In this document: in pieces, positions 1 to 64,000 of the stretch
How positions within the stretch are numbered: position 1 is the first letter of the stretch
Layout: each line of letters opens with the position of its first letter
DNA from: Microlunatus soli
Lineage (GTDB): Bacteria > Actinomycetota > Actinomycetes > Propionibacteriales > Propionibacteriaceae
Reading direction: 5' to 3'
DNA length: 64,000 bases
NCBI RefSeq assembly: GCF_900105385.1
Contig: NZ_LT629772.1
Span: 5,208,001-5,272,000 of the forward strand
The notes under the pieces: generated by a model
Told to the model about the DNA's origin: nothing
The model's database searches: none
What the model saw: only the letters and a program-made list of their open reading frames with translations
Position numbers and translations under genes: made by a program

Positions 1-702
1 TACCCGGTACTGCAGGGCTACGACAGCGTTGCCTTGAAATCAGACGTCACCATCGTCGGCTCCGACCAATTGTTCAACGAAACGATGGGACGGAACCTGC
101 AGTCCAAGCACGGACAGGTTCCGCAGACCGTCATCACCAGCATGATCACTCCCGGCCTGGACGGCGGTTCCAAGCAATCGAAGTCGCTGAACAACTACGT
201 CGGACTAGCGCGGAGCGCCGATGAACAGTTCGGTCGCCTGATGACCCTCAACGACGAGCTGATCGAGACCTGGGCGACGGTCTACACCGAGCTTCCCCGT
301 GAGCAGGTCGAAGACCTGGCTCGCCGGGCCGCGCGCGGCGGCGGAAGCGCACGCGACGCGAAGCTCGAGCTTGCCGAGGCGATCGTGACCAGGTACCACG
401 GCCTGCTCGCAGCGGCACGTTCGCGGCGGACGTTCCTTGATGTCTTCTCGGAGCGCAGGCTGCCGGAAAGCATTCCCGAACTGTCCGTCACCGATCTGCG
501 GCCGACGATGCTGGACTTGGTGGCTGCGGCACGCCCGGACCTGACCCGGTCCGCCGTCCGCCGTTTGATCGTCGGCGGTGGAGTCCGCCTCGATGGCCGA
601 CAGCATCAGGACCCGCTTGCTCAGGTCGCAGTGGCGACCGGCGCAGTCCTACAGATCGGTAGACGCCGCTGGCACCGGTTGAAGATCGAACACGGCGAGT
701 GA
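1..702 (+). CDS. tyrS: Tyrosyl-tRNA synthetase, 3' part (cut by window edge)
   Basis: Reading frame 1 is open from base 1 and has no start inside the window, so only the C-terminal ~233 residues are seen. The enzyme charges tRNA-Tyr with tyrosine in the cytoplasm. Visible marks are the GSDQLFN segment of the class I catalytic core, and KQSKS in place of the usual KMSKS ATP loop, followed by NNYVGL. The last ~50 residues (RSAVRRLIVGGGVRLDG) match an S4-type RNA-binding domain. The stop codon overlaps the next frame by 4 bases. KQSKS instead of KMSKS suggests the TyrZ-like branch, but this is inference from one motif. Confidence 0.88.
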   Translation, partial: YPVLQGYDSVALKSDVTIVGSDQLFNETMGRNLQSKHGQVPQTVITSMITPGLDGGSKQSKSLNNYVGLARSADEQFGRLMTLNDELIETWATVYTELPREQVEDLARRAARGGGSARDAKLELAEAIVTRYHGLLAAARSRRTFLDVFSERRLPESIPELSVTDLRPTMLDLVAAARPDLTRSAVRRLIVGGGVRLDGRQHQDPLAQVAVATGAVLQIGRRRWHRLKIEHGE

Positions 703-1250
703 TCAGCGGGAGCGGCGGGCTCTGGACAGGTAGCTTCTGGAGTGTGTCGTCGAAGGATCGTTGGTGTGAGATGGCTCTGGCGGTCCTTGACCGGGTGACC
801 GGAATCGAGTTGGACAAGCGGGCCGCCGAGGTGGCGCAGAGTCGGTTCGCTGACGACGCACGCGTGCAGGTATGCCAGGCATCGTTCGACGACCGACCAT
901 CCGGTACGTGGGATCTGGTGACCCTCGTCGCCGTCCTGCACCATCTGCCCTTGCAGCGGACCCTGGTCGACGCAAAGGCGCTGGTGAATCCGGGCGGCCG
1001 CCTCGTCGTTGTGGGACTGTCGCGCGACAGCCCGGGACTGTGGTCACTCATTTCGATCTTGCTGAATCCACTCGTCGGGATGCTGGCTCATCCGCGCGGC
1101 GACGGTGCGTCGCCACAGTCGGCGATCGCGCCGGCCCGACCCGCTACGGAGTCGCTTGCCGAGATCAGAGCCGTTGCCACGAACGTTCTGCCTGGGGTCC
1201 AGGTGCGGACCGGCCCGTTCTGGCGGTACACGCTGGTCTGGACGGCGTGA
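699..1250 (+). pseudogene. Class I SAM methyltransferase remnant, N-terminus lost
   Basis: The frame opens with GTG overlapping the tyrS stop. From about residue 30 it reads like the middle and end of a Rossmann-fold methyltransferase: VTGIELDKRAAEVA (motif II acidic residue), FDDRPSGTWDLVTLVAVLHHL (motif IV region) and LVNPGGRLVVVGL (post-motif). The glycine-rich SAM loop that should precede VTGIE is missing; WCEMALAVLDR stands where a LDxGCGxG stretch is expected. No other forward frame upstream supplies it. I infer a deletion that removed the first ~40 residues, leaving an inactive remnant; a real short protein with another role cannot be excluded. Confidence 0.6.
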
Positions 1251-1288
1251 CCGCGTACCGGAAACTCCACCGCCGGTCGGGCGGATGA

Positions 1289-1699
1289 TCAGCAGGACGA
1301 GCAGGTACCGAAGATCTCGAGCTCGTGGTTGACGTCGCGGAAACCGTGCTCGGTGGCGATCGAGTTGGCCCATTTCTCCACGGTCGGGCCACTGACCTCG
1401 ACCGTACGGCCACAGCTGCGGCAGACCAGGTGGTGATGGTGACCGCCGGAACAACGCCGGTAGCTCATCTCGCCGTCGACGTTGCGGATCGCATCCAGCT
1501 CACCGCTGTCGGTCATCGACTGCAAGGTCCGGTAGACGGTGGTCAACCCGACGCGTTCCTCGGAGTGCCGGAGCTCGTCGTGGATCTGCTGGGCGCTGCG
1601 GAAGTCCGAGGCGGCGTTCAGGATCTTGTCGACGGCGGCCCGCTGCCTGGTCCGACGTTGCGGTGCTGCCGACTCGGGTTCTCTGATCTGGTTCATCAT
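1289..1699 (-). CDS. zur: Zinc uptake regulator, Fur family
   Basis: 136-aa Fur-family repressor, last gene of the znu operon (8 bases after znuB). The winged helix spans roughly residues 15-80 (RTRQRAAVDKILN, LTTVYRTLQSM). The metal region shows SGGHHHHLVCRSCG and a closing CSSC, giving the two CxxC pairs that hold structural zinc, plus the H-rich sensing segment. With zinc bound, Zur proteins repress znu-type importers; the Zur-box-like dyad in front of znuA (4536-4556) implies that this protein controls its own operon. Start is either of two adjacent ATGs. Confidence 0.9.
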   Translation of the reverse strand: MMNQIREPESAAPQRRTRQRAAVDKILNAASDFRSAQQIHDELRHSEERVGLTTVYRTLQSMTDSGELDAIRNVDGEMSYRRCSGGHHHHLVCRSCGRTVEVSGPTVEKWANSIATEHGFRDVNHELEIFGTCSSC

Positions 1700-1707
1700 C
1701 TGCCCCC

Positions 1708-2712
1708 TCAGTGCTCGTCGTAATGATCGCGATGGACGGCGTGCCGATGTCCGTCGTGCAGGTAGTCGACATGATCACCGTGGGTGACCGACGGGTGATC
1801 ACAGTCCGGGTCGCCATGGGTGTGCTGATGAGTGCCGGCCAGCACGTGGGGCGTCGGGATCCCTGCCGGGGCAGGGGTTTCGGGTAACACCACCGGTTCT
1901 CGTCGGCGTCGTCGCAGCAGCGCCGAGACCGGCCAGCTGATCGCGAACACGACGATCGCCAGCACCACGATCAGTGCGCCGGGCGCGGCATTGGCATAGA
2001 AGGATCCGGCGGCTCCACCGACCGCGACGACCACACCGATCACCATCGCCGTGCCGAGTGCGGCATAGAAGCCCGGCACCAGATTGTGGGCGGCGGCCAC
2101 CGGCACCACCATCAGCGCACTCACCAGCAGCAGACCGACCGTACGCATCGACAACGAGACGGTGATCGCGGCCAGCACCACCACGACGATGTTGTACAGC
2201 CGCACCTTCAGGCCGAGCACCCGGGCGAAGTCCTCGTCCGCGCTGACCGCGAACAGCTGCGGCGCCAGGCCGACGGTCGGCACCAGCACGACGACCGCGA
2301 GCACGGTGATCAGGACCAGGTCCGAGGAGGTGACGGTGGTCAGGGATCCGAACAGGTACTGGGACAACGCACCGGTGCCGCCGCCCGCGAACGCCGACAT
2401 CAGCACGCCGGTCGCCAGACCGCCGTAGAAGAGGATCGCCAGTCCGACGTCACCGGTGGCCTTGCCCCGTTGGCGCAGTACTTCCACCAGCACCGAGCCG
2501 GCGACACAGACGATGACCGCAACCGGGATCGGCGCCGTTCCGGTCAACAGTGCCAGCCCGACGCCGGCGATCGCCACGTGGCCGAGACCGTCGCCGAGCA
2601 GGCTGAGCCGGCGTTGCACGATGTAGGAACCGATTGCCGGGGCGATCAGACCGGTCAGCAGCGCAGCGATCAGAGCCCGCTGCATGAACGGATACCGCAG
2701 CAGTTCGATCAT
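1708..2712 (-). CDS. znuB: Zinc ABC transporter, membrane subunit
   Basis: 334 aa, about eight membrane helices, typical ABC-3 family permease (GSYIVQRRLSLLGDGLGHVAIAGVGLA near the N-terminus, which faces the ATPase). It forms the membrane channel for zinc together with ZnuC and receives metal from ZnuA. The start ATG overlaps the znuC stop by 4 bases, so the two are translationally coupled. The last ~45 residues are an unusual histidine- and aspartate-rich cytoplasmic tail (THQHTHGDPDCDH, DGHRHAVHRDHYDEH), probably a zinc-binding buffer; this supports zinc, not manganese, as substrate. Confidence 0.9.
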   Translation of the reverse strand: MIELLRYPFMQRALIAALLTGLIAPAIGSYIVQRRLSLLGDGLGHVAIAGVGLALLTGTAPIPVAVIVCVAGSVLVEVLRQRGKATGDVGLAILFYGGLATGVLMSAFAGGGTGALSQYLFGSLTTVTSSDLVLITVLAVVVLVPTVGLAPQLFAVSADEDFARVLGLKVRLYNIVVVVLAAITVSLSMRTVGLLLVSALMVVPVAAAHNLVPGFYAALGTAMVIGVVVAVGGAAGSFYANAAPGALIVVLAIVVFAISWPVSALLRRRRREPVVLPETPAPAGIPTPHVLAGTHQHTHGDPDCDHPSVTHGDHVDYLHDGHRHAVHRDHYDEH

Positions 2713-3584
2713 GGGTGACCTCCGTCGCGCGCCGACTGCTGCGTCGACGCCGGATCGAGATCAGTAGCGAAGGGGCCCGAGCTTGTCGAAGGATCGGCGG
2801 TCTCGTCCACCTCGTGCCCGCCATGCTCACGGTGATGATCACCGAACTCGGTGGACGATCGCGGCAACTCCCCATCGTGTACGACACGCCCCTCCCGGAG
2901 CACCACGGCCCGGTCGACGAGCGGAGTGAGCGGGCCGATCTCGTGCAGCACGACCAGGATCGCCATCCCGCGGCGCAGCAGTTCGGTGAGTACACCGGCC
3001 AGCAGCTTCTGGTGTTCCAGGTCAACGCCCGCGGTCGGCTCGTCCAACACCAGCAGCCGGGGTTCGGCGGCCAATGCGCGGGCGATCAGCACCCGCTGCT
3101 GTTGGCCACCGGACAGATGCTGCATCTCGGAGTTGATCCGATCCTCCAGGCCGACCACCTGCAGCGCGTCACGGACCGCTCGACGGTCCTGGGCGCGCGG
3201 CGGCAGGAACGGCGGCCGGTGACCGAGCCGCCCGGAGCCGACGATCTCGCCGACCTTGGCCCGGGTCAGATTGATGGTCGATCGCTGCGGCACGTAGCCG
3301 ATCGCCGACCAGTCCCGGAACCGGTTCAGCGGCTGGCCGAACATGCTGACCGTGCCACGGCGCAACGGCGTCAGCCCGAGCAACGCCCGGACCAGGGTGG
3401 ACTTGCCGGAGCCGTTGCCACCGAGCAGGGCGACCGTCTCGCCGGCGTGCACCGAGATCGAGATGCCGCGCAGCACGGGGAGCCCGCCGAGCTCGACCGA
3501 GACGTCGGTGGCGCCGAGCACCTCCTCGGCCCGGCCGGCGGGGTCCAGCCCGTTGTCGGTCACGCCGTCCTCCAGGATCGTCAT
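2709..3584 (-). CDS. znuC: Zinc ABC transporter, ATP-binding subunit
   Basis: 291-aa ATPase that powers zinc import with ZnuB and ZnuA. Walker A is GGNGSGKST (about residue 55), the signature LSGGQQQR, and Walker B LLVLDEPTAGVD; a switch histidine follows (VVLHEIG). The ATPase core ends near residue 245. The remaining ~45 residues are a low-complexity tail with EFGDHHREHGGHEVDE, again His-rich, followed by a stretch encoded by a dispersed genomic repeat (see 2772-2794). It begins 1 base after the znuA stop and overlaps znuB by 4 bases. Confidence 0.9.
   Translation of the reverse strand: MTILEDGVTDNGLDPAGRAEEVLGATDVSVELGGLPVLRGISISVHAGETVALLGGNGSGKSTLVRALLGLTPLRRGTVSMFGQPLNRFRDWSAIGYVPQRSTINLTRAKVGEIVGSGRLGHRPPFLPPRAQDRRAVRDALQVVGLEDRINSEMQHLSGGQQQRVLIARALAAEPRLLVLDEPTAGVDLEHQKLLAGVLTELLRRGMAILVVLHEIGPLTPLVDRAVVLREGRVVHDGELPRSSTEFGDHHREHGGHEVDETADPSTSSGPFATDLDPASTQQSARDGGHP
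2772..2794 (-). repeat. Dispersed GAGCTTGTCGAAGG repeat inside znuC
   Basis: The core cgagcttgtcgaagg is shared with copies at 21387, 21410, 26865, 34478 (variant) and 45043-45089. Here it lies inside the 3' end of znuC and is translated as DPSTSSGPFA, so the repeat has become part of the protein tail downstream of the ATPase fold. Confidence 0.7.
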
Positions 3585-3585
3585 C

Positions 3586-4539
3586 TCAGCTGCACCCGTT
3601 GGCCTTCTGCAGGGCAGTGAGGTTGGACTTCATCACCGCAACATAGTCCTTGCCCTTCGATTGGTCGGTGATCCCTTCGATCGGGTCGAGCACGTCGGTC
3701 TTCAGTTTGAGGTCGCCGGCGATCGACTTCGCGACGGCGGGGGAGACCAGTGTCTCGTAGAAGATCGTTGTCACCTTGTGCTTGGTGATCTCCTGTTGCA
3801 CGGCGGCGATCCGGGCCGGTGACGGCTCGCTGTCCGGGCTCAACCCGTTGATCGGGACCTGGGTCAGATCGTAGCGTTCGGCCAGGTAGCCGAAGGCCGC
3901 GTGGGAGGTGACGAACTCCGTACGCTGGCAGCTCTTCAGTCCACTGCGGTAGGCGGAGTCGAGCCCCTTCAGGTCGTCGGTCAGGGCGGCGGCGTTCTTG
4001 GTGTAGTCGGCGGCGTTGTCGGGATCCTGCTTGGTCAGAGCAGCGGTCACCGCATCGCTGATCTTGATCATGTTGTTCGGGTCCAGCCAGACATGGGGAT
4101 CGAGATTGGTCGTTCCTTCGGAGTGCTCGTCGCCGTGCTCGTGCTCCTCCTCGCCGAGCGGGCCGTGGTCCTCCAGCGGTACGACGGTCGCGGTGTCCAG
4201 CACGTGATCGTTGCCGCTCTGGGCGACCGCGTCGTCGACGGCGGCCTGGAAATGCTTCTCGTAGAGCACCAGATCGGCGGTGGAGACGCTGGCGACCTGC
4301 TTCGGAGTGAGCTCCAGGTCGTGCGGCTCGGCGCCCGGCTTGGTCAGGCTCTGCACCGAGGCATGGGTTCCCGCGACGCGCTCGGCGACGTACTGCAGCG
4401 GATAGAAGCCGGCGACGATCGTCAGTTGACCGGACTGCGAGCCGTCGGCCTTCGCACCGCCCGTTGCACCACATGCCGTGACGAGGAGGAGAGCCGACAT
4501 GCTGAGCAAGGCGCCGAGCGCGCGCGGGAAGACTGTCAT
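3586..4539 (-). CDS. znuA: Zinc ABC transporter, substrate-binding lipoprotein
   Basis: Cluster A-I metal-binding lipoprotein that catches zinc outside the membrane. With the ATG at 4539 the protein has 317 residues and a clean lipoprotein signal: MTVFPRALG, a hydrophobic core, then LVTAC with the lipid-carrying Cys at about residue 23. Two in-frame starts lie further out (4548, 4575) but add residues before the signal. A His/Glu-rich loop (HGPLGEEEHEHGDEHSEG) typical of ZnuA sits near residue 130, and the metal ligands PHDLELT, DPHVWLDP, SHAAFGY and FYETLVSP are all visible. First gene of znuA-znuC-znuB-zur. Confidence 0.9.
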   Translation of the reverse strand: MTVFPRALGALLSMSALLLVTACGATGGAKADGSQSGQLTIVAGFYPLQYVAERVAGTHASVQSLTKPGAEPHDLELTPKQVASVSTADLVLYEKHFQAAVDDAVAQSGNDHVLDTATVVPLEDHGPLGEEEHEHGDEHSEGTTNLDPHVWLDPNNMIKISDAVTAALTKQDPDNAADYTKNAAALTDDLKGLDSAYRSGLKSCQRTEFVTSHAAFGYLAERYDLTQVPINGLSPDSEPSPARIAAVQQEITKHKVTTIFYETLVSPAVAKSIAGDLKLKTDVLDPIEGITDQSKGKDYVAVMKSNLTALQKANGCS

Positions 4540-4556
4540 GAAAACCATTTTCAATA
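4536..4556. promoter_or_regulatory. Zur box over the znuA start
   Basis: A near-perfect dyad TGAAAA-CCA-TTTTCA with flanking TCA and A on the outside agrees with the actinobacterial Zur box (TGAAAATCATTTTCA core, as known from Streptomyces and Mycobacterium) with one changed base in the centre. It overlaps the start codon of znuA. Bound Zur would block initiation; no good ribosome binding site is visible in front of the start, which fits leaderless transcription. Confidence 0.75.
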
Positions 4557-4639
4557 GGGATGGGGTGAAAGTCAAACCGGATCCGTCGAGCTCGCTGCCG
4601 GGCCAGGTTCGGGCTGAGCGGGTGTGGAAGGATCACCCG

Positions 4640-4930
4640 GTGATCGTGATCAGCCGGTTCCGGGTGCCGCCGGAGCGTACCGAGGGCTTCGTCGGCCAGG
4701 CCCGGGCCGCGATCGAGGTGTTGTCGTCGGCGGACGGCTTCCGGTCCGCCGACCTCGGCCGCAACACCGACGAACCGGACTTGTGGACCATCACCACCCG
4801 GTGGCGCAATGTCGGTTCCTATCGGCGCGGGCTGGGATCGTATGAGGCCAAACTGACCGTCGCACCCCTGCTGTCGGAGGCCGTCGACGAGCCGTCGGCC
4901 TACATCGACCCCGACGACCTCACCCTCTGA
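4640..4930 (+). CDS. Antibiotic biosynthesis monooxygenase (ABM) fold protein
   Basis: 96-aa single-domain protein of the dimeric alpha-beta barrel type: VIVISRFRVPPERTEGFVGQ opens with the typical beta strand and is followed by a helix, GFRSADLGRN, and LWTITTRWRNVGSYRRGLGSY. Such proteins act as small oxygenases or heme/quinone-binding proteins; the substrate is not predictable. I chose GTG 4640 because AAGGA lies 7 bases upstream; another GTG is at 4646. It is divergent from znuA and stands alone. Confidence 0.65.
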   Translation: MIVISRFRVPPERTEGFVGQARAAIEVLSSADGFRSADLGRNTDEPDLWTITTRWRNVGSYRRGLGSYEAKLTVAPLLSEAVDEPSAYIDPDDLTL

Positions 4931-5040
4931 GCAACTCGGCGGGTGGTTTTGACTTCGCGCCGGTACGGGGCGATCAATTAGCCTGAGGGGGAGGAGTGCG
5001 GGCGCCAGCCGGGTGTCCGCTCACAGTGGAGAGAGTATTC

Positions 5041-6429
5041 GTGGCCAAGAGCAAGCTCGACGACGTCATCAGCCTGTGCAAGCGCAGGGGATTCGTCTTC
5101 CAGTCCGGTGAGATCTACGGCGGCACCCGCTCGGCGTGGGACTACGGGCCCTTCGGCGTCGAGTTGAAGGAGAACATCAAGCGCCAGTGGTGGAAGGCGA
5201 TGGTGCAGAGCCGCGACGACATCGTCGGTCTGGACTCCGCGGTCATCCTGCCCAAGCAGACCTGGATCGCCTCCGGCCACGTCGGCGTCTTCACCGATCC
5301 GCTGGTCGAGTGCCTGCAGTGTCATCAGCGTTTCCGCGCCGACCACCTGCAGGAGGCCTACGCCGCCAAGAAGGACATCGAGGATCCGGACACGGTGTCG
5401 CTGGAGCTGGTCAACTGTCCCAACTGCGGCACCAAGGGCAAGTGGACGCCGCCGCGCGACTTCAACATGATGTTGAAGACCTATCTGGGCGTGATCGAGG
5501 ACGAGTCCGGGCTGCACTATCTGCGGCCGGAGACCGCCCAGGGGATCTTCCTCAACTTCAACAACGTGGTCACCGCGGCCCGCAAGAAGCCGCCGTTCGG
5601 CATCGCGCAGACCGGCAAGTCGTTCCGCAACGAGATCACCCCGGGCAACTTCATCTTCCGCACCCGCGAGTTCGAGCAGATGGAGATGGAGTTCTTCGTC
5701 GAGCCCGGCACCGACGAGGAATGGCACCAGTACTGGATCGATACCCGGACCGACTGGTACGTCGACCTCGGTATCGCCCGGGACAACCTGCGGCTCTTCG
5801 AGCACCCGCAGGAGAAGCTGTCGCACTACTCCAAGCGGACCGTCGACATCGAGTACCGCTTCGAGTTCACCGGCAACGAGTGGGGTGAGCTGGAAGGCAT
5901 CGCCAACCGCACCGATTTCGATCTCGGGACGCACAGCAAGCACTCCGGTGTTGATCTTTCCTACTTCGATCAGGCCAAGGGTGAGCGCTACACGCCGTAC
6001 GTGATCGAGCCGGCCGGTGGTGTCACCCGGTCACTGATGGCCTTCCTGGTCGACGCGTACACCGAGGACGAGGCGCCGAACACCAAGGGCGGCGTGGACA
6101 AGCGGACGGTACTCAAGCTGGATCCGCGGCTGGCCCCGGTCAAGGCCGCCGTGCTGCCGCTGTCCCGCAACGAGCAGCTGTCGCCGAAGGCTCGCGATCT
6201 TGCCGCCGAGCTCCGCAAGCACTGGAACGTCGACTTCGACGACGCCCAGGCGATCGGCCGCCGCTACCGCCGTCAGGACGAGATCGGTACGCCGTACTGC
6301 GTGACCGTCGACTTCGACACCCTCACCGACGATGCGGTGACCGTCCGTGAGCGTGACACCATGACCCAGGAACGCGTCAGCCTGGACAAGGTGGTGGAGT
6401 TCCTGGCACCCAAGCTGATCGGCTGCTGA
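5041..6429 (+). CDS. glyS: Glycyl-tRNA synthetase, single-chain type
   Basis: 462 aa from GTG 5041, which has GGAGAG 4-9 bases upstream; an in-frame ATG at 4996 adds 15 atypical residues. It is a class II synthetase of the alpha2 (eukaryote/archaeal-like) type: [23 protein letters not shown] at the N-terminus, CxxC pairs (CLQC, CPNC) in the insertion, motif 2 [12 protein letters not shown], motif 3 with GVTRSLMAF, and a C-terminal anticodon-binding domain. Length agrees with the actinobacterial family. dusB follows after 2 bases, so the two are probably cotranscribed. Confidence 0.95.
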
Positions 6430-6431
6430 TC

Positions 6432-7586
6432 TTGGTCTCCGTGGTCGAAGGACCGCAGACCCGACCCCTTCAGCTGGGCAGCCTGACCGTCGACATACCG
6501 GTGGTGCTGGCCCCGATGGCCGGCATCACCAACGCGGCGTTCCGGCAGCTCTGTCGCGAACAGGGTGCCGGGTTGTATGTCTGCGAGATGATCACCTCCC
6601 GCGGCATCGTCGAACGGGACGCCAAGACCCTGGGGATGCTGCAGTTCGATCCGGGGGAGAGCACCCGCAGTGTGCAGCTCTACGGCACCGATCCGTACTA
6701 CATGGCCGAGGCGGCCAAGATCCTCTGCGGCGAGTACGGGGTCGGGCACGTCGACATGAACTTCGGCTGTCCGGTGCCGAAAGTGACGCGCAAGGGCGGA
6801 GGAGCGGCACTGCCCTGGAAGCGTGATCTGCTGGAGGCGATCCTGCGCTCGGTGGTCAAGGCGGCCGAACCGTACGGTGTCCCGGTCACCTGCAAGACCC
6901 GCAAGGGCATCGATGATGATCATCTGACCTACCTCGACGCCGGACGGATCGCCGAGCAGGCCGGCATCGCCGCGATCGCCCTGCACGGTCGGACCGCCCA
7001 GCAGTCCTACTCCGGGCAGGCCGACTGGGAATCCATTGCCACGTTGAAGAATCACGTGACGATCCCGGTGCTCGGCAACGGTGACATCTGGGAGGCTGCG
7101 GATGCGCTGGCCATGATCGACAAGACCGGAGCCGACGGTGTGGTGATCGGCCGCGGCTGTCTCGGTCGGCCGTGGTTGTTCCGCGATCTCGCCGATGCGT
7201 TCGCTGGTCGTCCCGGCCAACGGCTGCCCAGTTCCGGTGAGGTCGCGATCATGGTCCGTCGGCATGCCGAACTGCTCGCCGGACTGATGGGGGAGCAGCG
7301 CGGACTGACCGACCTGCGCAAGCACATGGCCTGGTACTTCAAGGGATTCCCGGTCGGCGGCGACATCCGCCACGACCTGGGTACGGTCTCCAGCTTCGCC
7401 GAGCTCGATGATCATCTCGCCCGGCTCGATCCTGCGCTGCCGTACCCGGCGGAGGTCCTCGGCCGACCGCGCGGTCGGCAGGGATCACCTCGCGGCAAGG
7501 TTTCGCTGCCCGAAGGCTGGCTGGCCGACAGCTGCGGTCTTGATCTTGAACTCTCCGGCGCCGAGATCGGTGTCTCCGGCGGTTAG
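6432..7586 (+). CDS. dusB: tRNA-dihydrouridine synthase, DusB type
   Basis: 384-aa flavoprotein that reduces uridine to dihydrouridine in tRNA. The TIM barrel starts with VVLAPMAGITNAAFR; NFGCPVPKVTRKGGGAAL contains the catalytic cysteine, and CKTRKGID, ALHGRTAQQSYSG and GADGVVIGRGCLGRPWLF mark FMN- and tRNA-binding parts. Start TTG 6432 lies 2 bases after glyS, and a small C-terminal helical domain completes the fold. Product assignment to the DusB-like branch is by overall motif order. Confidence 0.92.
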   Translation: MVSVVEGPQTRPLQLGSLTVDIPVVLAPMAGITNAAFRQLCREQGAGLYVCEMITSRGIVERDAKTLGMLQFDPGESTRSVQLYGTDPYYMAEAAKILCGEYGVGHVDMNFGCPVPKVTRKGGGAALPWKRDLLEAILRSVVKAAEPYGVPVTCKTRKGIDDDHLTYLDAGRIAEQAGIAAIALHGRTAQQSYSGQADWESIATLKNHVTIPVLGNGDIWEAADALAMIDKTGADGVVIGRGCLGRPWLFRDLADAFAGRPGQRLPSSGEVAIMVRRHAELLAGLMGEQRGLTDLRKHMAWYFKGFPVGGDIRHDLGTVSSFAELDDHLARLDPALPYPAEVLGRPRGRQGSPRGKVSLPEGWLADSCGLDLELSGAEIGVSGG

Positions 7587-7616
7587 AAGACGCGTCCTCA
7601 ACAACAGGAGACTCCC

Positions 7617-8348
7617 GTGCCCCTTGTCATCGTCGGTCACCGTGGCGCCCCGGCCGAAGCGCCGGAGAACACCGTCGCATCGTTCCGGATTGCCGACGAG
7701 GTCGGCGCCGGAGAGGTGGAGACCGACGTCCGGGTGAGCTCCGACGGCCAACTCTTCATGCTGCACGATGCCGATCTTGATCGGGTCGCGATCGATCCGT
7801 CCCAGCGAGGGCTCGGTCCGGTCGCCGACCTCCCGTGGTCGACGATCAGCTCGGTCGATCTCGGCGCCGATCAACGGGTCCCCACATTGCAGGAGATGTA
7901 CGCCGCCACGACGACTCCGGTCCAGCTGGAGATCAAGGCCCTGGCCGCTGTCGACGGTCTGGTCGGTTACTTCACCGACCATCCCGACGACGCCGAGCGG
8001 ACGATCATCTCCAGTTTCTCGATCGAAGCCATGGCTGCCGCCGCCGACCGTCTGCCGGATGTTCGGCGCGGCGTGATCATCGGCAGTTGGGTCAAGGCCC
8101 AGGGCCATCCCGGTGGACCGCTCGAGCTGATGAAGCAGACCGGCTCGACCCGGCTGCATTGCGGATGGGAGGGGCTGGGTCCCGAGGCCGTCGACGTGCT
8201 GCACGACGCCGGGTACGAGGTGCACGGCTGGCCGGGACGCGAGCGCGATCACTATCAGCGGGCGGTCGAGACCGGCGTCGACGGCACCTGCAGTGACGAT
8301 CCGCGCACCTTCCTGCGCTGGGTCACCGGAACGACCGACGCCCGCTGA
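7617..8348 (+). CDS. Glycerophosphodiester phosphodiesterase family protein
   Basis: 243-aa GDPD enzyme that hydrolyses glycerophosphodiesters (deacylated phospholipids) to sn-glycerol 3-phosphate and an alcohol. The catalytic region is GHRGAPAEAPENTVASF (first His and Glu) followed by ETDVRVSSDGQLFMLHDADLDR with the metal-binding ExD pair and the second catalytic His. No signal peptide, so probably cytoplasmic. GTG 7617 has AACAGGAG in front. It is third in the glyS-dusB direction with 30 bases spacing. Confidence 0.9.
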   Translation: MPLVIVGHRGAPAEAPENTVASFRIADEVGAGEVETDVRVSSDGQLFMLHDADLDRVAIDPSQRGLGPVADLPWSTISSVDLGADQRVPTLQEMYAATTTPVQLEIKALAAVDGLVGYFTDHPDDAERTIISSFSIEAMAAAADRLPDVRRGVIIGSWVKAQGHPGGPLELMKQTGSTRLHCGWEGLGPEAVDVLHDAGYEVHGWPGRERDHYQRAVETGVDGTCSDDPRTFLRWVTGTTDAR

Positions 8349-8390
8349 CACGGCGGCACCGTTCACCGGCCCAACGGCGGCATCGCTTCG

Positions 8391-8927
8391 TCAATCCTCC
8401 GCCGGTTCCTCACCGGTGCGACCGTCGGCCTGCTCCCGGAGCAGATCGAGATGGCCGAGATGACGACTGGTCTCCTCGATCAGGTGCAGCAGGATCCAAC
8501 GGAGCGACGAGTCCCTGCTGGCGGACCGGTCGTCCAACGACGCGGACGCGACCACCTCGTCGCAGCGCGCCGATTCGGCGGCGTAGTCGCCGGTCAGTTC
8601 GGTGATCGACACATCGGCAGGGACGTGCAACTCGCCGTCGGGATCCTCGTCGGTCCAGTCGTACTCGAGGTCGGACTGGCCGGCGAACACCTCGCGGAGC
8701 CAGGAACGTTCCACGTTGGTGAGGTGACGGACCACGCCGTGGATGGTCAGCCCGGTGGGTGTTTCGGCCCGCCGCAACACGTCGTCCTCGCCGTCGCTGA
8801 CCTTCCAGATCACCAGGTCGCGTTGACGTTGCAGGTAGCCGAGCAGGGCCGTTCGTTCGTCGCCTCGGTGAGCGGCTTCGGTGATCCCTCGGCGACTGCC
8901 GTTGGTGCTGCCATTGCCGTCGTTCAT
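8391..8927 (-). CDS. DinB-family (DUF664) putative thiol-dependent enzyme
   Basis: 178 aa, four-helix DinB/DUF664 fold: LLGYLQRQRDLVIWKVSDG, TIHGVVRHLTNVERSWL and LIEETSRHLGHLDLLREQADG, with the three histidines that bind a metal in this family. In actinobacteria such proteins are often mycothiol-dependent transferases, but the exact reaction is unknown. It starts 15 bases after the stop of the methyltransferase at 8942-10192 on the same strand, so the two probably form a short operon. Confidence 0.8.
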   Translation of the reverse strand: MNDGNGSTNGSRRGITEAAHRGDERTALLGYLQRQRDLVIWKVSDGEDDVLRRAETPTGLTIHGVVRHLTNVERSWLREVFAGQSDLEYDWTDEDPDGELHVPADVSITELTGDYAAESARCDEVVASASLDDRSASRDSSLRWILLHLIEETSRHLGHLDLLREQADGRTGEEPAED

Positions 8928-8941
8928 TGCACTGTCCTTCG

Positions 8942-10192
8942 TCAGGTCGCCGGCGTGGTGTCGAGCACGATCAGGTCGTGGCGGAAGAGCCGCCGGATCA
9001 GGTCAACATTGTCGCCGACAAGATCGCCTACCGTCGCTGTCCCGTCGATCCGTCGGACCACGGCGAACTCGGCGTCGGTCACCGGCAGCGCCAGATCGCT
9101 TTCGGCGTGGGCGGCATTTCGGAGCACGGCTCCCGGTCGTCCGGCTCGGGTGCTGTCGCCGGCCGTCGCGATCCGGGTCGTCGGTGCGATCAGCGGTCGC
9201 CACTCGCTGACAGCATCGTCGTCGAGATCGGGCTGGCTGACGGTGTCGTCGTTGGCAGCGTAGGCGATCGCGGTGTGGCTGGCGATCGTGCCACGGAACA
9301 ATTCGACCGCTGCGAACTGCTCGTCCCGGGGCAGAGCCGCGATCCGAGCCGCATGCGGTGTCGACGCCACCGCACCGCAATCGGGCAGATAGGGCGCCTG
9401 TCGCTGCCACCGGCCGAACCGGAATCCACCGTCGGACAGGAATGTCAGGGTCTCGGTGACGGTGTACGGGCGATCGCGCGGATTCAGGAGAACGTCGGCC
9501 AGTGCGTCCGGGTCGTCGAAATCCCACGAGTTCTGCATCAGGTGGCGCAACGGATGGGACGGATCCAAAGCGGTCACGACCTTCGCCAGTTCGGCAAGAT
9601 CATCGACGCTGCCGCTGAGCCCCAATCGGCGGCAGTATTCCTGCATCATGTACACGCCCGCGCGGCCATATCGTGCGTACAGCATGATGGTCACCGCTCC
9701 ACCGGGGGCGAGGACCGAATGCAGAGCGCGAAGCCCTGTCGTCGGATCGGCCAGACAATGCAGAACTCCGGTGCTGATGATTCGATCGAACTGCTGGTCG
9801 AGTTCGCTCACCCGTTCGATCGGCAACTGGTGCAGCGTGAGGTTGTCGATGCCGTGCTGCCGGATGAGATCGCGGGTCTTTCCCAGGCTTGCCGAACTGA
9901 CGTCGATTCCGACGACCTCGGCCTCTGGGTTGACCATCGCATGTCGCGCCGCCTGAGTGGTGCCGCAGCCGGCGATCAATGTCCGACAACGACCGTCGGG
10001 GAAGCTGTCGCGCGGGGATCGGTTCGGCCAGATCAGGTGATGACGCGCCCGCCGTTCTGGTGCCCCTGGCAGTCGGACCCGATCCAATCCCACCGGTGGC
10101 GGGTAAGGATGTCGTTCGTAGAAATCGGCGATCAGGTCACGGCTCGGATCAGTATTATCCACCGTCATCGGTGACTGCGCCATGGCCCGCAT
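8942..10192 (-). CDS. Class I SAM-dependent methyltransferase beside the RiPP operon
   Basis: 416 aa. FYERHPYPPP near residue 24 and LIAGCGTTQAARHA (SAM loop, about residue 92) identify the FYExxPYP group; VVGIDVSSASL and IISTGVLHCL are motifs II and IV. A C-terminal segment (AEFAVVRRIDGTATVGDLVGDN) looks like a small winged-helix or PqqD-like module, as in several natural-product enzymes; that similarity is weak. It is divergent from the precursor peptide gene with only 78 bases between, so it could methylate the RiPP product, but this is inferred from position. ATG 10183 is an alternative start with better spaced GGAAG. Confidence 0.75.
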   Translation of the reverse strand: MRAMAQSPMTVDNTDPSRDLIADFYERHPYPPPVGLDRVRLPGAPERRARHHLIWPNRSPRDSFPDGRCRTLIAGCGTTQAARHAMVNPEAEVVGIDVSSASLGKTRDLIRQHGIDNLTLHQLPIERVSELDQQFDRIISTGVLHCLADPTTGLRALHSVLAPGGAVTIMLYARYGRAGVYMMQEYCRRLGLSGSVDDLAELAKVVTALDPSHPLRHLMQNSWDFDDPDALADVLLNPRDRPYTVTETLTFLSDGGFRFGRWQRQAPYLPDCGAVASTPHAARIAALPRDEQFAAVELFRGTIASHTAIAYAANDDTVSQPDLDDDAVSEWRPLIAPTTRIATAGDSTRAGRPGAVLRNAAHAESDLALPVTDAEFAVVRRIDGTATVGDLVGDNVDLIRRLFRHDLIVLDTTPAT

Positions 10193-10270
10193 TCTTCCAT
10201 ATGGTCGTGATCGAGCGTACTGTCCGTGTCAGTTCATAGATTTGGATCGACAATCCAGACGGAGGCTCTC

Positions 10271-10408
10271 ATGGATAACGCGGCTGCCGGCGATCTCACC
10301 CGAGTTACGCCGGAAGATCTGGAAAAGCTCCTCGAATCCGATGGTGACAGCGAGCCGATGGGTTTGGGCTATCTGAACGGTTCTATTGCCGACGGAAGTG
10401 ACGACTGA
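10271..10408 (+). CDS. RiPP precursor peptide candidate (45 aa)
   Basis: ATG 10271 has GGAGG 6 bases upstream, a strong start. The peptide has a leader-like acidic helix (LTRVTPEDLEKLLESDGD) and a short, glycine-rich C-terminal part PMGLGYLNGSIADGSDD. No cysteine is present, so azoline formation would have to use Ser; thioamidation of a backbone bond needs no special side chain and fits the YcaO-TfuA pair behind it. The frame overlaps the YcaO gene by up to 23 bases. The probable core lies after SDGD or around MGLGYLNG; the last DGSDD may be a follower. No second copy is found in the window. Confidence 0.75.
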   Translation: MDNAAAGDLTRVTPEDLEKLLESDGDSEPMGLGYLNGSIADGSDD

Positions 10409-11762
10409 CAGCGCGAACGTTGATGTCTGGTCGGCGCGCGCCGCGGACCGCGAGGTCGACACGGCGGACACGCTGCACCGGATGGTGCCCCACCTGTCTG
10501 CCGTCGGGATCACCCGGCTCGGCGACATCACGGGGCTCGACCGGGTAGGCATTCCGGTCTTCCAGGCGATCTGTCCTCGGAGCCGCGACACGATCTCGGT
10601 CTACAGCGGCAAAGGCGTCACAGCTGACGCCGCTCGGGTCAGCGCGGTGATGGAAGCGACCGAACGGTTCTGTGCAACCCAGGACCGGGCCCCCGCCCGA
10701 GTGGCGTCGGTCGCGGAGCTTCGTCGGGAGGATCCGGCGGGATTCCTGCGGCCCGAAGATCATCTGCTGCCGCTGCGCCCCGGCATCGACGACGACACCC
10801 CACTGCACTGGCTGCGTGGCACCGACCTCGGGATCGGCGCGCAGGTCCTCGTGCCGCAGCAGGCGGTGACCCACGGGGCCGACGGGTACGGCACCGCGTG
10901 CTACCGGATCACCAGCACCAACGGACTGGCGGCCGGCAACACCCACGACGAGGCCGTCCTGCACGGGCTGTGTGAGGTCATCGAGCGCGATGACTGGACG
11001 TTCGCCGATGCGATCGGCAACCAGCTCCCGAAGCTTCGCGCCCGCCGGCGTCGACGAGCCTCCGATGACGGTGGGGCCGGCGACGGTGGGGTCGATGACT
11101 GTGGTGTGACGGGGCCGGGCGCGACCTATCGCCAGCTGCGGATCGACACCCTGCCCCCGATCGCTGCCGAACTGGCCGGACGATTCTCCGCTGCCGGTAT
11201 CGGTCTGACGATGCACGTGATCTCTCGGGCTGGCAGTCTGACGACGGTGTTGGCGACCTCGGTGAATGACGGCTGGGAGGGTTCCGGACGCTATATCGGA
11301 CTCGGCACCAGCCCGGACCCGTTGCTCGCCGTGACGCGATCATTGACCGAGCTGGCCCAGAGCCGAGCGGGTGACATCTCGGCGACACGCGAGGACCTGA
11401 CCGCTGCCGATGAGCATGACGCGCAGCCCTGGGACCGACACATCCGCCGGACGACCGGCACCGTCGGTGATCAGCCATGGGATCGGACCGGTGCCGAGGA
11501 GATGATCAGCTTCGATTCCTTGGCCGACGAATCCGCAGCTGCGGAACGGCGCCCTCCCGGTCACTGGGTCCGCCAGATCGTCGGGCAGCTCGGCAGCCAC
11601 GGAATGCGCCGGGTGATTGTCGTCGATCTGTCGGTCGACGGTCTTCCCGCGAAGGTCGTACGGGTCATCGTCCCGGGGTTGGAGTCCTGGGCAGCGCATC
11701 GGTCCCGGATCGGTCACCGGTTGCTGACAGCTTGGAACGCCGCTGTCGAGGACGGCGAATGA
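10386..11762 (+). CDS. YcaO-domain enzyme, TfuA-partnered
   Basis: 458 aa from TTG 10386 (454 from GTG 10398, which sits just inside the precursor stop). YcaO enzymes activate backbone amides with ATP. The two ATP/Mg signatures are clear: VSAVMEATERFC (ExxER, about residue 90) and LHGLCEVIERDDWTF (about residue 200). Between domains there is a low-complexity Arg/Asp/Gly insert (RARRRRRASDDGGAGDGG). The C-terminus lacks the PxPxP end of azoline-forming YcaOs, which fits a thioamide-type enzyme. The stop overlaps tfuA by 4 bases. Substrate is presumed to be the peptide at 10271. Confidence 0.9.
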   Translation: MPTEVTTDSANVDVWSARAADREVDTADTLHRMVPHLSAVGITRLGDITGLDRVGIPVFQAICPRSRDTISVYSGKGVTADAARVSAVMEATERFCATQDRAPARVASVAELRREDPAGFLRPEDHLLPLRPGIDDDTPLHWLRGTDLGIGAQVLVPQQAVTHGADGYGTACYRITSTNGLAAGNTHDEAVLHGLCEVIERDDWTFADAIGNQLPKLRARRRRRASDDGGAGDGGVDDCGVTGPGATYRQLRIDTLPPIAAELAGRFSAAGIGLTMHVISRAGSLTTVLATSVNDGWEGSGRYIGLGTSPDPLLAVTRSLTELAQSRAGDISATREDLTAADEHDAQPWDRHIRRTTGTVGDQPWDRTGAEEMISFDSLADESAAAERRPPGHWVRQIVGQLGSHGMRRVIVVDLSVDGLPAKVVRVIVPGLESWAAHRSRIGHRLLTAWNAAVEDGE

Positions 11763-12436
11763 CCGGACGGGGTGACAGCGTCGTGTTCATCGGCCCCAGC
11801 CTGTGCCACGACGAGGTGCGGAAGACGTTCGACGGCACCGTCCGGCCGCCGATCGGGCGCGGTGACCTGGATCAACTCATCGGGTGCGACCCGCCGCCCC
11901 AACAGGTCGGGATCGTCGACGGCACCTTTCTGCATCGGCTGGCCGTCACCCCCAAGGAGGTCCTGCGGGCGATCGACGCGGGAATCACCGTCTTCGGTGC
12001 CTCGAGCATCGGGGCGCTCCGCGCTGCCGAGTGCGACCGCTACGGAATGATCGGCGTCGGACGGATCTACCGACTGTTCGCCGACGGTGAGGTCGTCGCC
12101 GACGACGAGGTCGCCATCACGATGGATCCGGACACGCTGGCTGCGACCTCCGAACCGTTGATCAACATCCGACTGGCGATCGCGGCGGCCGTCGAAGCCG
12201 GTCAGGTGACCGAGATCGTCGGAAGCACAGCCGTCCGGATCGCCGCTGGGCTCTACTTCCCGGACCGCTCCTGGGCTCGGGTGGTCGATGACCTGCACCG
12301 GCTGCCGGCGCTGCCCGCCGACGAGGTCGAAGCGTTCACGGCCTGGACGCGCAGCGAGCAACGAGGGGATCAGAAGTCCGCGGACGCGCGACTCCTATTG
12401 CAGATGATGGCCGGGAGTGATGACGATCGCGACTGA
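11759..12436 (+). CDS. TfuA-like protein
   Basis: 225 aa from ATG 11759 (ATGA overlap with the YcaO stop). The N-terminus VVFIGPSLCHDEVR and the stretch DGTFLHRLAVTPKEVLRAIDAG, FGASSIGALRAAECDRYGMIGVGRIY are the hallmark of the TfuA family (named from trifolitoxin genes). In known systems (methyl-CoM reductase thioglycine, thiovarsolin clusters) TfuA works with YcaO, probably delivering sulfur, to exchange a peptide amide oxygen for sulfur. Its presence here is the main reason to predict a thioamidated product. Confidence 0.9.
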   Translation: MTGRGDSVVFIGPSLCHDEVRKTFDGTVRPPIGRGDLDQLIGCDPPPQQVGIVDGTFLHRLAVTPKEVLRAIDAGITVFGASSIGALRAAECDRYGMIGVGRIYRLFADGEVVADDEVAITMDPDTLAATSEPLINIRLAIAAAVEAGQVTEIVGSTAVRIAAGLYFPDRSWARVVDDLHRLPALPADEVEAFTAWTRSEQRGDQKSADARLLLQMMAGSDDDRD

Positions 12437-13658
12437 TCCACCGCCACGATCATCATCTGTCGGCTCTCGGCGCAATATGGCCGGCTGGGTGATCGGATTC
12501 GGCTGCTCGCAGCTCGGTGACCAGATCTTCGCCTTGGCGATCGCGTGGGCCGCCGTCCAGGCGGGCTCGGCAGCGACGGTCGGTCTGGTGATCGCGGCCG
12601 GATCGATCCCACGGATCGCGATCCTGCTCTTCGGCGGCGCACTGGCCGATCGGCTGAACGCCAAGCTGATGATCGCGCTCGCCGACGCTGCCAGAGCGCT
12701 GACGTTGATCATCTTCGCGCTGCTGTTGATGACCGATGAACCGGCGGTCGTCGCGTTGATCACGGTCTCGGTCCTGATCGGGACCGCCGACGGCCTGTTC
12801 CAACCGGCCATCGGGGCGCTGTCCGTCCGACTCGGTCCGGAAAGTGAGATCGGCCGGATATCGGCGTTGCGGACGACCGTGTCGCGGCTCTGTTTGCTGA
12901 TCGGTGGGCCGATCAGCGGAGCCGCGCTCGCGTGGTGGGGCACCGCCGCGGCTTTTGCGATCGCCGGGGTGTTGTTCATCGGATCGGTCGCTTCGCTGGT
13001 GTTGATCAAGATCGACCGGCCCGCTGCCGCGTCGCAACCCGCAGCCGGCAACGACTCGTTGATCGGTGAGGTGGTGGCCGGCTTGCGAATGGTCCGACGG
13101 CATCCCGTACTGCCGTGGCTGCTGTTGATGATCGGCGGACTCAACTTCGGCTTCTCCGGACCGATGACGGCCGGCATCCCGCTGCTGGCCGACGTGCTGG
13201 ACTGGGGGCCGGGGGCGGCCGGGCTGATCTACGGAGCTTTCGGGCTGGGCGCCGGCACCGCCGGTCTGAGTCTGGTCTTCGTCAAGCGGGTGCCTCGCGC
13301 GGGGTGGAGCGCGTTGGCGGCGGCAGCCGCAGTGGCGCTGGCACTAGGGGCCTTTGCGCTGGCTGCCCATCCGATCGCCGGCATCGTCGCCGGTGCGGTC
13401 CTCGGAGTCGCCTCCGGCATCTTCGGAACCACTGCCAACGGGCTGGTGATGTCTTCGACGCCGCGGTCCGAGATCGGCCGGGTGATGTCGTTGAATGCGC
13501 TGGTGCTGGAAAGTGTGTTGCCGGCCAGCCTGTCACTGACCGGCCTGCTCGCCACGCTGACCTCGCCGTCGATGACCTTCGCAGCCGGGGCACTGGTGCT
13601 GCTGCTGACGCTGCTGATCCCGGTCAGCCGTCGGCAGGTCCGCGCGGCTCGGTTGTGA
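12420..13658 (+). CDS. MFS exporter of the RiPP cluster
   Basis: 412 aa, 12 predicted helices, drug:H+ antiporter type of the major facilitator family: WVIGFGCSQLGDQIFALAIAWA, the loop FGGALADRLNAKLMIA, and a second half starting near HPVLPWLLLMIGGLNF. It overlaps the tfuA end by 17 bases (20 if GTG 12417 is used), so it belongs to the same transcript. Role inferred: export of, or resistance to, the modified peptide. No peptidase gene is present in the operon, so leader removal must use an enzyme encoded elsewhere. Confidence 0.85.
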   Translation: MTIATDPPPRSSSVGSRRNMAGWVIGFGCSQLGDQIFALAIAWAAVQAGSAATVGLVIAAGSIPRIAILLFGGALADRLNAKLMIALADAARALTLIIFALLLMTDEPAVVALITVSVLIGTADGLFQPAIGALSVRLGPESEIGRISALRTTVSRLCLLIGGPISGAALAWWGTAAAFAIAGVLFIGSVASLVLIKIDRPAAASQPAAGNDSLIGEVVAGLRMVRRHPVLPWLLLMIGGLNFGFSGPMTAGIPLLADVLDWGPGAAGLIYGAFGLGAGTAGLSLVFVKRVPRAGWSALAAAAAVALALGAFALAAHPIAGIVAGAVLGVASGIFGTTANGLVMSSTPRSEIGRVMSLNALVLESVLPASLSLTGLLATLTSPSMTFAAGALVLLLTLLIPVSRRQVRAARL

Positions 13659-13683
13659 CGACCGATGACACCCGGTGCCGGCT

Positions 13684-13701
13684 GCCCGGGTCCGACCGGG
13701 C
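13684..13701. terminator. Hairpin between convergent MFS and ABC genes
   Basis: GCCCGG-gtccga-CCGGGC forms a 6-bp GC stem in the 46-base gap between the end of the RiPP operon and the ABC exporter. No T run follows on either strand, so termination strength is uncertain. Confidence 0.35.
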
Positions 13702-13704
13702 TGC

Positions 13705-16700
13705 TCAGAGGTGCGAACTGTCCGGGTCACCGATGAAGGTCGCCCACAACTCGGCATAACCGCCGTTCAGCGCCAGCAACTCCTCATGGGTGCCGTCCTC
13801 GACGACCTCGCCGTGCTCGACGTAGAGGATCCGGTCGGCGCGGGCAGCGGTGGTCAGCCGATGGGCGACCACGATCGTGGTGCGTTGCTCGGCGAGCTGA
13901 TCGGTGGCCCGGGTGACCATCGCCTCGCTGCGCAGATCCAACGCGGCGGTGGCCTCGTCCAACAGCAGGATCGCCGGCTTCACCAACTCCGCTCTGGCCA
14001 GGGCGACCAACTGTCGTTGGCCGGCCGACAGGTTGCGGCCGCGTTCGGCCACCGGGTGCAGATAACCGCCGGGCAGCTGGGCGATCATCTGATGGGCACC
14101 GACGGCACGGGCAGCCGACTCCACGTCGGCGTCGGACGCGCCCGGTCGGCCGTACGCGATCTGATCACGGATGTTGCCGGGGAAGAGGTAGCTCTCCTGC
14201 GGCACCAGCCCGACGTGCTGGCGATAGGCCGACGGGTCGAGGTCACGAAGATCATGCCCGTCGATCCGGATGCTGCCGTCGGTGACGTCGTAGAACCGTT
14301 CGATCAGTTTGACGATGGTCGACTTGCCGGCACCGGTCTCACCGACCAGGGCGACAGATCGGCCGGGTTCGATCGTCACGTTCAATCGGCTCAGCGCCGG
14401 CCGTGACGCCCGTTCGTAGGTGAACGTCACGTCGTCGAAGTCGAGTCGACCGTGCACCCGGTCCAGCACGATCGGGTCCTTCGCCGTCGGGGTGGAGGTC
14501 GGCGTGCTGAGCAGGTCGCGGATCCGTTGCAGGCCGACCATCGCCTGCTGGTAACCGTCGAAGACCTGGGACAGCTGCTGGATCGGGGAGAACAGCAGAT
14601 CGATGTAGAGCAGGTAGGCGATCAGCCCGCCCGCGGTGATCAGCCCGTTGTGGAACTGGGTCGCGGCCAGCACCAGCACCAGGGCGCCGGCCAGGTTGCT
14701 GAGGAACTGGACGAACGGGAAGTAGATCGAGATGTAGCGCTGGCTCCGGGTCCGCAATCGGCGGTAACCGTCGGACAGCTCGGTGAACCGCTGCGTGTTG
14801 TAGGGCTCCCGGCGGAAGGCCTGGGTGATCCGCAAGCCCGCGACATTCTCCTGCAGGTCGGCGTTCACAGCGGCGACCTGCTCGCGTGCCTGCCGATAGC
14901 TGCGGGCACTGAGATGACGGAAGATCAAGGTTGCGGCGATCAAGATCGGCAGCACCAGCCCGACGACGATCATCAGCCGGAAATTCAACACACACAGGGC
15001 GATCAGGATGCCGAAGAACGACATCAGGCTGACCAGTGCGGTCACCATCCCGGTCTGCAGGAACGACGACAGCGCGTCGACGTCGGTCGTCATCCGGGTC
15101 AGGATGCGGCCGCCCATCTCGCGTTCGTAGTAGTCCAGGCCGAGGCGTTGCAGATGGCTGAAGATCTTGACCCGCAGGGTGTAGAGGAAGCGTTCGCCGG
15201 TCCGGCCGGTGATCCGGGCGGCCGCGACCTGGATCACCCAGTCCAGCAGGACGACGACGAGCGCCAGCGCCGAGGCGATCCAGACAGCGGTCAACACACC
15301 GCGGTTGACCCCGTCGTCGATGCCGTTGCGGATCAGCACCGGCAGCGCGAGCCCGCACAGGGCATCGACGGCGACCAGGATCAGACCGAGCGCAAGTGGT
15401 AGCCGGAAGTGCGCCAGCAGGTGGCCGAGTCGGAAATGATCATCACCGGCCCGCGCGAACTCCGGGTCGACCGCCGGCCGGGCATCGGCCGGCGGCAGTT
15501 TCTCCAACGCGTCCAACAGTTCCGGAGTGGGTGGCATCGACGCCATCCCGGATGCCAGTCCGCGACCGCCGCCACCGCCGCCGCGTCCGGCGGTGGCGCC
15601 GCCCATCCGCAGCAGCCGGTCGGCCAGGGCAGGGTCGTCGGCGGCGTCGGGCAGCCGGGACGGATCCCACAACTCGGTGCTGACCTCGCCCGGCGCCGGA
15701 TCCGGCAGCCCGGGCTCCTCCTCGGCCAGCACGTCCGGGCCGCTGAGCAGCATACGGAACGACGGGGACCGTTCCTCCAACTCGGCCAGCGTCCCGACGT
15801 CGACGACTCGACCGTCCTCCAGCACCGCGATCCGGTCGGCCAACTGCAGGGTCGACCGGCGATGGGCCATCAGCAGCGTCGTCCGGCCGGCAAGCAGCGT
15901 GTCCAGCGAGTGATGGATCTCCGCCTCCACCCGGGCATCGATCGCCGAGGTCGCGTCGTCCAAGATCAAGATCCTCGGATTGGCCAGGATCGCCCGGGCC
16001 AGCGCCACCCGCTGCCGCTGGCCACCGGACAGGGTGAGGCCCTGCTCCCCGACGACCGTGTCGTACCCGTCGGGAAGTTCGGAGATGAACCCGTCGGCGC
16101 GGGCCGTACGGGCGGCGGCCTCGACCTCGTCCCGGGACGCGTCAGGTCTGCCGTAGGCGATGTTGTCGGCGACGCTCTGACTGAACAGGAAGCTGTCCTC
16201 CATCGCGATCGCGATCGCACCCCGGAGGGAATGCAGAGTGACCCCGCTGATGTCCTGCCCGTCGATCGACACCGACCCCTGCGCGCAGTCGTAGAAGCGG
16301 GGCAGCAACTGGGCGACGGTGCTCTTGCCGGATCCCGAACTTCCCACCAGGGCAAGGGTTTCGCCGGGTTCGACGGTCAGGTCGAACCCGTCCAGCACCG
16401 GATGCTCCTGATAGCCGAAGCCGACGTTGTCGAAGCGGATCCGGCCCGGCCCCGGTCGCAGCGGTCGAGCGTCGGGCCGCTGCTTCACCACCGGTCGGGC
16501 GTCGATGATCTCGAACACCCTGATCACCGAGGCACGGGCCTGTTGCCCGGTGGTCAGCAGCAAACTGATCAATCGGACCGGCCCGGACATCTGGGTGACA
16601 TAGGTGGAGAAGGCGAGGAAGGTGCCCAACGTCAGACCGCCGCGGATCGCCAGGAAGCCGCCGAGAGCTAGTACGCCGACCGTGCCCAGCTGCGGGATCG

Positions 16701-17508
16701 CCGCCAGGGCAGGGGAGAAGAAGCTGTTCAGCCGGATGGTGCGGACGCGGGCGCCGAACAGGCGTTGGGAGATCCGGTCGACGCGGTTGAGCTCCTGATC
16801 TTCCTGGCCGAACCCTTTGACCACCCGGACACCGGTGGTCGCAGCCTCAACCGCACCGGCGAGCTCGGCATCCTGTTGCTGGGCGAACCAGCTCGACGGG
16901 AAGAGCTTCGACCGACTCCGCATCCCGAGCAGCCAGAGTGCCGGGACCGTCGCCAACGCGACCAACGCCAGCATCGGCGAGAGTCGGAACATGAAGAAGA
17001 TCGACACCACGAAGAGCACCAGGTTGCCGGTCAGATTCGGCAACATCTGCAGCAGCGCCTGGACCAGGGTCAGATCAGAGGTGGCGCGACCGACGATCTG
17101 CCCGGTGTCCAGGCCGTCCTGGCGCCGTCCGTCGAGTCGGGTCAGTGATCCGAAGACATCGGTGCGCAAGGCGTGCTGGACGTCCACCGACAACCGGCCA
17201 CCGGTGAACCGGCGCAGATAGGTCAGTCCGAAGATGATCAAGGCGGCGAGCACCAGCAGCAGGGCCCACGGCAGCAATGGCTGGGAGCGGACCAGGATGA
17301 CGTGGTCGATGATCTCCCGTTGGATCAGCGGCACCGTCGCCATCACGGTCTGGCCGACGATGCCGGCGCCGAAGGCGATCAACACCCGACCCTTGAAACG
17401 CCAGCAGTAGCCGGCGATCCGGCGGATCCAGCGATCCTGCTGCCGCGGTGTGGCCGGGGCGGTTCCGGTCCCGGTGCGTACGGTGCGGTCGGTCGCGGTC
17501 TGGGTCAC
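13705..17508 (-). CDS. Double ABC exporter, both halves in one chain
   Basis: 1267 aa from GTG 17508, which overlaps the MarR stop by 4 bases; the open frame upstream to 17928 lies over the MarR gene and is not used. Order: membrane domain 1 (about 30-330), ATPase 1 (Walker A GSSGSGKST about 390; LSGGQ), Gly-rich linker (GRGGGGGGRG), membrane domain 2 (about 690-960), ATPase 2 (GETGAGKST about 1060; LSAGQ). ATPase 1 has LILDDATSAID with Asp in place of the catalytic Glu, ATPase 2 has normal LLLDEATAALD, as in asymmetric multidrug exporters such as Rv0194 and TmrAB. The regulator in front suggests drug-induced export. Confidence 0.9.
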   Translation of the reverse strand: MTQTATDRTVRTGTGTAPATPRQQDRWIRRIAGYCWRFKGRVLIAFGAGIVGQTVMATVPLIQREIIDHVILVRSQPLLPWALLLVLAALIIFGLTYLRRFTGGRLSVDVQHALRTDVFGSLTRLDGRRQDGLDTGQIVGRATSDLTLVQALLQMLPNLTGNLVLFVVSIFFMFRLSPMLALVALATVPALWLLGMRSRSKLFPSSWFAQQQDAELAGAVEAATTGVRVVKGFGQEDQELNRVDRISQRLFGARVRTIRLNSFFSPALAAIPQLGTVGVLALGGFLAIRGGLTLGTFLAFSTYVTQMSGPVRLISLLLTTGQQARASVIRVFEIIDARPVVKQRPDARPLRPGPGRIRFDNVGFGYQEHPVLDGFDLTVEPGETLALVGSSGSGKSTVAQLLPRFYDCAQGSVSIDGQDISGVTLHSLRGAIAIAMEDSFLFSQSVADNIAYGRPDASRDEVEAAARTARADGFISELPDGYDTVVGEQGLTLSGGQRQRVALARAILANPRILILDDATSAIDARVEAEIHHSLDTLLAGRTTLLMAHRRSTLQLADRIAVLEDGRVVDVGTLAELEERSPSFRMLLSGPDVLAEEEPGLPDPAPGEVSTELWDPSRLPDAADDPALADRLLRMGGATAGRGGGGGGRGLASGMASMPPTPELLDALEKLPPADARPAVDPEFARAGDDHFRLGHLLAHFRLPLALGLILVAVDALCGLALPVLIRNGIDDGVNRGVLTAVWIASALALVVVLLDWVIQVAAARITGRTGERFLYTLRVKIFSHLQRLGLDYYEREMGGRILTRMTTDVDALSSFLQTGMVTALVSLMSFFGILIALCVLNFRLMIVVGLVLPILIAATLIFRHLSARSYRQAREQVAAVNADLQENVAGLRITQAFRREPYNTQRFTELSDGYRRLRTRSQRYISIYFPFVQFLSNLAGALVLVLAATQFHNGLITAGGLIAYLLYIDLLFSPIQQLSQVFDGYQQAMVGLQRIRDLLSTPTSTPTAKDPIVLDRVHGRLDFDDVTFTYERASRPALSRLNVTIEPGRSVALVGETGAGKSTIVKLIERFYDVTDGSIRIDGHDLRDLDPSAYRQHVGLVPQESYLFPGNIRDQIAYGRPGASDADVESAARAVGAHQMIAQLPGGYLHPVAERGRNLSAGQRQLVALARAELVKPAILLLDEATAALDLRSEAMVTRATDQLAEQRTTIVVAHRLTTAARADRILYVEHGEVVEDGTHEELLALNGGYAELWATFIGDPDSSHL

Positions 17509-17999
17509 TTGCCGTCTGCCCCCTGGGAGGTTGGCTGGGTGATGCCGGGCTGCGGGGCTGCGTTCAGCCGGGCGACCCTTCGTGTCTCGAGACCGGACAG
17601 CTGGTCGAGCAGCAGATCTCGGTCGGGTGCGTCGTCGAGCAGTTCGGTGAATCGATCGGCGTAGATCCGTTCGGTCTCCGCGAGCGCCGCGCGGCCTTCG
17701 GCGGTGAGTTCGAGGCGGACCACCCGCCGGTCGGTGCTGTCGGCCTCGCGGATCAGGAAGCCGCCGGCGACCAGCCCGTCGGCGATCGCGGTCAGGGTCG
17801 GCTTCCGGACCGCGAGCCGCTCTGCCAGCCGGGCAGCCCGTTCGCCGCCTGCCGCGGCACGCCGCATCATCCGGAACTGCGAGGTGGTCAGTGGCGCACG
17901 GGTGCGCTCCAGGACCCGGGCGAGCCACAGCGCGGCGTCCAGCGCCGGGAGCAACTGCTCCTCGTCGGTCCGGTCTTCGGCGGTCCCAGCGGTGGACAT
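17505..17999 (-). CDS. MarR-family regulator of the ABC exporter
   Basis: 164 aa. Winged helix with PLTTSQFRMMRRAAAGG, RLAERLAVRKPTLTAIADGLVAGGFL (recognition helix) and the wing STDRRVVRLELTAEGR. First gene of a two-gene operon; its stop overlaps the exporter start by 4 bases. Upstream, around 18000-18020, the sequence GTTAGAGAGCCTAACGGTTAGG contains TTAG/CTAA half-sites (ggTTAGagagCCTAAcgg) that could be its operator; this is inference. Confidence 0.85.
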   Translation of the reverse strand: MSTAGTAEDRTDEEQLLPALDAALWLARVLERTRAPLTTSQFRMMRRAAAGGERAARLAERLAVRKPTLTAIADGLVAGGFLIREADSTDRRVVRLELTAEGRAALAETERIYADRFTELLDDAPDRDLLLDQLSGLETRRVARLNAAPQPGITQPTSQGADGK

Positions 18000-18083
18000 G
18001 GTTAGAGAGCCTAACGGTTAGGGTTGCGTACGACCATGCGGACCCGGTCGGGTCGATGTGCTCGCCGCGGTTACGCTGCGAAC

Positions 18084-18515
18084 ATGGCGTCCATCGACGA
18101 GCTCCTGGCGGCGTTCGGCCGGCGCGGCAATTGCGCGCTGGCGACGATCCAGCCGGACGGCCGACCGCAGCTCAGCAACATCTCCTATGCCTTCGATCCG
18201 GGCACTCGGACCTTTCGGATCTCGATCACCGACAGCCGGGTCAAGACCCGCAATCTGCGCAAGGATCCTCGTGCCAGCCTGTACACCTCCTCCGCCGACG
18301 GCTGGACCTACACCGTCGCCGACGGTGTGGTCGAGCTCAGCCCGGTTGCCCGCGAGGTCGGCGACGCGACCGTCGAGCAACTGATCGAGGTGTACCGGGC
18401 CGTCAGCGGTCAGGAACATCCGGACTGGGACGACTACCGGCGGGCCATGGTCGATGATCAGCGGCTGGTGCTGACGGTACGGATCGACCACGCCTACGGG
18501 GCTCCGGCGCGGTGA
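18084..18515 (+). CDS. PPOX-class F420-dependent oxidoreductase
   Basis: 143 aa, split beta-barrel flavin/deazaflavin fold: GNCALATIQPDGRPQLSNISYAF, RISITDSRVKTRNLRKDPRASLY and a C-terminal strand LVLTVRIDHAYG. The pattern fits the TIGR03618-type group that uses coenzyme F420 in actinobacteria; the substrate is unknown. ATG 18084 chosen because the fold begins there. The stop overlaps the following HD-domain gene by 4 bases, so both are translated together. Confidence 0.85.
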   Translation: MASIDELLAAFGRRGNCALATIQPDGRPQLSNISYAFDPGTRTFRISITDSRVKTRNLRKDPRASLYTSSADGWTYTVADGVVELSPVAREVGDATVEQLIEVYRAVSGQEHPDWDDYRRAMVDDQRLVLTVRIDHAYGAPAR

Positions 18516-19627
18516 CCGAGCCGGAGATCTCCGCCCGAGCGCTGGCATGGGCGAAGACGATGCACGGTCACGACGCAGGTGCGGTCGTGCTGGCCCACCA
18601 GGACTCCGATCCGCGGCTGGGGCCCGGGCCGGTCCTCGGCCGGCAGCTCCGCGAACAACGGGAGGCCGAATTGCTGCGCCCCGGTGCCACCCTCGCCCAG
18701 GGCTCCGGCCACCGCGATCGGGAGGAAGCGCCGGACATCGAGCGGACCTGCTTCGAACGCGACCGGGACCGGATCGTGCATTCGACCGCCTTCCGCCGGC
18801 TGGCCGGCAAGACGCAGGTCGTGGTCTACCCGTCCGATCATCAGCGGACCCGGCTCACCCATGCCCTCGAGGTCGCTCAGGTGGCGACCTCGGTCGCCCG
18901 CGGGATCGGCGTCAACGTCGCCTTGACGGAAGCGATCGCGCTCGGTCATGACTGCGGGCACGGACCGGGCGGACATGCCAGCGAGGACGCGTTCGACGCC
19001 TATCTCGCCGACGGCTACGACCACGGGCCGTGGGGCGCCGATGTGGTGTTGCGTGACCTCAACCTCTGCCTTGAGACCCTGGACGGGATCCGGAACCATT
19101 CCTGGTCCCGGCCCGCGCCGTCGACGGTCGAGGGTGAGATCGTCAGCTGGGCGGACCGGATCGCCTACTGCGCTCATGATCTTGAAGATGCCGTGCACGC
19201 CGGGATCGTCGACGTCGCCGATCTGCCCGACGAGATCGCCGAGGTCTGCGGCCGGACGCGCCGCGAGCAGCTGAGCACCTTCATCCGAGCCATCATCCGG
19301 ACCGCTGGTGATCATGATCGGATCGGGATGGGGCCGGACGAGGCGGCGGCGCTCGCGGCCCTGCGTGCCTTCAACTACGAACGGATCTACGTCCGACCGG
19401 AGTCGCTGGCACAGTCGCAGGCGGTGGTCGCCGTGCTGACCGCGCTGGTCGATCATTTCGTCGAGGCTCCGACCCAATTGCCCGGCTGGCCCGAGGGTGC
19501 AGCAGACCCGATCGGCGCCGCCGTCACCTACGTGGCCGGGATGACCGACCAGTACGCCTTCGACACCGCGGTGCAGTTGCTCGGCTGGGATATCGATCGG
19601 CTGCCGCGGGGAATCGACAGCCAGTAG
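18512..19627 (+). CDS. dgt: HD-domain dNTP triphosphohydrolase (dGTPase-like)
   Basis: 371 aa. RDRDRIVHSTAFRRLAGKTQV is the typical start of the dGTPase domain; metal ligands follow in RTRLTHALEVAQ (His), ALGHDCGHGPGGHASE (HD pair) and WADRIAYCAHDLEDA (Asp). Such enzymes remove triphosphate from deoxynucleotides, keeping pools low. GTG start in GTGA overlap with the PPOX gene. In many actinobacteria dgt lies next to dnaG; here dnaG is 15 kb away. Confidence 0.88.
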   Translation: MTEPEISARALAWAKTMHGHDAGAVVLAHQDSDPRLGPGPVLGRQLREQREAELLRPGATLAQGSGHRDREEAPDIERTCFERDRDRIVHSTAFRRLAGKTQVVVYPSDHQRTRLTHALEVAQVATSVARGIGVNVALTEAIALGHDCGHGPGGHASEDAFDAYLADGYDHGPWGADVVLRDLNLCLETLDGIRNHSWSRPAPSTVEGEIVSWADRIAYCAHDLEDAVHAGIVDVADLPDEIAEVCGRTRREQLSTFIRAIIRTAGDHDRIGMGPDEAAALAALRAFNYERIYVRPESLAQSQAVVAVLTALVDHFVEAPTQLPGWPEGAADPIGAAVTYVAGMTDQYAFDTAVQLLGWDIDRLPRGIDSQ

Positions 19628-19673
19628 CTCGCATCGTCAGGTTTCGTACCGTCAGTGTTCGGCAGACGAAGGG

Positions 19674-21332
19674 ATGACCATGATCAACACCGAGTTCACC
19701 GATCGCTGGGCGGCGACGGTCCTGGATCGACTGTTGGGCCTGGGGGAGCCGCGCAGCCCGGGGCTCTCGATCACCCGTGACCTCCGGATCTCGATGGCCG
19801 ACGGCGTCACATTGGCCGGTGATCATTACCGGCCGACCGACGTCGAGCACGGACCGGTGGTGCTGGTCCGCACGCCGTACGGGAAGAACAATCCGTTGAA
19901 CGCCGCCTACGGTCTGACGCTCGCCCGCCGAGGCCTGCAGGTGCTGGTCCAAGACGTCCGCGGCACGTTCGGATCGACCGGCGAGTTCGAGCCGTTCGAG
20001 CACGAGACCGAGGACGGACTGGCGACCGTGGCCTGGCTGCGCGAGCAACCGTGGTGCGATGGCCGGATCGGGATGGCCGGTGCCAGCTATGTCGGCTACA
20101 CCCAGTGGGCGATCGCACCGTACGTGGATCCGAAACTGTCGGCCGTCGCGTTGGGGATCACGTCGTCCAACTTCCGTCCGACCTTCTATCCCGGCAACTC
20201 GGTCAGCCTGCAACTGGCGCTGTCCTGGTCGTCGGGGATCGGCACTCAGGAGGATCGACGTCCGATCTGGAGCCGGATGGCGATGCGTCGCAAGGTCGCG
20301 GCGGCGATGTCCACCCTGCCCGCGGTCCGTGGTGATCTTGCAGCGATCGGCAAGCACGTTCCGTTCCTCACCAGGGTGCTCGAACATGCCGAGCCCGACG
20401 ACAGCTACTGGGATCTGCTGGAACACGGCGCCGACCTGCCGGCGTTGAACACTCCGGCATCACTGGTGGCCGGCTGGTACGACATCTTCCTGACCCGACA
20501 GCTGCGCGACTTCACCGCGCTGCAGCAGGCCGGTGTGCCGAGCCGGATCACGGTCGGACCGTGGTGGCACGGTCAGTTCTCCTCGATGCCGACGATGTTC
20601 CGTGATCAGGCCGACTGGTTGGCGGGACATCTGTTGGGTGACAAGGCGGTGCTGAACCGTGCCCCGGTGCGGATCTTCCTGCAGCGGGCCGACCGCTGGC
20701 TCGACTTCGAGCAGTGGCCGGTGCCGGCGACACCGACCGATTTCTACGCCGATGCCGAGGGACGGCTGCGGAGCGAGATCCCCGCCAGTGAAGGGATCCG
20801 AGCATTCCACTACGATCCGGCAGATCCGACGCCGATCGTCGGCGGCGCTCCGCTCAGCGTGGCCGGCGGGCAACGTGACAACCGTCGGACCGAAGCCCGC
20901 GACGATGTCCTGACCTACGACACGGCGCCGCTGACCGAGGACCTCGATGTGATCGGGGATTGCTCGGCCGAGGTGTTCGTCCGCACCGACCACGACGACG
21001 CCGATATCTTCGTCCGAGTCTGCGATGTGGAGCCGAACGGTCGCTCGCTGAACGTGATCGAAGGCATTCGCCGGCTCCGGAAGACCGATCAACCGGAAGA
21101 CGACCTCGGCACCCGGCGCGTGCGGATCGAGCTCTGGCCGACGGCCTACCGTTTCCTACGCGGGCGGCGGATCCGAGTGCAGGTCAGCGGGGGCGCGTTC
21201 CCCAACTACATCCGCAACCATCAGACCGGTGAGCCGATTGCGACGGCGTCGTACACGGTTCCGGGCCGGACCCAGATCCTGCACAGTCCGGACCATCCCA
21301 CCAAGATCACGTTGCCGGTCTACACCGGCTGA
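19674..21332 (+). CDS. CocE/NonD family alpha/beta hydrolase
   Basis: 552 aa, X-Pro dipeptidyl-peptidase S15 family. Catalytic domain with LVRTPYGKNNPLNAAYG, the oxyanion segment VLVQDVRGTFGSTGEF and nucleophile GMAGASYVGYTQW (GxSxxG, about residue 138); the Asp is near GWYDIFL and the His in TVGPWWHGQFS. The C-terminal third is the jelly-roll domain of this family (LTEDLDVIGDCSAEVFVRTD). Members hydrolyse esters (cocaine esterase) or N-terminal peptides; no signal peptide, substrate unknown. ATG 19680 is an alternative start. Confidence 0.88.
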   Translation: MTMINTEFTDRWAATVLDRLLGLGEPRSPGLSITRDLRISMADGVTLAGDHYRPTDVEHGPVVLVRTPYGKNNPLNAAYGLTLARRGLQVLVQDVRGTFGSTGEFEPFEHETEDGLATVAWLREQPWCDGRIGMAGASYVGYTQWAIAPYVDPKLSAVALGITSSNFRPTFYPGNSVSLQLALSWSSGIGTQEDRRPIWSRMAMRRKVAAAMSTLPAVRGDLAAIGKHVPFLTRVLEHAEPDDSYWDLLEHGADLPALNTPASLVAGWYDIFLTRQLRDFTALQQAGVPSRITVGPWWHGQFSSMPTMFRDQADWLAGHLLGDKAVLNRAPVRIFLQRADRWLDFEQWPVPATPTDFYADAEGRLRSEIPASEGIRAFHYDPADPTPIVGGAPLSVAGGQRDNRRTEARDDVLTYDTAPLTEDLDVIGDCSAEVFVRTDHDDADIFVRVCDVEPNGRSLNVIEGIRRLRKTDQPEDDLGTRRVRIELWPTAYRFLRGRRIRVQVSGGAFPNYIRNHQTGEPIATASYTVPGRTQILHSPDHPTKITLPVYTG

Positions 21333-21386
21333 CGCCCCGGATCCTGCTCGTTCGCGCCGGTCGCCGAAGTCTCCCGTCAAGAGCTC

Positions 21387-21430
21387 TGAGCCTGTCGAAG
21401 GGCGAGGATCCCTGAGCTTGTCGAAGGGCC
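21387..21430 (+). repeat. Two tandem GAGC(C/T)TGTCGAAGGG repeats
   Basis: tgagcctgtcgaagggc at 21387-21403 and ctgagcttgtcgaagggc at 21411-21428 stand in direct orientation in the 200-base gap between the CocE hydrolase and the 13E12 gene. They share the core with the other copies listed at 2772, 26865, 34478 and 45043. Confidence 0.75.
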
Positions 21431-21532
21431 GTGAACTCGACCTCCGAAGTTTCTGCGAATCTGTGGATATCCGTTGCTGGCTTGGGAATCCGCAGCCAAG
21501 AACTGTCAGACCCTCACCATAGTGTTGGTCAC

Positions 21533-23287
21533 ATGATCGATGGCAGCGGGTTGATGCGCACCGCCCTCACCGGGGTGGGTGTCGATCCGGCCGGCCTGGC
21601 CACCGATCAACTGCTGGACCAGGTGACCGCGTCGGACTGGCTGGTCCGTGTCGGACTGAACTCCCGATTGATCAGCATCGCCAGCTGGGCCGACCGGTTC
21701 CCCGCCGACAGCATCGCACCGCACCAGTTGGCCATTCCCGGCGGTGATCGGCCGATCCGGCCCGGCGGCGACGGCACGCCCGAGATCACCCGGTTCTGCG
21801 TCACCGACCTGGCCGCCCAGCTGCACAAGTCCACCGGCACCGCGGAGCGGATGATCGCCGACGCCCTGGATCTGCGGCATCGATTGCCGCGGGTGTGGGT
21901 GAGGTTGTGTCGCTACGAGATCGACGGGCTGGACGGGCAGACGATCGCCCGGCAGACCCGGCACCTGACTTTGGAGCAGGCGTTGGAGGTCGACCGGTCG
22001 ATCGCGGACTTCGTCGGGCGGTTCAGCTATGGCCGGCTGCTGAGCCAGCTCGAGGCGATCATCATCCGCGTCGACGCGGACAACATCGCCAAACTCGCCG
22101 AACAGGCCGCAGAAGGGGTCGGGGTCTGGATCAACCAGAGCAACGACCATGGCATCAAGGGGATGTTCATCAAGGCCAAGACCCCGGCCGTGATCCGGTT
22201 CTATGCCCAGGTCAGCCGGATCGCTGACATCCTCGCCCGTCGCGGCCACCCCGGCAGTAAGGACGAGCGGCTGGCCGCCGCGATCGACGTGCTGGCCAAC
22301 CCGCTGGATGCGGTCCGGATGATCGCCGAGGACACCGAACCCACCCTGTTCGATCCCGATCCCGACGACGATTCTTTGCTCCCGCGGCCGATGGGCGGCG
22401 CTGCGAACGAGCGGGATGGTGCCGATGACGGCGTCTCGGCCGAGGGTTCTGTAGGCGACAATCCCGAAACCCGCGAACCATCAACCGCCAGCCCATCCGA
22501 CGACGGCCGTACCACCGACGGCTCAACCATTGACGGGTCGGCGGCCGATTGGTCCGCCGACGAGGATGCGGTTTCGAGGCGGTCGAGCGGCGGCCGGCGT
22601 GATGATCACGGTGATCTGCTGCCGCCCGACCCCACCGACGATGCGTTCGACCAAGATCAGGCGTCGACCCGATTCCCGCGTGTCGATCAAGATCGACAAC
22701 TCGCCGAGCTCGCGATCCGCGCCATCGGCCAGATCGATCCCGCGAAGTTTCGACCCAACGCCACCCTCTACGTCCACATCGCCAAAGAAACTCTGGACAC
22801 CGGACTCGGAGTCACGCGAGTCGAAGACATCGGCCCGATGGTCTCCACCCTGGTCGCCGACTGGCTCGGCGAGTGCAACATCACCGTCAAACCCGTGATC
22901 GATCTGTCGGTGGATCTGACACCGGTGGATTCGTATGAGATCCCTCGGGCGATGCGGGAGCACCTGTTCCTGAAGTATCCCGGGAGCATGTTCCCCTTCT
23001 CCGGGTCAGTCGGACGCCATCTTGATCTTGACCACAACATCCCGTTCGTCGAGGGCCTCCCGGCCCAGACCCGCGAGGACCGGCTCGGCCCGAATGGACG
23101 TCGGGAGCACAATGTGATCACCCACGGACTCTGGAAGAGGCGACGAGCCGAGCCCGGAACATTCTTGTTCCGGGCGCCGGACGGCAGAGTGTTTCTGGTC
23201 GACGCGACCGGCAGCCATGACCTCGGTCGTGGGCAGTTCGCCCAACACGTCTGGCATTCCGCCGCGCCCACACCGCCATCCGCCTGA
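21533..23287 (+). CDS. 13E12-repeat / DUF222-type HNH nuclease-like protein
   Basis: 584 aa from ATG 21533 (the open frame reaches back to 21431 over the repeats). The N-terminal half is the DUF222-like helical region (SDWLVRVGLNSRLISIASWADRF, TAERMIADALDLRHRLPRVW). The middle (about 320-400) is a hydrophilic linker rich in Asp, Gly and Ser. The C-terminal part has HLDLDHNIPFVEG and GRREHNVITHGLWKRRR, the His/Asn pattern of the HNH end. These proteins are multicopy in actinobacterial genomes; their function is not established. The preceding repeats fit a mobile or duplicated history, without proof. Confidence 0.75.
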   Translation: MIDGSGLMRTALTGVGVDPAGLATDQLLDQVTASDWLVRVGLNSRLISIASWADRFPADSIAPHQLAIPGGDRPIRPGGDGTPEITRFCVTDLAAQLHKSTGTAERMIADALDLRHRLPRVWVRLCRYEIDGLDGQTIARQTRHLTLEQALEVDRSIADFVGRFSYGRLLSQLEAIIIRVDADNIAKLAEQAAEGVGVWINQSNDHGIKGMFIKAKTPAVIRFYAQVSRIADILARRGHPGSKDERLAAAIDVLANPLDAVRMIAEDTEPTLFDPDPDDDSLLPRPMGGAANERDGADDGVSAEGSVGDNPETREPSTASPSDDGRTTDGSTIDGSAADWSADEDAVSRRSSGGRRDDHGDLLPPDPTDDAFDQDQASTRFPRVDQDRQLAELAIRAIGQIDPAKFRPNATLYVHIAKETLDTGLGVTRVEDIGPMVSTLVADWLGECNITVKPVIDLSVDLTPVDSYEIPRAMREHLFLKYPGSMFPFSGSVGRHLDLDHNIPFVEGLPAQTREDRLGPNGRREHNVITHGLWKRRRAEPGTFLFRAPDGRVFLVDATGSHDLGRGQFAQHVWHSAAPTPPSA

Positions 23288-23396
23288 CGTGAGCATTGCT
23301 GCCGCCGTCCGGCGCCACCCTGCCCGATGGTTTCGGTTCTGGTCCTGATCATGAGGACCCGCCTCAAGCCCAGCAGTTTCCGCTACGGGTGCTGCG

Positions 23397-24188
23397 TCAG
23401 CGGTCAGCGCTCCACCACTCCTCGGTGTCGCGGAGCCACTGAGCTTCCGCGGCAAACGCCTGGACGGCTCCGTCATCGGCGAAGAGCTTCCACGGGTGCA
23501 GACGCTGTGCGGCGAGTTCAGCGGTTTCGTCGCCTTCGCGTTGGATCACGTCGATTGCGGCGCTGACGACTGCGCCGGGGGAGTAGTCGCCGTCGTAGGC
23601 TTCGCACAGGGTTCGCAGCCGAGACCTAAGATCGATTTCGGGGTCGAGGCCGTACTGCTCGCACCGGCCCGTCGGCTGCAGCGGCACGAGCTGCCACGCC
23701 AGGTACGCCAGATCGTCGATGGGGCTGCCCGGTCGCGCGAAGTCCCAATCGATCACACCGACCACGGTGCCATCGACCCAGGTCGTGTTGAACGGGCTGA
23801 AGTCTCCATGCCGAATGATTTCGCCGGATCCCGCCAACGGATTGCGCCACTCCATTCCTGGCGACGGCCGGAAACTGCGGACCGCATCGTGGTAGCGGCG
23901 CAACAACCTGCCCAGCTGGATGACCCCGTCGTCACAACGGAGCACGTCCGGCCAGTCCGTCCACGGTGGGGTCTCGCCGGGGAGATAGCTGAGCACCTCC
24001 CGGTCGCGGTCGTCGATGCCCAGCACCCGTGGTGACTCCTCGAAGCCCGCCCCCTCGAGGTGACGGAGCAGTGCATGGACGGCCGGCGTCCAACTGCCTG
24101 TTGAGCGGCGGACGGTGTCGCCCACCCGGGTGACCGTGTTGACGAAGCCACCCTCGAGCGGTGTTTCATGATCATCAGACCTTGGCAA
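23397..24188 (-). CDS. Aminoglycoside phosphotransferase (APH) family protein
   Basis: 263 aa, small kinase fold. The catalytic loop is IIRHGDFSPFNTTWVDG (Asp about residue 130) and the metal site GVIDWDFARPGSPIDDLAYLAW. The start is TTG 24188 preceded by GGAGGAG at 7 bases. Substrate unknown: the family phosphorylates antibiotics, sugars or choline-like alcohols; nothing nearby points to resistance. Confidence 0.85.
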   Translation of the reverse strand: MPRSDDHETPLEGGFVNTVTRVGDTVRRSTGSWTPAVHALLRHLEGAGFEESPRVLGIDDRDREVLSYLPGETPPWTDWPDVLRCDDGVIQLGRLLRRYHDAVRSFRPSPGMEWRNPLAGSGEIIRHGDFSPFNTTWVDGTVVGVIDWDFARPGSPIDDLAYLAWQLVPLQPTGRCEQYGLDPEIDLRSRLRTLCEAYDGDYSPGAVVSAAIDVIQREGDETAELAAQRLHPWKLFADDGAVQAFAAEAQWLRDTEEWWSADR

Positions 24189-24233
24189 GATGCTTCTCCT
24201 CCAGGTGACTGTCGAGGGTGACGACGCTGAGGA

Positions 24234-25067
24234 TCAGGCGCCGGCCTGCCGGGCGCGATCGACCGACGGCGACGTGCCGAAGAATTGGCGGTAGGCACGG
24301 GCGAAGTGGGACGGATCATTCAGCCCGACCGCACGAGCAGCACCCGCGACCGACAGCTCGGAGGAGCGCATCAGCGACCGGGCGAACCGCAGCCGCCGGT
24401 GCTGCAGATAGGTCTGGAACGTCGAGCCGGTGAACGCGTGGAAGCGCTCGCTGAAATGGTTCGGCGACAGGTGGGCCCGAGCGGCGACCTCGCGCAAGGT
24501 CAGCGGCTCGCGGAACCGCCGCTCGATGAAGAAGACCGCTTGCCGCATCGCCGCGTCCGCGGCCGGAGTGTCCGCCGCGGAGGGCACGGGGAGCGTCCGG
24601 GCGAAGCTGATCAACAGACAGGTCAGCAGCGACTCGATCATGAGTTCGCGGCCGTGATCGGCGGACACACTCTCCGACCACAACTGCTGGAAGAGCGGTT
24701 CGGCCGACATCAGATCGGGCACCGCCCAGCTTCGATCGAGCCGCTCATCGACGAGCACGGAGGCGAGTTGATCTTCGGCAAAACCGGGATCGATGGCGAT
24801 GTTGAAGCAGCGCAGCGACTGTCCGGGATCGCTGCTGTAACCGTGGAAATCCGTCGGCCCGAGCAGCATCGCACTGCCGGCGGACACGACCTCGTCGCGC
24901 CCGTTGTGATGGTGGGTCGCGTGGCCGTCGAGGACGTAGACGAACTCGTAGTAGTCGTGCCAGTGCACCGGCACCCGGTCGAATTCGTGCCGCATCACCA
25001 GCACCTGTCCCGGCGCCGCCGTCAGTCGATCGAAGATCTCCCGGGGGAGCGGCTGCTCTGCCACCAC
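24234..25067 (-). CDS. AraC-family regulator with cupin sensor
   Basis: 277 aa. The N-terminal cupin has HWHDYYEFVYVLDGHATHHHNG and GPTDFHGYSS. The C-terminal AraC double HTH has LTLREVAARAHLSPNHFSERFHAFTG and LSVAGAARAVGLNDPSHFARAYRQFFGTSP. Divergent from the PhyH-type dioxygenase at 25233 with 165 bases between, so this oxygenase gene is the likely target; the signal molecule is unknown. Confidence 0.88.
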   Translation of the reverse strand: MVAEQPLPREIFDRLTAAPGQVLVMRHEFDRVPVHWHDYYEFVYVLDGHATHHHNGRDEVVSAGSAMLLGPTDFHGYSSDPGQSLRCFNIAIDPGFAEDQLASVLVDERLDRSWAVPDLMSAEPLFQQLWSESVSADHGRELMIESLLTCLLISFARTLPVPSAADTPAADAAMRQAVFFIERRFREPLTLREVAARAHLSPNHFSERFHAFTGSTFQTYLQHRRLRFARSLMRSSELSVAGAARAVGLNDPSHFARAYRQFFGTSPSVDRARQAGA

Positions 25068-25232
25068 CTGGTTGCCACCTGCCTCGCCAGTTCACCGGAC
25101 CCAATGTCGCGATTGTACGGATCAGGCGCCGATCATGCCCGAAGAGACGCATAGTCGATCATGCGGGACCGGACTACTGTCGGTCAGGCAAGCGCAGTCG
25201 ACCATGATCAGCAACGATGAAAGGATCCACTG

Positions 25233-25961
25233 GTGTTCACCGACGATGACGTCGCCAGTTTCGAACGCGATGGCTATCTGCTGCCCGGGCGGCAGCTCTT
25301 CGGAGCCGACAAGCTCGACGCGCTGGAGGCGATCTTCGACGAACACCTTGCCGACAAGGGCGACAAGCTGTCCGACGAGCTGGACACTCCGCACTTCCGC
25401 GACCCGCGTCTGTTGGAGTTTCTGCTCAGTGACGAGGTGCTCGATGTGGTCGAGCCGATCGTCGGGCCGGATATCGCGCTGTGGACCAGCCACTTCATCT
25501 CCAAGGACCCGATGGTCGGACGCGGCACCCCGTGGCATGAGGACTCCGCCTTCTGGAACGGCCGGCTGAGCAACTACGAACGGATCGTGACCGTCTGGCT
25601 CGCTCTCGGTCCCAGCCGTCGGGAGAACGGCTGCATGCGGGTCATCCCCGGGACCCACTCCGGTGGCTTCAGCGACTACGTCGCCGCCGACTCCGCCAAG
25701 CAGACCTTCGACCGACAGATCGCCGAGGTCGACGAGTCGCGTGCGGTGTACTTCGAGCTGGAACGGGGCCAGTACTCGCTGCACGACGGTCGGATCGTGC
25801 ACGGCGCCGAGCCGAACACCAGCCCGCTGCGCCGTACCGGCTACACCATGCGCTACTTCCCGGCCAGCACCGAGGTGCTCCCGGTCGAACAGAACCGCGG
25901 CCATCAGATCTGGCTCGCCCGAGGCAACGGAGCAGCGGGCACGGCGTACGCCAACAGGTAG
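25233..25961 (+). CDS. Phytanoyl-CoA dioxygenase (PhyH) family protein
   Basis: 242-aa Fe(II)/2-oxoglutarate oxygenase. The iron triad is seen as GTPWHEDSAFW (HxD) and GRIVHGAEPNTSPLRRTGYTMRYFP (distal His and the 2-OG-binding Arg). GTG 25233 has AAAGGA 8 bases upstream. Bacterial members hydroxylate varied small molecules (ectoine, secondary metabolites); the neighbour AraC regulator suggests an inducible catabolic substrate. Confidence 0.85.
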   Translation: MFTDDDVASFERDGYLLPGRQLFGADKLDALEAIFDEHLADKGDKLSDELDTPHFRDPRLLEFLLSDEVLDVVEPIVGPDIALWTSHFISKDPMVGRGTPWHEDSAFWNGRLSNYERIVTVWLALGPSRRENGCMRVIPGTHSGGFSDYVAADSAKQTFDRQIAEVDESRAVYFELERGQYSLHDGRIVHGAEPNTSPLRRTGYTMRYFPASTEVLPVEQNRGHQIWLARGNGAAGTAYANR

Positions 25962-25970
25962 GGCCGGCGA

Positions 25971-26007
25971 GTAGTAGTTGCGGAAACTACTACTAGTCGT
26001 CTAGAGT
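25971..26007 (+). promoter_or_regulatory. Operator and promoter of the TrmB-type gene
   Basis: Perfect 9-bp inverted repeat GTAGTAGTT-gcgga-AACTACTAC (25971-25993). It overlaps a -35 TTGCGG (25978-25983); a -10 TAGAGT follows at 26002-26007 with 18 bases spacing, and GTG 26016 starts 8 bases later, giving a practically leaderless mRNA. The position is ideal for self-repression by the gene product. Confidence 0.7.
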
Positions 26008-26015
26008 GGTTGCAC

Positions 26016-26861
26016 GTGATCGAACGACTCACGGCCCTCGGCTTCTCCACGCAGGAGGCCAAGGTGTACCTGGCCCTGCTGCAGCATCCTTCGGCCACCG
26101 GTTACGAGCTGGCCAAACATGCCGGCCTGCAGCGCGCCAATGTCTATCAGGTGCTCGGCACGCTTGCCGATCGCAATGTCGTCGAACGGACCACCGACAG
26201 TCAGCCGGCCCGTTTCGTCGCCCACCCGCCGGCCGAGGTGCTCGGCCGGATCAAACGGCAGACCACCGAGCGGGCGGACGGCCTGATCGCCGACCTGTCC
26301 GCGCTCACCGCACGCACCGAGCCGGGAGGGTTCTTCTCGCTGCGTGATCGGGAAGCGGTGATCGAACGCACCGCGGCCCTGGTCGCCGATGCCACCGAAC
26401 GGGTCGCGGTCTGCCTGTGGGCAGATGATCTTGACTGGCTCGCCGGACCATTGCGAGCAGCCTCCGGATCCGGATGTCAGGTCGTGGTCAATGTCTTCGG
26501 CGAGGTCGATCTGGACTTCGGCGAGGTCTTCACCCACGAGGCCCCGGCGAGCACCGTCGGCGGGCACCTGTTGCTGTTGGCCGTCGATCAACGCACCGCG
26601 CTGGTCGGGTCGCTCGACGAGCCCGTCGGTGCGGTCTTCACCGAGCATCCGGCGTTGGTCGGCATCGTGGAGAAGCTGATCCGCGACGAGACCTACCTGG
26701 CAGCCATCTATGCCCGGTTCGCCGATGATCTTGAAGCGGAGTACGGAAAACATCTGGTCAAGCTCCGCTCCAGATTCCTCCCCGCCTCCCAAGCGGAACA
26801 ATTGATATCCATCGTCGGGTTCGGTGCTGATACTCAGGTCTCCTCTCTACTCACTCCGTAA
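26016..26861 (+). CDS. TrmB-family transcriptional regulator
   Basis: 281 aa from GTG 26016. The N-terminal winged helix (LTALGFSTQEAKVYLALLQHP, GYELAKHAGLQRANVYQVLGTLADRNVV) is the TrmB type; a helix (VLGRIKRQTTERADGLIADLSAL) and a C-terminal effector domain with PLD-like regulator fold (ERVAVCLWADDLDWLAGPL) follow. TrmB proteins bind sugars or other effectors. It is cotranscribed with nothing obvious downstream, so autoregulation through the dyad at 25971 is the only target visible here. Confidence 0.82.
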   Translation: MIERLTALGFSTQEAKVYLALLQHPSATGYELAKHAGLQRANVYQVLGTLADRNVVERTTDSQPARFVAHPPAEVLGRIKRQTTERADGLIADLSALTARTEPGGFFSLRDREAVIERTAALVADATERVAVCLWADDLDWLAGPLRAASGSGCQVVVNVFGEVDLDFGEVFTHEAPASTVGGHLLLLAVDQRTALVGSLDEPVGAVFTEHPALVGIVEKLIRDETYLAAIYARFADDLEAEYGKHLVKLRSRFLPASQAEQLISIVGFGADTQVSSLLTP

Positions 26862-26864
26862 GGT

Positions 26865-26884
26865 CCCTGAGCTTGTCGAAGGGC
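26865..26884 (+). repeat. Dispersed GAGCTTGTCGAAGGG repeat
   Basis: ccctgagcttgtcgaagggc, four bases after the TrmB-type stop codon. Same family as at 21410-21430. Confidence 0.75.
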
Positions 26885-26912
26885 AAGTTTTGGTGGATGG
26901 GACTGGCGGTGG

Positions 26913-27031
26913 GCCGTTCGGTGCGGCCGAGAGGGCTCCCGCCCTCGAAGCCTCACCTGGTCTCGCAAGCTCGACCAGCTGAGTTTCAAACGCCCGACCC
27001 ACCTAGAGCCCTCTCGGCCGCACCGAACGGC
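26913..27031. repeat. 119-bp element bounded by a perfect 26-bp inverted repeat
   Basis: The arm at 26913-26938 (starts gccgttcggtgcgg) and its exact reverse complement at 27006-27031 enclose 67 bases. The inner part holds a second dyad, CTGGTCtcgcaaGCTCGACCAG-like, resembling a TGGTCGAG..CTCGACCA actinobacterial repeat. It lies in the 367-base gap between the TrmB-type gene and the PurA-like gene, which otherwise shows no coding sequence. No transposase is encoded. It may be a MITE-like remnant or a strongly folded RNA acting as terminator. Confidence 0.65.
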
Positions 27032-27228
27032 AGGTTCGTCTGGCCGCTGGCGGTCGCTGCCTGGTGAGGCCCGCAACCGGCCGTTGAGGTCGCTTGCTCG
27101 TCTCGCCGTTCCCTGGCGACCGACAGGCCACCCGCCTTGGATATCGGCCTGGGTCTGGGGTGCCTGGTTGCGACTGCTGCCTGTCTGTCTGTCCGTGTCT
27201 TGCTTTCTTTACTGGTAAGGAGATTGTT

Positions 27229-28245
27229 GTGCCTGCTTCTGTGATCGTTGACGCCTTGTGGGGTGATTCGGGGAAGGGGAAGACGTGCGCCTACTTGGCT
27301 CGTAAGCACGATGCTCAGCTGGCTGTTCGGGCTGGGATCGGGACCAATGCCGGGGCCAGTGTGACGTTGGAGTCCGGCGAGTTGATCAAGGCTCGGCAAC
27401 TGCCGACCGGCTGGCTCAACCCGGGGACGAAGGTCGCCGTAGGGTCGGGAGTGCTGGTTGATCCGCGGGTGTTCGCTGACGAGCTGGAGCGTTACGGTCT
27501 GGGCGACCGGGCGATGATCGATCCGCGGTGCGCGGTGATCAGCGAGCAGCACATCGCCGATGAGCAGGCTGACCAACATCTGCGCAAGCAGGTGGGGTCG
27601 ACCTGTACCGGCAACGGATACGCCAGGGCCGACTTCGCGCTGCGCCGGGCACAGCAGGCACGGGACATCCCGGAGTTGGCGCCGTATCTCGGTGACGTCG
27701 CGGCCGAGGCCAATCGGGTCGCCGCCGACCCGGACGGACTGGTGTTGATCGAGAGCTCGCAGGGCACGATGTTGTCGCTGGCGCTCAGCGAGGACTACCC
27801 CTACACCACGTCCGGCAATTGCACCACAGCCTCGGCGTTGAACGACGTCGGCCTGAACTGGCGGCATCTCGATGAGGTGATCATGATCGTCAAGGCGCTG
27901 CCGACCCGGGTCGGCGAAGGGCCGCTGCCGTACGAGATCAGTACCGCCGAGGCCGAGCGGCGGGGGATCGCCGAGTACGGAGTCGTGACCGGCAGGCCGA
28001 GACGAAAGGCCGAGGCCATCGATGCCGACACGCTGCGCTACGCGGCGATGCTGAACGGTCCCACCCGGATCGCTCTGACGTTCTGTGATCATCTCGATCC
28101 CGCGATCCGCGGACAGCGCGGCAGCGCGGCCATCGGACCCGAGGTCCGTCGGGTGATCGGCGAGGTCGAACAGGCCACCGGCGCTCCGGTCACGTTGCTG
28201 GACACCGGGCCACGGTTGGACGATGTGATCGATCTCGAGGGCTGA
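27229..28245 (+). CDS. Short divergent PurA-like (adenylosuccinate synthetase family) protein
   Basis: 338 aa from GTG 27229 (TAAGGAG 7-13 bases upstream), like the short archaeal type instead of the usual ~430. WGDSGKGK keeps the P-loop and the catalytic Asp but has Ser for Glu. The motif NAGHT reads NAGAS, so the second catalytic residue (His41 in E. coli) is Ala. The guanine-binding TKLD segment is LTFCDHLD, lacking the Lys. ESSQGTML, YPYTTSGNCTT, KALPTRVGEGPLP and TGRPRR are conserved. A different substrate or nucleotide is likely; the ordinary purA is expected elsewhere. No purine gene is adjacent. Confidence 0.75.
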   Translation: MPASVIVDALWGDSGKGKTCAYLARKHDAQLAVRAGIGTNAGASVTLESGELIKARQLPTGWLNPGTKVAVGSGVLVDPRVFADELERYGLGDRAMIDPRCAVISEQHIADEQADQHLRKQVGSTCTGNGYARADFALRRAQQARDIPELAPYLGDVAAEANRVAADPDGLVLIESSQGTMLSLALSEDYPYTTSGNCTTASALNDVGLNWRHLDEVIMIVKALPTRVGEGPLPYEISTAEAERRGIAEYGVVTGRPRRKAEAIDADTLRYAAMLNGPTRIALTFCDHLDPAIRGQRGSAAIGPEVRRVIGEVEQATGAPVTLLDTGPRLDDVIDLEG

Positions 28246-28351
28246 CATTTCCTCGACGTCGACCTCGTGCCTCCCGTCGAGGACGCCGTGCAGGAGGCGA
28301 TCTCCCGCTCAGTTGATCATCGCCCCGGCTGCAGATCAAGCCGGTGGCGGA

Positions 28352-29305
28352 TCAGATCGTTCGGCGGTCCCAGTGTCGGAGCTTCGCCGGGTTGACGATG
28401 GCCCAGATCTGTTTGATCTTGTGATCGACGACGTCGAAGGCCAGGACTGTGACGGCGCTGCCGCTCAACCGCACGACCAGGCCGGGTCGGCCGTTGACAA
28501 CCTCCTCCGCGATCGTGACATGGTCTGGTCTCCGTGCAGCGATCGTGAGGTAGTGCCGGCCGATCTGCGCGGCGCCGACGATGGGAGCCAACGCCGCCTG
28601 GGTGACGCCGCCGCCGTCGGCAATGGCAATCGCGTCCGGATCGAGGACGTCGAGGATGGCGTTGACATCGTGCGCCTCCCACGCCTTCCGGAAGGCTCTG
28701 ACGAGTTCGCTCTGCTCGGTCGACTGAGCCGGCGGGACGCGGGTCGAGCGGGCCCGGTTGCGGGCCGAGTAGGCGAGTTGGCGGCAGGCCTGAGCAGTAC
28801 GGCCGACGACGTCGGCGATCTCGGGATAGGAGTAGCCGAACACGTCGTGCAGGATCAGGGCGACGCGTTCGGCGGGAGTCATCGATTCGAGGGTGACGAG
28901 GAAGGCCATGGTCACGGACTCGTCGAGAGTGACCCGGTCTGCGGGATCGGGAGAGGTCGGGTCCGACGCATTGCTCGTGCTCGCCCAATCGGCGCCGTCG
29001 GGGAGTGGCTCGGGGACCCATTCCCCGACGTACTGTTCGCGGCGCGATCGGGCGGAGCCGAGGAGGTCGAGGCAGATCCGTCCGATCACCGTGGTCAGCC
29101 AGGCACCCGGGGAGCGGATGGCGTCGCGATCCTGCTCCGACATGGCGTACCAGCGTGCATACCCTTCCTGAACGGCGTCCTCGGCCTCGGCGACCGATCC
29201 GAGCAGTCGGTACGCCAGGTTCATCAGCCGGCGGCGGTCCGCCATCACCGCGGTCAGACTCGCATCCTCCGCCGGACGCGTCGCATCGTCGTACGTCATC
29301 TGCAC
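28352..29305 (-). CDS. sigJ: ECF41-type sigma factor with C-terminal SnoaL-like domain
   Basis: 317 aa. Region 2 (RRRLMNLAYRLLGSVAEAEDAVQEGYARW) and region 4 (MTPAERVALILHDVFGYSYPEIADVVGRT) are normal; between them stands GEWVPEPLPDG, the WLPEP-type linker of ECF41. The C-terminal ~110 residues form a SnoaL/NTF2-like domain with ADGGGVT, a variant of the DGGG(K) motif that tunes activity. No anti-sigma gene is seen, as expected for this group, where the extension itself is the control. Divergent from a DoxX and a SnoaL gene, the probable targets. Confidence 0.88.
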   Translation of the reverse strand: MQMTYDDATRPAEDASLTAVMADRRRLMNLAYRLLGSVAEAEDAVQEGYARWYAMSEQDRDAIRSPGAWLTTVIGRICLDLLGSARSRREQYVGEWVPEPLPDGADWASTSNASDPTSPDPADRVTLDESVTMAFLVTLESMTPAERVALILHDVFGYSYPEIADVVGRTAQACRQLAYSARNRARSTRVPPAQSTEQSELVRAFRKAWEAHDVNAILDVLDPDAIAIADGGGVTQAALAPIVGAAQIGRHYLTIAARRPDHVTIAEEVVNGRPGLVVRLSGSAVTVLAFDVVDHKIKQIWAIVNPAKLRHWDRRTI

Positions 29306-29464
29306 AGTCTCCCGTCAATGGTCCTCGTCGGTACGACGATTGTCGCCCTCCGTCCGTCAGGGTCCGTCGGAATCCCGGTTCGACGGGCCCACTCGCAGCA
29401 CCGTCAGGAACGGGCCAGCACACAGATCGTGGATGTCCCGCGGAGCTCGTGCGGCGTCGCGTCC

Positions 29465-29489
29465 TGACACTGGTAGTCCCGCCGTCGTC
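29465..29489 (+). promoter_or_regulatory. Possible ECF41 promoter for the DoxX gene
   Basis: TGACAC at 29465-29470 and CGTCGTC at 29483-29489, with 12-15 bases between, resemble the ECF41 consensus (TGTCACA, then CGTC), though the spacing is shorter than the usual 16-18. It lies 76 bases before the DoxX start in the 259-base divergent gap. Confidence 0.35.
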
Positions 29490-29564
29490 ATATCCGGTGT
29501 ACGGCATCACGTCGAAGGGGAGCGCGGAAATGCAGCGGGACACGATCATGGTCGGTGCGATCGC

Positions 29565-29939
29565 ATGAGCATCGGCCTGTGGATCATCGCATCGGTCCTG
29601 TCACTGGGATTCATCAGCTCCGGTGCGGTCAAGATCATCCGGAGCCGGGAACAGGTCGTCGGGCTCGGATTCGGCTGGGCCGAGCACTACTCGCGGCCGG
29701 CCGTCAAGCTGATCGGCATCGCAGAGGTCGCCGGGGCCGTCGGCCTGGTCGTGCCACCGCTGGCGGGGATCGTTCCAGTACTGTCGCCGATCGCAGCCAC
29801 TTGCTTGGCACTGCTGATGGCCGGCGCCGTGATCGTCCACCTCCGTCGTCGCGAGGGCCGCAAGCTCGCCGTCCCGGTCGCCCTTCTGCTGCTGGCCTCC
29901 GTCGTGGCCGTCGGCCGATTCGCTTGGTGCCCGTTCTGA
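29565..29939 (+). CDS. DoxX-like membrane protein
   Basis: 124 aa from ATG 29565, four membrane helices: LWIIASVLSLGFISSGAVKIIRS, KLIGIAEVAGAVGLVVPPLAG, LSPIAATCLALLMAGAVIVHL and VALLLLASVVAVGRF. The pattern is the DoxX-like group often linked to ECF41 sigma factors and redox stress. The open frame runs further upstream but that part is not protein-like. The next gene follows 33 bases later on the same strand. Confidence 0.8.
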   Translation: MSIGLWIIASVLSLGFISSGAVKIIRSREQVVGLGFGWAEHYSRPAVKLIGIAEVAGAVGLVVPPLAGIVPVLSPIAATCLALLMAGAVIVHLRRREGRKLAVPVALLLLASVVAVGRFAWCPF

Positions 29940-29972
29940 GTCGCGCTCAGCCCACCCTTGAAAGGACGTCCC

Positions 29973-30404
29973 ATGAACACGACAACCCGATCGACCAATC
30001 AGGCCACCTACCAACGGCTGTACGACGCCATCGGCAGCCGCGACCTCGGACAGATTGCCCGAACCGTCGACGAACTGTTCCATCCGGATGCCGTGTTCCA
30101 CGGTGGCCCGCCCGACGCGGAGTCGGCCGGGGCCGCCGTGAAGACAGCCTGGACCATGCTGCTCAAAGCCTTCCCCGACATCAGCGTCACGGTCGAGGAC
30201 ACCATCGCCGAGGCAGACAAGGTCGTCTTCCGCAACACGGTCACCGGAACCCACCGGGGCGACTACCGCGGCCTGCCGGCGACCGGAAAGAAGATCAACT
30301 ACAGCGAGATGTTCATCATCCGCTTCGCCGACGGCAAGGTCGCCGAAGGTTGGGGCATCGTCGACCTGTACTCCCAGTTACAGCAACTCGGCGTCCGGAG
30401 TTGA
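29973..30404 (+). CDS. SnoaL-like ester cyclase family protein
   Basis: 143 aa, NTF2-like fold: RLYDAIGSRDLGQIARTVDELFHPDAVFHGG, LLKAFPDISVTVEDTIAEADKVVFRNTVTGTHRGDYRGLPATGKKI and GKVAEGWGIVDLYSQLQQLG, as in polyketide-cyclase SnoaL relatives. AAAGGA lies 7 bases before the ATG. The same fold forms the C-terminus of the divergent sigma factor, and the gene follows DoxX, so it is likely part of the ECF41 response. Ligand unknown. Confidence 0.82.
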   Translation: MNTTTRSTNQATYQRLYDAIGSRDLGQIARTVDELFHPDAVFHGGPPDAESAGAAVKTAWTMLLKAFPDISVTVEDTIAEADKVVFRNTVTGTHRGDYRGLPATGKKINYSEMFIIRFADGKVAEGWGIVDLYSQLQQLGVRS

Positions 30405-30417
30405 TCAACGACAAACG

Positions 30418-31176
30418 TCACGGCTGCAACGCCGTGATCAGATCCTTCGGCAGTAGTCTGCCGGACCTGATGAACAGGTGCGCCACGACAACGGTGATTG
30501 TCTGGGCCGACAGCAGACCGAACAGCACCAGCAGTTGGGCCGCGCCCGCCTGGACCGGTGATCCACCGCCGAGCAACACCCCGATGAACGCACCCGGCAG
30601 GGTGACCAGACCGACGGTCCGGGTCTGGTCCTGACCGGGGACCAACGCCTCGGGAAGTCGCCGGCGGATCACCTCGGAGATCGACTCGGCCCGCGTCAGC
30701 CCGATGCTCAGCCCGGCCTCGTAGCTGCCGTGTTCCTCCCGCAGCGCGGCGAACACCCGGCGCCCGGCCAGCGTGGTGGCCGTCATCGTGCCGCCGATGA
30801 TGATGCCGGCGACCGGCACCAGTGACGGACCGTTGAACGGAACGGCCCGGGACGCGAAGATCACCGCCAGCGTCGGCAGCAGGCCCACCAGCATCGAGAT
30901 CGCCACCCACGGCCAGCATCGACCGGCCCCGATCCGGCGGGACGAGGTGAACACCGCGACCGAGTACATGAAGAGCGCGAACACGGCCGACCAGACCAGA
31001 TGGCTGAGCGCTGCGGTGATGATCAGCGAGACCACGGCCAACTGCAGGACAGCGCGGCCGGCAGCCAGTCCGATCGCCTTCTGCTGCCGGAGCCGGCCGA
31101 TCAGCGAGGCCGTGATCGCCAGGGCGACCAGGACCACCAGCGCGATGATCAGACCCGGCCCGGGGTGGGCTAGCAC
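30418..31176 (-). CDS. FetB-like ABC permease (UPF0014)
   Basis: 252 aa with seven or so helices; LRQQKAIGLAAGRAVLQLAVVSLII, PVAGIIIGGTMTATTLAGRRVF and VGLVTLPGAFIGVLLGGGSPVQAGAAQLLVLF are FetB motifs. FetAB exports iron in enterobacteria; the ATPase partner FetA is not next to it here, so the transport partner is open. GTG start 4 bases after the stop of the NCS1 permease, hence one operon. Confidence 0.8.
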   Translation of the reverse strand: MLAHPGPGLIIALVVLVALAITASLIGRLRQQKAIGLAAGRAVLQLAVVSLIITAALSHLVWSAVFALFMYSVAVFTSSRRIGAGRCWPWVAISMLVGLLPTLAVIFASRAVPFNGPSLVPVAGIIIGGTMTATTLAGRRVFAALREEHGSYEAGLSIGLTRAESISEVIRRRLPEALVPGQDQTRTVGLVTLPGAFIGVLLGGGSPVQAGAAQLLVLFGLLSAQTITVVVAHLFIRSGRLLPKDLITALQP

Positions 31177-31180
31177 CGGC

Positions 31181-32635
31181 TCACGCCGCCGGCGACTCTT
31201 GCCGCCGGACGGCGGCTCGACCGAAGATCAGATAACCGACGAACCCGATCACCAGTGCCGCCAACACCCCAAGATTGGCGAACGCCCAATCGCCGGTCCG
31301 GCCACCGAACGGGCCGAGCAGATAACCCTGCCAGCCGAGCCATGGGGCGTAGCTGTTGATGACCAGACCCCAGCCGATCGCGGTGCCGATGATCATCAGC
31401 ACGATTCCGAGGAAGCCGATATCCCCGTAGCGGCCGTTCCTGTCCTGCAGGGCTGCGGCGTCGTAGTCACGGCGGCGCAGTGCGATGTCGGCCACCATCA
31501 CTCCGGCCCAGGCCGCGATCGGCACTCCGAGGGTGATCAGGAATCCCTGGAACGGGCCGAGGAAATCACCGGCGAAGAAGACGATGTAGATCGAGCCGGC
31601 GATCATGATCACCCCGTCGACGGCCGCGGCCAGCCAACGGGGGACCGGCAGCCCGGCGCTGAGTAGCGCCAGACCGGAGGAGTAGATGTCCAGCACCGCG
31701 CCGCCGACCAGCCCGAGCACCGCGACGATGGCGAACGGCACCAGGAACCAGGTCGGCAGCAATGTCGTCAGCGCGCCGACGGGATCGGCGGCCACCGCAT
31801 CATCCAGTTGCTTGGACGAACCGGCCAGCAGCACACCGAACACCAACAACAACACCGGCGCCAGCGCCGCACCGAGGGTGGTCCAGCCGACCACCCCGGA
31901 GCTACTGACCCGGCGCGGCAGATACCGGGAGTAGTCGGCGGCCATATTGGCCCAGCTCAACCCGAAGGCCGTCATCATGAAGATCAGGGCACCGACCATC
32001 GCCGACGGGCCGCCCCAGGGCAGCGCCAGCAACGCAGAGCCGTCGATGTGACCGAGCACCAGGATCGCGTACACGACGGTCAGCACGCCGGTGATCACGG
32101 TGATGATCACCTGGAGCCGCATGATCAGCGAGAAGCCGATGATCCCACTGCCGACGATCAGGGCGGCCACCACGACCAGTGAAACGATCTTGGTCGTGGT
32201 GCCGGCATTCCACCCCAACTCACCGAACACGGTGCTGGTGGCGAGCACGGCCAACGAGACCAACGATGTCTCCCAACCGACGGTGATCATCCAGGACACG
32301 ACAGCCGGGACCCGGCTGCCGCGGACACCGAACGCGGGCCGCGCCAACACCATGGTGGGTGCCGATCCGCGCTTACCGACAAGGGAGATCACGCCACACA
32401 GGGCAAAGCTCAGCACGGTCCCGATCACGCCGACGATGATCGCCTGTACGGCCGACAGGCCGAACCCCAGCACGAACGATCCGTAGCTGATCCCGAGCAC
32501 CGAGACGTTGGCGGCGAACCAGGGCCAGAACAGGCTGCGTGGGGTGCCGTGCCGTTCCTCCTCGGCAATGGTGTTCAGGCCGTTTTGTTCCACGGCCAAT
32601 GCGCGGCGTTCTTGGTCGCCGGCAGCAGTGTTCAT
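31181..32635 (-). CDS. NCS1-family nucleobase/cation symporter
   Basis: 484 aa, 12 helices, CodB-like branch of the purine-cytosine permease family: FWPWFAANVSVLGISYGSFVLGFGL, the loop GKRGSAPTMVLARPAFGVRGS, and FGLSWANMAADYSRYLPRRVSSSGVVGW. Substrate (cytosine, allantoin or another ring) cannot be told. A -10 TAATCT lies 6 bases before the ATG (32642-32647 on the other strand), so the mRNA is probably leaderless. Confidence 0.85.
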   Translation of the reverse strand: MNTAAGDQERRALAVEQNGLNTIAEEERHGTPRSLFWPWFAANVSVLGISYGSFVLGFGLSAVQAIIVGVIGTVLSFALCGVISLVGKRGSAPTMVLARPAFGVRGSRVPAVVSWMITVGWETSLVSLAVLATSTVFGELGWNAGTTTKIVSLVVVAALIVGSGIIGFSLIMRLQVIITVITGVLTVVYAILVLGHIDGSALLALPWGGPSAMVGALIFMMTAFGLSWANMAADYSRYLPRRVSSSGVVGWTTLGAALAPVLLLVFGVLLAGSSKQLDDAVAADPVGALTTLLPTWFLVPFAIVAVLGLVGGAVLDIYSSGLALLSAGLPVPRWLAAAVDGVIMIAGSIYIVFFAGDFLGPFQGFLITLGVPIAAWAGVMVADIALRRRDYDAAALQDRNGRYGDIGFLGIVLMIIGTAIGWGLVINSYAPWLGWQGYLLGPFGGRTGDWAFANLGVLAALVIGFVGYLIFGRAAVRRQESPAA

Positions 32636-32693
32636 GGGGTGAGATTAATCCTTGGCGACGCTTCTGCGTGCGGACACGGCCGGGTGAGCCGGC

Positions 32694-33143
32694 TCAGCGG
32701 TCGGAATCCGGTTGCGGTGGGGGGAGCGCACAGGCGGGCGTCCCGCCCGGCAGCCGCCGCCGGTTCCTCGACACCCATTGATAGACCCGTCGGGCGATCG
32801 GCCGGATCGGTCGGCTCGCGATCAGCCGGCCGACCACCGCGTACGGCATCCCGGCATACTGCAGCCACGCGGCGAATGCCGGAGCGCCACCGGGGAGCTG
32901 GGCTGGGACGTCGCCGGCCGCGACCCAGATCATCTCGTGCCGGGTGCGCTCCTCGGTCAGACCGAAGGAATCCAGATCCAGGAACTGATACGGCACCCGG
33001 CGCGCGTCGGGACGGTCCCGGCGGTGCAGCCGGTCACCCAGCCAATTGGTGCTGCTGGTGCAGAACGCGCAGTCACCATCGATGATCACCCACGGCTCGG
33101 TGCGACGTCCGGCGCCGATCATCGGTCGACCTGAAAGGTCCAT
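32694..33143 (-). CDS. DCC-family thiol-disulfide oxidoreductase (DUF393)
   Basis: 149 aa from ATG 33143 (the long frame up to 33551 is antisense to the glycosyltransferase). WVIIDGDCAFCTSSTNWLGDRL holds the CxxC redox site of the DCC family, and FLDLDSFGLTEERTRHEMIWV and GAPAFAAWLQYAGMPYAVVGRL follow the family pattern. These proteins resemble thioredoxins and probably reduce disulfides; partner unknown. Confidence 0.82.
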   Translation of the reverse strand: MDLSGRPMIGAGRRTEPWVIIDGDCAFCTSSTNWLGDRLHRRDRPDARRVPYQFLDLDSFGLTEERTRHEMIWVAAGDVPAQLPGGAPAFAAWLQYAGMPYAVVGRLIASRPIRPIARRVYQWVSRNRRRLPGGTPACALPPPQPDSDR

Positions 33144-33288
33144 GTCCTCATAGTGCCACGCCTGAGCGCCGTAGGACCTTGGTCCCGAATTGTCGGGAAT
33201 CGCCGCAATATCGAATGTTTTGCTTGCGGACTCAACTACTCTTCTGAGTGACCCTGCTGGGTCGAGGATGAGTTTCTCGGGGGAGAAC

Positions 33289-34422
33289 ATGTCTATCACC
33301 ACCTCAGGTGGAGTGCGCCCAAAAGCGGACGCACCACCGGCGGTCGCCGAACCGCCCACAACGGTCGTCGTCGCACTGATTCCGGCGCACGACGAAGCAG
33401 CAGTGATCAACGCCGCGATCAGCAGTCTCGGTCGCCAGCACCGTCGGCCCGACCGGATCGTCGTCGTCGCGGACAACTGCACCGACAACACGCCGGCTCT
33501 GGCGTCGGCAGCCGGTGCCGAGGTCATCGTCACCGTTGACAACAAGTACAAGAAGGCCGGTGCGCTGAATCAGGCGCTGGAGGCGTTGATGCCCGGCCTG
33601 ACCGACGCCGACTCGGTGTTGATCATGGACGCCGATACCACGATCGCTGCGGAATTCGTGGACACCGCACTCCTGACCTTGGCCGCCGACGATCGCGCCG
33701 GCGGAGTGAGCAGTGTCTTCATCGGTCGCAACTCCGACACCATGATCGGACAGTTGCAGCGGATGGAATATCACCGCTACCAGCGCGAGATCAGACGGCG
33801 GAACAACCAGGCATTCGTGATTAGCGGGACGGCTTCACTGTTCCGGGTCGGGGCTCTGCGCGAGGTGCGGTCGGCTCGCGACGGTAAAAGACTTCCGATC
33901 GGCGACGGCTACTACGACGTCTATTCGCTGACCGAGGACAACGAGCTCACCTTTGCGCTCAGGACCCTGGATCATTCCTGTCCCGCGCCCGGTGTCACCA
34001 GCGTCACCGACGTGATGGAGCGGCCGCTCGATCTCTACCGGCAGCGGCACCGCTGGTTCCTCGGTGCGCTGCGCAACCTCCGGCACTACGGGCTGCGGCT
34101 GCCGCTGCATCTGCGCTGGGTCTACTGGGCGCAGCAGATCGGGCTGGTGCTGTCGGTGCTGTCGGCGGCGCTGATGATCACGATGCTGACTCTTACGCTC
34201 GTCCTCCAGCTCGGGTGGTCGCTGACCCCGATCTGGCTGGTGCCGACCGCCATCCTGCTGATCGAGCGGGTGGTGACGGTCTGGACGATGGGGTGGCGGC
34301 AGCGGCTGATCGCCGCATCGCTGCTACCGGAGATGGCTTACTCGATCTTCCTGATCGTCACGTTCTCCGTTGCCTGCAAGGATTTCCTGCTCGGCCGCCG
34401 CGGTAGCTGGTACGCCACCTGA
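33289..34422 (+). CDS. Membrane-bound family 2 glycosyltransferase
   Basis: 377 aa from ATG 33289 with CGGGGGAG 4 bases upstream. GT2 catalytic marks: VVALIPAHDEAAVINAAI, VVADNCTDNT, LIMDADTT (DxD), LTEDNELTFAL (catalytic acid) and YRQRHRWFLGAL (QxxRW, processive type). Two C-terminal helices (LVLSVLSAALMITMLTLTLVL, WLVPTAILLIERVVTV) anchor it in the membrane. It probably polymerises or transfers a sugar to an exported glycan. A dyad TCCCGA-attg-TCGGGA at 33183-33198 upstream could be an operator. Product not predictable. Confidence 0.85.
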   Translation: MSITTSGGVRPKADAPPAVAEPPTTVVVALIPAHDEAAVINAAISSLGRQHRRPDRIVVVADNCTDNTPALASAAGAEVIVTVDNKYKKAGALNQALEALMPGLTDADSVLIMDADTTIAAEFVDTALLTLAADDRAGGVSSVFIGRNSDTMIGQLQRMEYHRYQREIRRRNNQAFVISGTASLFRVGALREVRSARDGKRLPIGDGYYDVYSLTEDNELTFALRTLDHSCPAPGVTSVTDVMERPLDLYRQRHRWFLGALRNLRHYGLRLPLHLRWVYWAQQIGLVLSVLSAALMITMLTLTLVLQLGWSLTPIWLVPTAILLIERVVTVWTMGWRQRLIAASLLPEMAYSIFLIVTFSVACKDFLLGRRGSWYAT

Positions 34423-34477
34423 GTCAGGACCCTCCTTTCCCGCCCAACATCTGCGCGATCCGAGTCGAGCGCCGGGC

Positions 34478-34498
34478 GTCCTGAGCCTGTCGCAGGAC
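34478..34498 (+). repeat. Variant GAGCCTGTCGCAGG repeat
   Basis: cctgagcctgtcgcagga differs from the other family members by one base in the GTCGAAGG core; it also forms a short dyad GTCCTg..cAGGAC. It is the only such element in the 265-base gap between the glycosyltransferase and the next small gene. Confidence 0.5.
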
Positions 34499-34687
34499 CG
34501 CTCACCGTCTCGTCGGCCCTTGGGTGTTTCGCGACCTCGGACCTCTCGGTAGAGAGCTCTGTCATCAGGCGTCCTCGAGTGAGGACGTCATCGTCAGCCG
34601 ACGCCACCCACTCCGTGTGGCGCCTGTTCATCGACGCCGCGTCAGCCGATGCAGCGTCTCCATCAACGATCTCGGGGGAGATCCATC

Positions 34688-34936
34688 ATGTGCATGCCCA
34701 TGCGTCAATCCACGTCCGGTGCCACCTGCACCAGCGCCGCCCTGGCCGCGACCGGTGCCTCGGCCGGCGTCGTCCACATCCTCTGGCTGGCCGTCGCGCT
34801 GATGATCCTCGGCGGCTGCGTCCTGACTGCGGCCAAGCTGGCTCCGCGGGTCGCCGTCGAACCGGTCCGTCGTCCCGACGGTCACTACCGGTTGCGGCTG
34901 ACCTGGAACGGGCGGCCGGTCGGGCGTCGAGACTGA
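34688..34936 (+). CDS. Small single-helix membrane protein
   Basis: 82 aa from ATG 34688 (GGGGGAG 6-12 bases upstream). A short Ser/Thr/Cys N-terminus is followed by one membrane helix (GVVHILWLAVALMILGGCVLTAA) and a basic tail (RRPDGHYRLRLTWNGRPVGRRD), so the C-terminus is probably in the cytoplasm. No family recognised. A dyad CGTCCTC-gagt... GAGGACG at 34570-34587 sits 100 bases upstream. Confidence 0.6.
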   Translation: MCMPMRQSTSGATCTSAALAATGASAGVVHILWLAVALMILGGCVLTAAKLAPRVAVEPVRRPDGHYRLRLTWNGRPVGRRD

Positions 34937-34978
34937 GCCTCGATCCGCCGATCTGTCGCCGAGCACTACACTCACCTC

Positions 34979-36901
34979 GTGGCCGGCCGGATTAACGATG
35001 AGGACATCGCGTCGGTCCGCGAGCGTGCGCGGATCGAGGACATCGTCGGCTCCTACGTGAATCTGCGCAACGCCGGCGGTGGCTCGATGAAGGGGCTCTG
35101 CCCGTTCCACGACGAGTCGACGCCGAGTTTCAACGTCACGCCGGCGCGCGGACTCTGGTACTGCTTCGGCGCCTGCAGCGAGGGCGGCGACGTGATCGCC
35201 TTCATGCAGAAGATCGAAAATCTGACCTTCACCGAGGCGGTCCAGAAGCTCGCCGACCGGGTCGGGATCCAGCTCCGGATCAGCGACGACGGCGGTCCAC
35301 GGCTGCCGGCCGGGCTGCGGGTCAGGCTGATGGAAGCGCACAAGGAGGCGGCAGAGTTCTTCGCCCTCCAGCTGAGCACCCCGGACGCGTTGACCGCCCG
35401 CCAGTTCCTGGCCGAACGGGGATTCGACCGGGCGGCGGCCGAGGAATTCGGCGTCGGCTATGCGCCGCGCGGCGGACGACGGCTGGGGCAACACCTGAAG
35501 GCCCGTGGCTTCGACGAGGAGGAGCTGATCAGCGGCGGCCTGCTCCGCCGCGGCGGCTACGACTTCTTCTCCGGCCGGTTGCTCTGGCCGATCCGGGATG
35601 CCGGCAAGTCGGTGGTGGGTTTCGGCGCGCGCCGGATCTTCGACGACGACCGGTTGCCCGCCAAATACATCAACACCCCGGAAACGCCGCTGTACAAGAA
35701 GTCGCACGTGCTTTACGGACTGGACCTGGCACGAACCGAGATCGGCAAGCGCAGCCAGGCGGTGGTGGTGGAGGGCTACACCGACGTGATGGCCGCCCAT
35801 CTGTCCGGTGTCAAGACCGCGGTCGCCTCCTGCGGTACGGCGTTCGGCGCCGACCACGCCAAGATCCTGCAGCGCCTGATGGGCGATCAGGGTGGCGAGG
35901 TGATCTTCACCTTCGACGGTGACGCCGCCGGGCAGAACGCCGCGCTGAAGGTGTTCTCGCTGGACTCCACCTTCCATGCGCCGACCTACGTCGCCATCGA
36001 ACCGACCGGACTGGACCCCTGCGACCTCCGGCTGCAACACGGTGAGGCGGCGGTCCGGGAACTGGTCGGACGCCGGCAGCCGCTGTATCGGTTCGTGATG
36101 AGCAACATCCTGACCAAACACGATCTGGACCGGGCCGATGCCCGGGTCGACGCCCTGCGTGAAGCCGCGCCGCTGGTGGCCAGCATCCGGGACGCCAGCA
36201 AGGTCGGGGAGTACGCCCGAGAGCTGGCCGGGATGCTCGGGATGGACATCGACGCCGTACGGCAGGAGGTCAACAAGGCGGCCTCCCGATCCTCGCGGCG
36301 GCCCGCCGGCCAGGACCACGACAGGTCGTCTCGTGGTCATGATCCGCAGCAGAGCGGCGCAGGTCCCGACGGAGGGGCCGCTCATCCAGCGGCGGCACCG
36401 TCGGCGGCCGACGTGCTGCCTGACCCGCACGACCGGCTGCTGGCGACCGAGCGGGAGACCGCGAAGTTGATCATCCAGGTGCCGACGCTGTGTGCCGAGG
36501 AGCTGCCGCAGCTGACCACGGCCGACTTCACCCATCCGGCCTATGCCGCGGTGCTGCGGCACGCCCAGAAGGCGGCGGCGAATGTTCCCGGCGGCGATCC
36601 GTACGCCGATTGGGCCCGCCGGGTCGCCACCGCCGAGGACAACCCGTGGGTGAACTCGCTGGTCGTCGCGCTCGCCGTCGAACCGCTGGTCACCGAGACC
36701 CCGACCCGGGCGTATGCGACGGCGTACGTGTCGAAGCTTCGGCTGTTGACCGTCAGCCGACAGATCGCCCAGATCAAGTCCCGGCTGCAGCGCACCAACC
36801 CGGTCGAGGACCCGACCACCTACAACAAGACATTCTCCGAACTGGTGGTGCTGGAGGCGCAGCGCAAGCAACTGCAGAATCGCAGTCTCGGTCTGGGCTG
36901 A
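34979..36901 (+). CDS. dnaG: DNA primase
   Basis: 640 aa, makes RNA primers at the replication fork. CHC2 zinc finger near residue 40 (CPFHDESTPSFNV, YCFGACSEGG), catalytic TOPRIM with VVVEGYTDVMAAH and FTFDGDAAGQNAA, and a C-terminal DnaB-binding region (about 480-640). GTG 34979; TACACT at 34967-34972 lies 6 bases ahead, a leaderless arrangement. An Arg/Ser/Gly-rich stretch near residue 440 is a linker. Confidence 0.95.
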   Translation: MAGRINDEDIASVRERARIEDIVGSYVNLRNAGGGSMKGLCPFHDESTPSFNVTPARGLWYCFGACSEGGDVIAFMQKIENLTFTEAVQKLADRVGIQLRISDDGGPRLPAGLRVRLMEAHKEAAEFFALQLSTPDALTARQFLAERGFDRAAAEEFGVGYAPRGGRRLGQHLKARGFDEEELISGGLLRRGGYDFFSGRLLWPIRDAGKSVVGFGARRIFDDDRLPAKYINTPETPLYKKSHVLYGLDLARTEIGKRSQAVVVEGYTDVMAAHLSGVKTAVASCGTAFGADHAKILQRLMGDQGGEVIFTFDGDAAGQNAALKVFSLDSTFHAPTYVAIEPTGLDPCDLRLQHGEAAVRELVGRRQPLYRFVMSNILTKHDLDRADARVDALREAAPLVASIRDASKVGEYARELAGMLGMDIDAVRQEVNKAASRSSRRPAGQDHDRSSRGHDPQQSGAGPDGGAAHPAAAPSAADVLPDPHDRLLATERETAKLIIQVPTLCAEELPQLTTADFTHPAYAAVLRHAQKAAANVPGGDPYADWARRVATAEDNPWVNSLVVALAVEPLVTETPTRAYATAYVSKLRLLTVSRQIAQIKSRLQRTNPVEDPTTYNKTFSELVVLEAQRKQLQNRSLGLG

Positions 36902-37018
36902 ACATCCGATCCCGTCCCGGGCTCGGACAACACCCCGCCACGACGGCCAACAGGGTCCGGCGGACCGACAACACCGATGGCTGGCAGGTCGTGACCCCGG
37001 TCGGCGACGCTGTTGATC

Positions 37019-37915
37019 ATGACAGTTGTCGGGGGAAGCCGGATCAGCCGCCGGGTCGGCGGTGAGATCGGACTGGTACTGCCGCGGTCGTTGCTGACCG
37101 CGGCGGAGGAGGCCGAGTTGGCCGCCCAGATGGAGGCCGGCGTGTTGGCCGCGGATGCCCGGGCGACTGGTGCCGGCGTGGCGAGCACCGCAGAGTTGAT
37201 CATGCTGGAGTGGCTCGGGCAACGCGCCGTGCAGCGGTTCGTCGAGTCGAACCTGCGGCTGGTCGCGATGGTGTCACGCAAGGAATCGCTGCGCAGCGGG
37301 CTGGCCGAGGGCGACCTGTTCCAGGAAGGCTGCCTGGGGCTGCTGGAGGGGATCCGACGATTCGATCATCGTCGTGGCCTGCGGTTCGCGACCTACGCGC
37401 TGTACTGGATCCGCGCCTACATCGGCGCCCTGACCGCCAACCGGGCCGGTGAGCTGAATCTGCCGTCCGGACGGGCTGAGGAGGCACGGGCGATCCGCGG
37501 TGAGCAGGGGATGCTCAGTCAGGAGCTCGGCCGGGAAGCCTCGGCAGCGGAGCTGGCCGCCTGGCTGGGACGCAAGCGCAGTGAGGTCTCGATGCTGCTC
37601 GCGTTCGGTGCTGACCGTCGGGTCGATCTCAACGATTCCGAGGTTCCCGACGTCCCGGACGCGCAGGCCGAGGCCGACTTCGAAGGCGTCCTGCGCTGGC
37701 GGATCCCTGGCCGCGATCTGCTCTGCGGCCTGGCCGAGACCGACCGACAGGTGATCGAGCTGCGCTACGGCTTCGTCGACGGCGTGGAGCACAGTCTCAG
37801 TGACATCGCCCGGCGGCTCGGCCTGCCACGGAGCCGGGTGCGGCGCCATCAGCAGCAGGCGCTGGAGGAGCTGCGGGCCAGCTGCCCGCAACAGGCGATA
37901 GCGCATCTGCGCTGA
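37019..37915 (+). CDS. Sigma-70 family factor (group 2/3)
   Basis: 298 aa from ATG 37019. Region 1.2 is present (LTAAEEAELAAQMEAG), then region 2 (VESNLRLVAMVSRKESLRSGLAEGDLFQEGCLGLLEGIRRFDHRRGLRFATYALYWIRAYI), a region 3 (ELGREASAAELAAWLGRKRSEV) and region 4 with helix-turn-helix (LSDIARRLGLPRSRVRRHQQQALEELR). It is a divergent alternative sigma, not the primary SigA (the usual region 2.4 WWIRQAI is YWIRAYI). It sits 117 bases behind dnaG, reminiscent of the dnaG-rpoD order of other bacteria. Confidence 0.85.
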   Translation: MTVVGGSRISRRVGGEIGLVLPRSLLTAAEEAELAAQMEAGVLAADARATGAGVASTAELIMLEWLGQRAVQRFVESNLRLVAMVSRKESLRSGLAEGDLFQEGCLGLLEGIRRFDHRRGLRFATYALYWIRAYIGALTANRAGELNLPSGRAEEARAIRGEQGMLSQELGREASAAELAAWLGRKRSEVSMLLAFGADRRVDLNDSEVPDVPDAQAEADFEGVLRWRIPGRDLLCGLAETDRQVIELRYGFVDGVEHSLSDIARRLGLPRSRVRRHQQQALEELRASCPQQAIAHLR

Positions 37916-37947
37916 CCTGACCGGAGGACCGGCCGAGGACAGCAAAG

Positions 37948-37977
37948 TGCCCGGCCAGAGCTTGCTCTGACCGGGCA
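37948..37977. terminator. Hairpin between sigma gene and tRNA-Glu
   Basis: A 13-bp stem with one mismatch (TGCCCGGCCAGAG / CTCTGACCGGGCA, 4-base loop) lies between the two convergent units and can serve both strands. Only a weak T run follows. Confidence 0.6.
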
Positions 37978-37986
37978 TTCAGCCGG

Positions 37987-38059
37987 TGACCCCAGCGGGA
38001 TTTGAACCCGCGTTACCGCCGTGAGAGGGCGATGTCCTAGGCCGCTAGACGATGGGGCC
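37987..38059 (-). tRNA. tRNA-Glu (CTC)
   Basis: 73 nt, on the minus strand. The acceptor GGCCCCA pairs with TGGGGTC (one G-U); D-arm TCTAGCGGCCTAGGA, anticodon loop CTCTCAC with CTC, T-arm GCGGGTTCAAATCCCGC. CCA is not encoded. Confidence 0.95.
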
Positions 38060-38115
38060 GTGCAACTTCTGCGACGTCGATCCCGGTCTGGGAACGAGCT
38101 CCGGGAGGAGCTGCG

Positions 38116-38188
38116 CTCCCCGGACTGGACTCGAACCAGTAACCTGCCGGTTAACAGCCGGCTGCTCTGCCAATTGAGCTACCGAGGA
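38116..38188 (-). tRNA. tRNA-Asn (GTT)
   Basis: 73 nt, minus strand, 57 bases upstream of tRNA-Glu in the same direction and probably cotranscribed. Acceptor TCCTCGG pairs with CCGGGGA; D-arm AGCTCAATTGGCAGAGC; anticodon loop CTGTTAA with GTT; T-arm ACTGGTTCGAGTCCAGT. CCA is not encoded. Confidence 0.95.
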
Positions 38189-38281
38189 TCGTGCCGCATC
38201 AGGCGCGGAAAGGAACATTAGCAGGCCTGCCGCGTCGGAGCGAAATCGAGCGATCCGGACACGCTCGGCACGGCTGCGCGG

Positions 38282-38896
38282 TCAGCCGTTCGGGTCGTAT
38301 TCGGCACGCATCCTGAGCAGTGATTCGGCCGCCAGTTCCCTGATCCCGGGGCTGTCCCAGGAGATGCCGCGAGGCACCGAGACATGCCAGTGGATGGGCG
38401 CGTTGCGGCGGCCGAGATCCCGGCGTCCGCTGACGATCACCCCGGGCGTCCGGTGCTGTCGGCCCGGGGCCGGTTCGTCGTCGCCGAGGCCGATGAACTG
38501 CTCGACGGCGATCGAGGTGTTGACCCGATCCCGGAACACCATCGGCAGCCGCCCGGGATGCTGCAACGCAACAGCGCCGTCCAGCCCGTCGTGCCGGTCC
38601 GGCCCGCCCTGCCCGTCCTGGTCGGCGTACAGGGTCCAGCGCAGCGTCGTGGTGTCGGCGTCGAAGCCGCCGCGCTCGATCTGATGCCAGCCGATGTGCC
38701 GCCAGACCAGCCGGTCCGGGTCGCCGCTGCTGACCGACAGCACACCCACGGAGCCGATCACGAACCGGCCGTCGGTGGAGTTCGCCCAGGCCAGCAGCGA
38801 TCCCGCGCTCAGATCGGCGTCGCGGGTCGCGTCGAGCCAGCTCCGGTGGACGGCCCGGTCCAGCCCTTTCCGAGGGCCCAGGATGCCCATGATCAT
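38282..38896 (-). CDS. Conserved-looking protein of unknown function
   Basis: 204 aa, start ATG 38896 (or ATG 38890). No family recognised. Many Trp and beta-type strands: RFVIGSVGVLSVSSG, RLVWRHIGWHQIERGGFDADTTTLRWTLYAD, GRLPMVFRDRVNTSIAVEQFI and APIHWHVSVPRGISW, suggesting a mixed beta fold; no signal or membrane helix. Codon use is like its neighbours. It lies 13 bases after the otsA stop, same strand, so it may be expressed with trehalose synthesis. Confidence 0.6.
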   Translation of the reverse strand: MIMGILGPRKGLDRAVHRSWLDATRDADLSAGSLLAWANSTDGRFVIGSVGVLSVSSGDPDRLVWRHIGWHQIERGGFDADTTTLRWTLYADQDGQGGPDRHDGLDGAVALQHPGRLPMVFRDRVNTSIAVEQFIGLGDDEPAPGRQHRTPGVIVSGRRDLGRRNAPIHWHVSVPRGISWDSPGIRELAAESLLRMRAEYDPNG

Positions 38897-38909
38897 CGAT
38901 CGCTCCCGA

Positions 38910-40412
38910 TCAGCGGGTCCGGGTGCAACTGCCCAGATCGTCCAGGAAGTTGGTTGCCCACCGGTCGATGTCGTGCTCGAACACCTGCCGACGCAGGATC
39001 CGCATCCGTCGGGACTTGTTACGCACCGAATCGGTGGCGGCTTCCAGCATCCGTTCCTTCATCTGGTTGATGTCGTAGGGATTGATCATGTACGACTGCC
39101 GCAACTCCCGGGCAGCGCCGGCGAATTCGCTGAGCACCAGCGCGCCGTCGTCGGCCTGTCGACAGGCGATGTACTCCTTGGCGACCAGGTTCATCCCGTC
39201 CCGCAGCGGAGTCACCACCATCACGTCGGCAGCACGATAGAGGGCTGCCATCTCCTCGCGCGGGTAGAAGGTGTGCAGATAGTTGATCGCCGGCCGTCCG
39301 AGCCGGCCGATCTCACCGTTGATCCGGCCGACCAGGCGTTCGATGTCGTCCCGCAGCCGGATGTACTCCTCGACCCGTTCCCGGGACGGATTGGCGACCT
39401 GCACGAAGACGGCGTCGTCGGCGTCCAGCAGCCCGTCGCTGATCAGCTCGGCGAAGGCGCGTAGTCGTTGGAAGATGCCCTTGGTGTAGTCGAGCCGGTC
39501 GACGCCGAGGAAGAGGTAGGTCGGGTCGCCGACGTCATGCCGGATCTGCTCGGCCCGCTCGGCGGTCTCGGGGAGCCGAGCCTGGTCGAAGAAGTCCTGG
39601 GTGTTGATCGAGATCGGATAGGCCCTTGCCATCACCCGTCGCCCTTCCGGCAGTTCGATGGTGCCGCGCTGCGTTGGGTAGTGGCCGATCTGCCGGACCA
39701 GCCGGCTGAAGTTCTGCGCACCGCCGGTGACTTGGAAGCCGACCAGGTCAGCGCCCAGCAGGCCGTCGAGGATCTCTCGCCGCCAGGGCAGCTGCTGGAA
39801 CAACTCGGTCGGCGGGAACGGGATGTGCAGGAAGAAGCCGATCCGCAGGTCGGGTCGCCGCTCCCGCAGCATCTGCGGCACCAGCTGCAGTTGGTAGTCC
39901 TGTACCCAGACGACGGCGCCCTTCTCGGCGACCTCGGCGGCGCGATCGGCGAACCGGCGATTGACCCTGACGTAGGTGTCCCACCACTCACGATGGAACT
40001 CCGGGTGGGCGACCACGTCGTGGTAGAGCGGCCAGAGGGTTCCGTTGGAGAAACCCTCGTAGTAGTCGCGGACCTCGGCGGCGCTGAGCGGGACCGGGAC
40101 GATCTCCAGACCGTCGTGGGTGAACGGCGCGACGTCCTCGTCGGGGGAGCCGACCCAGCCGACCCAAGCGCCGTCTCGGGACTTCATCACCGGCTCCAGG
40201 GCTGACACCAGGCCGCCCGGGGAGGTGCGCCAGTCGGTGCTGCCGTCGGGCTCGGTCACTCGGTCCACGGGAAGCCGGTTGGCCACCACGACGAACGAGG
40301 CGCTGCCGACGAAGTCGCCGTCCCCGTTTGATGTATCTGGATCGTGCGATGTATCGGGATCGGCTTCGGTGTGGTGGTGGCCGACGTCGGCAGGTGCGCC
40401 ATCGATTGACAT
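38910..40412 (-). CDS. otsA: Trehalose-6-phosphate synthase
   Basis: 500 aa from ATG 40412 (GGAGCAGC upstream; the longer frame to 40439 lacks a ribosome site). GT20 enzyme joining a nucleotide-activated glucose to glucose-6-phosphate. Motifs: [46 protein letters not shown] and [18 protein letters not shown]. The first ~45 residues are an Asp/His-rich extension before the catalytic domain. Divergent from otsB, so both enzymes of the OtsAB pathway are encoded side by side for osmotic protection. Confidence 0.94.
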
Positions 40413-40569
40413 GTTGCTGCTCCGCGGGGCGGGGCCCATGTGTCGCCTCCCAGGTTCGTCCGATTCCGACCCTACCGCGAGCCCGGACGCGGCCGACGGC
40501 CAGGATGGCCGAATCGATCGCCGGTGGGTGCTGCGGTCCCGACCGGGCCTGATACGTCAGACTAGGCAG

Positions 40570-41535
40570 GTGCCTGATCAGTACCCGAGCGGCCGACCCT
40601 CAAGCGACACGTTGTCCAACGGCCGGTCACCGGCCGGTCCGGACAGCGCGGAGTCGGCCGGCACCGACACCTCCATCACCGACGCTGCGATCACCGGTGA
40701 TGCGGCCATCACCGACGCTGGGGCGGAGGCGCTACGAGCGATCCTCGCCGATCCCGAGGGTGCGGTGATCGGGTTGGACTTCGACGGCACGATCGCCCCG
40801 ATCGTGCACGATCCGGAGCAAGCTGTCGCCGATCCGGCCGCGGTTGCCGCGCTCGCCCGACTGGGCCATCGGGTGCGGTCGATCGTCGTGATCACCGGGC
40901 GTCCGGCCCGCACCGCCGTACGACTGGGGCATTTTGCCGACCAGGCCGGGTTGAGCGGGATGACGGTGCTCGGACAGTACGGCGTCGAGCGCTGGGACGC
41001 CGCCGACGGCTCCTACTCCGGTCATCCCGAACCGCCGGAGATCGCCGAGGTCGAGAGCGCACTGCCGGCACTGCTGGACGAGCTCGGACTGACCGGGGCA
41101 CGGATCGAGCACAAGGGACGGGCCATCGGGGTGCACACCCGGGAGTTGGCCGACCCGGCAGCGGCGTTCACCGCGCTGCTGCCACCACTCAGCGAGCTCG
41201 CGACCGCTCACGGCCTGCGACTCGAACCTGGCAAGTTCGTCCTGGAGATCCGGGCTGCGGGTAGTGACAAAGGCGATGCGCTGCGTGAATTCGCCGCCGA
41301 GGTCAAGGCACGTTCCCTGGTCTTCATCGGGGACGATCTCGGCGACCTGCCCGCCTTCGACGCCGTCCGGGACCTGCGGGATCGCGGCACCCCCGGGCTG
41401 TTGGTCTGCTCGGCGTCCACCGAGCAGGACGTGCTCGCCGACCGCTCCGATCTGATCGCCGCCGGCCCTTCGGGGGTCGCGGCCTGGCTGACCGATCTGG
41501 CCGACGCCATCGAAAGCGCGAAGGCCCCGGCCTGA
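40570..41535 (+). CDS. otsB: Trehalose-6-phosphate phosphatase
   Basis: 321 aa from GTG 40570; an Ala/Asp/Thr-rich N-terminal stretch precedes the HAD fold. Motif I is IGLDFDGTIAPIVHD (Asp nucleophile and acid), then VVITGR, GQYGVERW, EHKGRAIGVHTR, and motif IV VFIGDDLGDLPAF. It removes phosphate from trehalose-6-phosphate made by OtsA, which is divergent 157 bases away. Confidence 0.93.
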   Translation: MPDQYPSGRPSSDTLSNGRSPAGPDSAESAGTDTSITDAAITGDAAITDAGAEALRAILADPEGAVIGLDFDGTIAPIVHDPEQAVADPAAVAALARLGHRVRSIVVITGRPARTAVRLGHFADQAGLSGMTVLGQYGVERWDAADGSYSGHPEPPEIAEVESALPALLDELGLTGARIEHKGRAIGVHTRELADPAAAFTALLPPLSELATAHGLRLEPGKFVLEIRAAGSDKGDALREFAAEVKARSLVFIGDDLGDLPAFDAVRDLRDRGTPGLLVCSASTEQDVLADRSDLIAAGPSGVAAWLTDLADAIESAKAPA

Positions 41536-41543
41536 ACTCGGAG

Positions 41544-42761
41544 TCAGTGCCGTCGATTGAGGGTCCAGGCGCTCGGCTGGTCGTCGGGGCGGCCACGCGC
41601 AGGCCGTGAGGTTTCGCCGTCGACCGGGTAGCCGGTGCGGCGCAGCACGTTGACTGCCGACAGGTCCGGGTCGCCGCTGTAGCTGTTGAGGAGCAGTCGG
41701 CCATCGGGTGCGACCACGTTGTCCAGCAGGTGTTTGATCAACTCCCGATGCCGGCGTTGGTGGACGATGTCGGTGAGGACGGCAACGACATCGAATCGCA
41801 TCCGGTCCGGATGCTGCCAGGTGAGGGCATCGCCGATCCAGATCCGCTGCTGCCACTGCGGTAGTCGCCGTCGGGCCAGGTCGACCAGCGCGGCCGAATG
41901 ATCAACACCGTACGGCTCGACGAGGTGCCCGCGCTCTGCCGACCAGGCGACAACACTCTCCATCAGCAGGCCGTTGGCGCAGCCGATGTCGAGAAAACTG
42001 ACGTCGGCCTCGATCACGTCGCAGATCTGTTCCCGTGCTGCTCGCCAGTCCGCCGGAGAACCACCGAACCCGGAGCCGCCTTCGACGGTCCCGGACCGCA
42101 GATAGGAAGCGTCCAGCAATCGACGCGAGTCGGCTGCCAGCTCGGCGTCGGTGATCGTTCGCCGGTGTTCATCAGCCAACTCGACCCAGTCGGCCAGCGC
42201 ACCGTCGCCCTGGGCGCGGAGCAGGGAGCCGGCTCGGTCGGCGGGGCCGTGCCAGAGCGGCACCGTGGCATGCGGACGGTCTCCGGTATAGGGGTAGCCA
42301 TCCACCCAGAACAGGGCATGCCGCCGATCGTCGGAGATCGCCACCACGTGGGTGCCCTGACGCCGAAATCCCAACTCCTGCAGGGGAATCCGGAGTCCGG
42401 CGTCCAGCAGCGGATCTTCCCCGCTGTACACCGCGCCGCGTGCAATGCGATGGCCGTCCGATTCGTCGGCCATGATCAACTGGCCATCGGCAGAGAAGCA
42501 GCAGATGGTGACCCGATCGATCCGGCGCCAGTCCACCGCGGCGTACGTCGTCGGGGTCATCGTCTCCAGGTCACGGACCAAACGCGGCCAGGACGGATAG
42601 CCGTGTTCGCGCGCGATCGCGAGTTGGGCGTCGGCCAGGCGATGCTCCGCGCCTGCTGGGCCGATGCGGTCGAGGGCGTCCCGGTCACCGTCACGGGCCG
42701 ACGTGAGCAGGCGTTTTGCGTCGCGCCGAAGCTGTCCGAGCGCGGGTCGCTGGTCGTTCAT
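41544..42761 (-). CDS. Class I SAM methyltransferase with ankyrin-like N-terminus
   Basis: 405 aa from ATG 42761 (GGAGG at 6 bases). Residues 1-60 (LGQLRRDAKRLLTSARDGDRDALDRIG, LADAQLAIAREHGYPSWPRLVRDLE) match the short ankyrin-type module in many actinobacterial proteins. A middle part of unknown fold (about 75-215) is followed by FLDIGCANGLLMESVV, the SAM loop, VEPYGVDHSAALVDLA and the motif VVAVLTDIVHQRRH. It ends 8 bases from the otsB stop, convergent. Substrate unknown; two SAM-type enzymes in the window have similar unusual extra domains. Confidence 0.8.
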   Translation of the reverse strand: MNDQRPALGQLRRDAKRLLTSARDGDRDALDRIGPAGAEHRLADAQLAIAREHGYPSWPRLVRDLETMTPTTYAAVDWRRIDRVTICCFSADGQLIMADESDGHRIARGAVYSGEDPLLDAGLRIPLQELGFRRQGTHVVAISDDRRHALFWVDGYPYTGDRPHATVPLWHGPADRAGSLLRAQGDGALADWVELADEHRRTITDAELAADSRRLLDASYLRSGTVEGGSGFGGSPADWRAAREQICDVIEADVSFLDIGCANGLLMESVVAWSAERGHLVEPYGVDHSAALVDLARRRLPQWQQRIWIGDALTWQHPDRMRFDVVAVLTDIVHQRRHRELIKHLLDNVVAPDGRLLLNSYSGDPDLSAVNVLRRTGYPVDGETSRPARGRPDDQPSAWTLNRRH

Positions 42762-42906
42762 GATCTCCTCCATGCGCGCTCGAGGTCCGCAACACGAGCT
42801 GGAAGTGATCTTGATCAATCAGTGATGACGCTGAGGTGGACGATCGTCCTTCCCGCGGACCCGGTGGCACCCTCGATGCCGCCGCCACTCTATCCGAGGT
42901 AGCGAA

Positions 42907-43887
42907 TCATCGCGAGGGTGAGTGCGCGTCGGCGGTCACGATCACCTTGCCGGCGAGTCCGGGATGCTGCAACGCCGTGGCTGCCCGCTCGATCCGCTCG
43001 AGGTCATGGAAGGAGTCGATCGGCACCTCGATTCCACCCCACGCCTCGACCAGCGAAGGATCGGCGGTCACCGCGTCGACCAGCGCGGCGAGCTCGTCCA
43101 GGGGGCGGTCGCGGAACGTGGTGCCGATGATCGACAGTCGCCGGGCGGCGAGCAACTCGAGGTCGATCGATGCCCGATCCCCGCCGAGCCGGCCGATCTG
43201 CACAATCCGAGCGCCGCGCCGGCACTGTGCCACCGACGATCCGAGGATCTGCCCGCCGACATGATCAAGAACGACGTCGTACGAGCCGTCCTGTGCTGCG
43301 GTAGGCAGGCGGTCTCCGATGATCACGGTGTCGGCGCCGAGCCGGCGGAGCTCGGCGACCTTCGCCGCCGAGCGGGTCGTGGTGGACACCGATGCTGCAC
43401 CGAGGATGCGTGCCAGCTGGATGCCGATCCGTCCGACCGCAGAGCTGCCGCCGGTGATCAGCACGTCCGCGCCGGCGACGTTCCCGGCCTGACCGAAGGC
43501 GTCGTACTCCGTCAGCAACCCGCTGGGCAGCCCACCGGCGGCCCGCGTATCCACGCCGCGCAGCGGCAACAGCAACGCTGCAGGTACGGCGACCAGCTCG
43601 GCCGCCGCGCCACCGACCTGGGCCATCACCCGATCGCCGACGCCGACACCGGACACCCGGTCGCCGACCGCGTCGACGACGCCGGCCAGCTCGAAACCGA
43701 CTCGTTGGGTCGACACCCGCCAACTGGCATCGGTGGGGGAGTAGCGGCCGTCCCGCATCAGCAGATCGGCGTGGTTCAGACCGATCGACACGGTGCGGAT
43801 CAGGACGTCGTCGGGTGCCGGTTCCGGTGGATCGACACTGCACACGGTCCAGCCGCGAGTGGTCGGATCAAGGTAGGCAGCTCGCAT
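42907..43887 (-). CDS. Quinone-oxidoreductase-like MDR dehydrogenase
   Basis: 326 aa, zinc-free medium-chain reductase: N-terminal GroES-like part (PDDVLIRTVSIGLNHADLLMRDGRYS), then the NADPH Rossmann core VLITGGSSAVGRIGIQLARILGA and YDVVLDHVGGQILGSSV. No zinc ligands are present. Such enzymes reduce quinones or enoyl compounds; substrate not predictable. Stands alone. Confidence 0.85.
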   Translation of the reverse strand: MRAAYLDPTTRGWTVCSVDPPEPAPDDVLIRTVSIGLNHADLLMRDGRYSPTDASWRVSTQRVGFELAGVVDAVGDRVSGVGVGDRVMAQVGGAAAELVAVPAALLLPLRGVDTRAAGGLPSGLLTEYDAFGQAGNVAGADVLITGGSSAVGRIGIQLARILGAASVSTTTRSAAKVAELRRLGADTVIIGDRLPTAAQDGSYDVVLDHVGGQILGSSVAQCRRGARIVQIGRLGGDRASIDLELLAARRLSIIGTTFRDRPLDELAALVDAVTADPSLVEAWGGIEVPIDSFHDLERIERAATALQHPGLAGKVIVTADAHSPSR

Positions 43888-44078
43888 CTCCTCGATCCTG
43901 CCAGAGGCGATCAGCTCGATCCTGCTGGATGCCGTAGGCTGTGCAGCCGCAGGGCCGACAGCAACGAGGGAGCAAGGGGGTGGTCACGGTGAGGAGAGAG
44001 TTTCCCGCGGTGGCTGCCACGCTGATCGTTCTTCGGCCCTGAATCGTGGCGGCTCCGCTCGACGAGTGGAGAACCTGC

Positions 44079-44619
44079 ATGAGCGATGATCATGAAAGCA
44101 GCGGTATCGAGTTGCTGCTGATCGGCGGCCGGTCCGGGGTCGGCAAGTCGACGGTGGGCGCGGAGATCTCGGCCCAGCTCGAACAAGCCGCCGTCCGGCA
44201 CGCCTACATCGAGGGCGACGTGATGGACTGGTGCTATCCGAAGCGGCAGGACCTCTTCGAGAAGAACCTGTCCGACCTGACACGCAACTACCTGTCGTTC
44301 GGGTATCGGCGATTCGTCTACACCAACACGGCATCGGTCAAGGTCGCCGACGAGATCGCCGGTCTGATGCCTGCGCCGGCTCGGACGATCGGTGCGCTGC
44401 TGACCTGTGAGGACGACACGGCGGCTGCCCGGTTGCGGAGCCGGGAGGTGGGCAGCGAACTCGACGTGCACCTGCGGCGGACCGGCATCGTCGCCCGCGA
44501 GTTCAAGGCGCTGCGGCTGCCGGACTGGGCGATCGAGGTGTCGACCGATGGTCGGGGCGGTCGTCGACATCGCACGCCAGGTGATCACCTGGGCCGGCTG
44601 GTGGCCCGTCGCGGGATGA
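44079..44619 (+). CDS. P-loop kinase, 3' end out of frame (probable frameshift)
   Basis: Starts at ATG 44079. LLLIGGRSGVGKSTVGAEI is a Walker A loop near residue 20; the fold resembles gluconate/chloramphenicol-type small kinases or AAA ATPases. In frame 3 it is open to the acetyltransferase, but after DWAIEVSTDGR the expected ending (VVDIARQVITWAGWW) reads only in the next frame, ending at TGA 44617-44619. Removing one G of GGGG at 44554-44557 restores a 180-aa kinase whose stop overlaps the next ATG (44616) by 4 bases. Either a sequencing error or a real frameshift that fuses the two genes into 324 residues. Confidence 0.65.
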
Positions 44620-45053
44620 CCAGCTCTGCGACAATCGAAGGAATGGGCTTCGAGGTCATCCCGCATCGGTTGCGCGCTATCGAGCCGGCGGCGATCCGCC
44701 GACTGTACGAGGCGGAGGGCTGGTGGCCGGAGCGCTCCGAGTCGGCGATCGGCCGGGTGCTGGCCAACGGTCCGGCGGTCGGTGGTTGGGACGGTGATCA
44801 ACTCGTCGGCTTCGCCCGTGCGGTCAGCGATGGTGAGTTCCGGGCCTACGTCGAGGATGTGGTCGTTGCGCCGTCACACCGGGGTGCTGGCGTCGGCGCG
44901 GCGCTGATGGACGGCTTGCAAGCAGAGCTGGCCGGCATCGACGTCGTCAGTCTCTTCTGTCACGGCGAGCTGCCGGCCTTCTACGAACGCTTCGGCTACC
45001 GCTTCACGCGACAGCGGGTCGGCCACCGACCCGATGATCAACAAGGGCCCTGA
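44616..45053 (+). CDS. GNAT N-acetyltransferase
   Basis: 145 aa if started at ATG 44616. FEVIPHRLRAIEPAAIRRLYEAEGWW, GWDGDQLVGFARAVSDGEFRAYVEDVVVAPSHRGAGVGAALMDGL (acetyl-CoA site RGxGxG/A) and VSLFCHGELPAFYERFGY are GNAT motifs. In the present reading frame it is the C-terminal half of a fusion with the kinase; the ATG and overlap with the shifted kinase stop suggest it was a separate gene. The last four residues (QQGP) and the stop come from the repeat/terminator at 45043-45089. Confidence 0.75.
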   Translation: MTSSATIEGMGFEVIPHRLRAIEPAAIRRLYEAEGWWPERSESAIGRVLANGPAVGGWDGDQLVGFARAVSDGEFRAYVEDVVVAPSHRGAGVGAALMDGLQAELAGIDVVSLFCHGELPAFYERFGYRFTRQRVGHRPDDQQGP

Positions 45054-45089
45054 GCCTGTCGAAGGATCTTCGACAGGCTCAGGGCCCTT
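45043..45089. terminator. Perfect 22-bp hairpin made of two inverted repeats
   Basis: Two copies of the GAGCCTGTCGAAG repeat face each other with a 3-base loop, giving a perfect 22-bp stem (45043-45064 and 45068-45089) between the convergent acetyltransferase and aldo/keto reductase. It overlaps the acetyltransferase stop codon and is likely a bidirectional terminator formed from mobile repeats. Confidence 0.75.
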
Positions 45090-45105
45090 CGACAATCTTC
45101 TTGGT

Positions 45106-46158
45106 TCAGCTGGGCCGCTTCGGGCCGTGCAACACCATGTCGGCAGCGTTGAAGCGATCGCCGACGCAGGCGGCCTGATGCCAGTGCGGGTAGATGATGT
45201 CCGGCGCACTCACCACGTCGAGGGCGTCCACCTCGTCCTGGGTGAGCTTGAGATCGGCCGCACCGAGGTTGTCGATCAGCTGCTCCTCCTTGCGGGCACC
45301 GATCACCAGCGTGGTGACGCCGGTCTTGGCGTGCAGGTAGGCCAGCGCGATCTGCGCCGGGGAGGCCGAATGCCCGTCGGCGATCTTGATCAACACGTCG
45401 ATGGTGTCCCACAGCTTGTCCGGGTTGCGGACCGGCGGCTCGCTCCAGTCGGTGATCTGCCGACCTTCGCTGGGCTGGGCATCGCGGCGGTACTTGCCGG
45501 TCAGCAGACCACCGGCCAGCGGCGCCCAGGCCATCACACCCAGACCTTGATCAACCGACAGCGGGATCAGCTCGTACTCGGCGTCGCGTGCTTCGGCGGA
45601 GTAGTAGATCTGATTGCTGACGAACCGGTTCCAGTTGTGCGCGTCCGACGTGGCCAGCGCCTTCATCAACTGCCAGCCGGCGAAATTGGAGACGCCGAGG
45701 TAGCGGACCTTGCCGGACTTGACCAGGTTGTCCAGGGTCTCCAGGTATTCCTCCATCGGCGTCAGCCCGTCCCACTCGTGGACGTGGTAGATGTCGACGT
45801 GGTCGGTGCCGAGCCGGGTCAGGCTGGCCTCGATCTGCTCCAGGATGTGGTTGCGCGAGAGCCCGGCGTCGTTCGGGCCGTCGGCCATCGGGAACCGGAC
45901 CTTGGTCGAGATCAGCACCTGATCCCGACGGCCCTGGATCGCCTTGCCGACCAGCGTCTCCGACGCGCCGATGCTGTACATGTTGGCGGTGTCGATCAGA
46001 TTGACACCGGCGTCCAGCGCGATGTCGACCTGACGACGGACACCGGCCTCGTCGACATGTCCCAGCGAGGACGCCAGCGCGGTGGTGCCGAACGTCATCG
46101 TGCCGAGGGTCAGCGTCGACACCCGAAGTCCGGATCGTCCGAGCTGTCGGTATTCCAT
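45106..46158 (-). CDS. Aldo/keto reductase
   Basis: 350 aa from ATG 46158. MEYRQLGRSGLRVSTLTLGTMTFG start, catalytic Asp and Tyr in LIDTANMYSIGASE, Lys in LISTKVRFP, His in VDIYHVHEWDG, and NADPH site VIGARKEEQLIDNLGA. The family reduces aldehydes or ketones with NADPH; substrate unknown. Stand-alone gene, convergent to the acetyltransferase. Confidence 0.9.
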   Translation of the reverse strand: MEYRQLGRSGLRVSTLTLGTMTFGTTALASSLGHVDEAGVRRQVDIALDAGVNLIDTANMYSIGASETLVGKAIQGRRDQVLISTKVRFPMADGPNDAGLSRNHILEQIEASLTRLGTDHVDIYHVHEWDGLTPMEEYLETLDNLVKSGKVRYLGVSNFAGWQLMKALATSDAHNWNRFVSNQIYYSAEARDAEYELIPLSVDQGLGVMAWAPLAGGLLTGKYRRDAQPSEGRQITDWSEPPVRNPDKLWDTIDVLIKIADGHSASPAQIALAYLHAKTGVTTLVIGARKEEQLIDNLGAADLKLTQDEVDALDVVSAPDIIYPHWHQAACVGDRFNAADMVLHGPKRPS

Positions 46159-46321
46159 CTGTAATCTCCGATCATGATCTTGGGCTCGTCGCACCAACCT
46201 AATGCCGCGAGCGCATCGCCGCGACCGAACCACCCGAACGTGTCGACCGAGGTGGCACCGCAAACCCTAGTCGGGCGCCGCCGGCATTAGACTCACCCCG
46301 GTCCGAGCGCCGGACACAGCC

Positions 46322-46395
46322 GGGGCGGTAGCTCAGCCGGTCAGAGCAGGGGACTCATAATCCCTGGGTCGTGGGTTCGAGCCCCACCCGCCCCA
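46322..46395 (+). tRNA. tRNA-Met (CAT), elongator type
   Basis: 74 nt. Acceptor GGGGCGG / CCGCCCC, D-arm GCTCAGCCGGTCAGAGC, anticodon loop CTCATAA with CAT, T-arm GTGGGTTCGAGCCCCAC, discriminator A. The 5' pair G-C and loop CTCATAA fit elongator Met; a tRNA-Ile with lysidine at C34 is less likely. Confidence 0.92.
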
Positions 46396-47041
46396 CGATC
46401 GCTTGGCACGCAGTCCGGGGCAGCACGAGGCGCCGCTGTGGCCCGCCGACCGATGACCTCGGTCCGATGATCATGGACCAGTGGATGCCCTCCGCCCGAG
46501 GGGGCGACCGGAGTCTCCGTTCGGCCGGGTTTCTCCCCCGAACATCTGCGGTCCGACATTGCCGCCACCGGTCCTTGAGCACTGATCCTTCTGCCGGACC
46601 GATTCGGGCCTGGTCCAGCCGTCCGGGTGCCTCCGCGACGATGCGAAGCCCCGGCGGCGAAGGGCGTGCCGGCGGCGTTGCGAAGGGCTGTCCACCGGAC
46701 CGTCAAAATGTCCGAAACCGGAAATGTCCTTTTTAGGACACAGAGCAAAAACGGTGCTAGCGTTCTGCCAGGAAGTGCAGGAACCCGCGGATGACCGAGA
46801 GGAATCTGCGGACCTGAGAGAACTGGCAACGTCGTGATTCGGGGGATTTGCGGCGGCGTGTGCGGGCGGTGCGGCTCCAATGTCGGGGGATACGAGCTGC
46901 AGCGACCGAGCGTGAAGTTCGGACTTGTCACGCGACGGGTTGGATCATCACCGACGGCGGCCGGGACTCTCGAACGGTGCGCCGCTGCCAGCGAGTAGCG
47001 GTCGGCGGCGCACCGGGCTTCCGGGCACTGTCCCTCTTCTG
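46396..47041 (+). other. Gene-free 646-base stretch with an orphan promoter-like site
   Basis: No convincing gene. Two repeats aaatgtcc (46707-46714 and 46723-46730) run into a perfect dyad TGTCCT-tttt-AGGACA (46725-46740), followed by GCTAGCGTT (TAGCGT about 46759) like a -10. Downstream, two GGGGGA stretches precede a 46- to 55-codon open frame ending at TAG 47000 with no recognisable fold. It could be a promoter whose gene has decayed, or a regulatory RNA. Confidence 0.35.
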
Positions 47042-47608
47042 TCAGGTGGTCGACGGGTCCTGATCCACGAAGCTTGCCTCCAAGGCGTCGGCGGTAGTGA
47101 TCAGGAACCGGCGGACGGCATCACGCTCGGCGGCGGTCAGTGCAGCGGCCGGTCCGAATCGACTGGCCTGCTGTCGACCGACGATGTCGATCGCGCGCCG
47201 CCGGCTGGCCGGGGCGACGGAGATCGCCAGGGCCCGTCGATCGTGCGAATGTGGGTGGCGGGTGACATGCCCGGCCCGCTCGAGGCGATCGAGCATCTTC
47301 GTCGTCGAGGCCGTGGTGATTCCCAGATGCTCGGCGAGCGCGCGCGCCGTGACGGTCTGTCGTCGATTTGCCGCAACGATCAGGAAGTGCAGCGCTCGCA
47401 GGTCCGTGTCGTTCAACGCCATCCGGTGCCGGGCAGCTGTGGCGAGGCGTTGCTCGACTTCACGCAGCCGGCCCATCGCCGCCATGATCGCATCCACCTG
47501 GGCGATGTCGTCGGGGGAGAGTTCCGAGGCGTCGACCAGCTCGGCGTCGGGATCGCTGGCGGCCAGATCGTACAGCGACCCGGGTGGGCGCTCCGCTTCT
47601 GGCGTCAC
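47042..47608 (-). CDS. MarR-family regulator, probable MMPL repressor
   Basis: 188 aa. RHRMALNDTDLRALHFLIVAANRRQTVTARALAEHLGITTASTTKMLDRLERAGHVTRHPHSHDRRALAISV is a normal MarR winged helix including the wing; the first 45 residues are acidic and free of fold. Divergent from the MMPL efflux gene at 47716, with a perfect dyad (47689-47703) between, so it is the likely repressor of that gene. Confidence 0.85.
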   Translation of the reverse strand: MTPEAERPPGSLYDLAASDPDAELVDASELSPDDIAQVDAIMAAMGRLREVEQRLATAARHRMALNDTDLRALHFLIVAANRRQTVTARALAEHLGITTASTTKMLDRLERAGHVTRHPHSHDRRALAISVAPASRRRAIDIVGRQQASRFGPAAALTAAERDAVRRFLITTADALEASFVDQDPSTT

Positions 47609-47688
47609 GGTCGTCTCCTCCGATGGTCGGCTCGCCCAGCTGACGATAGCCGAACACTCGCCATGGTGTATTGCATGCTAGGTTGATT

Positions 47689-47703
47689 GCTAGCCAGGCT
47701 AGC
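47689..47703. promoter_or_regulatory. GCTAGCC-a-GGCTAGC operator
   Basis: Perfect 15-bp dyad directly upstream of the MMPL ribosome site (AAAGGGG, 47705-47711). MarR proteins bind dyads of this size, so it is the candidate operator of the divergent regulator. Confidence 0.6.
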
Positions 47704-47715
47704 TAAAGGGGTATC

Positions 47716-49887
47716 GTGACGGACCAGAATGAAGCGACGCCAGCACCGGCGGTGCAGGGTGCTCAGCGCGGCCGTCGCGCGTTGCGCTTGGTATTGCCTG
47801 CACTGTTGATCATCGGATGGCTGGTCGCCGCGTCGGTCGGCGGTCCGTATTTCGGCCGGGTGGACGAGGTGTCGTCCAACGACAACACCAGCTATCTGCC
47901 GGCCGGGGCCGAGGCGACGCAGGTGCAACAACGGCTCACCGACTTCACCGGCGGCGACACCATTCCCGCGGTTGTGGTGTTCGCTGCCGACCAACAGCTC
48001 AGCGCCGACCGGCTCGACCGACTCAACGACGCGGTGAAGCAAGCGGCCGCCGTTGAGGGCGTGTCCGACGACTTCTCCCCGGTGGTTCCGTCGGAGGACA
48101 AAGTAGCGGCCGAGGCGTTCCTACCGATCAACAGCGACGCCGACATCGGCGAAACCGTGACCGCCGTCCGCGCTGCTCTGGACAAGGGCACGCCGTCCGG
48201 CATTGCCGTCCATGTCACCGGTCCGGCCGGCTTCACCAGCGACCTGACCGACGCCTTCGGTGGCATCGACGGGCTGCTGCTCGGTGTAGCGCTCGGTGCG
48301 GTGTTGATCATTCTGGTGATCGTCTACCGCTCACTGCTGCTGCCGCTCCTGGTATTGATCACCAGCCTGTTCGCGCTCTGCGCGGCACTGCTGGTCGTCT
48401 GGTGGCTGGCCAAGGCTGAGGTGCTGGTGCTGACCGGCCAGACCCAGGGGATCCTGTTCATTCTGGTGATCGGTGCCGCCACCGACTACTCACTGCTCTA
48501 CACCGCCCGCTTCCGCGAGGAACTCGGACGGCGACGCGACAAGCTGGCCGCGACTGGCGCGTCGCTGCGCGGCACCTTCGGTCCGATCCTTGCCTCCGGC
48601 GGAACGGTGATCGCGGGTCTGCTCTGTCTGCTGCTCAGCGATCTGAACTCCAACAAATCCCTCGGGCCGGTGGCGGCGATCGGCATCGTCTTCGCACTGC
48701 TCGGTGCGCTCACCCTGTTGCCGAGTCTGCTGTTGCTGTTCGGGCGTGCCGCCTATTGGCCACGGGCGCCGCGGGCGACCGAGCACGACGACCACCGGCC
48801 GGCGGACGTCTTGTCGTCGGGTCCGTATGCCCCGATCGGCTCCGCGATCGCCCGTCGTCCCCGAACGGTCTGGATCATCGCCACCCTGATCCTGCTGGCC
48901 GGGTCGGCCGGACTGACCCAGCTGCGGGCCGACGGCGTTCCGCAGAGCGAGTTGGTGCTCGGGACCTCCGATGCCCGCGACGGCCAACAGGTCTTGGCCA
49001 AGCACTTCCCGGGCGGGTCGGGCACCCCGGTCTACGTGATCACCGCCCGGTCCGATCTGCAACGAACCGCGAACAGTCTGCTGGCCGACGACGGCGTCGA
49101 CCAGGTCGCGGTCACCGCCACCGATTCGCCGTCCGGAACGCTGCCGGTCACCTCCGACGGCGTCACGACCATTCCTGGGTCGACGGCCACGCCGACGGTC
49201 TCCGACGGTGACGTCCTGCTGCAGGCCACCCTCGCCGATCCTGCCGACAGCGACGCGGCCGAACAGACGATCGTCGCGTTGCGGTCTGTGCTCGGCGGTT
49301 CTGCCGAGATCGGCGGCGAGACCGCCACCGCCGTTGACACGAACGCTGCGTCGATCCATGATCGGAATCTGATCATCCCGATCGTGCTGGTGGTGATCAT
49401 GATCATCCTGATGCTGTTGCTCCGGTCGGTGCTGGCGCCGATCCTGTTGATCGTCTCGACCGTTCTGTCCTTGGGAACGGCGATGGGGGTCTCGGCGCTG
49501 ATCTTCGATCACGTCCTCGACCTGCCCGGTGCCGACCCGGCCGTTCCGCTGTACGGCTTCGTGTTCCTGGTCGCCCTGGGGGTGGACTACAACATCTTCC
49601 TGATGACGCGCGTGCGCGAGGAATCGAGTACGCACGGTACTCGCCCGGGCATTCGACGTGGGCTGTCGATCACCGGCGGGGTGATCACCTCCGCCGGCTT
49701 GGTGCTGGCCGCAACCTTTGCCGCGCTGGCGGTGATCCCGATCTTGTTCCTGCTGCAACTCGCGGTGATCGTCGCGTTCGGTGTGTTGTTGGACACCTTC
49801 CTGGTCCGCACCCTGCTGGTCCCCGCCCTGACCTACGACATCGGTCGAAGGATCTGGTGGCCTTCGGCGTTGGCGCGGCGTGGCTAA
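47716..49887 (+). CDS. MMPL-family RND transporter
   Basis: 723 aa from GTG 47716. One N-terminal helix, a large periplasmic-type loop with FTGGDTIPAVVVF, then five helices (LLLGVALGAVLIILVIVYRSLLLPLLVLITSLFALCAALLVVWWL, IGAATDYSLLYTARFREELG), repeated in the second half (FLVALGVDYNIFLMTRVREE). The AATDYSLL and GVDYNIFL segments are the conserved Asp-Tyr pairs that carry protons. In actinobacteria the family exports lipids or drugs (MmpL). MarR control suggests drug response. Confidence 0.9.
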   Translation: MTDQNEATPAPAVQGAQRGRRALRLVLPALLIIGWLVAASVGGPYFGRVDEVSSNDNTSYLPAGAEATQVQQRLTDFTGGDTIPAVVVFAADQQLSADRLDRLNDAVKQAAAVEGVSDDFSPVVPSEDKVAAEAFLPINSDADIGETVTAVRAALDKGTPSGIAVHVTGPAGFTSDLTDAFGGIDGLLLGVALGAVLIILVIVYRSLLLPLLVLITSLFALCAALLVVWWLAKAEVLVLTGQTQGILFILVIGAATDYSLLYTARFREELGRRRDKLAATGASLRGTFGPILASGGTVIAGLLCLLLSDLNSNKSLGPVAAIGIVFALLGALTLLPSLLLLFGRAAYWPRAPRATEHDDHRPADVLSSGPYAPIGSAIARRPRTVWIIATLILLAGSAGLTQLRADGVPQSELVLGTSDARDGQQVLAKHFPGGSGTPVYVITARSDLQRTANSLLADDGVDQVAVTATDSPSGTLPVTSDGVTTIPGSTATPTVSDGDVLLQATLADPADSDAAEQTIVALRSVLGGSAEIGGETATAVDTNAASIHDRNLIIPIVLVVIMIILMLLLRSVLAPILLIVSTVLSLGTAMGVSALIFDHVLDLPGADPAVPLYGFVFLVALGVDYNIFLMTRVREESSTHGTRPGIRRGLSITGGVITSAGLVLAATFAALAVIPILFLLQLAVIVAFGVLLDTFLVRTLLVPALTYDIGRRIWWPSALARRG

Positions 49888-50228
49888 TCCATCTGGGTCG
49901 CGAGTCTGAGCCGATCCATGCCCGATGGCTGGTCGAAGTCTCCGAACGCGAAGGTGACCGATTCGATCGTCCCGGTCAACTCGAACAGGCCGCGGTCCTC
50001 GTAGTCATCGCAGACCGGTGAACGACTGTCGATGCCGACGTCGAAGCATTCGGTGCCCGAGCGCAGCGGGATCTGACGTTCGACCCGGGTCTGGGCGACC
50101 TGATCTCCATCGACGAACACGGTCGCGGTCGCCGGACATCCCGGGGCGAGTTGATCGGAGGGTACGCCCATTCCGGCTGCGGCAGGTGGTCCCGGTCCCT
50201 GCCGTAGGGGGAACTCGTCGTTCGCCAT
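49884..50228 (-). CDS. Lone sulfatase C-terminal-like domain
   Basis: 114 aa. RVERQIPLRSGTECFDVGIDSRSPVCDDYEDRGLFELTGTIESVTFAFG resembles the last ~90 residues of bacterial arylsulfatases, a small beta-rich domain, without the catalytic part. No ribosome site before ATG 50228. It overlaps the MMPL stop by 4 bases (convergent). It may be a remnant of a lost sulfatase or a stand-alone domain; a complete sulfatase lies 1.2 kb away on the other strand. Confidence 0.5.
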   Translation of the reverse strand: MANDEFPLRQGPGPPAAAGMGVPSDQLAPGCPATATVFVDGDQVAQTRVERQIPLRSGTECFDVGIDSRSPVCDDYEDRGLFELTGTIESVTFAFGDFDQPSGMDRLRLATQMD

Positions 50229-50501
50229 GTCTGCATCGTTCAGCTCGTTCGACGCTGCCGATCCCCCGGAACAGGTGAACTTCGCGATCGCTGATCGGGC
50301 AAACCCGATGATCGAGCCCGGAACCGGCCGCTATCACCCGATTCGGACCCTCCGCGGCCCAACGGCCCCACGTAGCGTCCTGAGTCGCTGATCCAGGCAC
50401 TTGCCACATCAGGAGATCGGCCAACGAACGCGCAGGCCTCAACAGCGGGATTCGGCGCCATGCGCGGCCCGGCAGTGAGGAAGCCGGCAGGGAGGACGAA
50501 C

Positions 50502-51245
50502 GTGGAACGCACCGAGGATGAGCCGAACCGCGGCGACGAAGCACCGGCACCCGATCCGGATGCCAGGGCCGGCCTCGAAGCCGATCTCAGGAGGGACCTC
50601 AAGGATGATCTCGAGGCCGACATCAGGGCCGACATCGAGCAGGATCGTACGGCGACGATCCGGGACGTGATCGTGCTGCTGGTGTTGACCGCCACTGCGG
50701 TGATCACCGCGTGGTGTGGATTCGAGGCGTCCAAGTGGGGCGGGGAGATGTCGATCGCTTTCAGCCAAGCGTCCAGTAGCCGGATCCAGGCTGCGCGGGC
50801 ACAGGGCGAGGCCAACACAGCGCGGCAGATCGACCTCAATCTGTGGACCTTGTACGTCCAGGCGCGAGCCGAATCCGATAGCCGGTTGGCCCGGTACGTC
50901 GAGGATCGCTTCACCGATCGTTTTCAGGTGGCGTTCGAGGCCTGGCAGCAAGGTGGACAGCAGGCCGACTCGCCGTTCGACCTCGCCGCCTACAAACCGC
51001 CGGGATCGGACGCCGCTGCGGCAGCCGACAAGAAGGCGGATCAGCGCTTCGCCGACGGATTGACCAACAACGCTCGCGGTGATCAGTACACCCTGCTGAC
51101 GGTGTTGTTCGCGCTGGTGTTGTTTTTTGCCGCGGTGTCGCCACGGCCGGCTCGACCGCGCATCCAGTGGGCGCTGGTCGGGCTGGCGCTGCTGGTGTTC
51201 CTCGTCGGGATGATCCAGATGGTGCAGCTCCCGGTGATCATCTGA
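50502..51245 (+). CDS. Three-helix membrane protein of unknown function
   Basis: 247 aa from GTG 50502 (ATG 50460 also possible). The charged N-terminus (DLRRDLKDDLEADIRADIEQD) may be a coiled coil. Helix 1 is DVIVLLVLTATAVITAWCGFEASKWGG; helices 2 and 3 close the protein (YTLLTVLFALVLFFAAVS, IQWALVGLALLVFLVGMIQMVQL). The pattern AWxxFEASxWxG then repeated AR/Q residues is common in small membrane proteins of unknown role. The sulfatase starts 178 bases downstream on the same strand. Confidence 0.6.
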   Translation: MERTEDEPNRGDEAPAPDPDARAGLEADLRRDLKDDLEADIRADIEQDRTATIRDVIVLLVLTATAVITAWCGFEASKWGGEMSIAFSQASSSRIQAARAQGEANTARQIDLNLWTLYVQARAESDSRLARYVEDRFTDRFQVAFEAWQQGGQQADSPFDLAAYKPPGSDAAAAADKKADQRFADGLTNNARGDQYTLLTVLFALVLFFAAVSPRPARPRIQWALVGLALLVFLVGMIQMVQLPVII

Positions 51246-51422
51246 ATCATCTCGCGTGGAGACGATGAGCGCAGACGCGGCCGTGGATGGCGTTCACCCG
51301 ATACGGGCGACGACATCGGTGCAGCACCTGTCGACGATGAGTCCTGCTGGTATCTCGAATCGTCGTACGGACAGCGAACCGACGCCTTTGGGCGCCCGGC
51401 GAGCGCAACTGATGGAGGTATT

Positions 51423-53744
51423 GTGGTCACCGAATTCAATGGCGTCATCAACCTTGATGTACGCGATTCGATCCCCGACTGGGCTCCCTACGAGTTGGCC
51501 AAGGCGCCGGACGGCGCGCCCAACGTGTTGGTCGTGCTCTATGACGACACCGGGATGGCCTCGTGGTCGCCCTACGGCGGTCGGATCAACATGCCGACGC
51601 TGCAGCGGTTGGCCGACAACGGCCTGACCTACACCCAGTGGCACACCACTGCACTCTGCTCGCCGACTCGGTCCTGCTTCCTGACCGGCCGCAACCACAC
51701 CACCAACCGGGTCGCGGCGATCATGGAAGCCACCAACGGCTTCCCCGGGGCCGCCGGGCGGATCCCGGACGAGTGCGCGACCATCGGCCATATCCTGCAG
51801 GACAACGGCTACAGCACCTTCTGGTTGGGCAAGGATCACAACGTCCCGGAGGAGGACAACTCCAGCGGTGGCAGCCGATCGCAATGGCCGCTGCAGATGG
51901 GCTTCGACCGGTTCTACGGCTTCCTCGGGGGCGAAACCAACAACTGGTACCCCGATCTCGTCGAGGACAATCATTTCGTCGATCAGCCCTACACCCCTGA
52001 GGAGGGGTACCACCTATCCAAGGACCTGGCCGATCAAGGCATCAAGATGATCCGTGATCAACAGGCGGCCAACCCGTCTCGGCCTTGGTACATGTGGTTC
52101 TGTCCCGGTGCCAACCATGCTCCACACCATGCCCCGCAGGAATACATCGACAAGTACAAGGGGCAGTTCGACGACGGCTATGACGCCTACCGTGGTTGGG
52201 TTCTGGGGCGGATGATCGAGCGTGGAGTGTTGCCCGAAGGCACCGAACTGACTCCGTTCAATCCGGTTCCGGATGATCAAGCCAACCCGGCTGACCAGGT
52301 ACGGCCGTGGGACGAGTTGAGCGATGACGAGAAGCAGCTGTTCTCCCGGATGGCGGAGGTGTTCGCCGGCTTCAGTGAGTACACCGATGCCCAGATCGGC
52401 CGGATGGTGGACTACTTGGAGGAGACCGGCCAGCTGGACAACACCCTCATCTTCTATTGCGCCGACAACGGAGCCTCCGGCGAAGGTTCGCCGGACGGCT
52501 CGGTGAACGAGAACAAGTTCTTCAACAACTATCCAGACGACGTCTCCGAGAACTTGGCGATGCTGGACAAGCTGGGCAGCGCTGAGACCTACAACCACTA
52601 CCCGACCGGGTGGGCGGCGGCATTCAGCACACCGTTCCAGATGTTCAAGCGGTACAGCCAATACTCCGGTGGCACCTGCGATCCGATGATCATCCATTGG
52701 CCCAAGGGCATCAGGGCGAAGGGAGAGATCAGACATCAGTATCATCACGCCACCGATATCGTGCCGACGATCCTGGAGGTAGCAGGCCTGGAGATGCCGG
52801 CGGTCTATCGCGGGGTCGACCAGCAGCCGGTCGCCGGTGTGTCGATGCGCTACAGCTTCGACCAGGCCGACGCGCCGACCCGGAAGAAGGTCCAGTACTA
52901 CAACATGCTCGGTACTCGGGGAGTCTGGAAGGACGGCTGGAAGGCAGCTGCCACCCATGCTCCGATCACAGGAAAGGGCCACTTCGATCAGGACAAGTGG
53001 GAGTTGTATCACGTGGACGAGGATCGGTCGGAGTCCAAGGACCTGGCTGCGGAGCAACCGGAGAAACTGCAGGAGCTGATCGACGTCTGGTTCGCCGAAG
53101 CCAAGGCCTACAATGGGCTGCCACTGGACGACCGGACCGCGATGGAGCAGCTGACCATCGACCGCCCACAGGCCGAACCAAGGCGCAGCCGCTACATCTA
53201 CTATCCGGGCACCAGCGCCGTTCCGGAAGGCGTTGCCGTTAATGTCCGTGGCCGGTCGTTCAAGATCATCGCCGACGTCGACCTGAGTGAGGGTGCCGAA
53301 GGGGTGTTGTTTGCCCACGGTTCACGATTTGGCGGTCACGCACTCTTCCTCGCCGACGGTGCCCTGCATTACGTCTACAACTTTCTCGGGATTCCGCCGG
53401 AACAGGAGTTCGTCTCGGAACGGATCACTCCCGGGCCGCATGCGCTGGGGATGGAGTTCACTCGGGAGAAGGCCGGCGAGCACAAGGAGTCGGTGGGCGC
53501 GACCAAGCTCTACGTCGACGATCAGGTGGTGGCGGAGGGGCCGATGCGAGCTCAGGTCGGCAAGTTCACGCTGTGTGGCGACGGTCTGTGCATCGGTTTC
53601 GACAGCGCCGATTCGGTGAGTAGGAGCTATCGGGCTCCGTTCACATTCACTGGCGGCAAGATCATCGGGGTCGGCGTCGACATCGGGGACGAAGGTTACC
53701 TCGATCTGGAGACCGAGGCGATGGCCGCGCTGGCCCGTGACTGA
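51423..53744 (+). CDS. Arylsulfatase, FGly type
   Basis: 773 aa from GTG 51423 (GGAGG at 5 bases). APNVLVVLYDDTGMASWSPYGG carries the first metal ligands, CSPTRSCFLTGRN is the CxPxR motif whose Cys becomes formylglycine, and GKDHNVPEEDN and FYCADNGASGEGSPDG complete the active site. The last ~130 residues form the beta-rich lectin-like domain (FAHGSRFGGHALFLADGALHYVYNFLG). No signal peptide is seen. Hydrolyses sulfate esters; the maturase is not in the window. Large insert after HHAPQEYIDKYKGQFDDGYD is typical of the long arylsulfatases. Confidence 0.92.
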   Translation: MVTEFNGVINLDVRDSIPDWAPYELAKAPDGAPNVLVVLYDDTGMASWSPYGGRINMPTLQRLADNGLTYTQWHTTALCSPTRSCFLTGRNHTTNRVAAIMEATNGFPGAAGRIPDECATIGHILQDNGYSTFWLGKDHNVPEEDNSSGGSRSQWPLQMGFDRFYGFLGGETNNWYPDLVEDNHFVDQPYTPEEGYHLSKDLADQGIKMIRDQQAANPSRPWYMWFCPGANHAPHHAPQEYIDKYKGQFDDGYDAYRGWVLGRMIERGVLPEGTELTPFNPVPDDQANPADQVRPWDELSDDEKQLFSRMAEVFAGFSEYTDAQIGRMVDYLEETGQLDNTLIFYCADNGASGEGSPDGSVNENKFFNNYPDDVSENLAMLDKLGSAETYNHYPTGWAAAFSTPFQMFKRYSQYSGGTCDPMIIHWPKGIRAKGEIRHQYHHATDIVPTILEVAGLEMPAVYRGVDQQPVAGVSMRYSFDQADAPTRKKVQYYNMLGTRGVWKDGWKAAATHAPITGKGHFDQDKWELYHVDEDRSESKDLAAEQPEKLQELIDVWFAEAKAYNGLPLDDRTAMEQLTIDRPQAEPRRSRYIYYPGTSAVPEGVAVNVRGRSFKIIADVDLSEGAEGVLFAHGSRFGGHALFLADGALHYVYNFLGIPPEQEFVSERITPGPHALGMEFTREKAGEHKESVGATKLYVDDQVVAEGPMRAQVGKFTLCGDGLCIGFDSADSVSRSYRAPFTFTGGKIIGVGVDIGDEGYLDLETEAMAALARD

Positions 53745-53748
53745 TCAT

Positions 53749-53777
53749 CCTCACCGCGGCCCTCTGCCGCGGTGAGG
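53749..53777. terminator. Hairpin between sulfatase and LuxR genes
   Basis: CCTCACCGCGGC - cctct - GCCGCGGTGAGG, a perfect 12-bp stem, lies 4 bases after the sulfatase stop and serves both convergent genes. Confidence 0.75.
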
Positions 53778-53856
53778 CAGAGGGCCGACCGGGCCAGTCA
53801 TCGCCGTGAACGGAGCAGAACCAGGCTCGTTCGTTCGGAACGGATGCGGGCCGGTA

Positions 53857-56637
53857 TCAGAGCAGATGCAGACCGCGGGCGATGGAGAGCGCCTCACTGC
53901 GCCGGGAGGCGCCGAGCTTGGCGTACAGGTTCGAGACATGGGTCTTGACAGTGTTCTCCGAGACGAACAGTTCGACGCCGATGTCGGCATAGGTCGAGCC
54001 GCGGGCAAGCTCTCGCAACACATCCCGCTCACGGGAGCTCAACACCGGCCGGACCGGTAACTCGGTCGCTCGGATCTGCTCCGACGGCGAGGGCATCGTC
54101 GCGGCACAGATCGCGCTCAGGTCGGCGCGGCTCTGCATGGCCGCTGCAACTTCATGGACCCAGGGACTCGCGCTGGTCTCCCTCAGCGCCGCCAGCAACA
54201 CCTGCATCGGGGTGCCGTGCCGGCAGAGTCCGAGGAAGACCAGCGCATTGCGCCGGATCGCGGTCTCGGCGGCGGCTTCCCGGAGGCGACCCAACGCCTC
54301 CGAAGCTCGACCCGAGGCGTCCAAGAGTTGTGCCAAGCAGGTCAGGGCGAGCGCGCGGGTGCCGGCTGCGCGTTGATGCGTCGTGGTTACGGCCAGCTCG
54401 AAGTCCTCCAGGGCGGATTGGGGCTGACCGCTGAGGTCGGATCGGATGCCGGCGAGGAGGTGCTTTTCGCCGATCATGCCGGCCGCTCCGAGATCGGCCT
54501 CGATCGCGCCGACCCCGTCGACGTCGCCGACGAGTGCGGCAAGGCAGCCCCGCTCGACCTGAATGACCACCTTGAGATGTGACGGAAGATCATCGGCGAT
54601 TGGAAGGTCGAACGGCATCGTCAGGATCTGCTCGGCCCCGATCAGATCACCTGCACCGGCGCGGGCACGTGCCTCATACAAACGGGCCCAGAACTGGCTG
54701 CAAAAGTCTGTCGGGTGCAGCGAGCGGTGTCGCGCGGGGCGGCCACTGTTGGTATCGGTCCACGGCACGTCGGCCATCGTGGCCAGGTCGTGGACCAGCG
54801 ACGCGCGGTCGGCGGTGTAGCCGGTGACCGGATACGGTCCCGCGAGCGACGCTTCGTCGGCGAGCAGCGCGGCAGTGTGTTCGCGGCCCAGCATCAGCTG
54901 GGTCATCGCCAGGTAGCTGGTCGCCGATGCCGCGATGGCTGACAGTCGTGGCACGTTACGGCACAACCCGATGCAAGCTGTCAGATTGCGCTCGGCGCTG
55001 TCCAGCTCGCCGAGCCAGTTCTGCGCCGCGCCAAGCTCGATCAGCAGGATGGTCACCAACCCGAACTGTGTGGACCCCGTGTGCTCCCCGTCCGCACCGA
55101 ATCGCGCGATCACGTCTTGAGCCTTGGTTGTGACGGCCCGCAGCTGCTCCCGAGTGATCCGTGCCTGCATCAGCTCGGCACAGACGGCCTCCAGATCGTT
55201 GGATCGATCTGTCGAATGCTGCACGATCCGGTCGAGCCAATGCCGGGCGGCGTCGACGTCACCGGCGATCCATCGCTCGACCGCGATCGGGAACCAGGCG
55301 TCGGGATAGTCGGCCACCTGTTCGGGGAAGGTCCGAACGAAGCGGGAGATCGCCTTGCCCTGGCCGCAGGCGATCATCGCGATGCCATCATCGGCGAGCA
55401 ACGCGGCAGCCTCATCTGCCAGGTTGATCGATATCAGTCGTTCGAATGCTCGGTCGGCCACTCCTCGAGCAAGATCGAGATGGACGGCGACGGCAACGGT
55501 TCCGCGAGCCTGCTCGACATCGACGCCTCCGGCCGCCATCCGTCGCCGCACCACCTCGCGGAGCAGCGGATGGATGCGATACCAGGCAGCGGCGTCGGGA
55601 TCGCTCCCGTCGGCGGTCTGCGATCCGGCCCGTTCCGGTCTGCTCACCCTGGTCACCAGTAGCCCGTCGGACGCCATCTCCGCCAGCAGTTGCGGAGCCT
55701 CCGGATTTCGCGACAAATGGGCCGCGGTGTCAGCGGCAACGACCACCTCACCGGCAACGCACAACAGCAGGTGACGTTCGCGATGCGAGAGCGCGGCCAT
55801 CACCTCGTTGGCGACCCGGTCGGCGAAGCGTGTGTCACCGGCACCGAAATTGGCCGCCATCTGCAGCGGGTCGGGAGCCATCCGTACACTCCGCGCAGCC
55901 AGCACGACCGCGGCGCACCAGCCGCCGGCCCGACTGATGATCGCCTCAGTCACGGCCGCGTCGTCAGTCCGTGCATGCTGCTGGATCAGCTCGGTCGCCT
56001 CGTCGTCTGCCAGGCGCAGCACGTCGCCGCGGATAACCGCCAGGTCGCCGAGGAGCTGGGCGACCAGGCTGGTCTGCAGGAGATCCCAACGAGACAGCAA
56101 CAACAATCGAAGTGAGGCGGGCTCGTGGCTCAGCCGTTCGTCGATGAAGCGGATCGTCGCGGCCGGCAGCCGCTGGGCGTCGTCGATCACGATCAGGTTG
56201 GGCGCAGCCGGGGCCGCGGTCGAAGCGTCCGCGTTCCGGGCAAGTCCGTCATCCGTGCCATCGCGGCCCGGGTCGGCCTCGATGATCGCCTGCGAGGGTC
56301 CGGCCGTAGCGGCGACTTGTCCGCGATCGATCAAGGACGCCAGCCGGCCAGGATTCCAAGCTGCACCGGCATCGATCCAGATAGCCGCGGGGCTGCCGTC
56401 GGCGTCATCCATGGTGCGGTGCCGATGGCGGACCCAGCCGGCGACGCCGAGGGTCTTGCCCGCGCCGGCCGGGGCGATGAGCATCGTCACGGGTGAATCG
56501 GCGTGGTCCAGTTCGTTCCACAGCACGTCGCGAGGGAGATAGCCACGCGGTAGTCGAGGCGGGGTTCCGGGTTCGAGATGGCGACTGTAGTTGAAATGTA
56601 CCGATTCTGGTTGAAGGTGACGAATGTCTGAGCTCAT
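53857..56637 (-). CDS. Large ATP-binding LuxR (LAL/MalT-type) regulator
   Basis: 926 aa from ATG 56637 (an in-frame ATG at 56736 adds 33 residues; the start is uncertain). LIAPAGAGKTLG is a Walker A and NLIVIDDAQRLP a Walker B; a winged-helix like segment and TPR-like repeats (about 350-800) follow, and the C-terminus is a LuxR helix-turn-helix (LSSRERDVLRELARGSTYADIGVELFVSENTVKTHVSNLYAKLGASRRSEALSIA). Such proteins activate genes when an inducer binds the repeat region. Possible targets are the sulfatase or the dyad-controlled block next door, but no site evidence links them. Confidence 0.85.
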   Translation of the reverse strand: MSSDIRHLQPESVHFNYSRHLEPGTPPRLPRGYLPRDVLWNELDHADSPVTMLIAPAGAGKTLGVAGWVRHRHRTMDDADGSPAAIWIDAGAAWNPGRLASLIDRGQVAATAGPSQAIIEADPGRDGTDDGLARNADASTAAPAAPNLIVIDDAQRLPAATIRFIDERLSHEPASLRLLLLSRWDLLQTSLVAQLLGDLAVIRGDVLRLADDEATELIQQHARTDDAAVTEAIISRAGGWCAAVVLAARSVRMAPDPLQMAANFGAGDTRFADRVANEVMAALSHRERHLLLCVAGEVVVAADTAAHLSRNPEAPQLLAEMASDGLLVTRVSRPERAGSQTADGSDPDAAAWYRIHPLLREVVRRRMAAGGVDVEQARGTVAVAVHLDLARGVADRAFERLISINLADEAAALLADDGIAMIACGQGKAISRFVRTFPEQVADYPDAWFPIAVERWIAGDVDAARHWLDRIVQHSTDRSNDLEAVCAELMQARITREQLRAVTTKAQDVIARFGADGEHTGSTQFGLVTILLIELGAAQNWLGELDSAERNLTACIGLCRNVPRLSAIAASATSYLAMTQLMLGREHTAALLADEASLAGPYPVTGYTADRASLVHDLATMADVPWTDTNSGRPARHRSLHPTDFCSQFWARLYEARARAGAGDLIGAEQILTMPFDLPIADDLPSHLKVVIQVERGCLAALVGDVDGVGAIEADLGAAGMIGEKHLLAGIRSDLSGQPQSALEDFELAVTTTHQRAAGTRALALTCLAQLLDASGRASEALGRLREAAAETAIRRNALVFLGLCRHGTPMQVLLAALRETSASPWVHEVAAAMQSRADLSAICAATMPSPSEQIRATELPVRPVLSSRERDVLRELARGSTYADIGVELFVSENTVKTHVSNLYAKLGASRRSEALSIARGLHLL

Positions 56638-57009
56638 TGAATGACCTGCCGTAGTTGAATGGGCAGGCACCGCTGCGGCTACTCGGGCGCCTGTCGATCG
56701 TCGACGGGGTCGGGTCCGGGCCCGACCCCGATCCAACCTGCGGAAATCCCCTCAGGAAGTGAATGCTAGGGCAAATCGCGTCGATCCGACAGAGGATGCA
56801 GGCCGTTTGATCTTGATGATCAGGTGGGCAACGTCATCTTGCCGTATAAACGGCATCGGTGTCGTCAGCGGGATCAGGCTCGGATTCCGGGTTGAAAGTC
56901 ACGCCGATAGCACCGTGGTGCGATAGAATTCCACGCGCCATATGTCACGTCTGGTTGGGCTCGCGTCGGGTCTGTCTGCTGAAACCCGACTGGCCGGGGT
57001 TTCCTGTCG
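56638..57009. other. Gene-free 372-base gap with small dyads
   Basis: No coding frame found. Contains gaaacccgactggccggggtttc (56981-57003), a weak 7-bp hairpin close to the DUF7144 stop, and GCCGT-ataa-ACGGC (56841-56854), which may be an operator near the LuxR gene. Confidence 0.4.
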
Positions 57010-57426
57010 TCAGCGGCGGCGCAACTGTGTGCACAGCGCCCAGATCACGAAGACGTCGAAGGCGACGGTCAGCAGGCTCCAGAGTGGGTAGTACGGCATG
57101 AAAGCAAAGTTGGCGAGAGCGCTCAACCCAGCGAGGATCACGCCGGCGACCAAGGCCCACGACTTGGAGATGAGCACTCCGCCGCCGACGACGAGGGAGA
57201 ACACGCCGATGACCAGGTGGATCCAACCCCACGCGGTCAGATCGAACGCGTAGCTGTAATCGAGGCCGGTGACGTACACCTTGTCACGAGCTATCGCCGC
57301 GATTCCCTGCAAGACTTGGAACAGCCCGGCGGTGATCAGCATCGTGCCGCCGAAGATTGTCCCGGTGAACGCCGCAGTGCTCTTCGCGGAAAGATCGAAA
57401 TCTCCCGTGTCAGAGGTCGTGCTCAT
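57010..57426 (-). CDS. DUF7144-like membrane protein
   Basis: 138 aa from ATG 57426 (GGGAGG at 5 bases). Four helices: FTGTIFGGTMLITAGLFQVLQGIAAI, LTAWGWIHLVIGVFSLVVGGGVLISKSW, LVAGVILAGLSALANFAFMPYYPLW and LLTVAFDVFVIWAL. The WGWIHLxxG and PYYPLWS pattern is common in actinobacterial membrane proteins of unknown function. It stands in the dyad-controlled block (site 57503-57521 upstream). Confidence 0.75.
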   Translation of the reverse strand: MSTTSDTGDFDLSAKSTAAFTGTIFGGTMLITAGLFQVLQGIAAIARDKVYVTGLDYSYAFDLTAWGWIHLVIGVFSLVVGGGVLISKSWALVAGVILAGLSALANFAFMPYYPLWSLLTVAFDVFVIWALCTQLRRR

Positions 57427-57502
57427 GAAACCTCCCAATGCCGTCACACAACAGATGTCGTGCATGTCGACTTCAACGTAGGGTGGCGATGGCATTTGGG
57501 GA

Positions 57503-57521
57503 CTCACCTGTAACGGGTGAG
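57503..57521. promoter_or_regulatory. 19-bp dyad, copy A (upstream of DUF7144-like gene)
   Basis: ctcacctgtaacgggtgag. Left and right arms CTCACC/GGTGAG are perfect; 77-95 bases before ATG 57426. On the gene strand a TACGTT box follows exactly 22 bases after the site. Confidence 0.7.
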
Positions 57522-57630
57522 CTGCATTGATGCTTCGATGATCTGCCCTGACCGGACCGAGGTCCAGCATATGAAATACCATATCAGAAATAATTCGACT
57601 TCGCTTCGACGGTCAGCTCCGACCGGTGCG

Positions 57631-59406
57631 TCAGTCATCCACGTCGGCGATCGAATCGCCGGTTGACGGCCCGGCCGTTCGGAGTCGCTGCAGCGCCTTG
57701 TCGACTGTCGCGGTCACCCAGCCAGCCCGTTGGTAGTCCACGAACCAATCCGATCTTGCCATTCGTTGTGCCGTGGCTGTCGGGAACGCGGCCAGTACCA
57801 GTCGCACGTCGTCCTTGATCAGCTTGTCGGCCAGATCGTGCAGTGTCTGAACGAGCGGGACGGTGACGTCGCGGACTGCGGTTCCCTCCAGGACGACCCC
57901 GTAGGTGCCTTCCGGATGGGCAGCACTGAGAACGGCGTCGGCCGTGGCATTGGCATTGCCGGCATAGAGGGAGCCGTCCAGATGCAGGAGCACGACGCCG
58001 GGTGGTGGGAACGAGTCATCGTCAGTGCCGCTGCCGGCGGACGGCGGATTGGTCGTCCATCCCTCGCTCGATCGGTAGAGCGGCCGAGCTCGCGCCCGAT
58101 TGACGTTGCGGACCACCAGGGCAAGAGTCAGCACCACACCGACGGCGACGCCGATCAGCATCCCGCCGACAAGCCCGATCACCGCTACGACCACGGCAAC
58201 CCACAACTCGGCTCTGTCGATCCGGGCGTACAGCAGAAAGTCGGCCGGTTTCAACAGTCCGAGAATGGCCACCATCACCATGGCCGCGAGGATCGCCCGT
58301 GGCAGATTGTCCAACAGCGGCGCCAACAGCAGCGCGACCAAGATCGCCAATGCTGCTGTGACCAGAGCTGCCAGCTGGGTGCGGGCACCGGCCCGGAGGT
58401 TCACCGCCGATTGGGAGAAGCCACCGGCCGGCGGCAGAGTCTGCGTGAGTCCGCCGCCGAGAGCGGCCACTCCGGTGGCCAACAGTTCTTGATCAACACT
58501 GATGGTGGGTTCGTCGCGCCGGCGGTTCGTGCGGGCAACCACCACCGTCTCCAGGAAGGCCATCACAGCGATCGCAAACGCGCCTGGAAGCAGACTGACA
58601 ATATCGGCCGGGACCGGAGCGGTCGGGACCGGTAGGCCGGTCGGGACCTTGTCGATCAGACTCAGCCCGGCACCGCCCGCGGTGGTTTCCAGCGGCGTCA
58701 TGATCACCAGCGCGATGCCCGCGACAACCACCACCAAGGGACCAGGAATTCTCGGAGCCAGCCGACGTAGACCCAGCAGGACGGCGAGTGCGACGACGGA
58801 GACGACGGTGGTGATCACGTCGAGGTCTTCCAGGTGTCCCAGGACGTTTCCGATCGTGACGAAGAAGCCGGCTTCGCTGACGTCGGACATTCCCAGTAGC
58901 GCGGGTAATTGAGACGCGGCGACCGTGAGCCCGACACCGATTCGGATGCCGGTCATGGTGGCCGGCGAGATGATCTCCACCAGGGACCCGAGCCGCAGCA
59001 GACGCATGATCAACAGACAGCCGCCGACCATCAGAGTGAGGGTGAATGCTGCCCGCAGCAGATCGTGGTCGGAAAGCTGCCCGGCATTGGGCAGCTCGGC
59101 CAGCGTGGTGGACACCAGGACGGCGATGGTGGACGTCGTCGAGACACTGATCGTCCGCGCTCCGCCCAACAATGCGTACAGGATGGCCGGCACCATGCAG
59201 GTGTAGAGGCCGATCTGGACCGGCAGTCCCGCGATCGTCGAATAGGCCATCGCCTGTGGGATCACGACGGTGCCGGCGGCCAGGCCCGCGATCACGTCGC
59301 CGCGAATCCAGGACCGGCGGTAGCCCTGCAACGACGGCGCGAGCCAGGCGGGGCGTCGACTCGTCCTCGCAGTGCCGGATCCCGCAGTGTCAGATGAGGT
59401 GGCCAC
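57631..59406 (-). CDS. SulP-family anion transporter with STAS domain (first of two)
   Basis: 591 aa from GTG 59406. Transport domain (about 30-420): DVIAGLAAGTVVIPQAMAYSTIAGLPVQIGLYTCMVPAILYALLGGAR, and LPPAGGFSQSAVNLRAGARTQLAALVTAALAILVALLLAPLLDNLPRAILAAMVMVAILGL, the SulP signature. C-terminal STAS domain (about 460-560: GVVLLHLDGSLYAGNANATADAV). SulP proteins import sulfate, bicarbonate or other anions. GTG is likely leaderless. Copy B of the dyad lies 34-52 bases upstream. Confidence 0.88.
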   Translation of the reverse strand: MATSSDTAGSGTARTSRRPAWLAPSLQGYRRSWIRGDVIAGLAAGTVVIPQAMAYSTIAGLPVQIGLYTCMVPAILYALLGGARTISVSTTSTIAVLVSTTLAELPNAGQLSDHDLLRAAFTLTLMVGGCLLIMRLLRLGSLVEIISPATMTGIRIGVGLTVAASQLPALLGMSDVSEAGFFVTIGNVLGHLEDLDVITTVVSVVALAVLLGLRRLAPRIPGPLVVVVAGIALVIMTPLETTAGGAGLSLIDKVPTGLPVPTAPVPADIVSLLPGAFAIAVMAFLETVVVARTNRRRDEPTISVDQELLATGVAALGGGLTQTLPPAGGFSQSAVNLRAGARTQLAALVTAALAILVALLLAPLLDNLPRAILAAMVMVAILGLLKPADFLLYARIDRAELWVAVVVAVIGLVGGMLIGVAVGVVLTLALVVRNVNRARARPLYRSSEGWTTNPPSAGSGTDDDSFPPPGVVLLHLDGSLYAGNANATADAVLSAAHPEGTYGVVLEGTAVRDVTVPLVQTLHDLADKLIKDDVRLVLAAFPTATAQRMARSDWFVDYQRAGWVTATVDKALQRLRTAGPSTGDSIADVDD

Positions 59407-59439
59407 AACTCAGCAGACCTCGGTCGGGCGGCGTGGCGG

Positions 59440-59458
59440 CTCACCCGTGATGGGTGAG
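59440..59458. promoter_or_regulatory. 19-bp dyad, copy B (upstream of first SulP)
   Basis: ctcacccgtgatgggtgag, perfect 7-bp arms CTCACCC/GGGTGAG, between the SulP start (34-52 bases away) and the next small gene stop. On the gene strand a TCTGCT box follows 22 bases after it and the GTG start comes 5 bases later. Confidence 0.75.
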
Positions 59459-59463
59459 GCCGC

Positions 59464-59646
59464 TCAGCCGGCCAGCTGCGTGACGGCGTGAATGATCAGA
59501 TACGTCAAAGCGGCCAGCGCTCCGGCGACCGCGGCGATGATCAACAACATCGCTGCGATGCCCTCGACGACAGTGAGCACGACACCTGGGCCACGTCGCC
59601 GGTCGCTCGGCCACCGGCGGTAGGCCGGTGGAGGTGGATTCGACAT
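59464..59646 (-). CDS. 60-aa single-helix membrane protein
   Basis: A proline- and arginine-rich start (PPPPAYRRWPSDRRR) precedes one helix (VVLTVVEGIAAMLLIIAAVAGALAALTYLIIHAV). ATG 59646 has GAGGACAAG upstream. No family recognised. Lies between DUF1269 and SulP, probably one of the block's small membrane genes. Confidence 0.6.
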   Translation of the reverse strand: MSNPPPPAYRRWPSDRRRGPGVVLTVVEGIAAMLLIIAAVAGALAALTYLIIHAVTQLAG

Positions 59647-59701
59647 CTTGTCCTCTGTCCGTCGTTTCGTTGATCAAGAGGGCATTCGGCCGTCAGCGAG
59701 C

Positions 59702-59740
59702 GAAGTCGCCGACCCGAACCAAATCTGGGTCGGCGACTTC
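59702..59740. terminator. Hairpin after DUF1269
   Basis: GAAGTCGCCGACCC - 11 bases - GGGTCGGCGACTTC: perfect 14-bp stem just after the DUF1269 stop (59747). No T run, but the stem is very strong; it separates DUF1269 from the small gene downstream. Confidence 0.7.
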
Positions 59741-59746
59741 ATCGCG

Positions 59747-60241
59747 TCAGTCCTGGAATACCTGCCGCAGGGCCGATTCCTGTTCACCGGACATGTTGGT
59801 GAAGATCAGGTCTGTCGGCTCGTGGCCGGCGAAGGCTTCCTTCACTTTGTCCATCACGGCATCCGAGGTCATCACGAACAGCGCGGACGTCCCCGGTGTC
59901 ACCTGGTCCCGGACTCGATTGATGAAACCATCATCGATCCCGACGTCGGTCAAGGCGCCGGAGATCGCGCCGCCCGCGGCACCGATAGCGGCGCCCAGCA
60001 GCGGCACGAAGAAGATCAGCCCGAACAACAGACCCCAGAACGATCCGCCCAGTGCACCGGCGGCCTTGGTCGACGTGAGCTGGCGAGTCTTCGGCTTCTT
60101 CGCACCCGGCTCCCAGGACACGGTCGCCGCATCATGCACGGTGATCACGTTCTCCTTCGCGAGATTCTGCAGGGTGACCGACGCCTGCTCGGCGCCGAGC
60201 GTCGAGTTGAACTTCCAGACAGTCAGTGTGGCTTGTGCCAT
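59747..60241 (-). CDS. DUF1269 family membrane protein
   Basis: 164 aa. QASVTLQNLAKENVITVHDAATVSWEPG, then a Gly-rich helical pair KAAGALGGSFWGLLFGLIFFVPLLGAAIGAAGGAISGALTDVG and a C-terminal part IDDGFINRVRDQVTPGTSALFVM, the normal DUF1269 order. The family is common in stress operons of actinobacteria; function unknown. Own dyad (copy C) upstream at 60320-60338. Confidence 0.85.
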   Translation of the reverse strand: MAQATLTVWKFNSTLGAEQASVTLQNLAKENVITVHDAATVSWEPGAKKPKTRQLTSTKAAGALGGSFWGLLFGLIFFVPLLGAAIGAAGGAISGALTDVGIDDGFINRVRDQVTPGTSALFVMTSDAVMDKVKEAFAGHEPTDLIFTNMSGEQESALRQVFQD

Positions 60242-60301
60242 CGCTACTCCTCGGTGTGTGCGGGGTGGTTCGTCGTTCGGTATCCGCTGTCCAGCCTGCG
60301 T

Positions 60302-62038
60302 TCACTCCGATCGCGGGGGATCACCCGTTCCTGGTGAGGGGTCGGCGGGTTGACGTGACGGGGAGTCTGCTGCTTCGTCCAGCGTCGTGCGCAACAGCGG
60401 TTCGGATCCAACCTCGGCCGTGGCCAGGACATCACGGACCCGGCCGACATTGCCTGCCAGGACCAGTTCGACACCGCGTGCATTCAGGTCGGCTCGCAGC
60501 TGGACGAGCATGCTCGCCGCGGTCAGGTCGATCAACGGTGTGCTGCGTCCGTCCAGAACGACCACTCGAAGATCGTCGACGTCGGCGGCCAGCTCGTTGA
60601 TCCGGTCGCGGACGTAGTCGGCATTGGCGAACAGCAGCGCCGACTCGACTCGGACGGCGAGGACGCCCGGAAGTGATGGATTGCCGGGATGTCGGCTGAT
60701 GTCGACCCAGAGCCGGTTCGGCTCGTCACCTACCGGGGCCAAGGATGCAATGTGTGGGCGTGAGGTACGAGCGATCAACAGTGCCAACGAAACCGCAATG
60801 CCGATGATCAAGCCGGGCAGGGTGTCGAAGACCAGAACACCGATCAGCGCTGCTACGGCCGCGACGAAGTCGATCCGGGCCGTCAACTGGTAGATCTTGG
60901 CGACCCGGCCGCTCTGCACCCGCCACAGTCGTCGCAGTGCGCGGAAGTCGATCAACTCGAGCACAGCGGCGATGACGACCGCTGCCAAAGTCGCCTCGGG
61001 CAATTTCTGGAACAAGCCGGTCAGGAACAGCAGGGTGACGACAGTCAGCAGCGCCGCCGTGATCGCCGATACTTGCGACTTGGCGCCGGCCGACCCGTTC
61101 ACTGCGGTCTTGGAGAGGCTGCCGTTCACCACCATCCCGGAGGCCAAACCGGCTCCGAGATTGGCCACGCCGAGACCGAGCAGCTCGCGGTTCGGATCGA
61201 TCGAGTAACCCTGTTTGGCGGCATAGGTCTTGGCTGCGCCGAGGCCTTCGGCGAAGCCGAGCAGCATCACGCCGATCGACGGACCGAGCAGATCGAGGAA
61301 ATCCTTGCCACTGATGTCCGGCAACCCGAGGTGGGGCAGTCCGGAGTCGATGTGGCCGACGATCTCCAAGCCGTGCTTGTCGAGATCGAACAGGAAGACC
61401 GCTCCGATGCTGGCCAGCGCAACCAGCAACGAACCGGGCAACAGTGGGATAAATCGCTTCAGGACCAGGACCAGCGCGAGACAGCCGCCGCCGACGGCGA
61501 TCGTCAACAGGTCGACCCCACCGAGGTGCGTGATCACGCTGGCCAGCTTCTCGAAGAAGTTTCCGTGGCCCTTCTCGATCCCCAGCAGGGCGGGAACCTG
61601 GCCGATCATGATCGTCAGCGCCATGCCGATGATGAATCCCTTCAGTACCGGCTCGGAGATGAAGGATGCGAGAAATCCGAGTCGGAGCGCGCCGGCAGCC
61701 AGCGCGACGACTCCGGTCGCGAGCGCCAGCGTCGTACTGAGTGCGATGTAGGCGGCCGGATCACCCTTCGGTGCGACCACGGCGACAACGCCGGCCGACA
61801 GCGCTGCGGTGGCAGACATCGGACTGACGACCAGGTGTCGCGAGGTGCCCAGCAGGGAGTACAGCAGTAGTGACGGTACGGCGGCGTACAGACCGGTGAC
61901 CGGTGGCACGCCGGCTAGCCCGGCGTAGGCCAATGACTCGGGGACGAGTACGGCCCAGACCGTCAGGCCGGCGATCACGTCGTGCCGGACCCAACTGCCG
62001 CGAAAACCGACATAGGACGGTGCGAGAATGCGCGGCAC
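60302..62038 (-). CDS. SulP-family anion transporter with STAS domain (second)
   Basis: 578 aa. Transport domain: DVIAGLTVWAVLVPESLAYAGLAGVPPVTGLYAAVPSLLLYSLLGTSRHLVVSPMSA, and MVVNGSLSKTAVNGSAGAKSQVSAI, then LPEATLAAVVIAAVLELIDF. C-terminal STAS domain GVLAVRVESALLFANADYVRDRI. Different from the first SulP over most of its length, so an old paralogue. The 3' end contains dyad copy C, so its last codons double as the control site of DUF1269. Confidence 0.88.
   Translation of the reverse strand: MPRILAPSYVGFRGSWVRHDVIAGLTVWAVLVPESLAYAGLAGVPPVTGLYAAVPSLLLYSLLGTSRHLVVSPMSATAALSAGVVAVVAPKGDPAAYIALSTTLALATGVVALAAGALRLGFLASFISEPVLKGFIIGMALTIMIGQVPALLGIEKGHGNFFEKLASVITHLGGVDLLTIAVGGGCLALVLVLKRFIPLLPGSLLVALASIGAVFLFDLDKHGLEIVGHIDSGLPHLGLPDISGKDFLDLLGPSIGVMLLGFAEGLGAAKTYAAKQGYSIDPNRELLGLGVANLGAGLASGMVVNGSLSKTAVNGSAGAKSQVSAITAALLTVVTLLFLTGLFQKLPEATLAAVVIAAVLELIDFRALRRLWRVQSGRVAKIYQLTARIDFVAAVAALIGVLVFDTLPGLIIGIAVSLALLIARTSRPHIASLAPVGDEPNRLWVDISRHPGNPSLPGVLAVRVESALLFANADYVRDRINELAADVDDLRVVVLDGRSTPLIDLTAASMLVQLRADLNARGVELVLAGNVGRVRDVLATAEVGSEPLLRTTLDEAADSPSRQPADPSPGTGDPPRSE
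60320..60338. promoter_or_regulatory. 19-bp dyad, copy C (upstream of DUF1269)
   Basis: atcacccgttcctggtgag, arms TCACC/GGTGA, inside the 3' end of the second SulP gene and 79-97 bases before the DUF1269 start, nearly the same distance as copy A. No clear -10 at 22 bases here (CAGGCT at 21 is weak). Confidence 0.6.
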
Positions 62039-62121
62039 GCGGAAACCTCCAGTTCTCGATCAAGATCACCAGGTCCACCCGTGGTCTTCTCGGAACGTAG
62101 GCGGCCGGTGCGGCACCACGC

Positions 62122-62140
62122 GTCACCCGGATCAGGTGAC
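62122..62140. promoter_or_regulatory. 19-bp dyad, copy D (upstream of second SulP)
   Basis: gtcacccggatcaggtgac, arms GTCACC/GGTGAC. It lies 84-102 bases before ATG 62038 and exactly 22 bases before the same TACGTT box seen at copy A. Confidence 0.7.
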
Positions 62141-62192
62141 TTCACCGTGGGCAACGATAGAAGTCGCGAGAGGATGACGGATCCGAGCTCGG

Positions 62193-62780
62193 CTATTGTT
62201 TCCGTCCGCTCGATCTGTCGTCCGCGTCGCGCCGCCCTAAACCGACCGCGGACTGAACGCGATGGCCGAGCACGGTCAGCACGATCCAGGCCGCGCCAAG
62301 CAGCAGCCCGCCGACGGCGGCCCTCGGACGCCACAGGTCACTCAGCGGATCGGGCCATAGCCGGCCAAGTCCCGACAGTGCGAGTGCTGCACCGGCGAAT
62401 GCGGTCAGCCAGCGCAGTACGTGGTGCCGGCGACGGTTGATCAGCAGTCCGCCGAGGAAGCCGGCGGCCGGCACCACAATGATCGCCAACAACCAGTTGT
62501 GGTCGGAGCCGTTGGCCAGTTGGAAGACCTTGGCACCGACGACGGCGCCGAGGCAGACACCGGAGATGAAGAAGACGAACCGAGCCAACAGGAGCGTCGT
62601 GATGAACGCCATCACTGCGCCGGCGCAGCCGACCAGGATCGTCAGCTGCCAGGTCGCGTGCAGAGCGTCGGCGAGCAACCAGGCGGCGCCGAAGCCCGCG
62701 ACGGCGATCGTCACACGCACGGAGCGGGCACCGAGGAAACACAGCGCGGCGCCGATGATCATCAACACGATGCCCGACAT
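62193..62780 (-). CDS. DUF4203-like multi-helix membrane protein
   Basis: 195 aa from ATG 62780. Six to seven helices: GIVLMIIGAALCFLGARSVRVTIAVAGFGAAWLLADAL, ATWQLTILVGCAGAVMAFITTLLLARFVFFISGVCLGAVVGAKVF, WLLAIIVVPAAGFLGGLLINRR, WLTAFAGAALALSGL and AVGGLLLGAAWIVLTVLGHRVQSAVG. The glycine-rich helices resemble TMEM198/DUF4203 proteins. It starts 5 bases after the MscS stop, one operon. Confidence 0.65.
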   Translation of the reverse strand: MSGIVLMIIGAALCFLGARSVRVTIAVAGFGAAWLLADALHATWQLTILVGCAGAVMAFITTLLLARFVFFISGVCLGAVVGAKVFQLANGSDHNWLLAIIVVPAAGFLGGLLINRRRHHVLRWLTAFAGAALALSGLGRLWPDPLSDLWRPRAAVGGLLLGAAWIVLTVLGHRVQSAVGLGRRDADDRSSGRKQ

Positions 62781-62784
62781 CGGA

Positions 62785-63657
62785 CTAGAGCTCTTCACTG
62801 ATACTGATCGCAGCCGGGCCCGGAGGCCAACCAACCGCAACGGTCCCGCCGCGCTCTTCGAAGGCCGTGCCGACGGCCGCCGCAACTCGCGAGCTGGTCT
62901 GCGATCGTCCTTCTGGATGGTGCCAGATCCGGAGTGTGACTGTCAGCTCCGCCGGATCGGCGGCGATCAGCAGGACGGCCGGACGCGGCGAGTCCAGCAC
63001 CCCTCGAACCGAACGGGTCGCGGTCAGCACGATGTCGGTGGCGCTGGCGAGATGATCGTCGACGTGGCCATTGGAGGGTAGGTCGGCCCGCTTGATCCGG
63101 ACGGCGATCTCCGAACGCGCCTGCTTGCTTGCGGAGTAGTTGACCAGCGCACTGTCCATCACAGCATGGTTGGGCAGGTGCGCGGTGCGACCGTCAAGGG
63201 TTTGAAGTACGACCGACCTGGAGTTCAGTCCTTTAACGTATCCGCGGTAGCCGCAGGTCTCCACCAGATCTCCGAGACGAACCGGATGGCGGGCCTGGAT
63301 GACAAGCCCGGCGCCGAAGTTGTCGGCGATGCCACGGATCACCAGATACACCGAGGCCAGCACCAGCAGGGTAGCCGCCAAGACTGGCTGTATCGGTGCC
63401 CCGAGGATGGCCAACAGCACACCGGCCCCCAGGATGAGGACCAGATAGCGAGCGATCCGAGCGGCCTGGAGAGCAAGGTCATCGGCTACCCCGTTGACGC
63501 TGTGCCCGATCCGCAACACGAGTCGATAGACGACGCGGCCGGCGATCACAGTGCCGATCACGGCGACGACCGCCCAGAGCACCGTCGCCAGCGTGAGGTC
63601 GAGCCCGGCCAGCGGAATCTTCACCTCGGCGGGTGGAAAACTCGAGCCGGGGGTCAT
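62785..63657 (-). CDS. MscS-type mechanosensitive channel
   Basis: 290 aa from ATG 63657 (the frame to 63867 is not needed). Three helices: LATVLWAVVAVIGTVIAGRVVYRL, ARIARYLVLILGAGVLLAILG and LAATLLVLASVYLVIRGIADNFGAGLVI (pore). Then the beta domain RLGDLVETCGYRGYVKGLNSRSVVLQTLDGRTAHLPNHAVMDSALVNYS, the MscS signature. It opens at high membrane tension (osmotic downshift). With SulP and other membrane proteins it suits an osmotic/stress response role. Confidence 0.85.
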   Translation of the reverse strand: MTPGSSFPPAEVKIPLAGLDLTLATVLWAVVAVIGTVIAGRVVYRLVLRIGHSVNGVADDLALQAARIARYLVLILGAGVLLAILGAPIQPVLAATLLVLASVYLVIRGIADNFGAGLVIQARHPVRLGDLVETCGYRGYVKGLNSRSVVLQTLDGRTAHLPNHAVMDSALVNYSASKQARSEIAVRIKRADLPSNGHVDDHLASATDIVLTATRSVRGVLDSPRPAVLLIAADPAELTVTLRIWHHPEGRSQTSSRVAAAVGTAFEERGGTVAVGWPPGPAAISISEEL

Positions 63658-63722
63658 GGCGTCGTCGACCGACGTACGGACCGGGTCACTCTTCGAGCAT
63701 CCACGGAGCACAGGGAGGTGGC

Positions 63723-63741
63723 CTCGCCCGAAACCGGTGAG
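63723..63741. promoter_or_regulatory. 19-bp dyad, copy E (MscS / GAP divergent gap)
   Basis: ctcgcccgaaaccggtgag, one mismatch in the left arm. It lies 66-84 bases before MscS and 147-165 bases before the GAP gene, so it can serve both. On the GAP strand TAGCGT starts 21 bases after it. Confidence 0.5.
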
Positions 63742-63887
63742 GGCATCTAGATCGTCCGAACATAGCGTCGGCGGCGTCGACGCGACACTACCGCCAGCCA
63801 GCCGGGCGCCCGCTGGCGGTGAACGAAGGACACAACAGCCGAAGGCCACAGCAGGCGATCGGCACAACAGTCGAAGGCGGCGCGGAC

Positions 63888-64000
63888 ATGGGACAGGTGA
63901 TCGGAGACATTCTGCCGATCGCGCTTGCCATCGCGATCTCTCCGATGCCGATCATGGCCGTGGTGCTGATGTTGATGTCGGCACACGGCCGGGGTGCGTC
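63888..64000 (+). CDS. GAP (Sap, sulfolipid-addressing) family protein, 5' part
   Basis: Open at the window end; 37 residues seen from ATG 63888. ILPIALAIAISPMPIMAVVLMLMSAHGRGA is the typical first helix of the GAP family (PF11139-like, LALgiAlSPlPi), which exports lipids such as sulfolipid-1 in mycobacteria. The rest of the gene lies beyond the window. Divergent from MscS, sharing the copy E dyad. Confidence 0.7.
   Translation, partial: MGQVIGDILPIALAIAISPMPIMAVVLMLMSAHGRGA

Follow-up and report, generated by a model that had tools for sequence, protein, structure and literature searches.

The open frame and its parts

In the window, meaning the whole stretch of 64,000 nucleotides that was analysed (positions 5208001-5272000 of a genome that is 100% complete in one contig of 6,732,914 bases), a frame of 324 amino acids lies open on the plus strand from the ATG at 44079 to the TGA that ends at 45053, and within it a P-loop kinase runs into a GNAT acetyltransferase. 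A sequence-only reading of this DNA had described such a 324-residue kinase-GNAT frame at 44079-45053, and our reading of the frames confirmed it. An alternative start at GTG 44046 gives 335 amino acids for the same open frame, and GGAG precedes the kinase ATG at 44079. The locus divides into the following parts.

44079..44555, plus strand: kinase body, residues 1-159; the profile of the relatives aligns to residue 159, and the P-loop GGRSGVGKST is intact
44550..44560, plus strand: interval in which the kinase loses its frame, including GGGG 44554-44557; open-frame homology ends at residues 158-163 in relatives whose match extends to there, and other-frame homology starts from 44560
44556..44615, plus strand: out-of-frame linker joining the halves of the apparent fusion, GGRRHRTPGDHLGRLVARRG; it does not resemble the last part of the kinase profile
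44560..44619, plus strand: displaced kinase C-terminal helix in the other frame, with its stop TGA at 44617-44619; it matches the profile and is modelled as the last helix in relative L058
44616..45053, plus strand: GNAT acetyltransferase gene; Pfam Acetyltransf_7, 1.6e-12; stand-alone relatives L002 and L059

The N-terminus of the kinase fits the P-loop pattern GxxGxGK[ST] (as GGRSGVGKST), and residues 1-159 scored 172.7 bits against a profile of 26 kinase relatives, the best of which are approximately 40 to 50% identical to it. Its P-loop and overall fold are shared with the small-molecule P-loop kinases (the gluconate, shikimate, and APS kinase fold, here an uncharacterised actinobacterial family); the top Foldseek matches of the L058 model were gluconokinase 3t61, tunicamycin resistance protein 2vli, and shikimate kinase 1zyu. 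Unlike these kinases, it has its C-terminal helix out of frame and reaches no named NCBIfam family at cut-off, the best being garosamine_AAA at 23.9 bits versus 170. Searching PDB sequences for the kinase body yielded weak matches only, led by 2bdt (E 0.0038).

The part read from 44616 matched Pfam PF13508 (Acetyltransf_7) with 1.6e-12 and 48.1 bits against a cut-off of 27, which places it among the GNAT acetyltransferases (Acetyltransf_7/Acetyltransf_1); in contrast to known GNAT families, it reached the cut-off of no specific NCBIfam family. Its closest relatives stand alone, with L002 (same genus, genome G004) being 59% identical and L059 44%. Because both begin, in the alignment, at the window's MGFEVIP, the true acetyltransferase start may be ATG 44643 rather than ATG 44616. 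The ATGA overlap that had been proposed earlier is present in the letters (TGA 44617-44619 over ATG 44616). The kinase relative in G004, L032, is on a different contig from L002.

Two observations concern the surroundings of the acetyltransferase genes. In G004 a tRNA-Arg gene (1950-2026, minus strand; region L002:1492-2026) sits immediately upstream of the stand-alone relative, and tRNA genes are usual insertion sites for mobile DNA. In the window, a dispersed repeat, CCTTCGACAGGCTCAGGG, is present at 45045-45087 as two inverted copies that make up a 20-pair hairpin with a terminator-like tail on the minus strand, and this hairpin supplies the stop codon of the acetyltransferase. Across the window and another 400 kb sampled from its genome, the repeat occurs 11 times when no more than one mismatch is allowed.

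The kinase ending and the frame slip

The tblastn match to the query reached residues 158-163 and no further in 21 of the 26 kinase relatives, and ended earlier in the other five (L034, L022, L007, L017, and L073). Reading each relative as far as its own stop shows that 25 of the 26 carry in frame the ending ..TDGR-V-DIA--V---GW, for example TAGRAVVDIADEIICLTAW in L058, TDGRAVIDIARDVVAATGW in L062, and TDDRPVPDIARDVLAATGW in L035. The sole relative without this tail, L017, is a longer and distant protein that is counted within the 26. In the window, the C-terminal helix with the A...W ending that is typical of the family is found in the other frame only. There it reads VVDIARQVITWAGWWPVAG from 44560 to the stop at 44617-44619, as the sequence-only reading had it, and the ending AVVDIARQVITWAGW is closest in wording to that of L058.

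We scored this tail against the final columns of a profile that was built from nine kinase relatives and left the window out. The other frame gave +19.4 bits over a short match of 15 aligned residues, versus -11.6 bits for the same DNA in the open frame and -14.3 bits in the third frame. Only one of the 99,764 stop-free 15-residue reads from the six frames of the window reaches the score of the tail, the tail itself being among these reads. The open-frame linker, which had been described as nonsense, does not match the end of the kinase profile (-11.6 bits); against the 26-relative profile it scored -1.1 bits, aligned at a different place. In that larger profile the kinase body occupies positions 2-161 and the tail positions 163-177, so the tail takes up where the body leaves off. 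By codon position, the G+C content of the tail DNA comes to 0.70/0.60/0.90 when read in the tail's frame, against 0.95/0.70/0.60 in the open frame and 0.65/0.47/0.87 in the kinase body; it is gene-like only in the tail's own frame. In the predicted fold of L058 (18 sequences, mean pLDDT 93.5), the tail makes up the final helix (residues 155-166), which comes after the last strand.

Compared with the kinase family, the slip adds one extra base, whose place can be narrowed only to the stretch from codon 158 (44550) to the first tail codon that is conserved (44560). The GGGG run at 44554-44557, after which the kinase ending had been said to read in another frame, does exist, but it is only one candidate place within 44550-44560, and it is not special, since the window holds 157 runs of exactly four G. 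The presence of a G run at the slip might nevertheless bring to mind programmed +1 frameshifting or slippage that yields both an intact kinase and the fusion. A run of four G is short and common, however, and the kinase relatives need no shift, as their tail is in frame in 25 of 26 cases. The codons at the slip, GGT CGG GGC GGT, offer neither a stop nor an obvious pause of the kind associated with +1 sites. With no conserved frame break and an ordinary sequence at the slip, we reject programmed frameshifting and consider it the most improbable explanation of the locus.

The two halves in other genomes

To see how the halves are arranged elsewhere, we searched for the 324-residue protein in 57 genomes of relatives and in sets of 20 genomes from the genus, 198 from the family, 391 from the order, and 394 from the class; these sets share genomes, and the window's own genome is in every one of them. 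Weak relatives are under-counted in the order, family, and class searches, because these scored some first-look candidates per genome and applied strict E-value limits. When 53 loci were tested with both halves by tblastn, 26 matched the kinase only, 23 the acetyltransferase only, three neither, and one both. The only locus with both halves was L001, the window's own; L015, L024, and L028, which lack a tblastn match, stand outside the kinase and acetyltransferase counts. Most of the compared loci span only about 1.5 kb on each side of the match, and linkage was tested within that reach. The only match from a scan of genome contigs was a distant acetyltransferase from an alphaproteobacterial MAG (L036).

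Three matches appeared to span the junction. L057 (112-308) and L059 (161-317) proved to be stand-alone acetyltransferases with an unrelated upstream reading frame, and L067 (10-182) a kinase that ends in a tail of its own.

In favour of an evolved bifunctional kinase-acetyltransferase stands the one frame that continues without a break over 324 codons. This architecture was found in no relative, however, its one occurrence in 53 loci being the window itself; moreover, the linker is out-of-frame kinase DNA, and the conserved last helix of the kinase is displaced. Relatives sharing the frame and a conserved linker had been named beforehand as the sign of a true fusion, and none was found among the 53 loci. 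As no other searched genome has both halves together, we reject an evolved fusion as very improbable.

We conclude instead, with a probability of roughly 0.93, that two ordinary neighbouring genes, a small kinase and an acetyltransferase, have been joined by a single-base frame slip, through a sequencing error or a recent mutation, and that they read as one long gene because of this slip. The break occurs in one genome and both pieces match one family, as in a singleton frameshift. On this reading the window holds two separate consecutive genes, one for a small-molecule P-loop kinase followed by one for a GNAT acetyltransferase. One extra base within 44550-44560 puts the last kinase helix out of frame and takes the kinase stop out of the reading frame, so that the frame runs on into the acetyltransferase. 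Such a singleton event, showing no later decay, would be a base error left in the assembly or else an indel that arose very recently in the sequenced strain. The earlier proposal of an assembly error or a very recent mutation is supported by both counts, namely both halves together in one of 53 loci and an in-frame counterpart of the displaced ending in 25 of the 26 kinase relatives. The frames, the displaced conserved ending, and the separate state of the two genes in relatives are observed; from them we infer that the event is recent, and an error or a mutation rather than a selected fusion.

Assembly error or recent indel

With a codon-usage frame tracker, we examined the window plus 20 stretches of 20 kb, 464 kb in total, and found 58 same-strand frame switches, 57 of which have a stop nearby. 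The one switch without a stop (L053 at 15481) falls in a Ser/Pro/Gly-rich, low-complexity repeat tail read in one continuous frame and is not a frameshift. At about half power, the tracker thus detected no further credible frameshift in these 464 kb: with one base inserted at random, 104 of 200 trials gave a stop-free call, which makes the low-indel result weak, and it did not flag the window's own short kinase tail. The result suggests that the assembly is not visibly rich in indels, while a single error is still compatible with it.

One explanation is a residual base error in the assembly, in which case the strain would have two normal genes, overlapping or nearly touching. Apart from the slip, both genes are intact and the tail is undecayed, as an error would leave them; against this, the rate of other frameshifts in the sampled part of the genome is low. 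We put this explanation close to an even chance. The other, to which we would give a little under even odds, is a real and very recent indel in the strain, the cell then making a chimeric kinase-acetyltransferase with a non-native linker. This agrees with a genome of one contig that is 100% complete and with the lack of another credible frameshift in the 464 kb. The literature bears on both sides: PMC3711429 holds that indel mutation, rather than sequencing error, is the likelier cause when a singleton is frameshifted close to its 3' end, but also that database-validated singletons are expected to be mostly sequencing errors, and according to PMC8812927, long-read-only bacterial assemblies usually keep homopolymer-length errors. 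The slip is both a database-validated singleton and near the 3' end of its gene, and the choice between error and mutation is near even.

Should the cell really carry the slip, we would expect it to make a chimeric protein whose last kinase helix is damaged, and translation of the acetyltransferase from its own start may continue. The indel would then be a small example of a one-step fusion from a closely spaced gene pair. We offer, tentatively and at somewhat less than even odds, the reading that the locus is a just-born fusion gene, in which one indel in a closely spaced or ATGA-overlapping pair produced a fusion by stop loss and a random linker replaced the last kinase helix. For annotation, which is where the slip mainly matters, an automatic pipeline would record a bifunctional kinase-acetyltransferase at a place where the relatives show two genes. 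The singleton frameshifted genes of GeneTack, as described in PMC3711429, likewise concern one genome and two frames of a conserved protein; the window's slip differs from them in that it also merges the gene with its downstream neighbour.

Follow-up and report, generated by a model that had tools for sequence, protein, structure and literature searches.

A 17-base dyad ahead of membrane-protein and sulfatase genes in Microlunatus soli, its conservation in two orders, and a neighbouring MalT-like LAL as its probable regulator

Gene content of the locus

The window, i.e., the whole stretch of 64,000 nucleotides analysed here (Microlunatus soli, contig NZ_LT629772.1, positions 5,208,001 to 5,272,000), carries on its forward strand a sulfatase-family gene (51423..53744, ORF of 773 aa) as a putative target; its NCBIfam arylsulfatase-type matches fall below the cut-off, and it falls into one family with the PF00884 sulfatases encoded in other dyad clusters. 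It is followed on the reverse strand by the gene for a large LuxR-family protein, here called LAL-A (53857..56736, likely start 56637), which we propose as the regulator. Also on the reverse strand lie genes for a DUF7144 membrane protein (57010..57426; the ORF extends to 57582, the conserved start at 57426 being taken from the sequence and relatives), the permeases SulP1 (57631..59406) and SulP2 (60302..62038), both with a STAS domain, a DUF1269 protein (59747..60241), and an MscS-type channel (62785..63657; ORF to 63867, likely start from the sequence), with a gene for a TM7S3/TM198-like membrane protein (62193..62885) likely downstream of it. An SfLAP/GAP gene (PF11139) starts on the forward strand at 63888, as judged by comparison with the related genome G006, and continues past the window end at 64000 (L016:16819-17556).

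Directly 3' of the DUF1269 gene, a small ORF of about 60 aa resembling a membrane protein (59464-59646, reverse strand) is possibly co-transcribed with it. A very large repeat protein with an LPNTG-type C-terminal anchor (L017:5657-13768, L051:14746-18999; 2703 aa in the window genome) is kept beside the cluster in G006 as well.

Dyad sites in the window and beyond its end

An earlier note on this DNA had described five sites of the type CTCACC-N7-GGTGAG, and all of them are present, with 0, 0, 1, 2, and 1 mismatches for dyads A to E, respectively. On the reverse strand, dyad A (CTCACCTGTAACGGGTGAG, 57503..57521) precedes DUF7144, dyad B (CTCACCCGTGATGGGTGAG, 59440..59458) SulP1, dyad C (ATCACCCGTTCCTGGTGAG, 60320..60338, within the 3' end of SulP2) DUF1269, and dyad D (GTCACCCGGATCAGGTGAC, 62122..62140) SulP2, while dyad E (CTCGCCCGAAACCGGTGAG, 63723..63741) lies between the divergent MscS and GAP genes. 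Counting over 101 distinct sites refined the dyad to a 17-base palindrome, TCACCCG-N3-CGGGTGA; the sites entering this count had been selected on the core bases but not on the inner CG or the free centre.

The statement that no equally spaced copy occurs elsewhere in the window did not quite hold, since a sixth dyad (TTCACCCGATACGGGCGAC, 51293..51311, forward strand) precedes the sulfatase gene; its 17-mer TCACCCGATACGGGCGA at 51294-51310 has one mismatch to the refined dyad. Past the window end, a further dyad at 5,276,523 lies ahead of a DUF6325 gene in a divergent intergenic region, and two more (5,289,902 and 5,289,996) between genes for a HAD hydrolase and an SfLAP/GAP-related protein. 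Seven sites with the strict core form a block from 5,265,504 to 5,290,013, which begins at window position 57.5 kb and extends 18 kb beyond the window end.

Genome-wide pattern searches with TCACC-N7-GGTGA returned 23 copies in the 6.73-Mb genome, seven of which fall within this one 24.5-kb block beside the LAL-A gene, where 0.058 would be expected from the density elsewhere (Poisson P(>=7) of about 4e-13); seven copies in 25.1 kb likewise compare with 0.049 in Markov shuffles. Other spacings (0 to 20) gave 0-3 copies in the 80-kb neighbourhood without enrichment, and the 6-nt-spaced control TCACC-N6-GGTGA, with 45 copies in the genome, had none inside the block. Ten of the 12 copies examined outside the block lie within genes and none of the 12 has a -10 at the right distance, so that these copies look like chance. 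We regard it as confirmed that the dyad is real and far above chance.

A combined match of dyad and -10 at G000:2624685 was set aside as chance, as it overlaps an iron-box-like sequence. This is the palindrome TTAGGCTTGCCTAA (G000:C1:2624685-2624729).

Promoter geometry

At the spacings given in the earlier note, the -10 sequence TACGTT stands exactly 22 nt after dyad A for DUF7144 (57475..57480) and after dyad D for SulP2 (62094..62099), and the -10-like TCTGCT 22 nt after dyad B for SulP1 (59412..59417), all on the reverse strand; a SulP1 transcript from TCTGCT would be leaderless or nearly so. For DUF1269, the -10-like CAGGCT (60293..60298, reverse strand) follows dyad C by 21 nt, and for the sulfatase gene a weak -10-like GACGAT (51333-51338, forward strand) follows the sixth dyad. 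At dyad E, the strong -10 TAGCGT (63763..63768, forward strand, 21 nt after the dyad) faces the GAP gene, and the MscS promoter (GATGCT) is weak.

This distance is fixed far beyond the window. Among 215 gene-oriented dyads, TANNNT lies 21 nt after the 19-mer in 28 cases and 22 nt in 19 (47/215), compared with an average of about 0.3 at any other offset. A strand-neutral repeat with three LAL-A-anchored sets of loci, the first two of which have several genomes in common, gave 29, 71, and 13 against 0.11, 0.17, and 0.00 per other offset. TAGCGT was the most frequent -10 hexamer, and no conserved -35 was found between dyad and -10 among the gene-oriented dyads. Taking the -10 as positions -12 to -7 puts the dyad centre at -43/-44. 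A site beside or over the -35 region, a fixed distance to the -10, and the lack of a -35 consensus are the features of a class II promoter, so that the class II position near -44 suggested earlier is supported at the sequence level.

A composite search (dyad followed 22 or 23 nt after the 17-mer by TANNNT, at most two mismatches) yielded 54 and 52 matches in six genomes, with 0 and 1 for the controls in the same genomes. In the window genome nearly all matches fall inside the block, while many of those in Nocardioides-type genomes lie on other contigs. The term "local" regulon used in the earlier note accordingly fits the window genome but not some of its relatives.

Conservation across genomes

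The exact 17-mer occurs in 152 copies spread over 77 of the 392 genomes from the order, many of the copies clustered beside the same gene families, whereas its reversed control was found twice, in one genome, among the matches listed. Clustered sites were detected in Nocardioides, Aeromicrobium, and Kribbella-like genomes and, in another order, in Promicromonospora, Myceligenerans, and Ornithinimicrobium. In G006, dyads stand at orthologous places before SulP1, DUF1269, GAP, and DUF6325. Target families include sulfatase, FGE, PLD/cardiolipin-synthase-like, AI-2E, BrkB, ion channel, aquaporin, SHOCT, and holin-like membrane proteins, and as judged by these families the common theme of the targets appears to be the envelope and ion homeostasis. 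Gene calls in the fetched loci were based on simple ORF scoring, and the data sets overlap in some genomes, e.g., N. lianchengensis (G059 and L225). In the Kribbella-like loci L102, L104, and L111, genes for a trypsin/PDZ protease and cytochrome c are also found among the dyad targets.

LAL-A and its co-occurrence with the dyad

The dyad clusters have a large LuxR-family protein in common, represented in the window by LAL-A. Its ORF of 959 aa carries an invariant GxGKT (Walker A) at residues 58-62 and a GerE HTH at residues 898-952, and thus shows the large size, N-terminal ATP-binding region, and C-terminal LuxR-type (GerE) HTH of a LAL. The MalT model matched residues 31-370 (E 2e-21), with a full-length score of 75.7 against the equivalog cut-off of 537.

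The exact site was present in 25 of 29 genomes with a LAL-A orthologue versus 52 of 363 without (P 8e-16), and two or more sites in 21 of 29 versus 16 of 363 (P 1e-18); these P values assume independent genomes, an assumption that does not hold for relatives. Loci fetched by LAL-A alone contained 16, 51, and 106 sites at up to 0, 1, and 2 mismatches, respectively, versus at most 2, 5, and 9 for the control patterns, while SulP loci without LAL-A showed no excess, with control-like counts of 0, 0, and 5. In Micrococcales loci chosen by LAL-A only (Promicromonospora, Myceligenerans, Brachybacterium, Ornithinimicrobium, Luteipulveratus, and Puerhibacterium), 37 sites at no more than one mismatch were found, compared with none in each of five controls. 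Site and LAL-A gene therefore co-occur across lineages of two orders, though with exceptions. Several sites were found in some genomes without LAL-A, e.g., four in G016 and three in G128; Kribbella-like clusters adjoin a different LAL with 30% identity, and the exact site is absent from many Kribbella-like genomes that have this LAL. These observations count against LAL-A as the regulator, as does the frequent presence of a second LAL next to it.

This second LAL (LAL-B) is often encoded directly beside LAL-A, usually without a strong dyad of its own (L108:3882-6719, L129:12480-15206, L130:5781-8981). In G006, a LAL encoded beside SulP4 (L051:11957-14629) was rejected as the partner, being only 26% identical over part of its length; the true orthologue is G006:3014113-3016845.

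The dyad upstream of LAL-A itself

With identical copies removed, a dyad with a spacer of 2 or 3 nt stands immediately in front of the LAL-A gene in 25 of 59 loci, while spacers of 0, 1, and 4-7 nt account for 0-2 dyads in the same loci. The 2-nt-spaced version was unexpected; it precedes LAL-A in seven loci, in two of which it sits 22-23 nt before TAGCGT or TAGGGT. It occurs mainly before LAL-A itself, and at target sites only two exact copies have this spacing versus 54 with 3 nt. Such dyads, which resemble the operator of the Streptomyces regulator BldM, are located at L125:11983, L271:9793, L247:9823, L132:11918, and L254:9839. In the window genome, no dyad was found directly before LAL-A, which also counts against LAL-A as the regulator; the nearest candidate is dyad A, with DUF7144 lying in between.

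Interpretation and alternative explanations

The 17-base dyad very probably belongs to a conserved regulatory circuit that has so far gone uncharacterised. Based on the sequence comparisons above, we consider it likely that the dyad is the operator of LAL-A and that LAL-A, as a MalT-like activator, controls a regulon for the envelope and ion homeostasis, often together with its own gene. Two C-terminal GerE helix-turn-helix domains of LAL-A would pair on the dyad, one on each 7-bp half-site. Located at about -53 to -35 (centre -43/-44), the dyad would stand in for the -35 element, and LAL-A, acting as a class II activator, would bring RNA polymerase to a TANNNT -10 (typically TAGCGT). In this way it may turn on SulP permeases, DUF7144, DUF1269, DUF6325, and SfLAP/GAP proteins, MscS or other channels, AI-2E and BrkB membrane proteins, cardiolipin-synthase-like PLD enzymes, and a sulfatase with its activating enzyme, and in many species it would control its own gene as well. 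LAL-A presumably responds to some signal, with its activity under the control of ATP or a ligand.

That the sites reflect chance or the composition of a high-GC genome is practically precluded. Loose matches with three mismatches are indeed no commoner across the window than chance (31 versus 50 expected), but strict matches exceed the spacing and reversal controls by far in every data set, and the counts in the LAL-A-anchored and Micrococcales loci together with the fixed -10 distance refute this explanation. A more serious alternative is a BldM-like response regulator of the NarL/FixJ family, encoded elsewhere, which would bind the dyad, with LAL-A being no more than one of the regulon's genes, co-regulated or co-inherited with the others. 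The Group I operator of BldM in Streptomyces venezuelae, TCACcCg-nn-cGgGTGA (TCACcCgnncGgGTGA), at which BldM acts mainly as an activator, has the same half-site (Al-Bassam et al. 2014, PMC4125116), an identity that counts against LAL-A, and the 2-nt-spaced sites before LAL-A in some species point in the same direction. However, the 3-nt spacer is kept almost without exception at target sites, the block of the window genome lacks the 2-nt-spaced core TCACC-N6-GGTGA, and the number of sites follows the presence of LAL-A in two orders, so that we consider such a regulator improbable.

LAL-A or a related LAL might also bind the dyad as a repressor or on/off switch, since the dyad adjoins the -35 region and a protein bound there could also obstruct RNA polymerase. 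A missing -35 and a fixed -10 distance are typical of activator-dependent promoters, while the positions of repressor sites vary. Since no conserved -35 was found between dyad and -10 and the distance to the -10 varies by no more than one base, we favour activation and regard repression as very improbable.

Comparison with known systems

LAL regulators have been termed poorly studied (PMC3282765). Few of them have a defined operator or regulon, and one orthologous group can now be linked to a probable 17-bp operator together with its promoter geometry and a set of targets, kept across two orders. In the limited literature searched, no description of a LAL regulon of this kind was found, no relevant paper on DUF7144 was retrieved, and only BldM papers were relevant to the palindrome. 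"Undescribed", as the regulon was called in the earlier note, can therefore stand for regulon and regulator within the papers searched but not for the half-site, since that of BldM is published. The LAL-A gene next door, the continuation past the window, the conservation in two orders, and the BldM half-site go beyond that note. DUF7144, DUF1269, DUF6325, SfLAP/GAP, and several SulP permeases become testable as one co-regulated programme.

Like LAL-A, MalT of E. coli and SCO0877, SCO7173, and SCO6993 of Streptomyces have about 900 aa, a Walker A motif, a MalT-like N-terminal region, and a C-terminal GerE HTH. MalT boxes, however, are asymmetric single sites arranged as direct repeats, whereas the dyad is a strict palindrome, and no maltose genes are among its targets. 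With NarL-type operators, in which two 7-bp half-sites are arranged head to head as 7-2-7 and bound by GerE HTH domains, the dyad shares this head-to-head arrangement but differs in its 7-3-7 spacing and in the half-site; furthermore, unlike in the NarL type, no receiver domain was detected in LAL-A.

The closest match is the BldM Group I operator, which has the same 7-bp half-site in a palindrome and a regulator of the wider GerE-HTH class. Still, its spacer is 2 nt (16-bp site) instead of the 3 nt seen at target sites, BldM is an orphan response regulator and LAL-A a LAL ATPase, and BldM targets developmental genes while the dyad precedes membrane, ion, and sulfatase genes. Because spacer, regulator type, and targets differ, we did not assign the dyad as a BldM site. 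It is conceivable, though rather unlikely, that LAL-A recognises the BldM half-site in either arrangement, with a 3-nt spacer at the target genes and, in some species, a 2-nt spacer upstream of LAL-A itself, the spacer selecting the GerE-family dimer. If so, spacer length would assign each promoter to LAL-A or to a NarL-type response regulator such as BldM, and a developmental operator code would be linked to the envelope and ion-homeostasis regulon. The two systems offer a natural experiment in how regulators with a common half-site are kept apart by spacer length.
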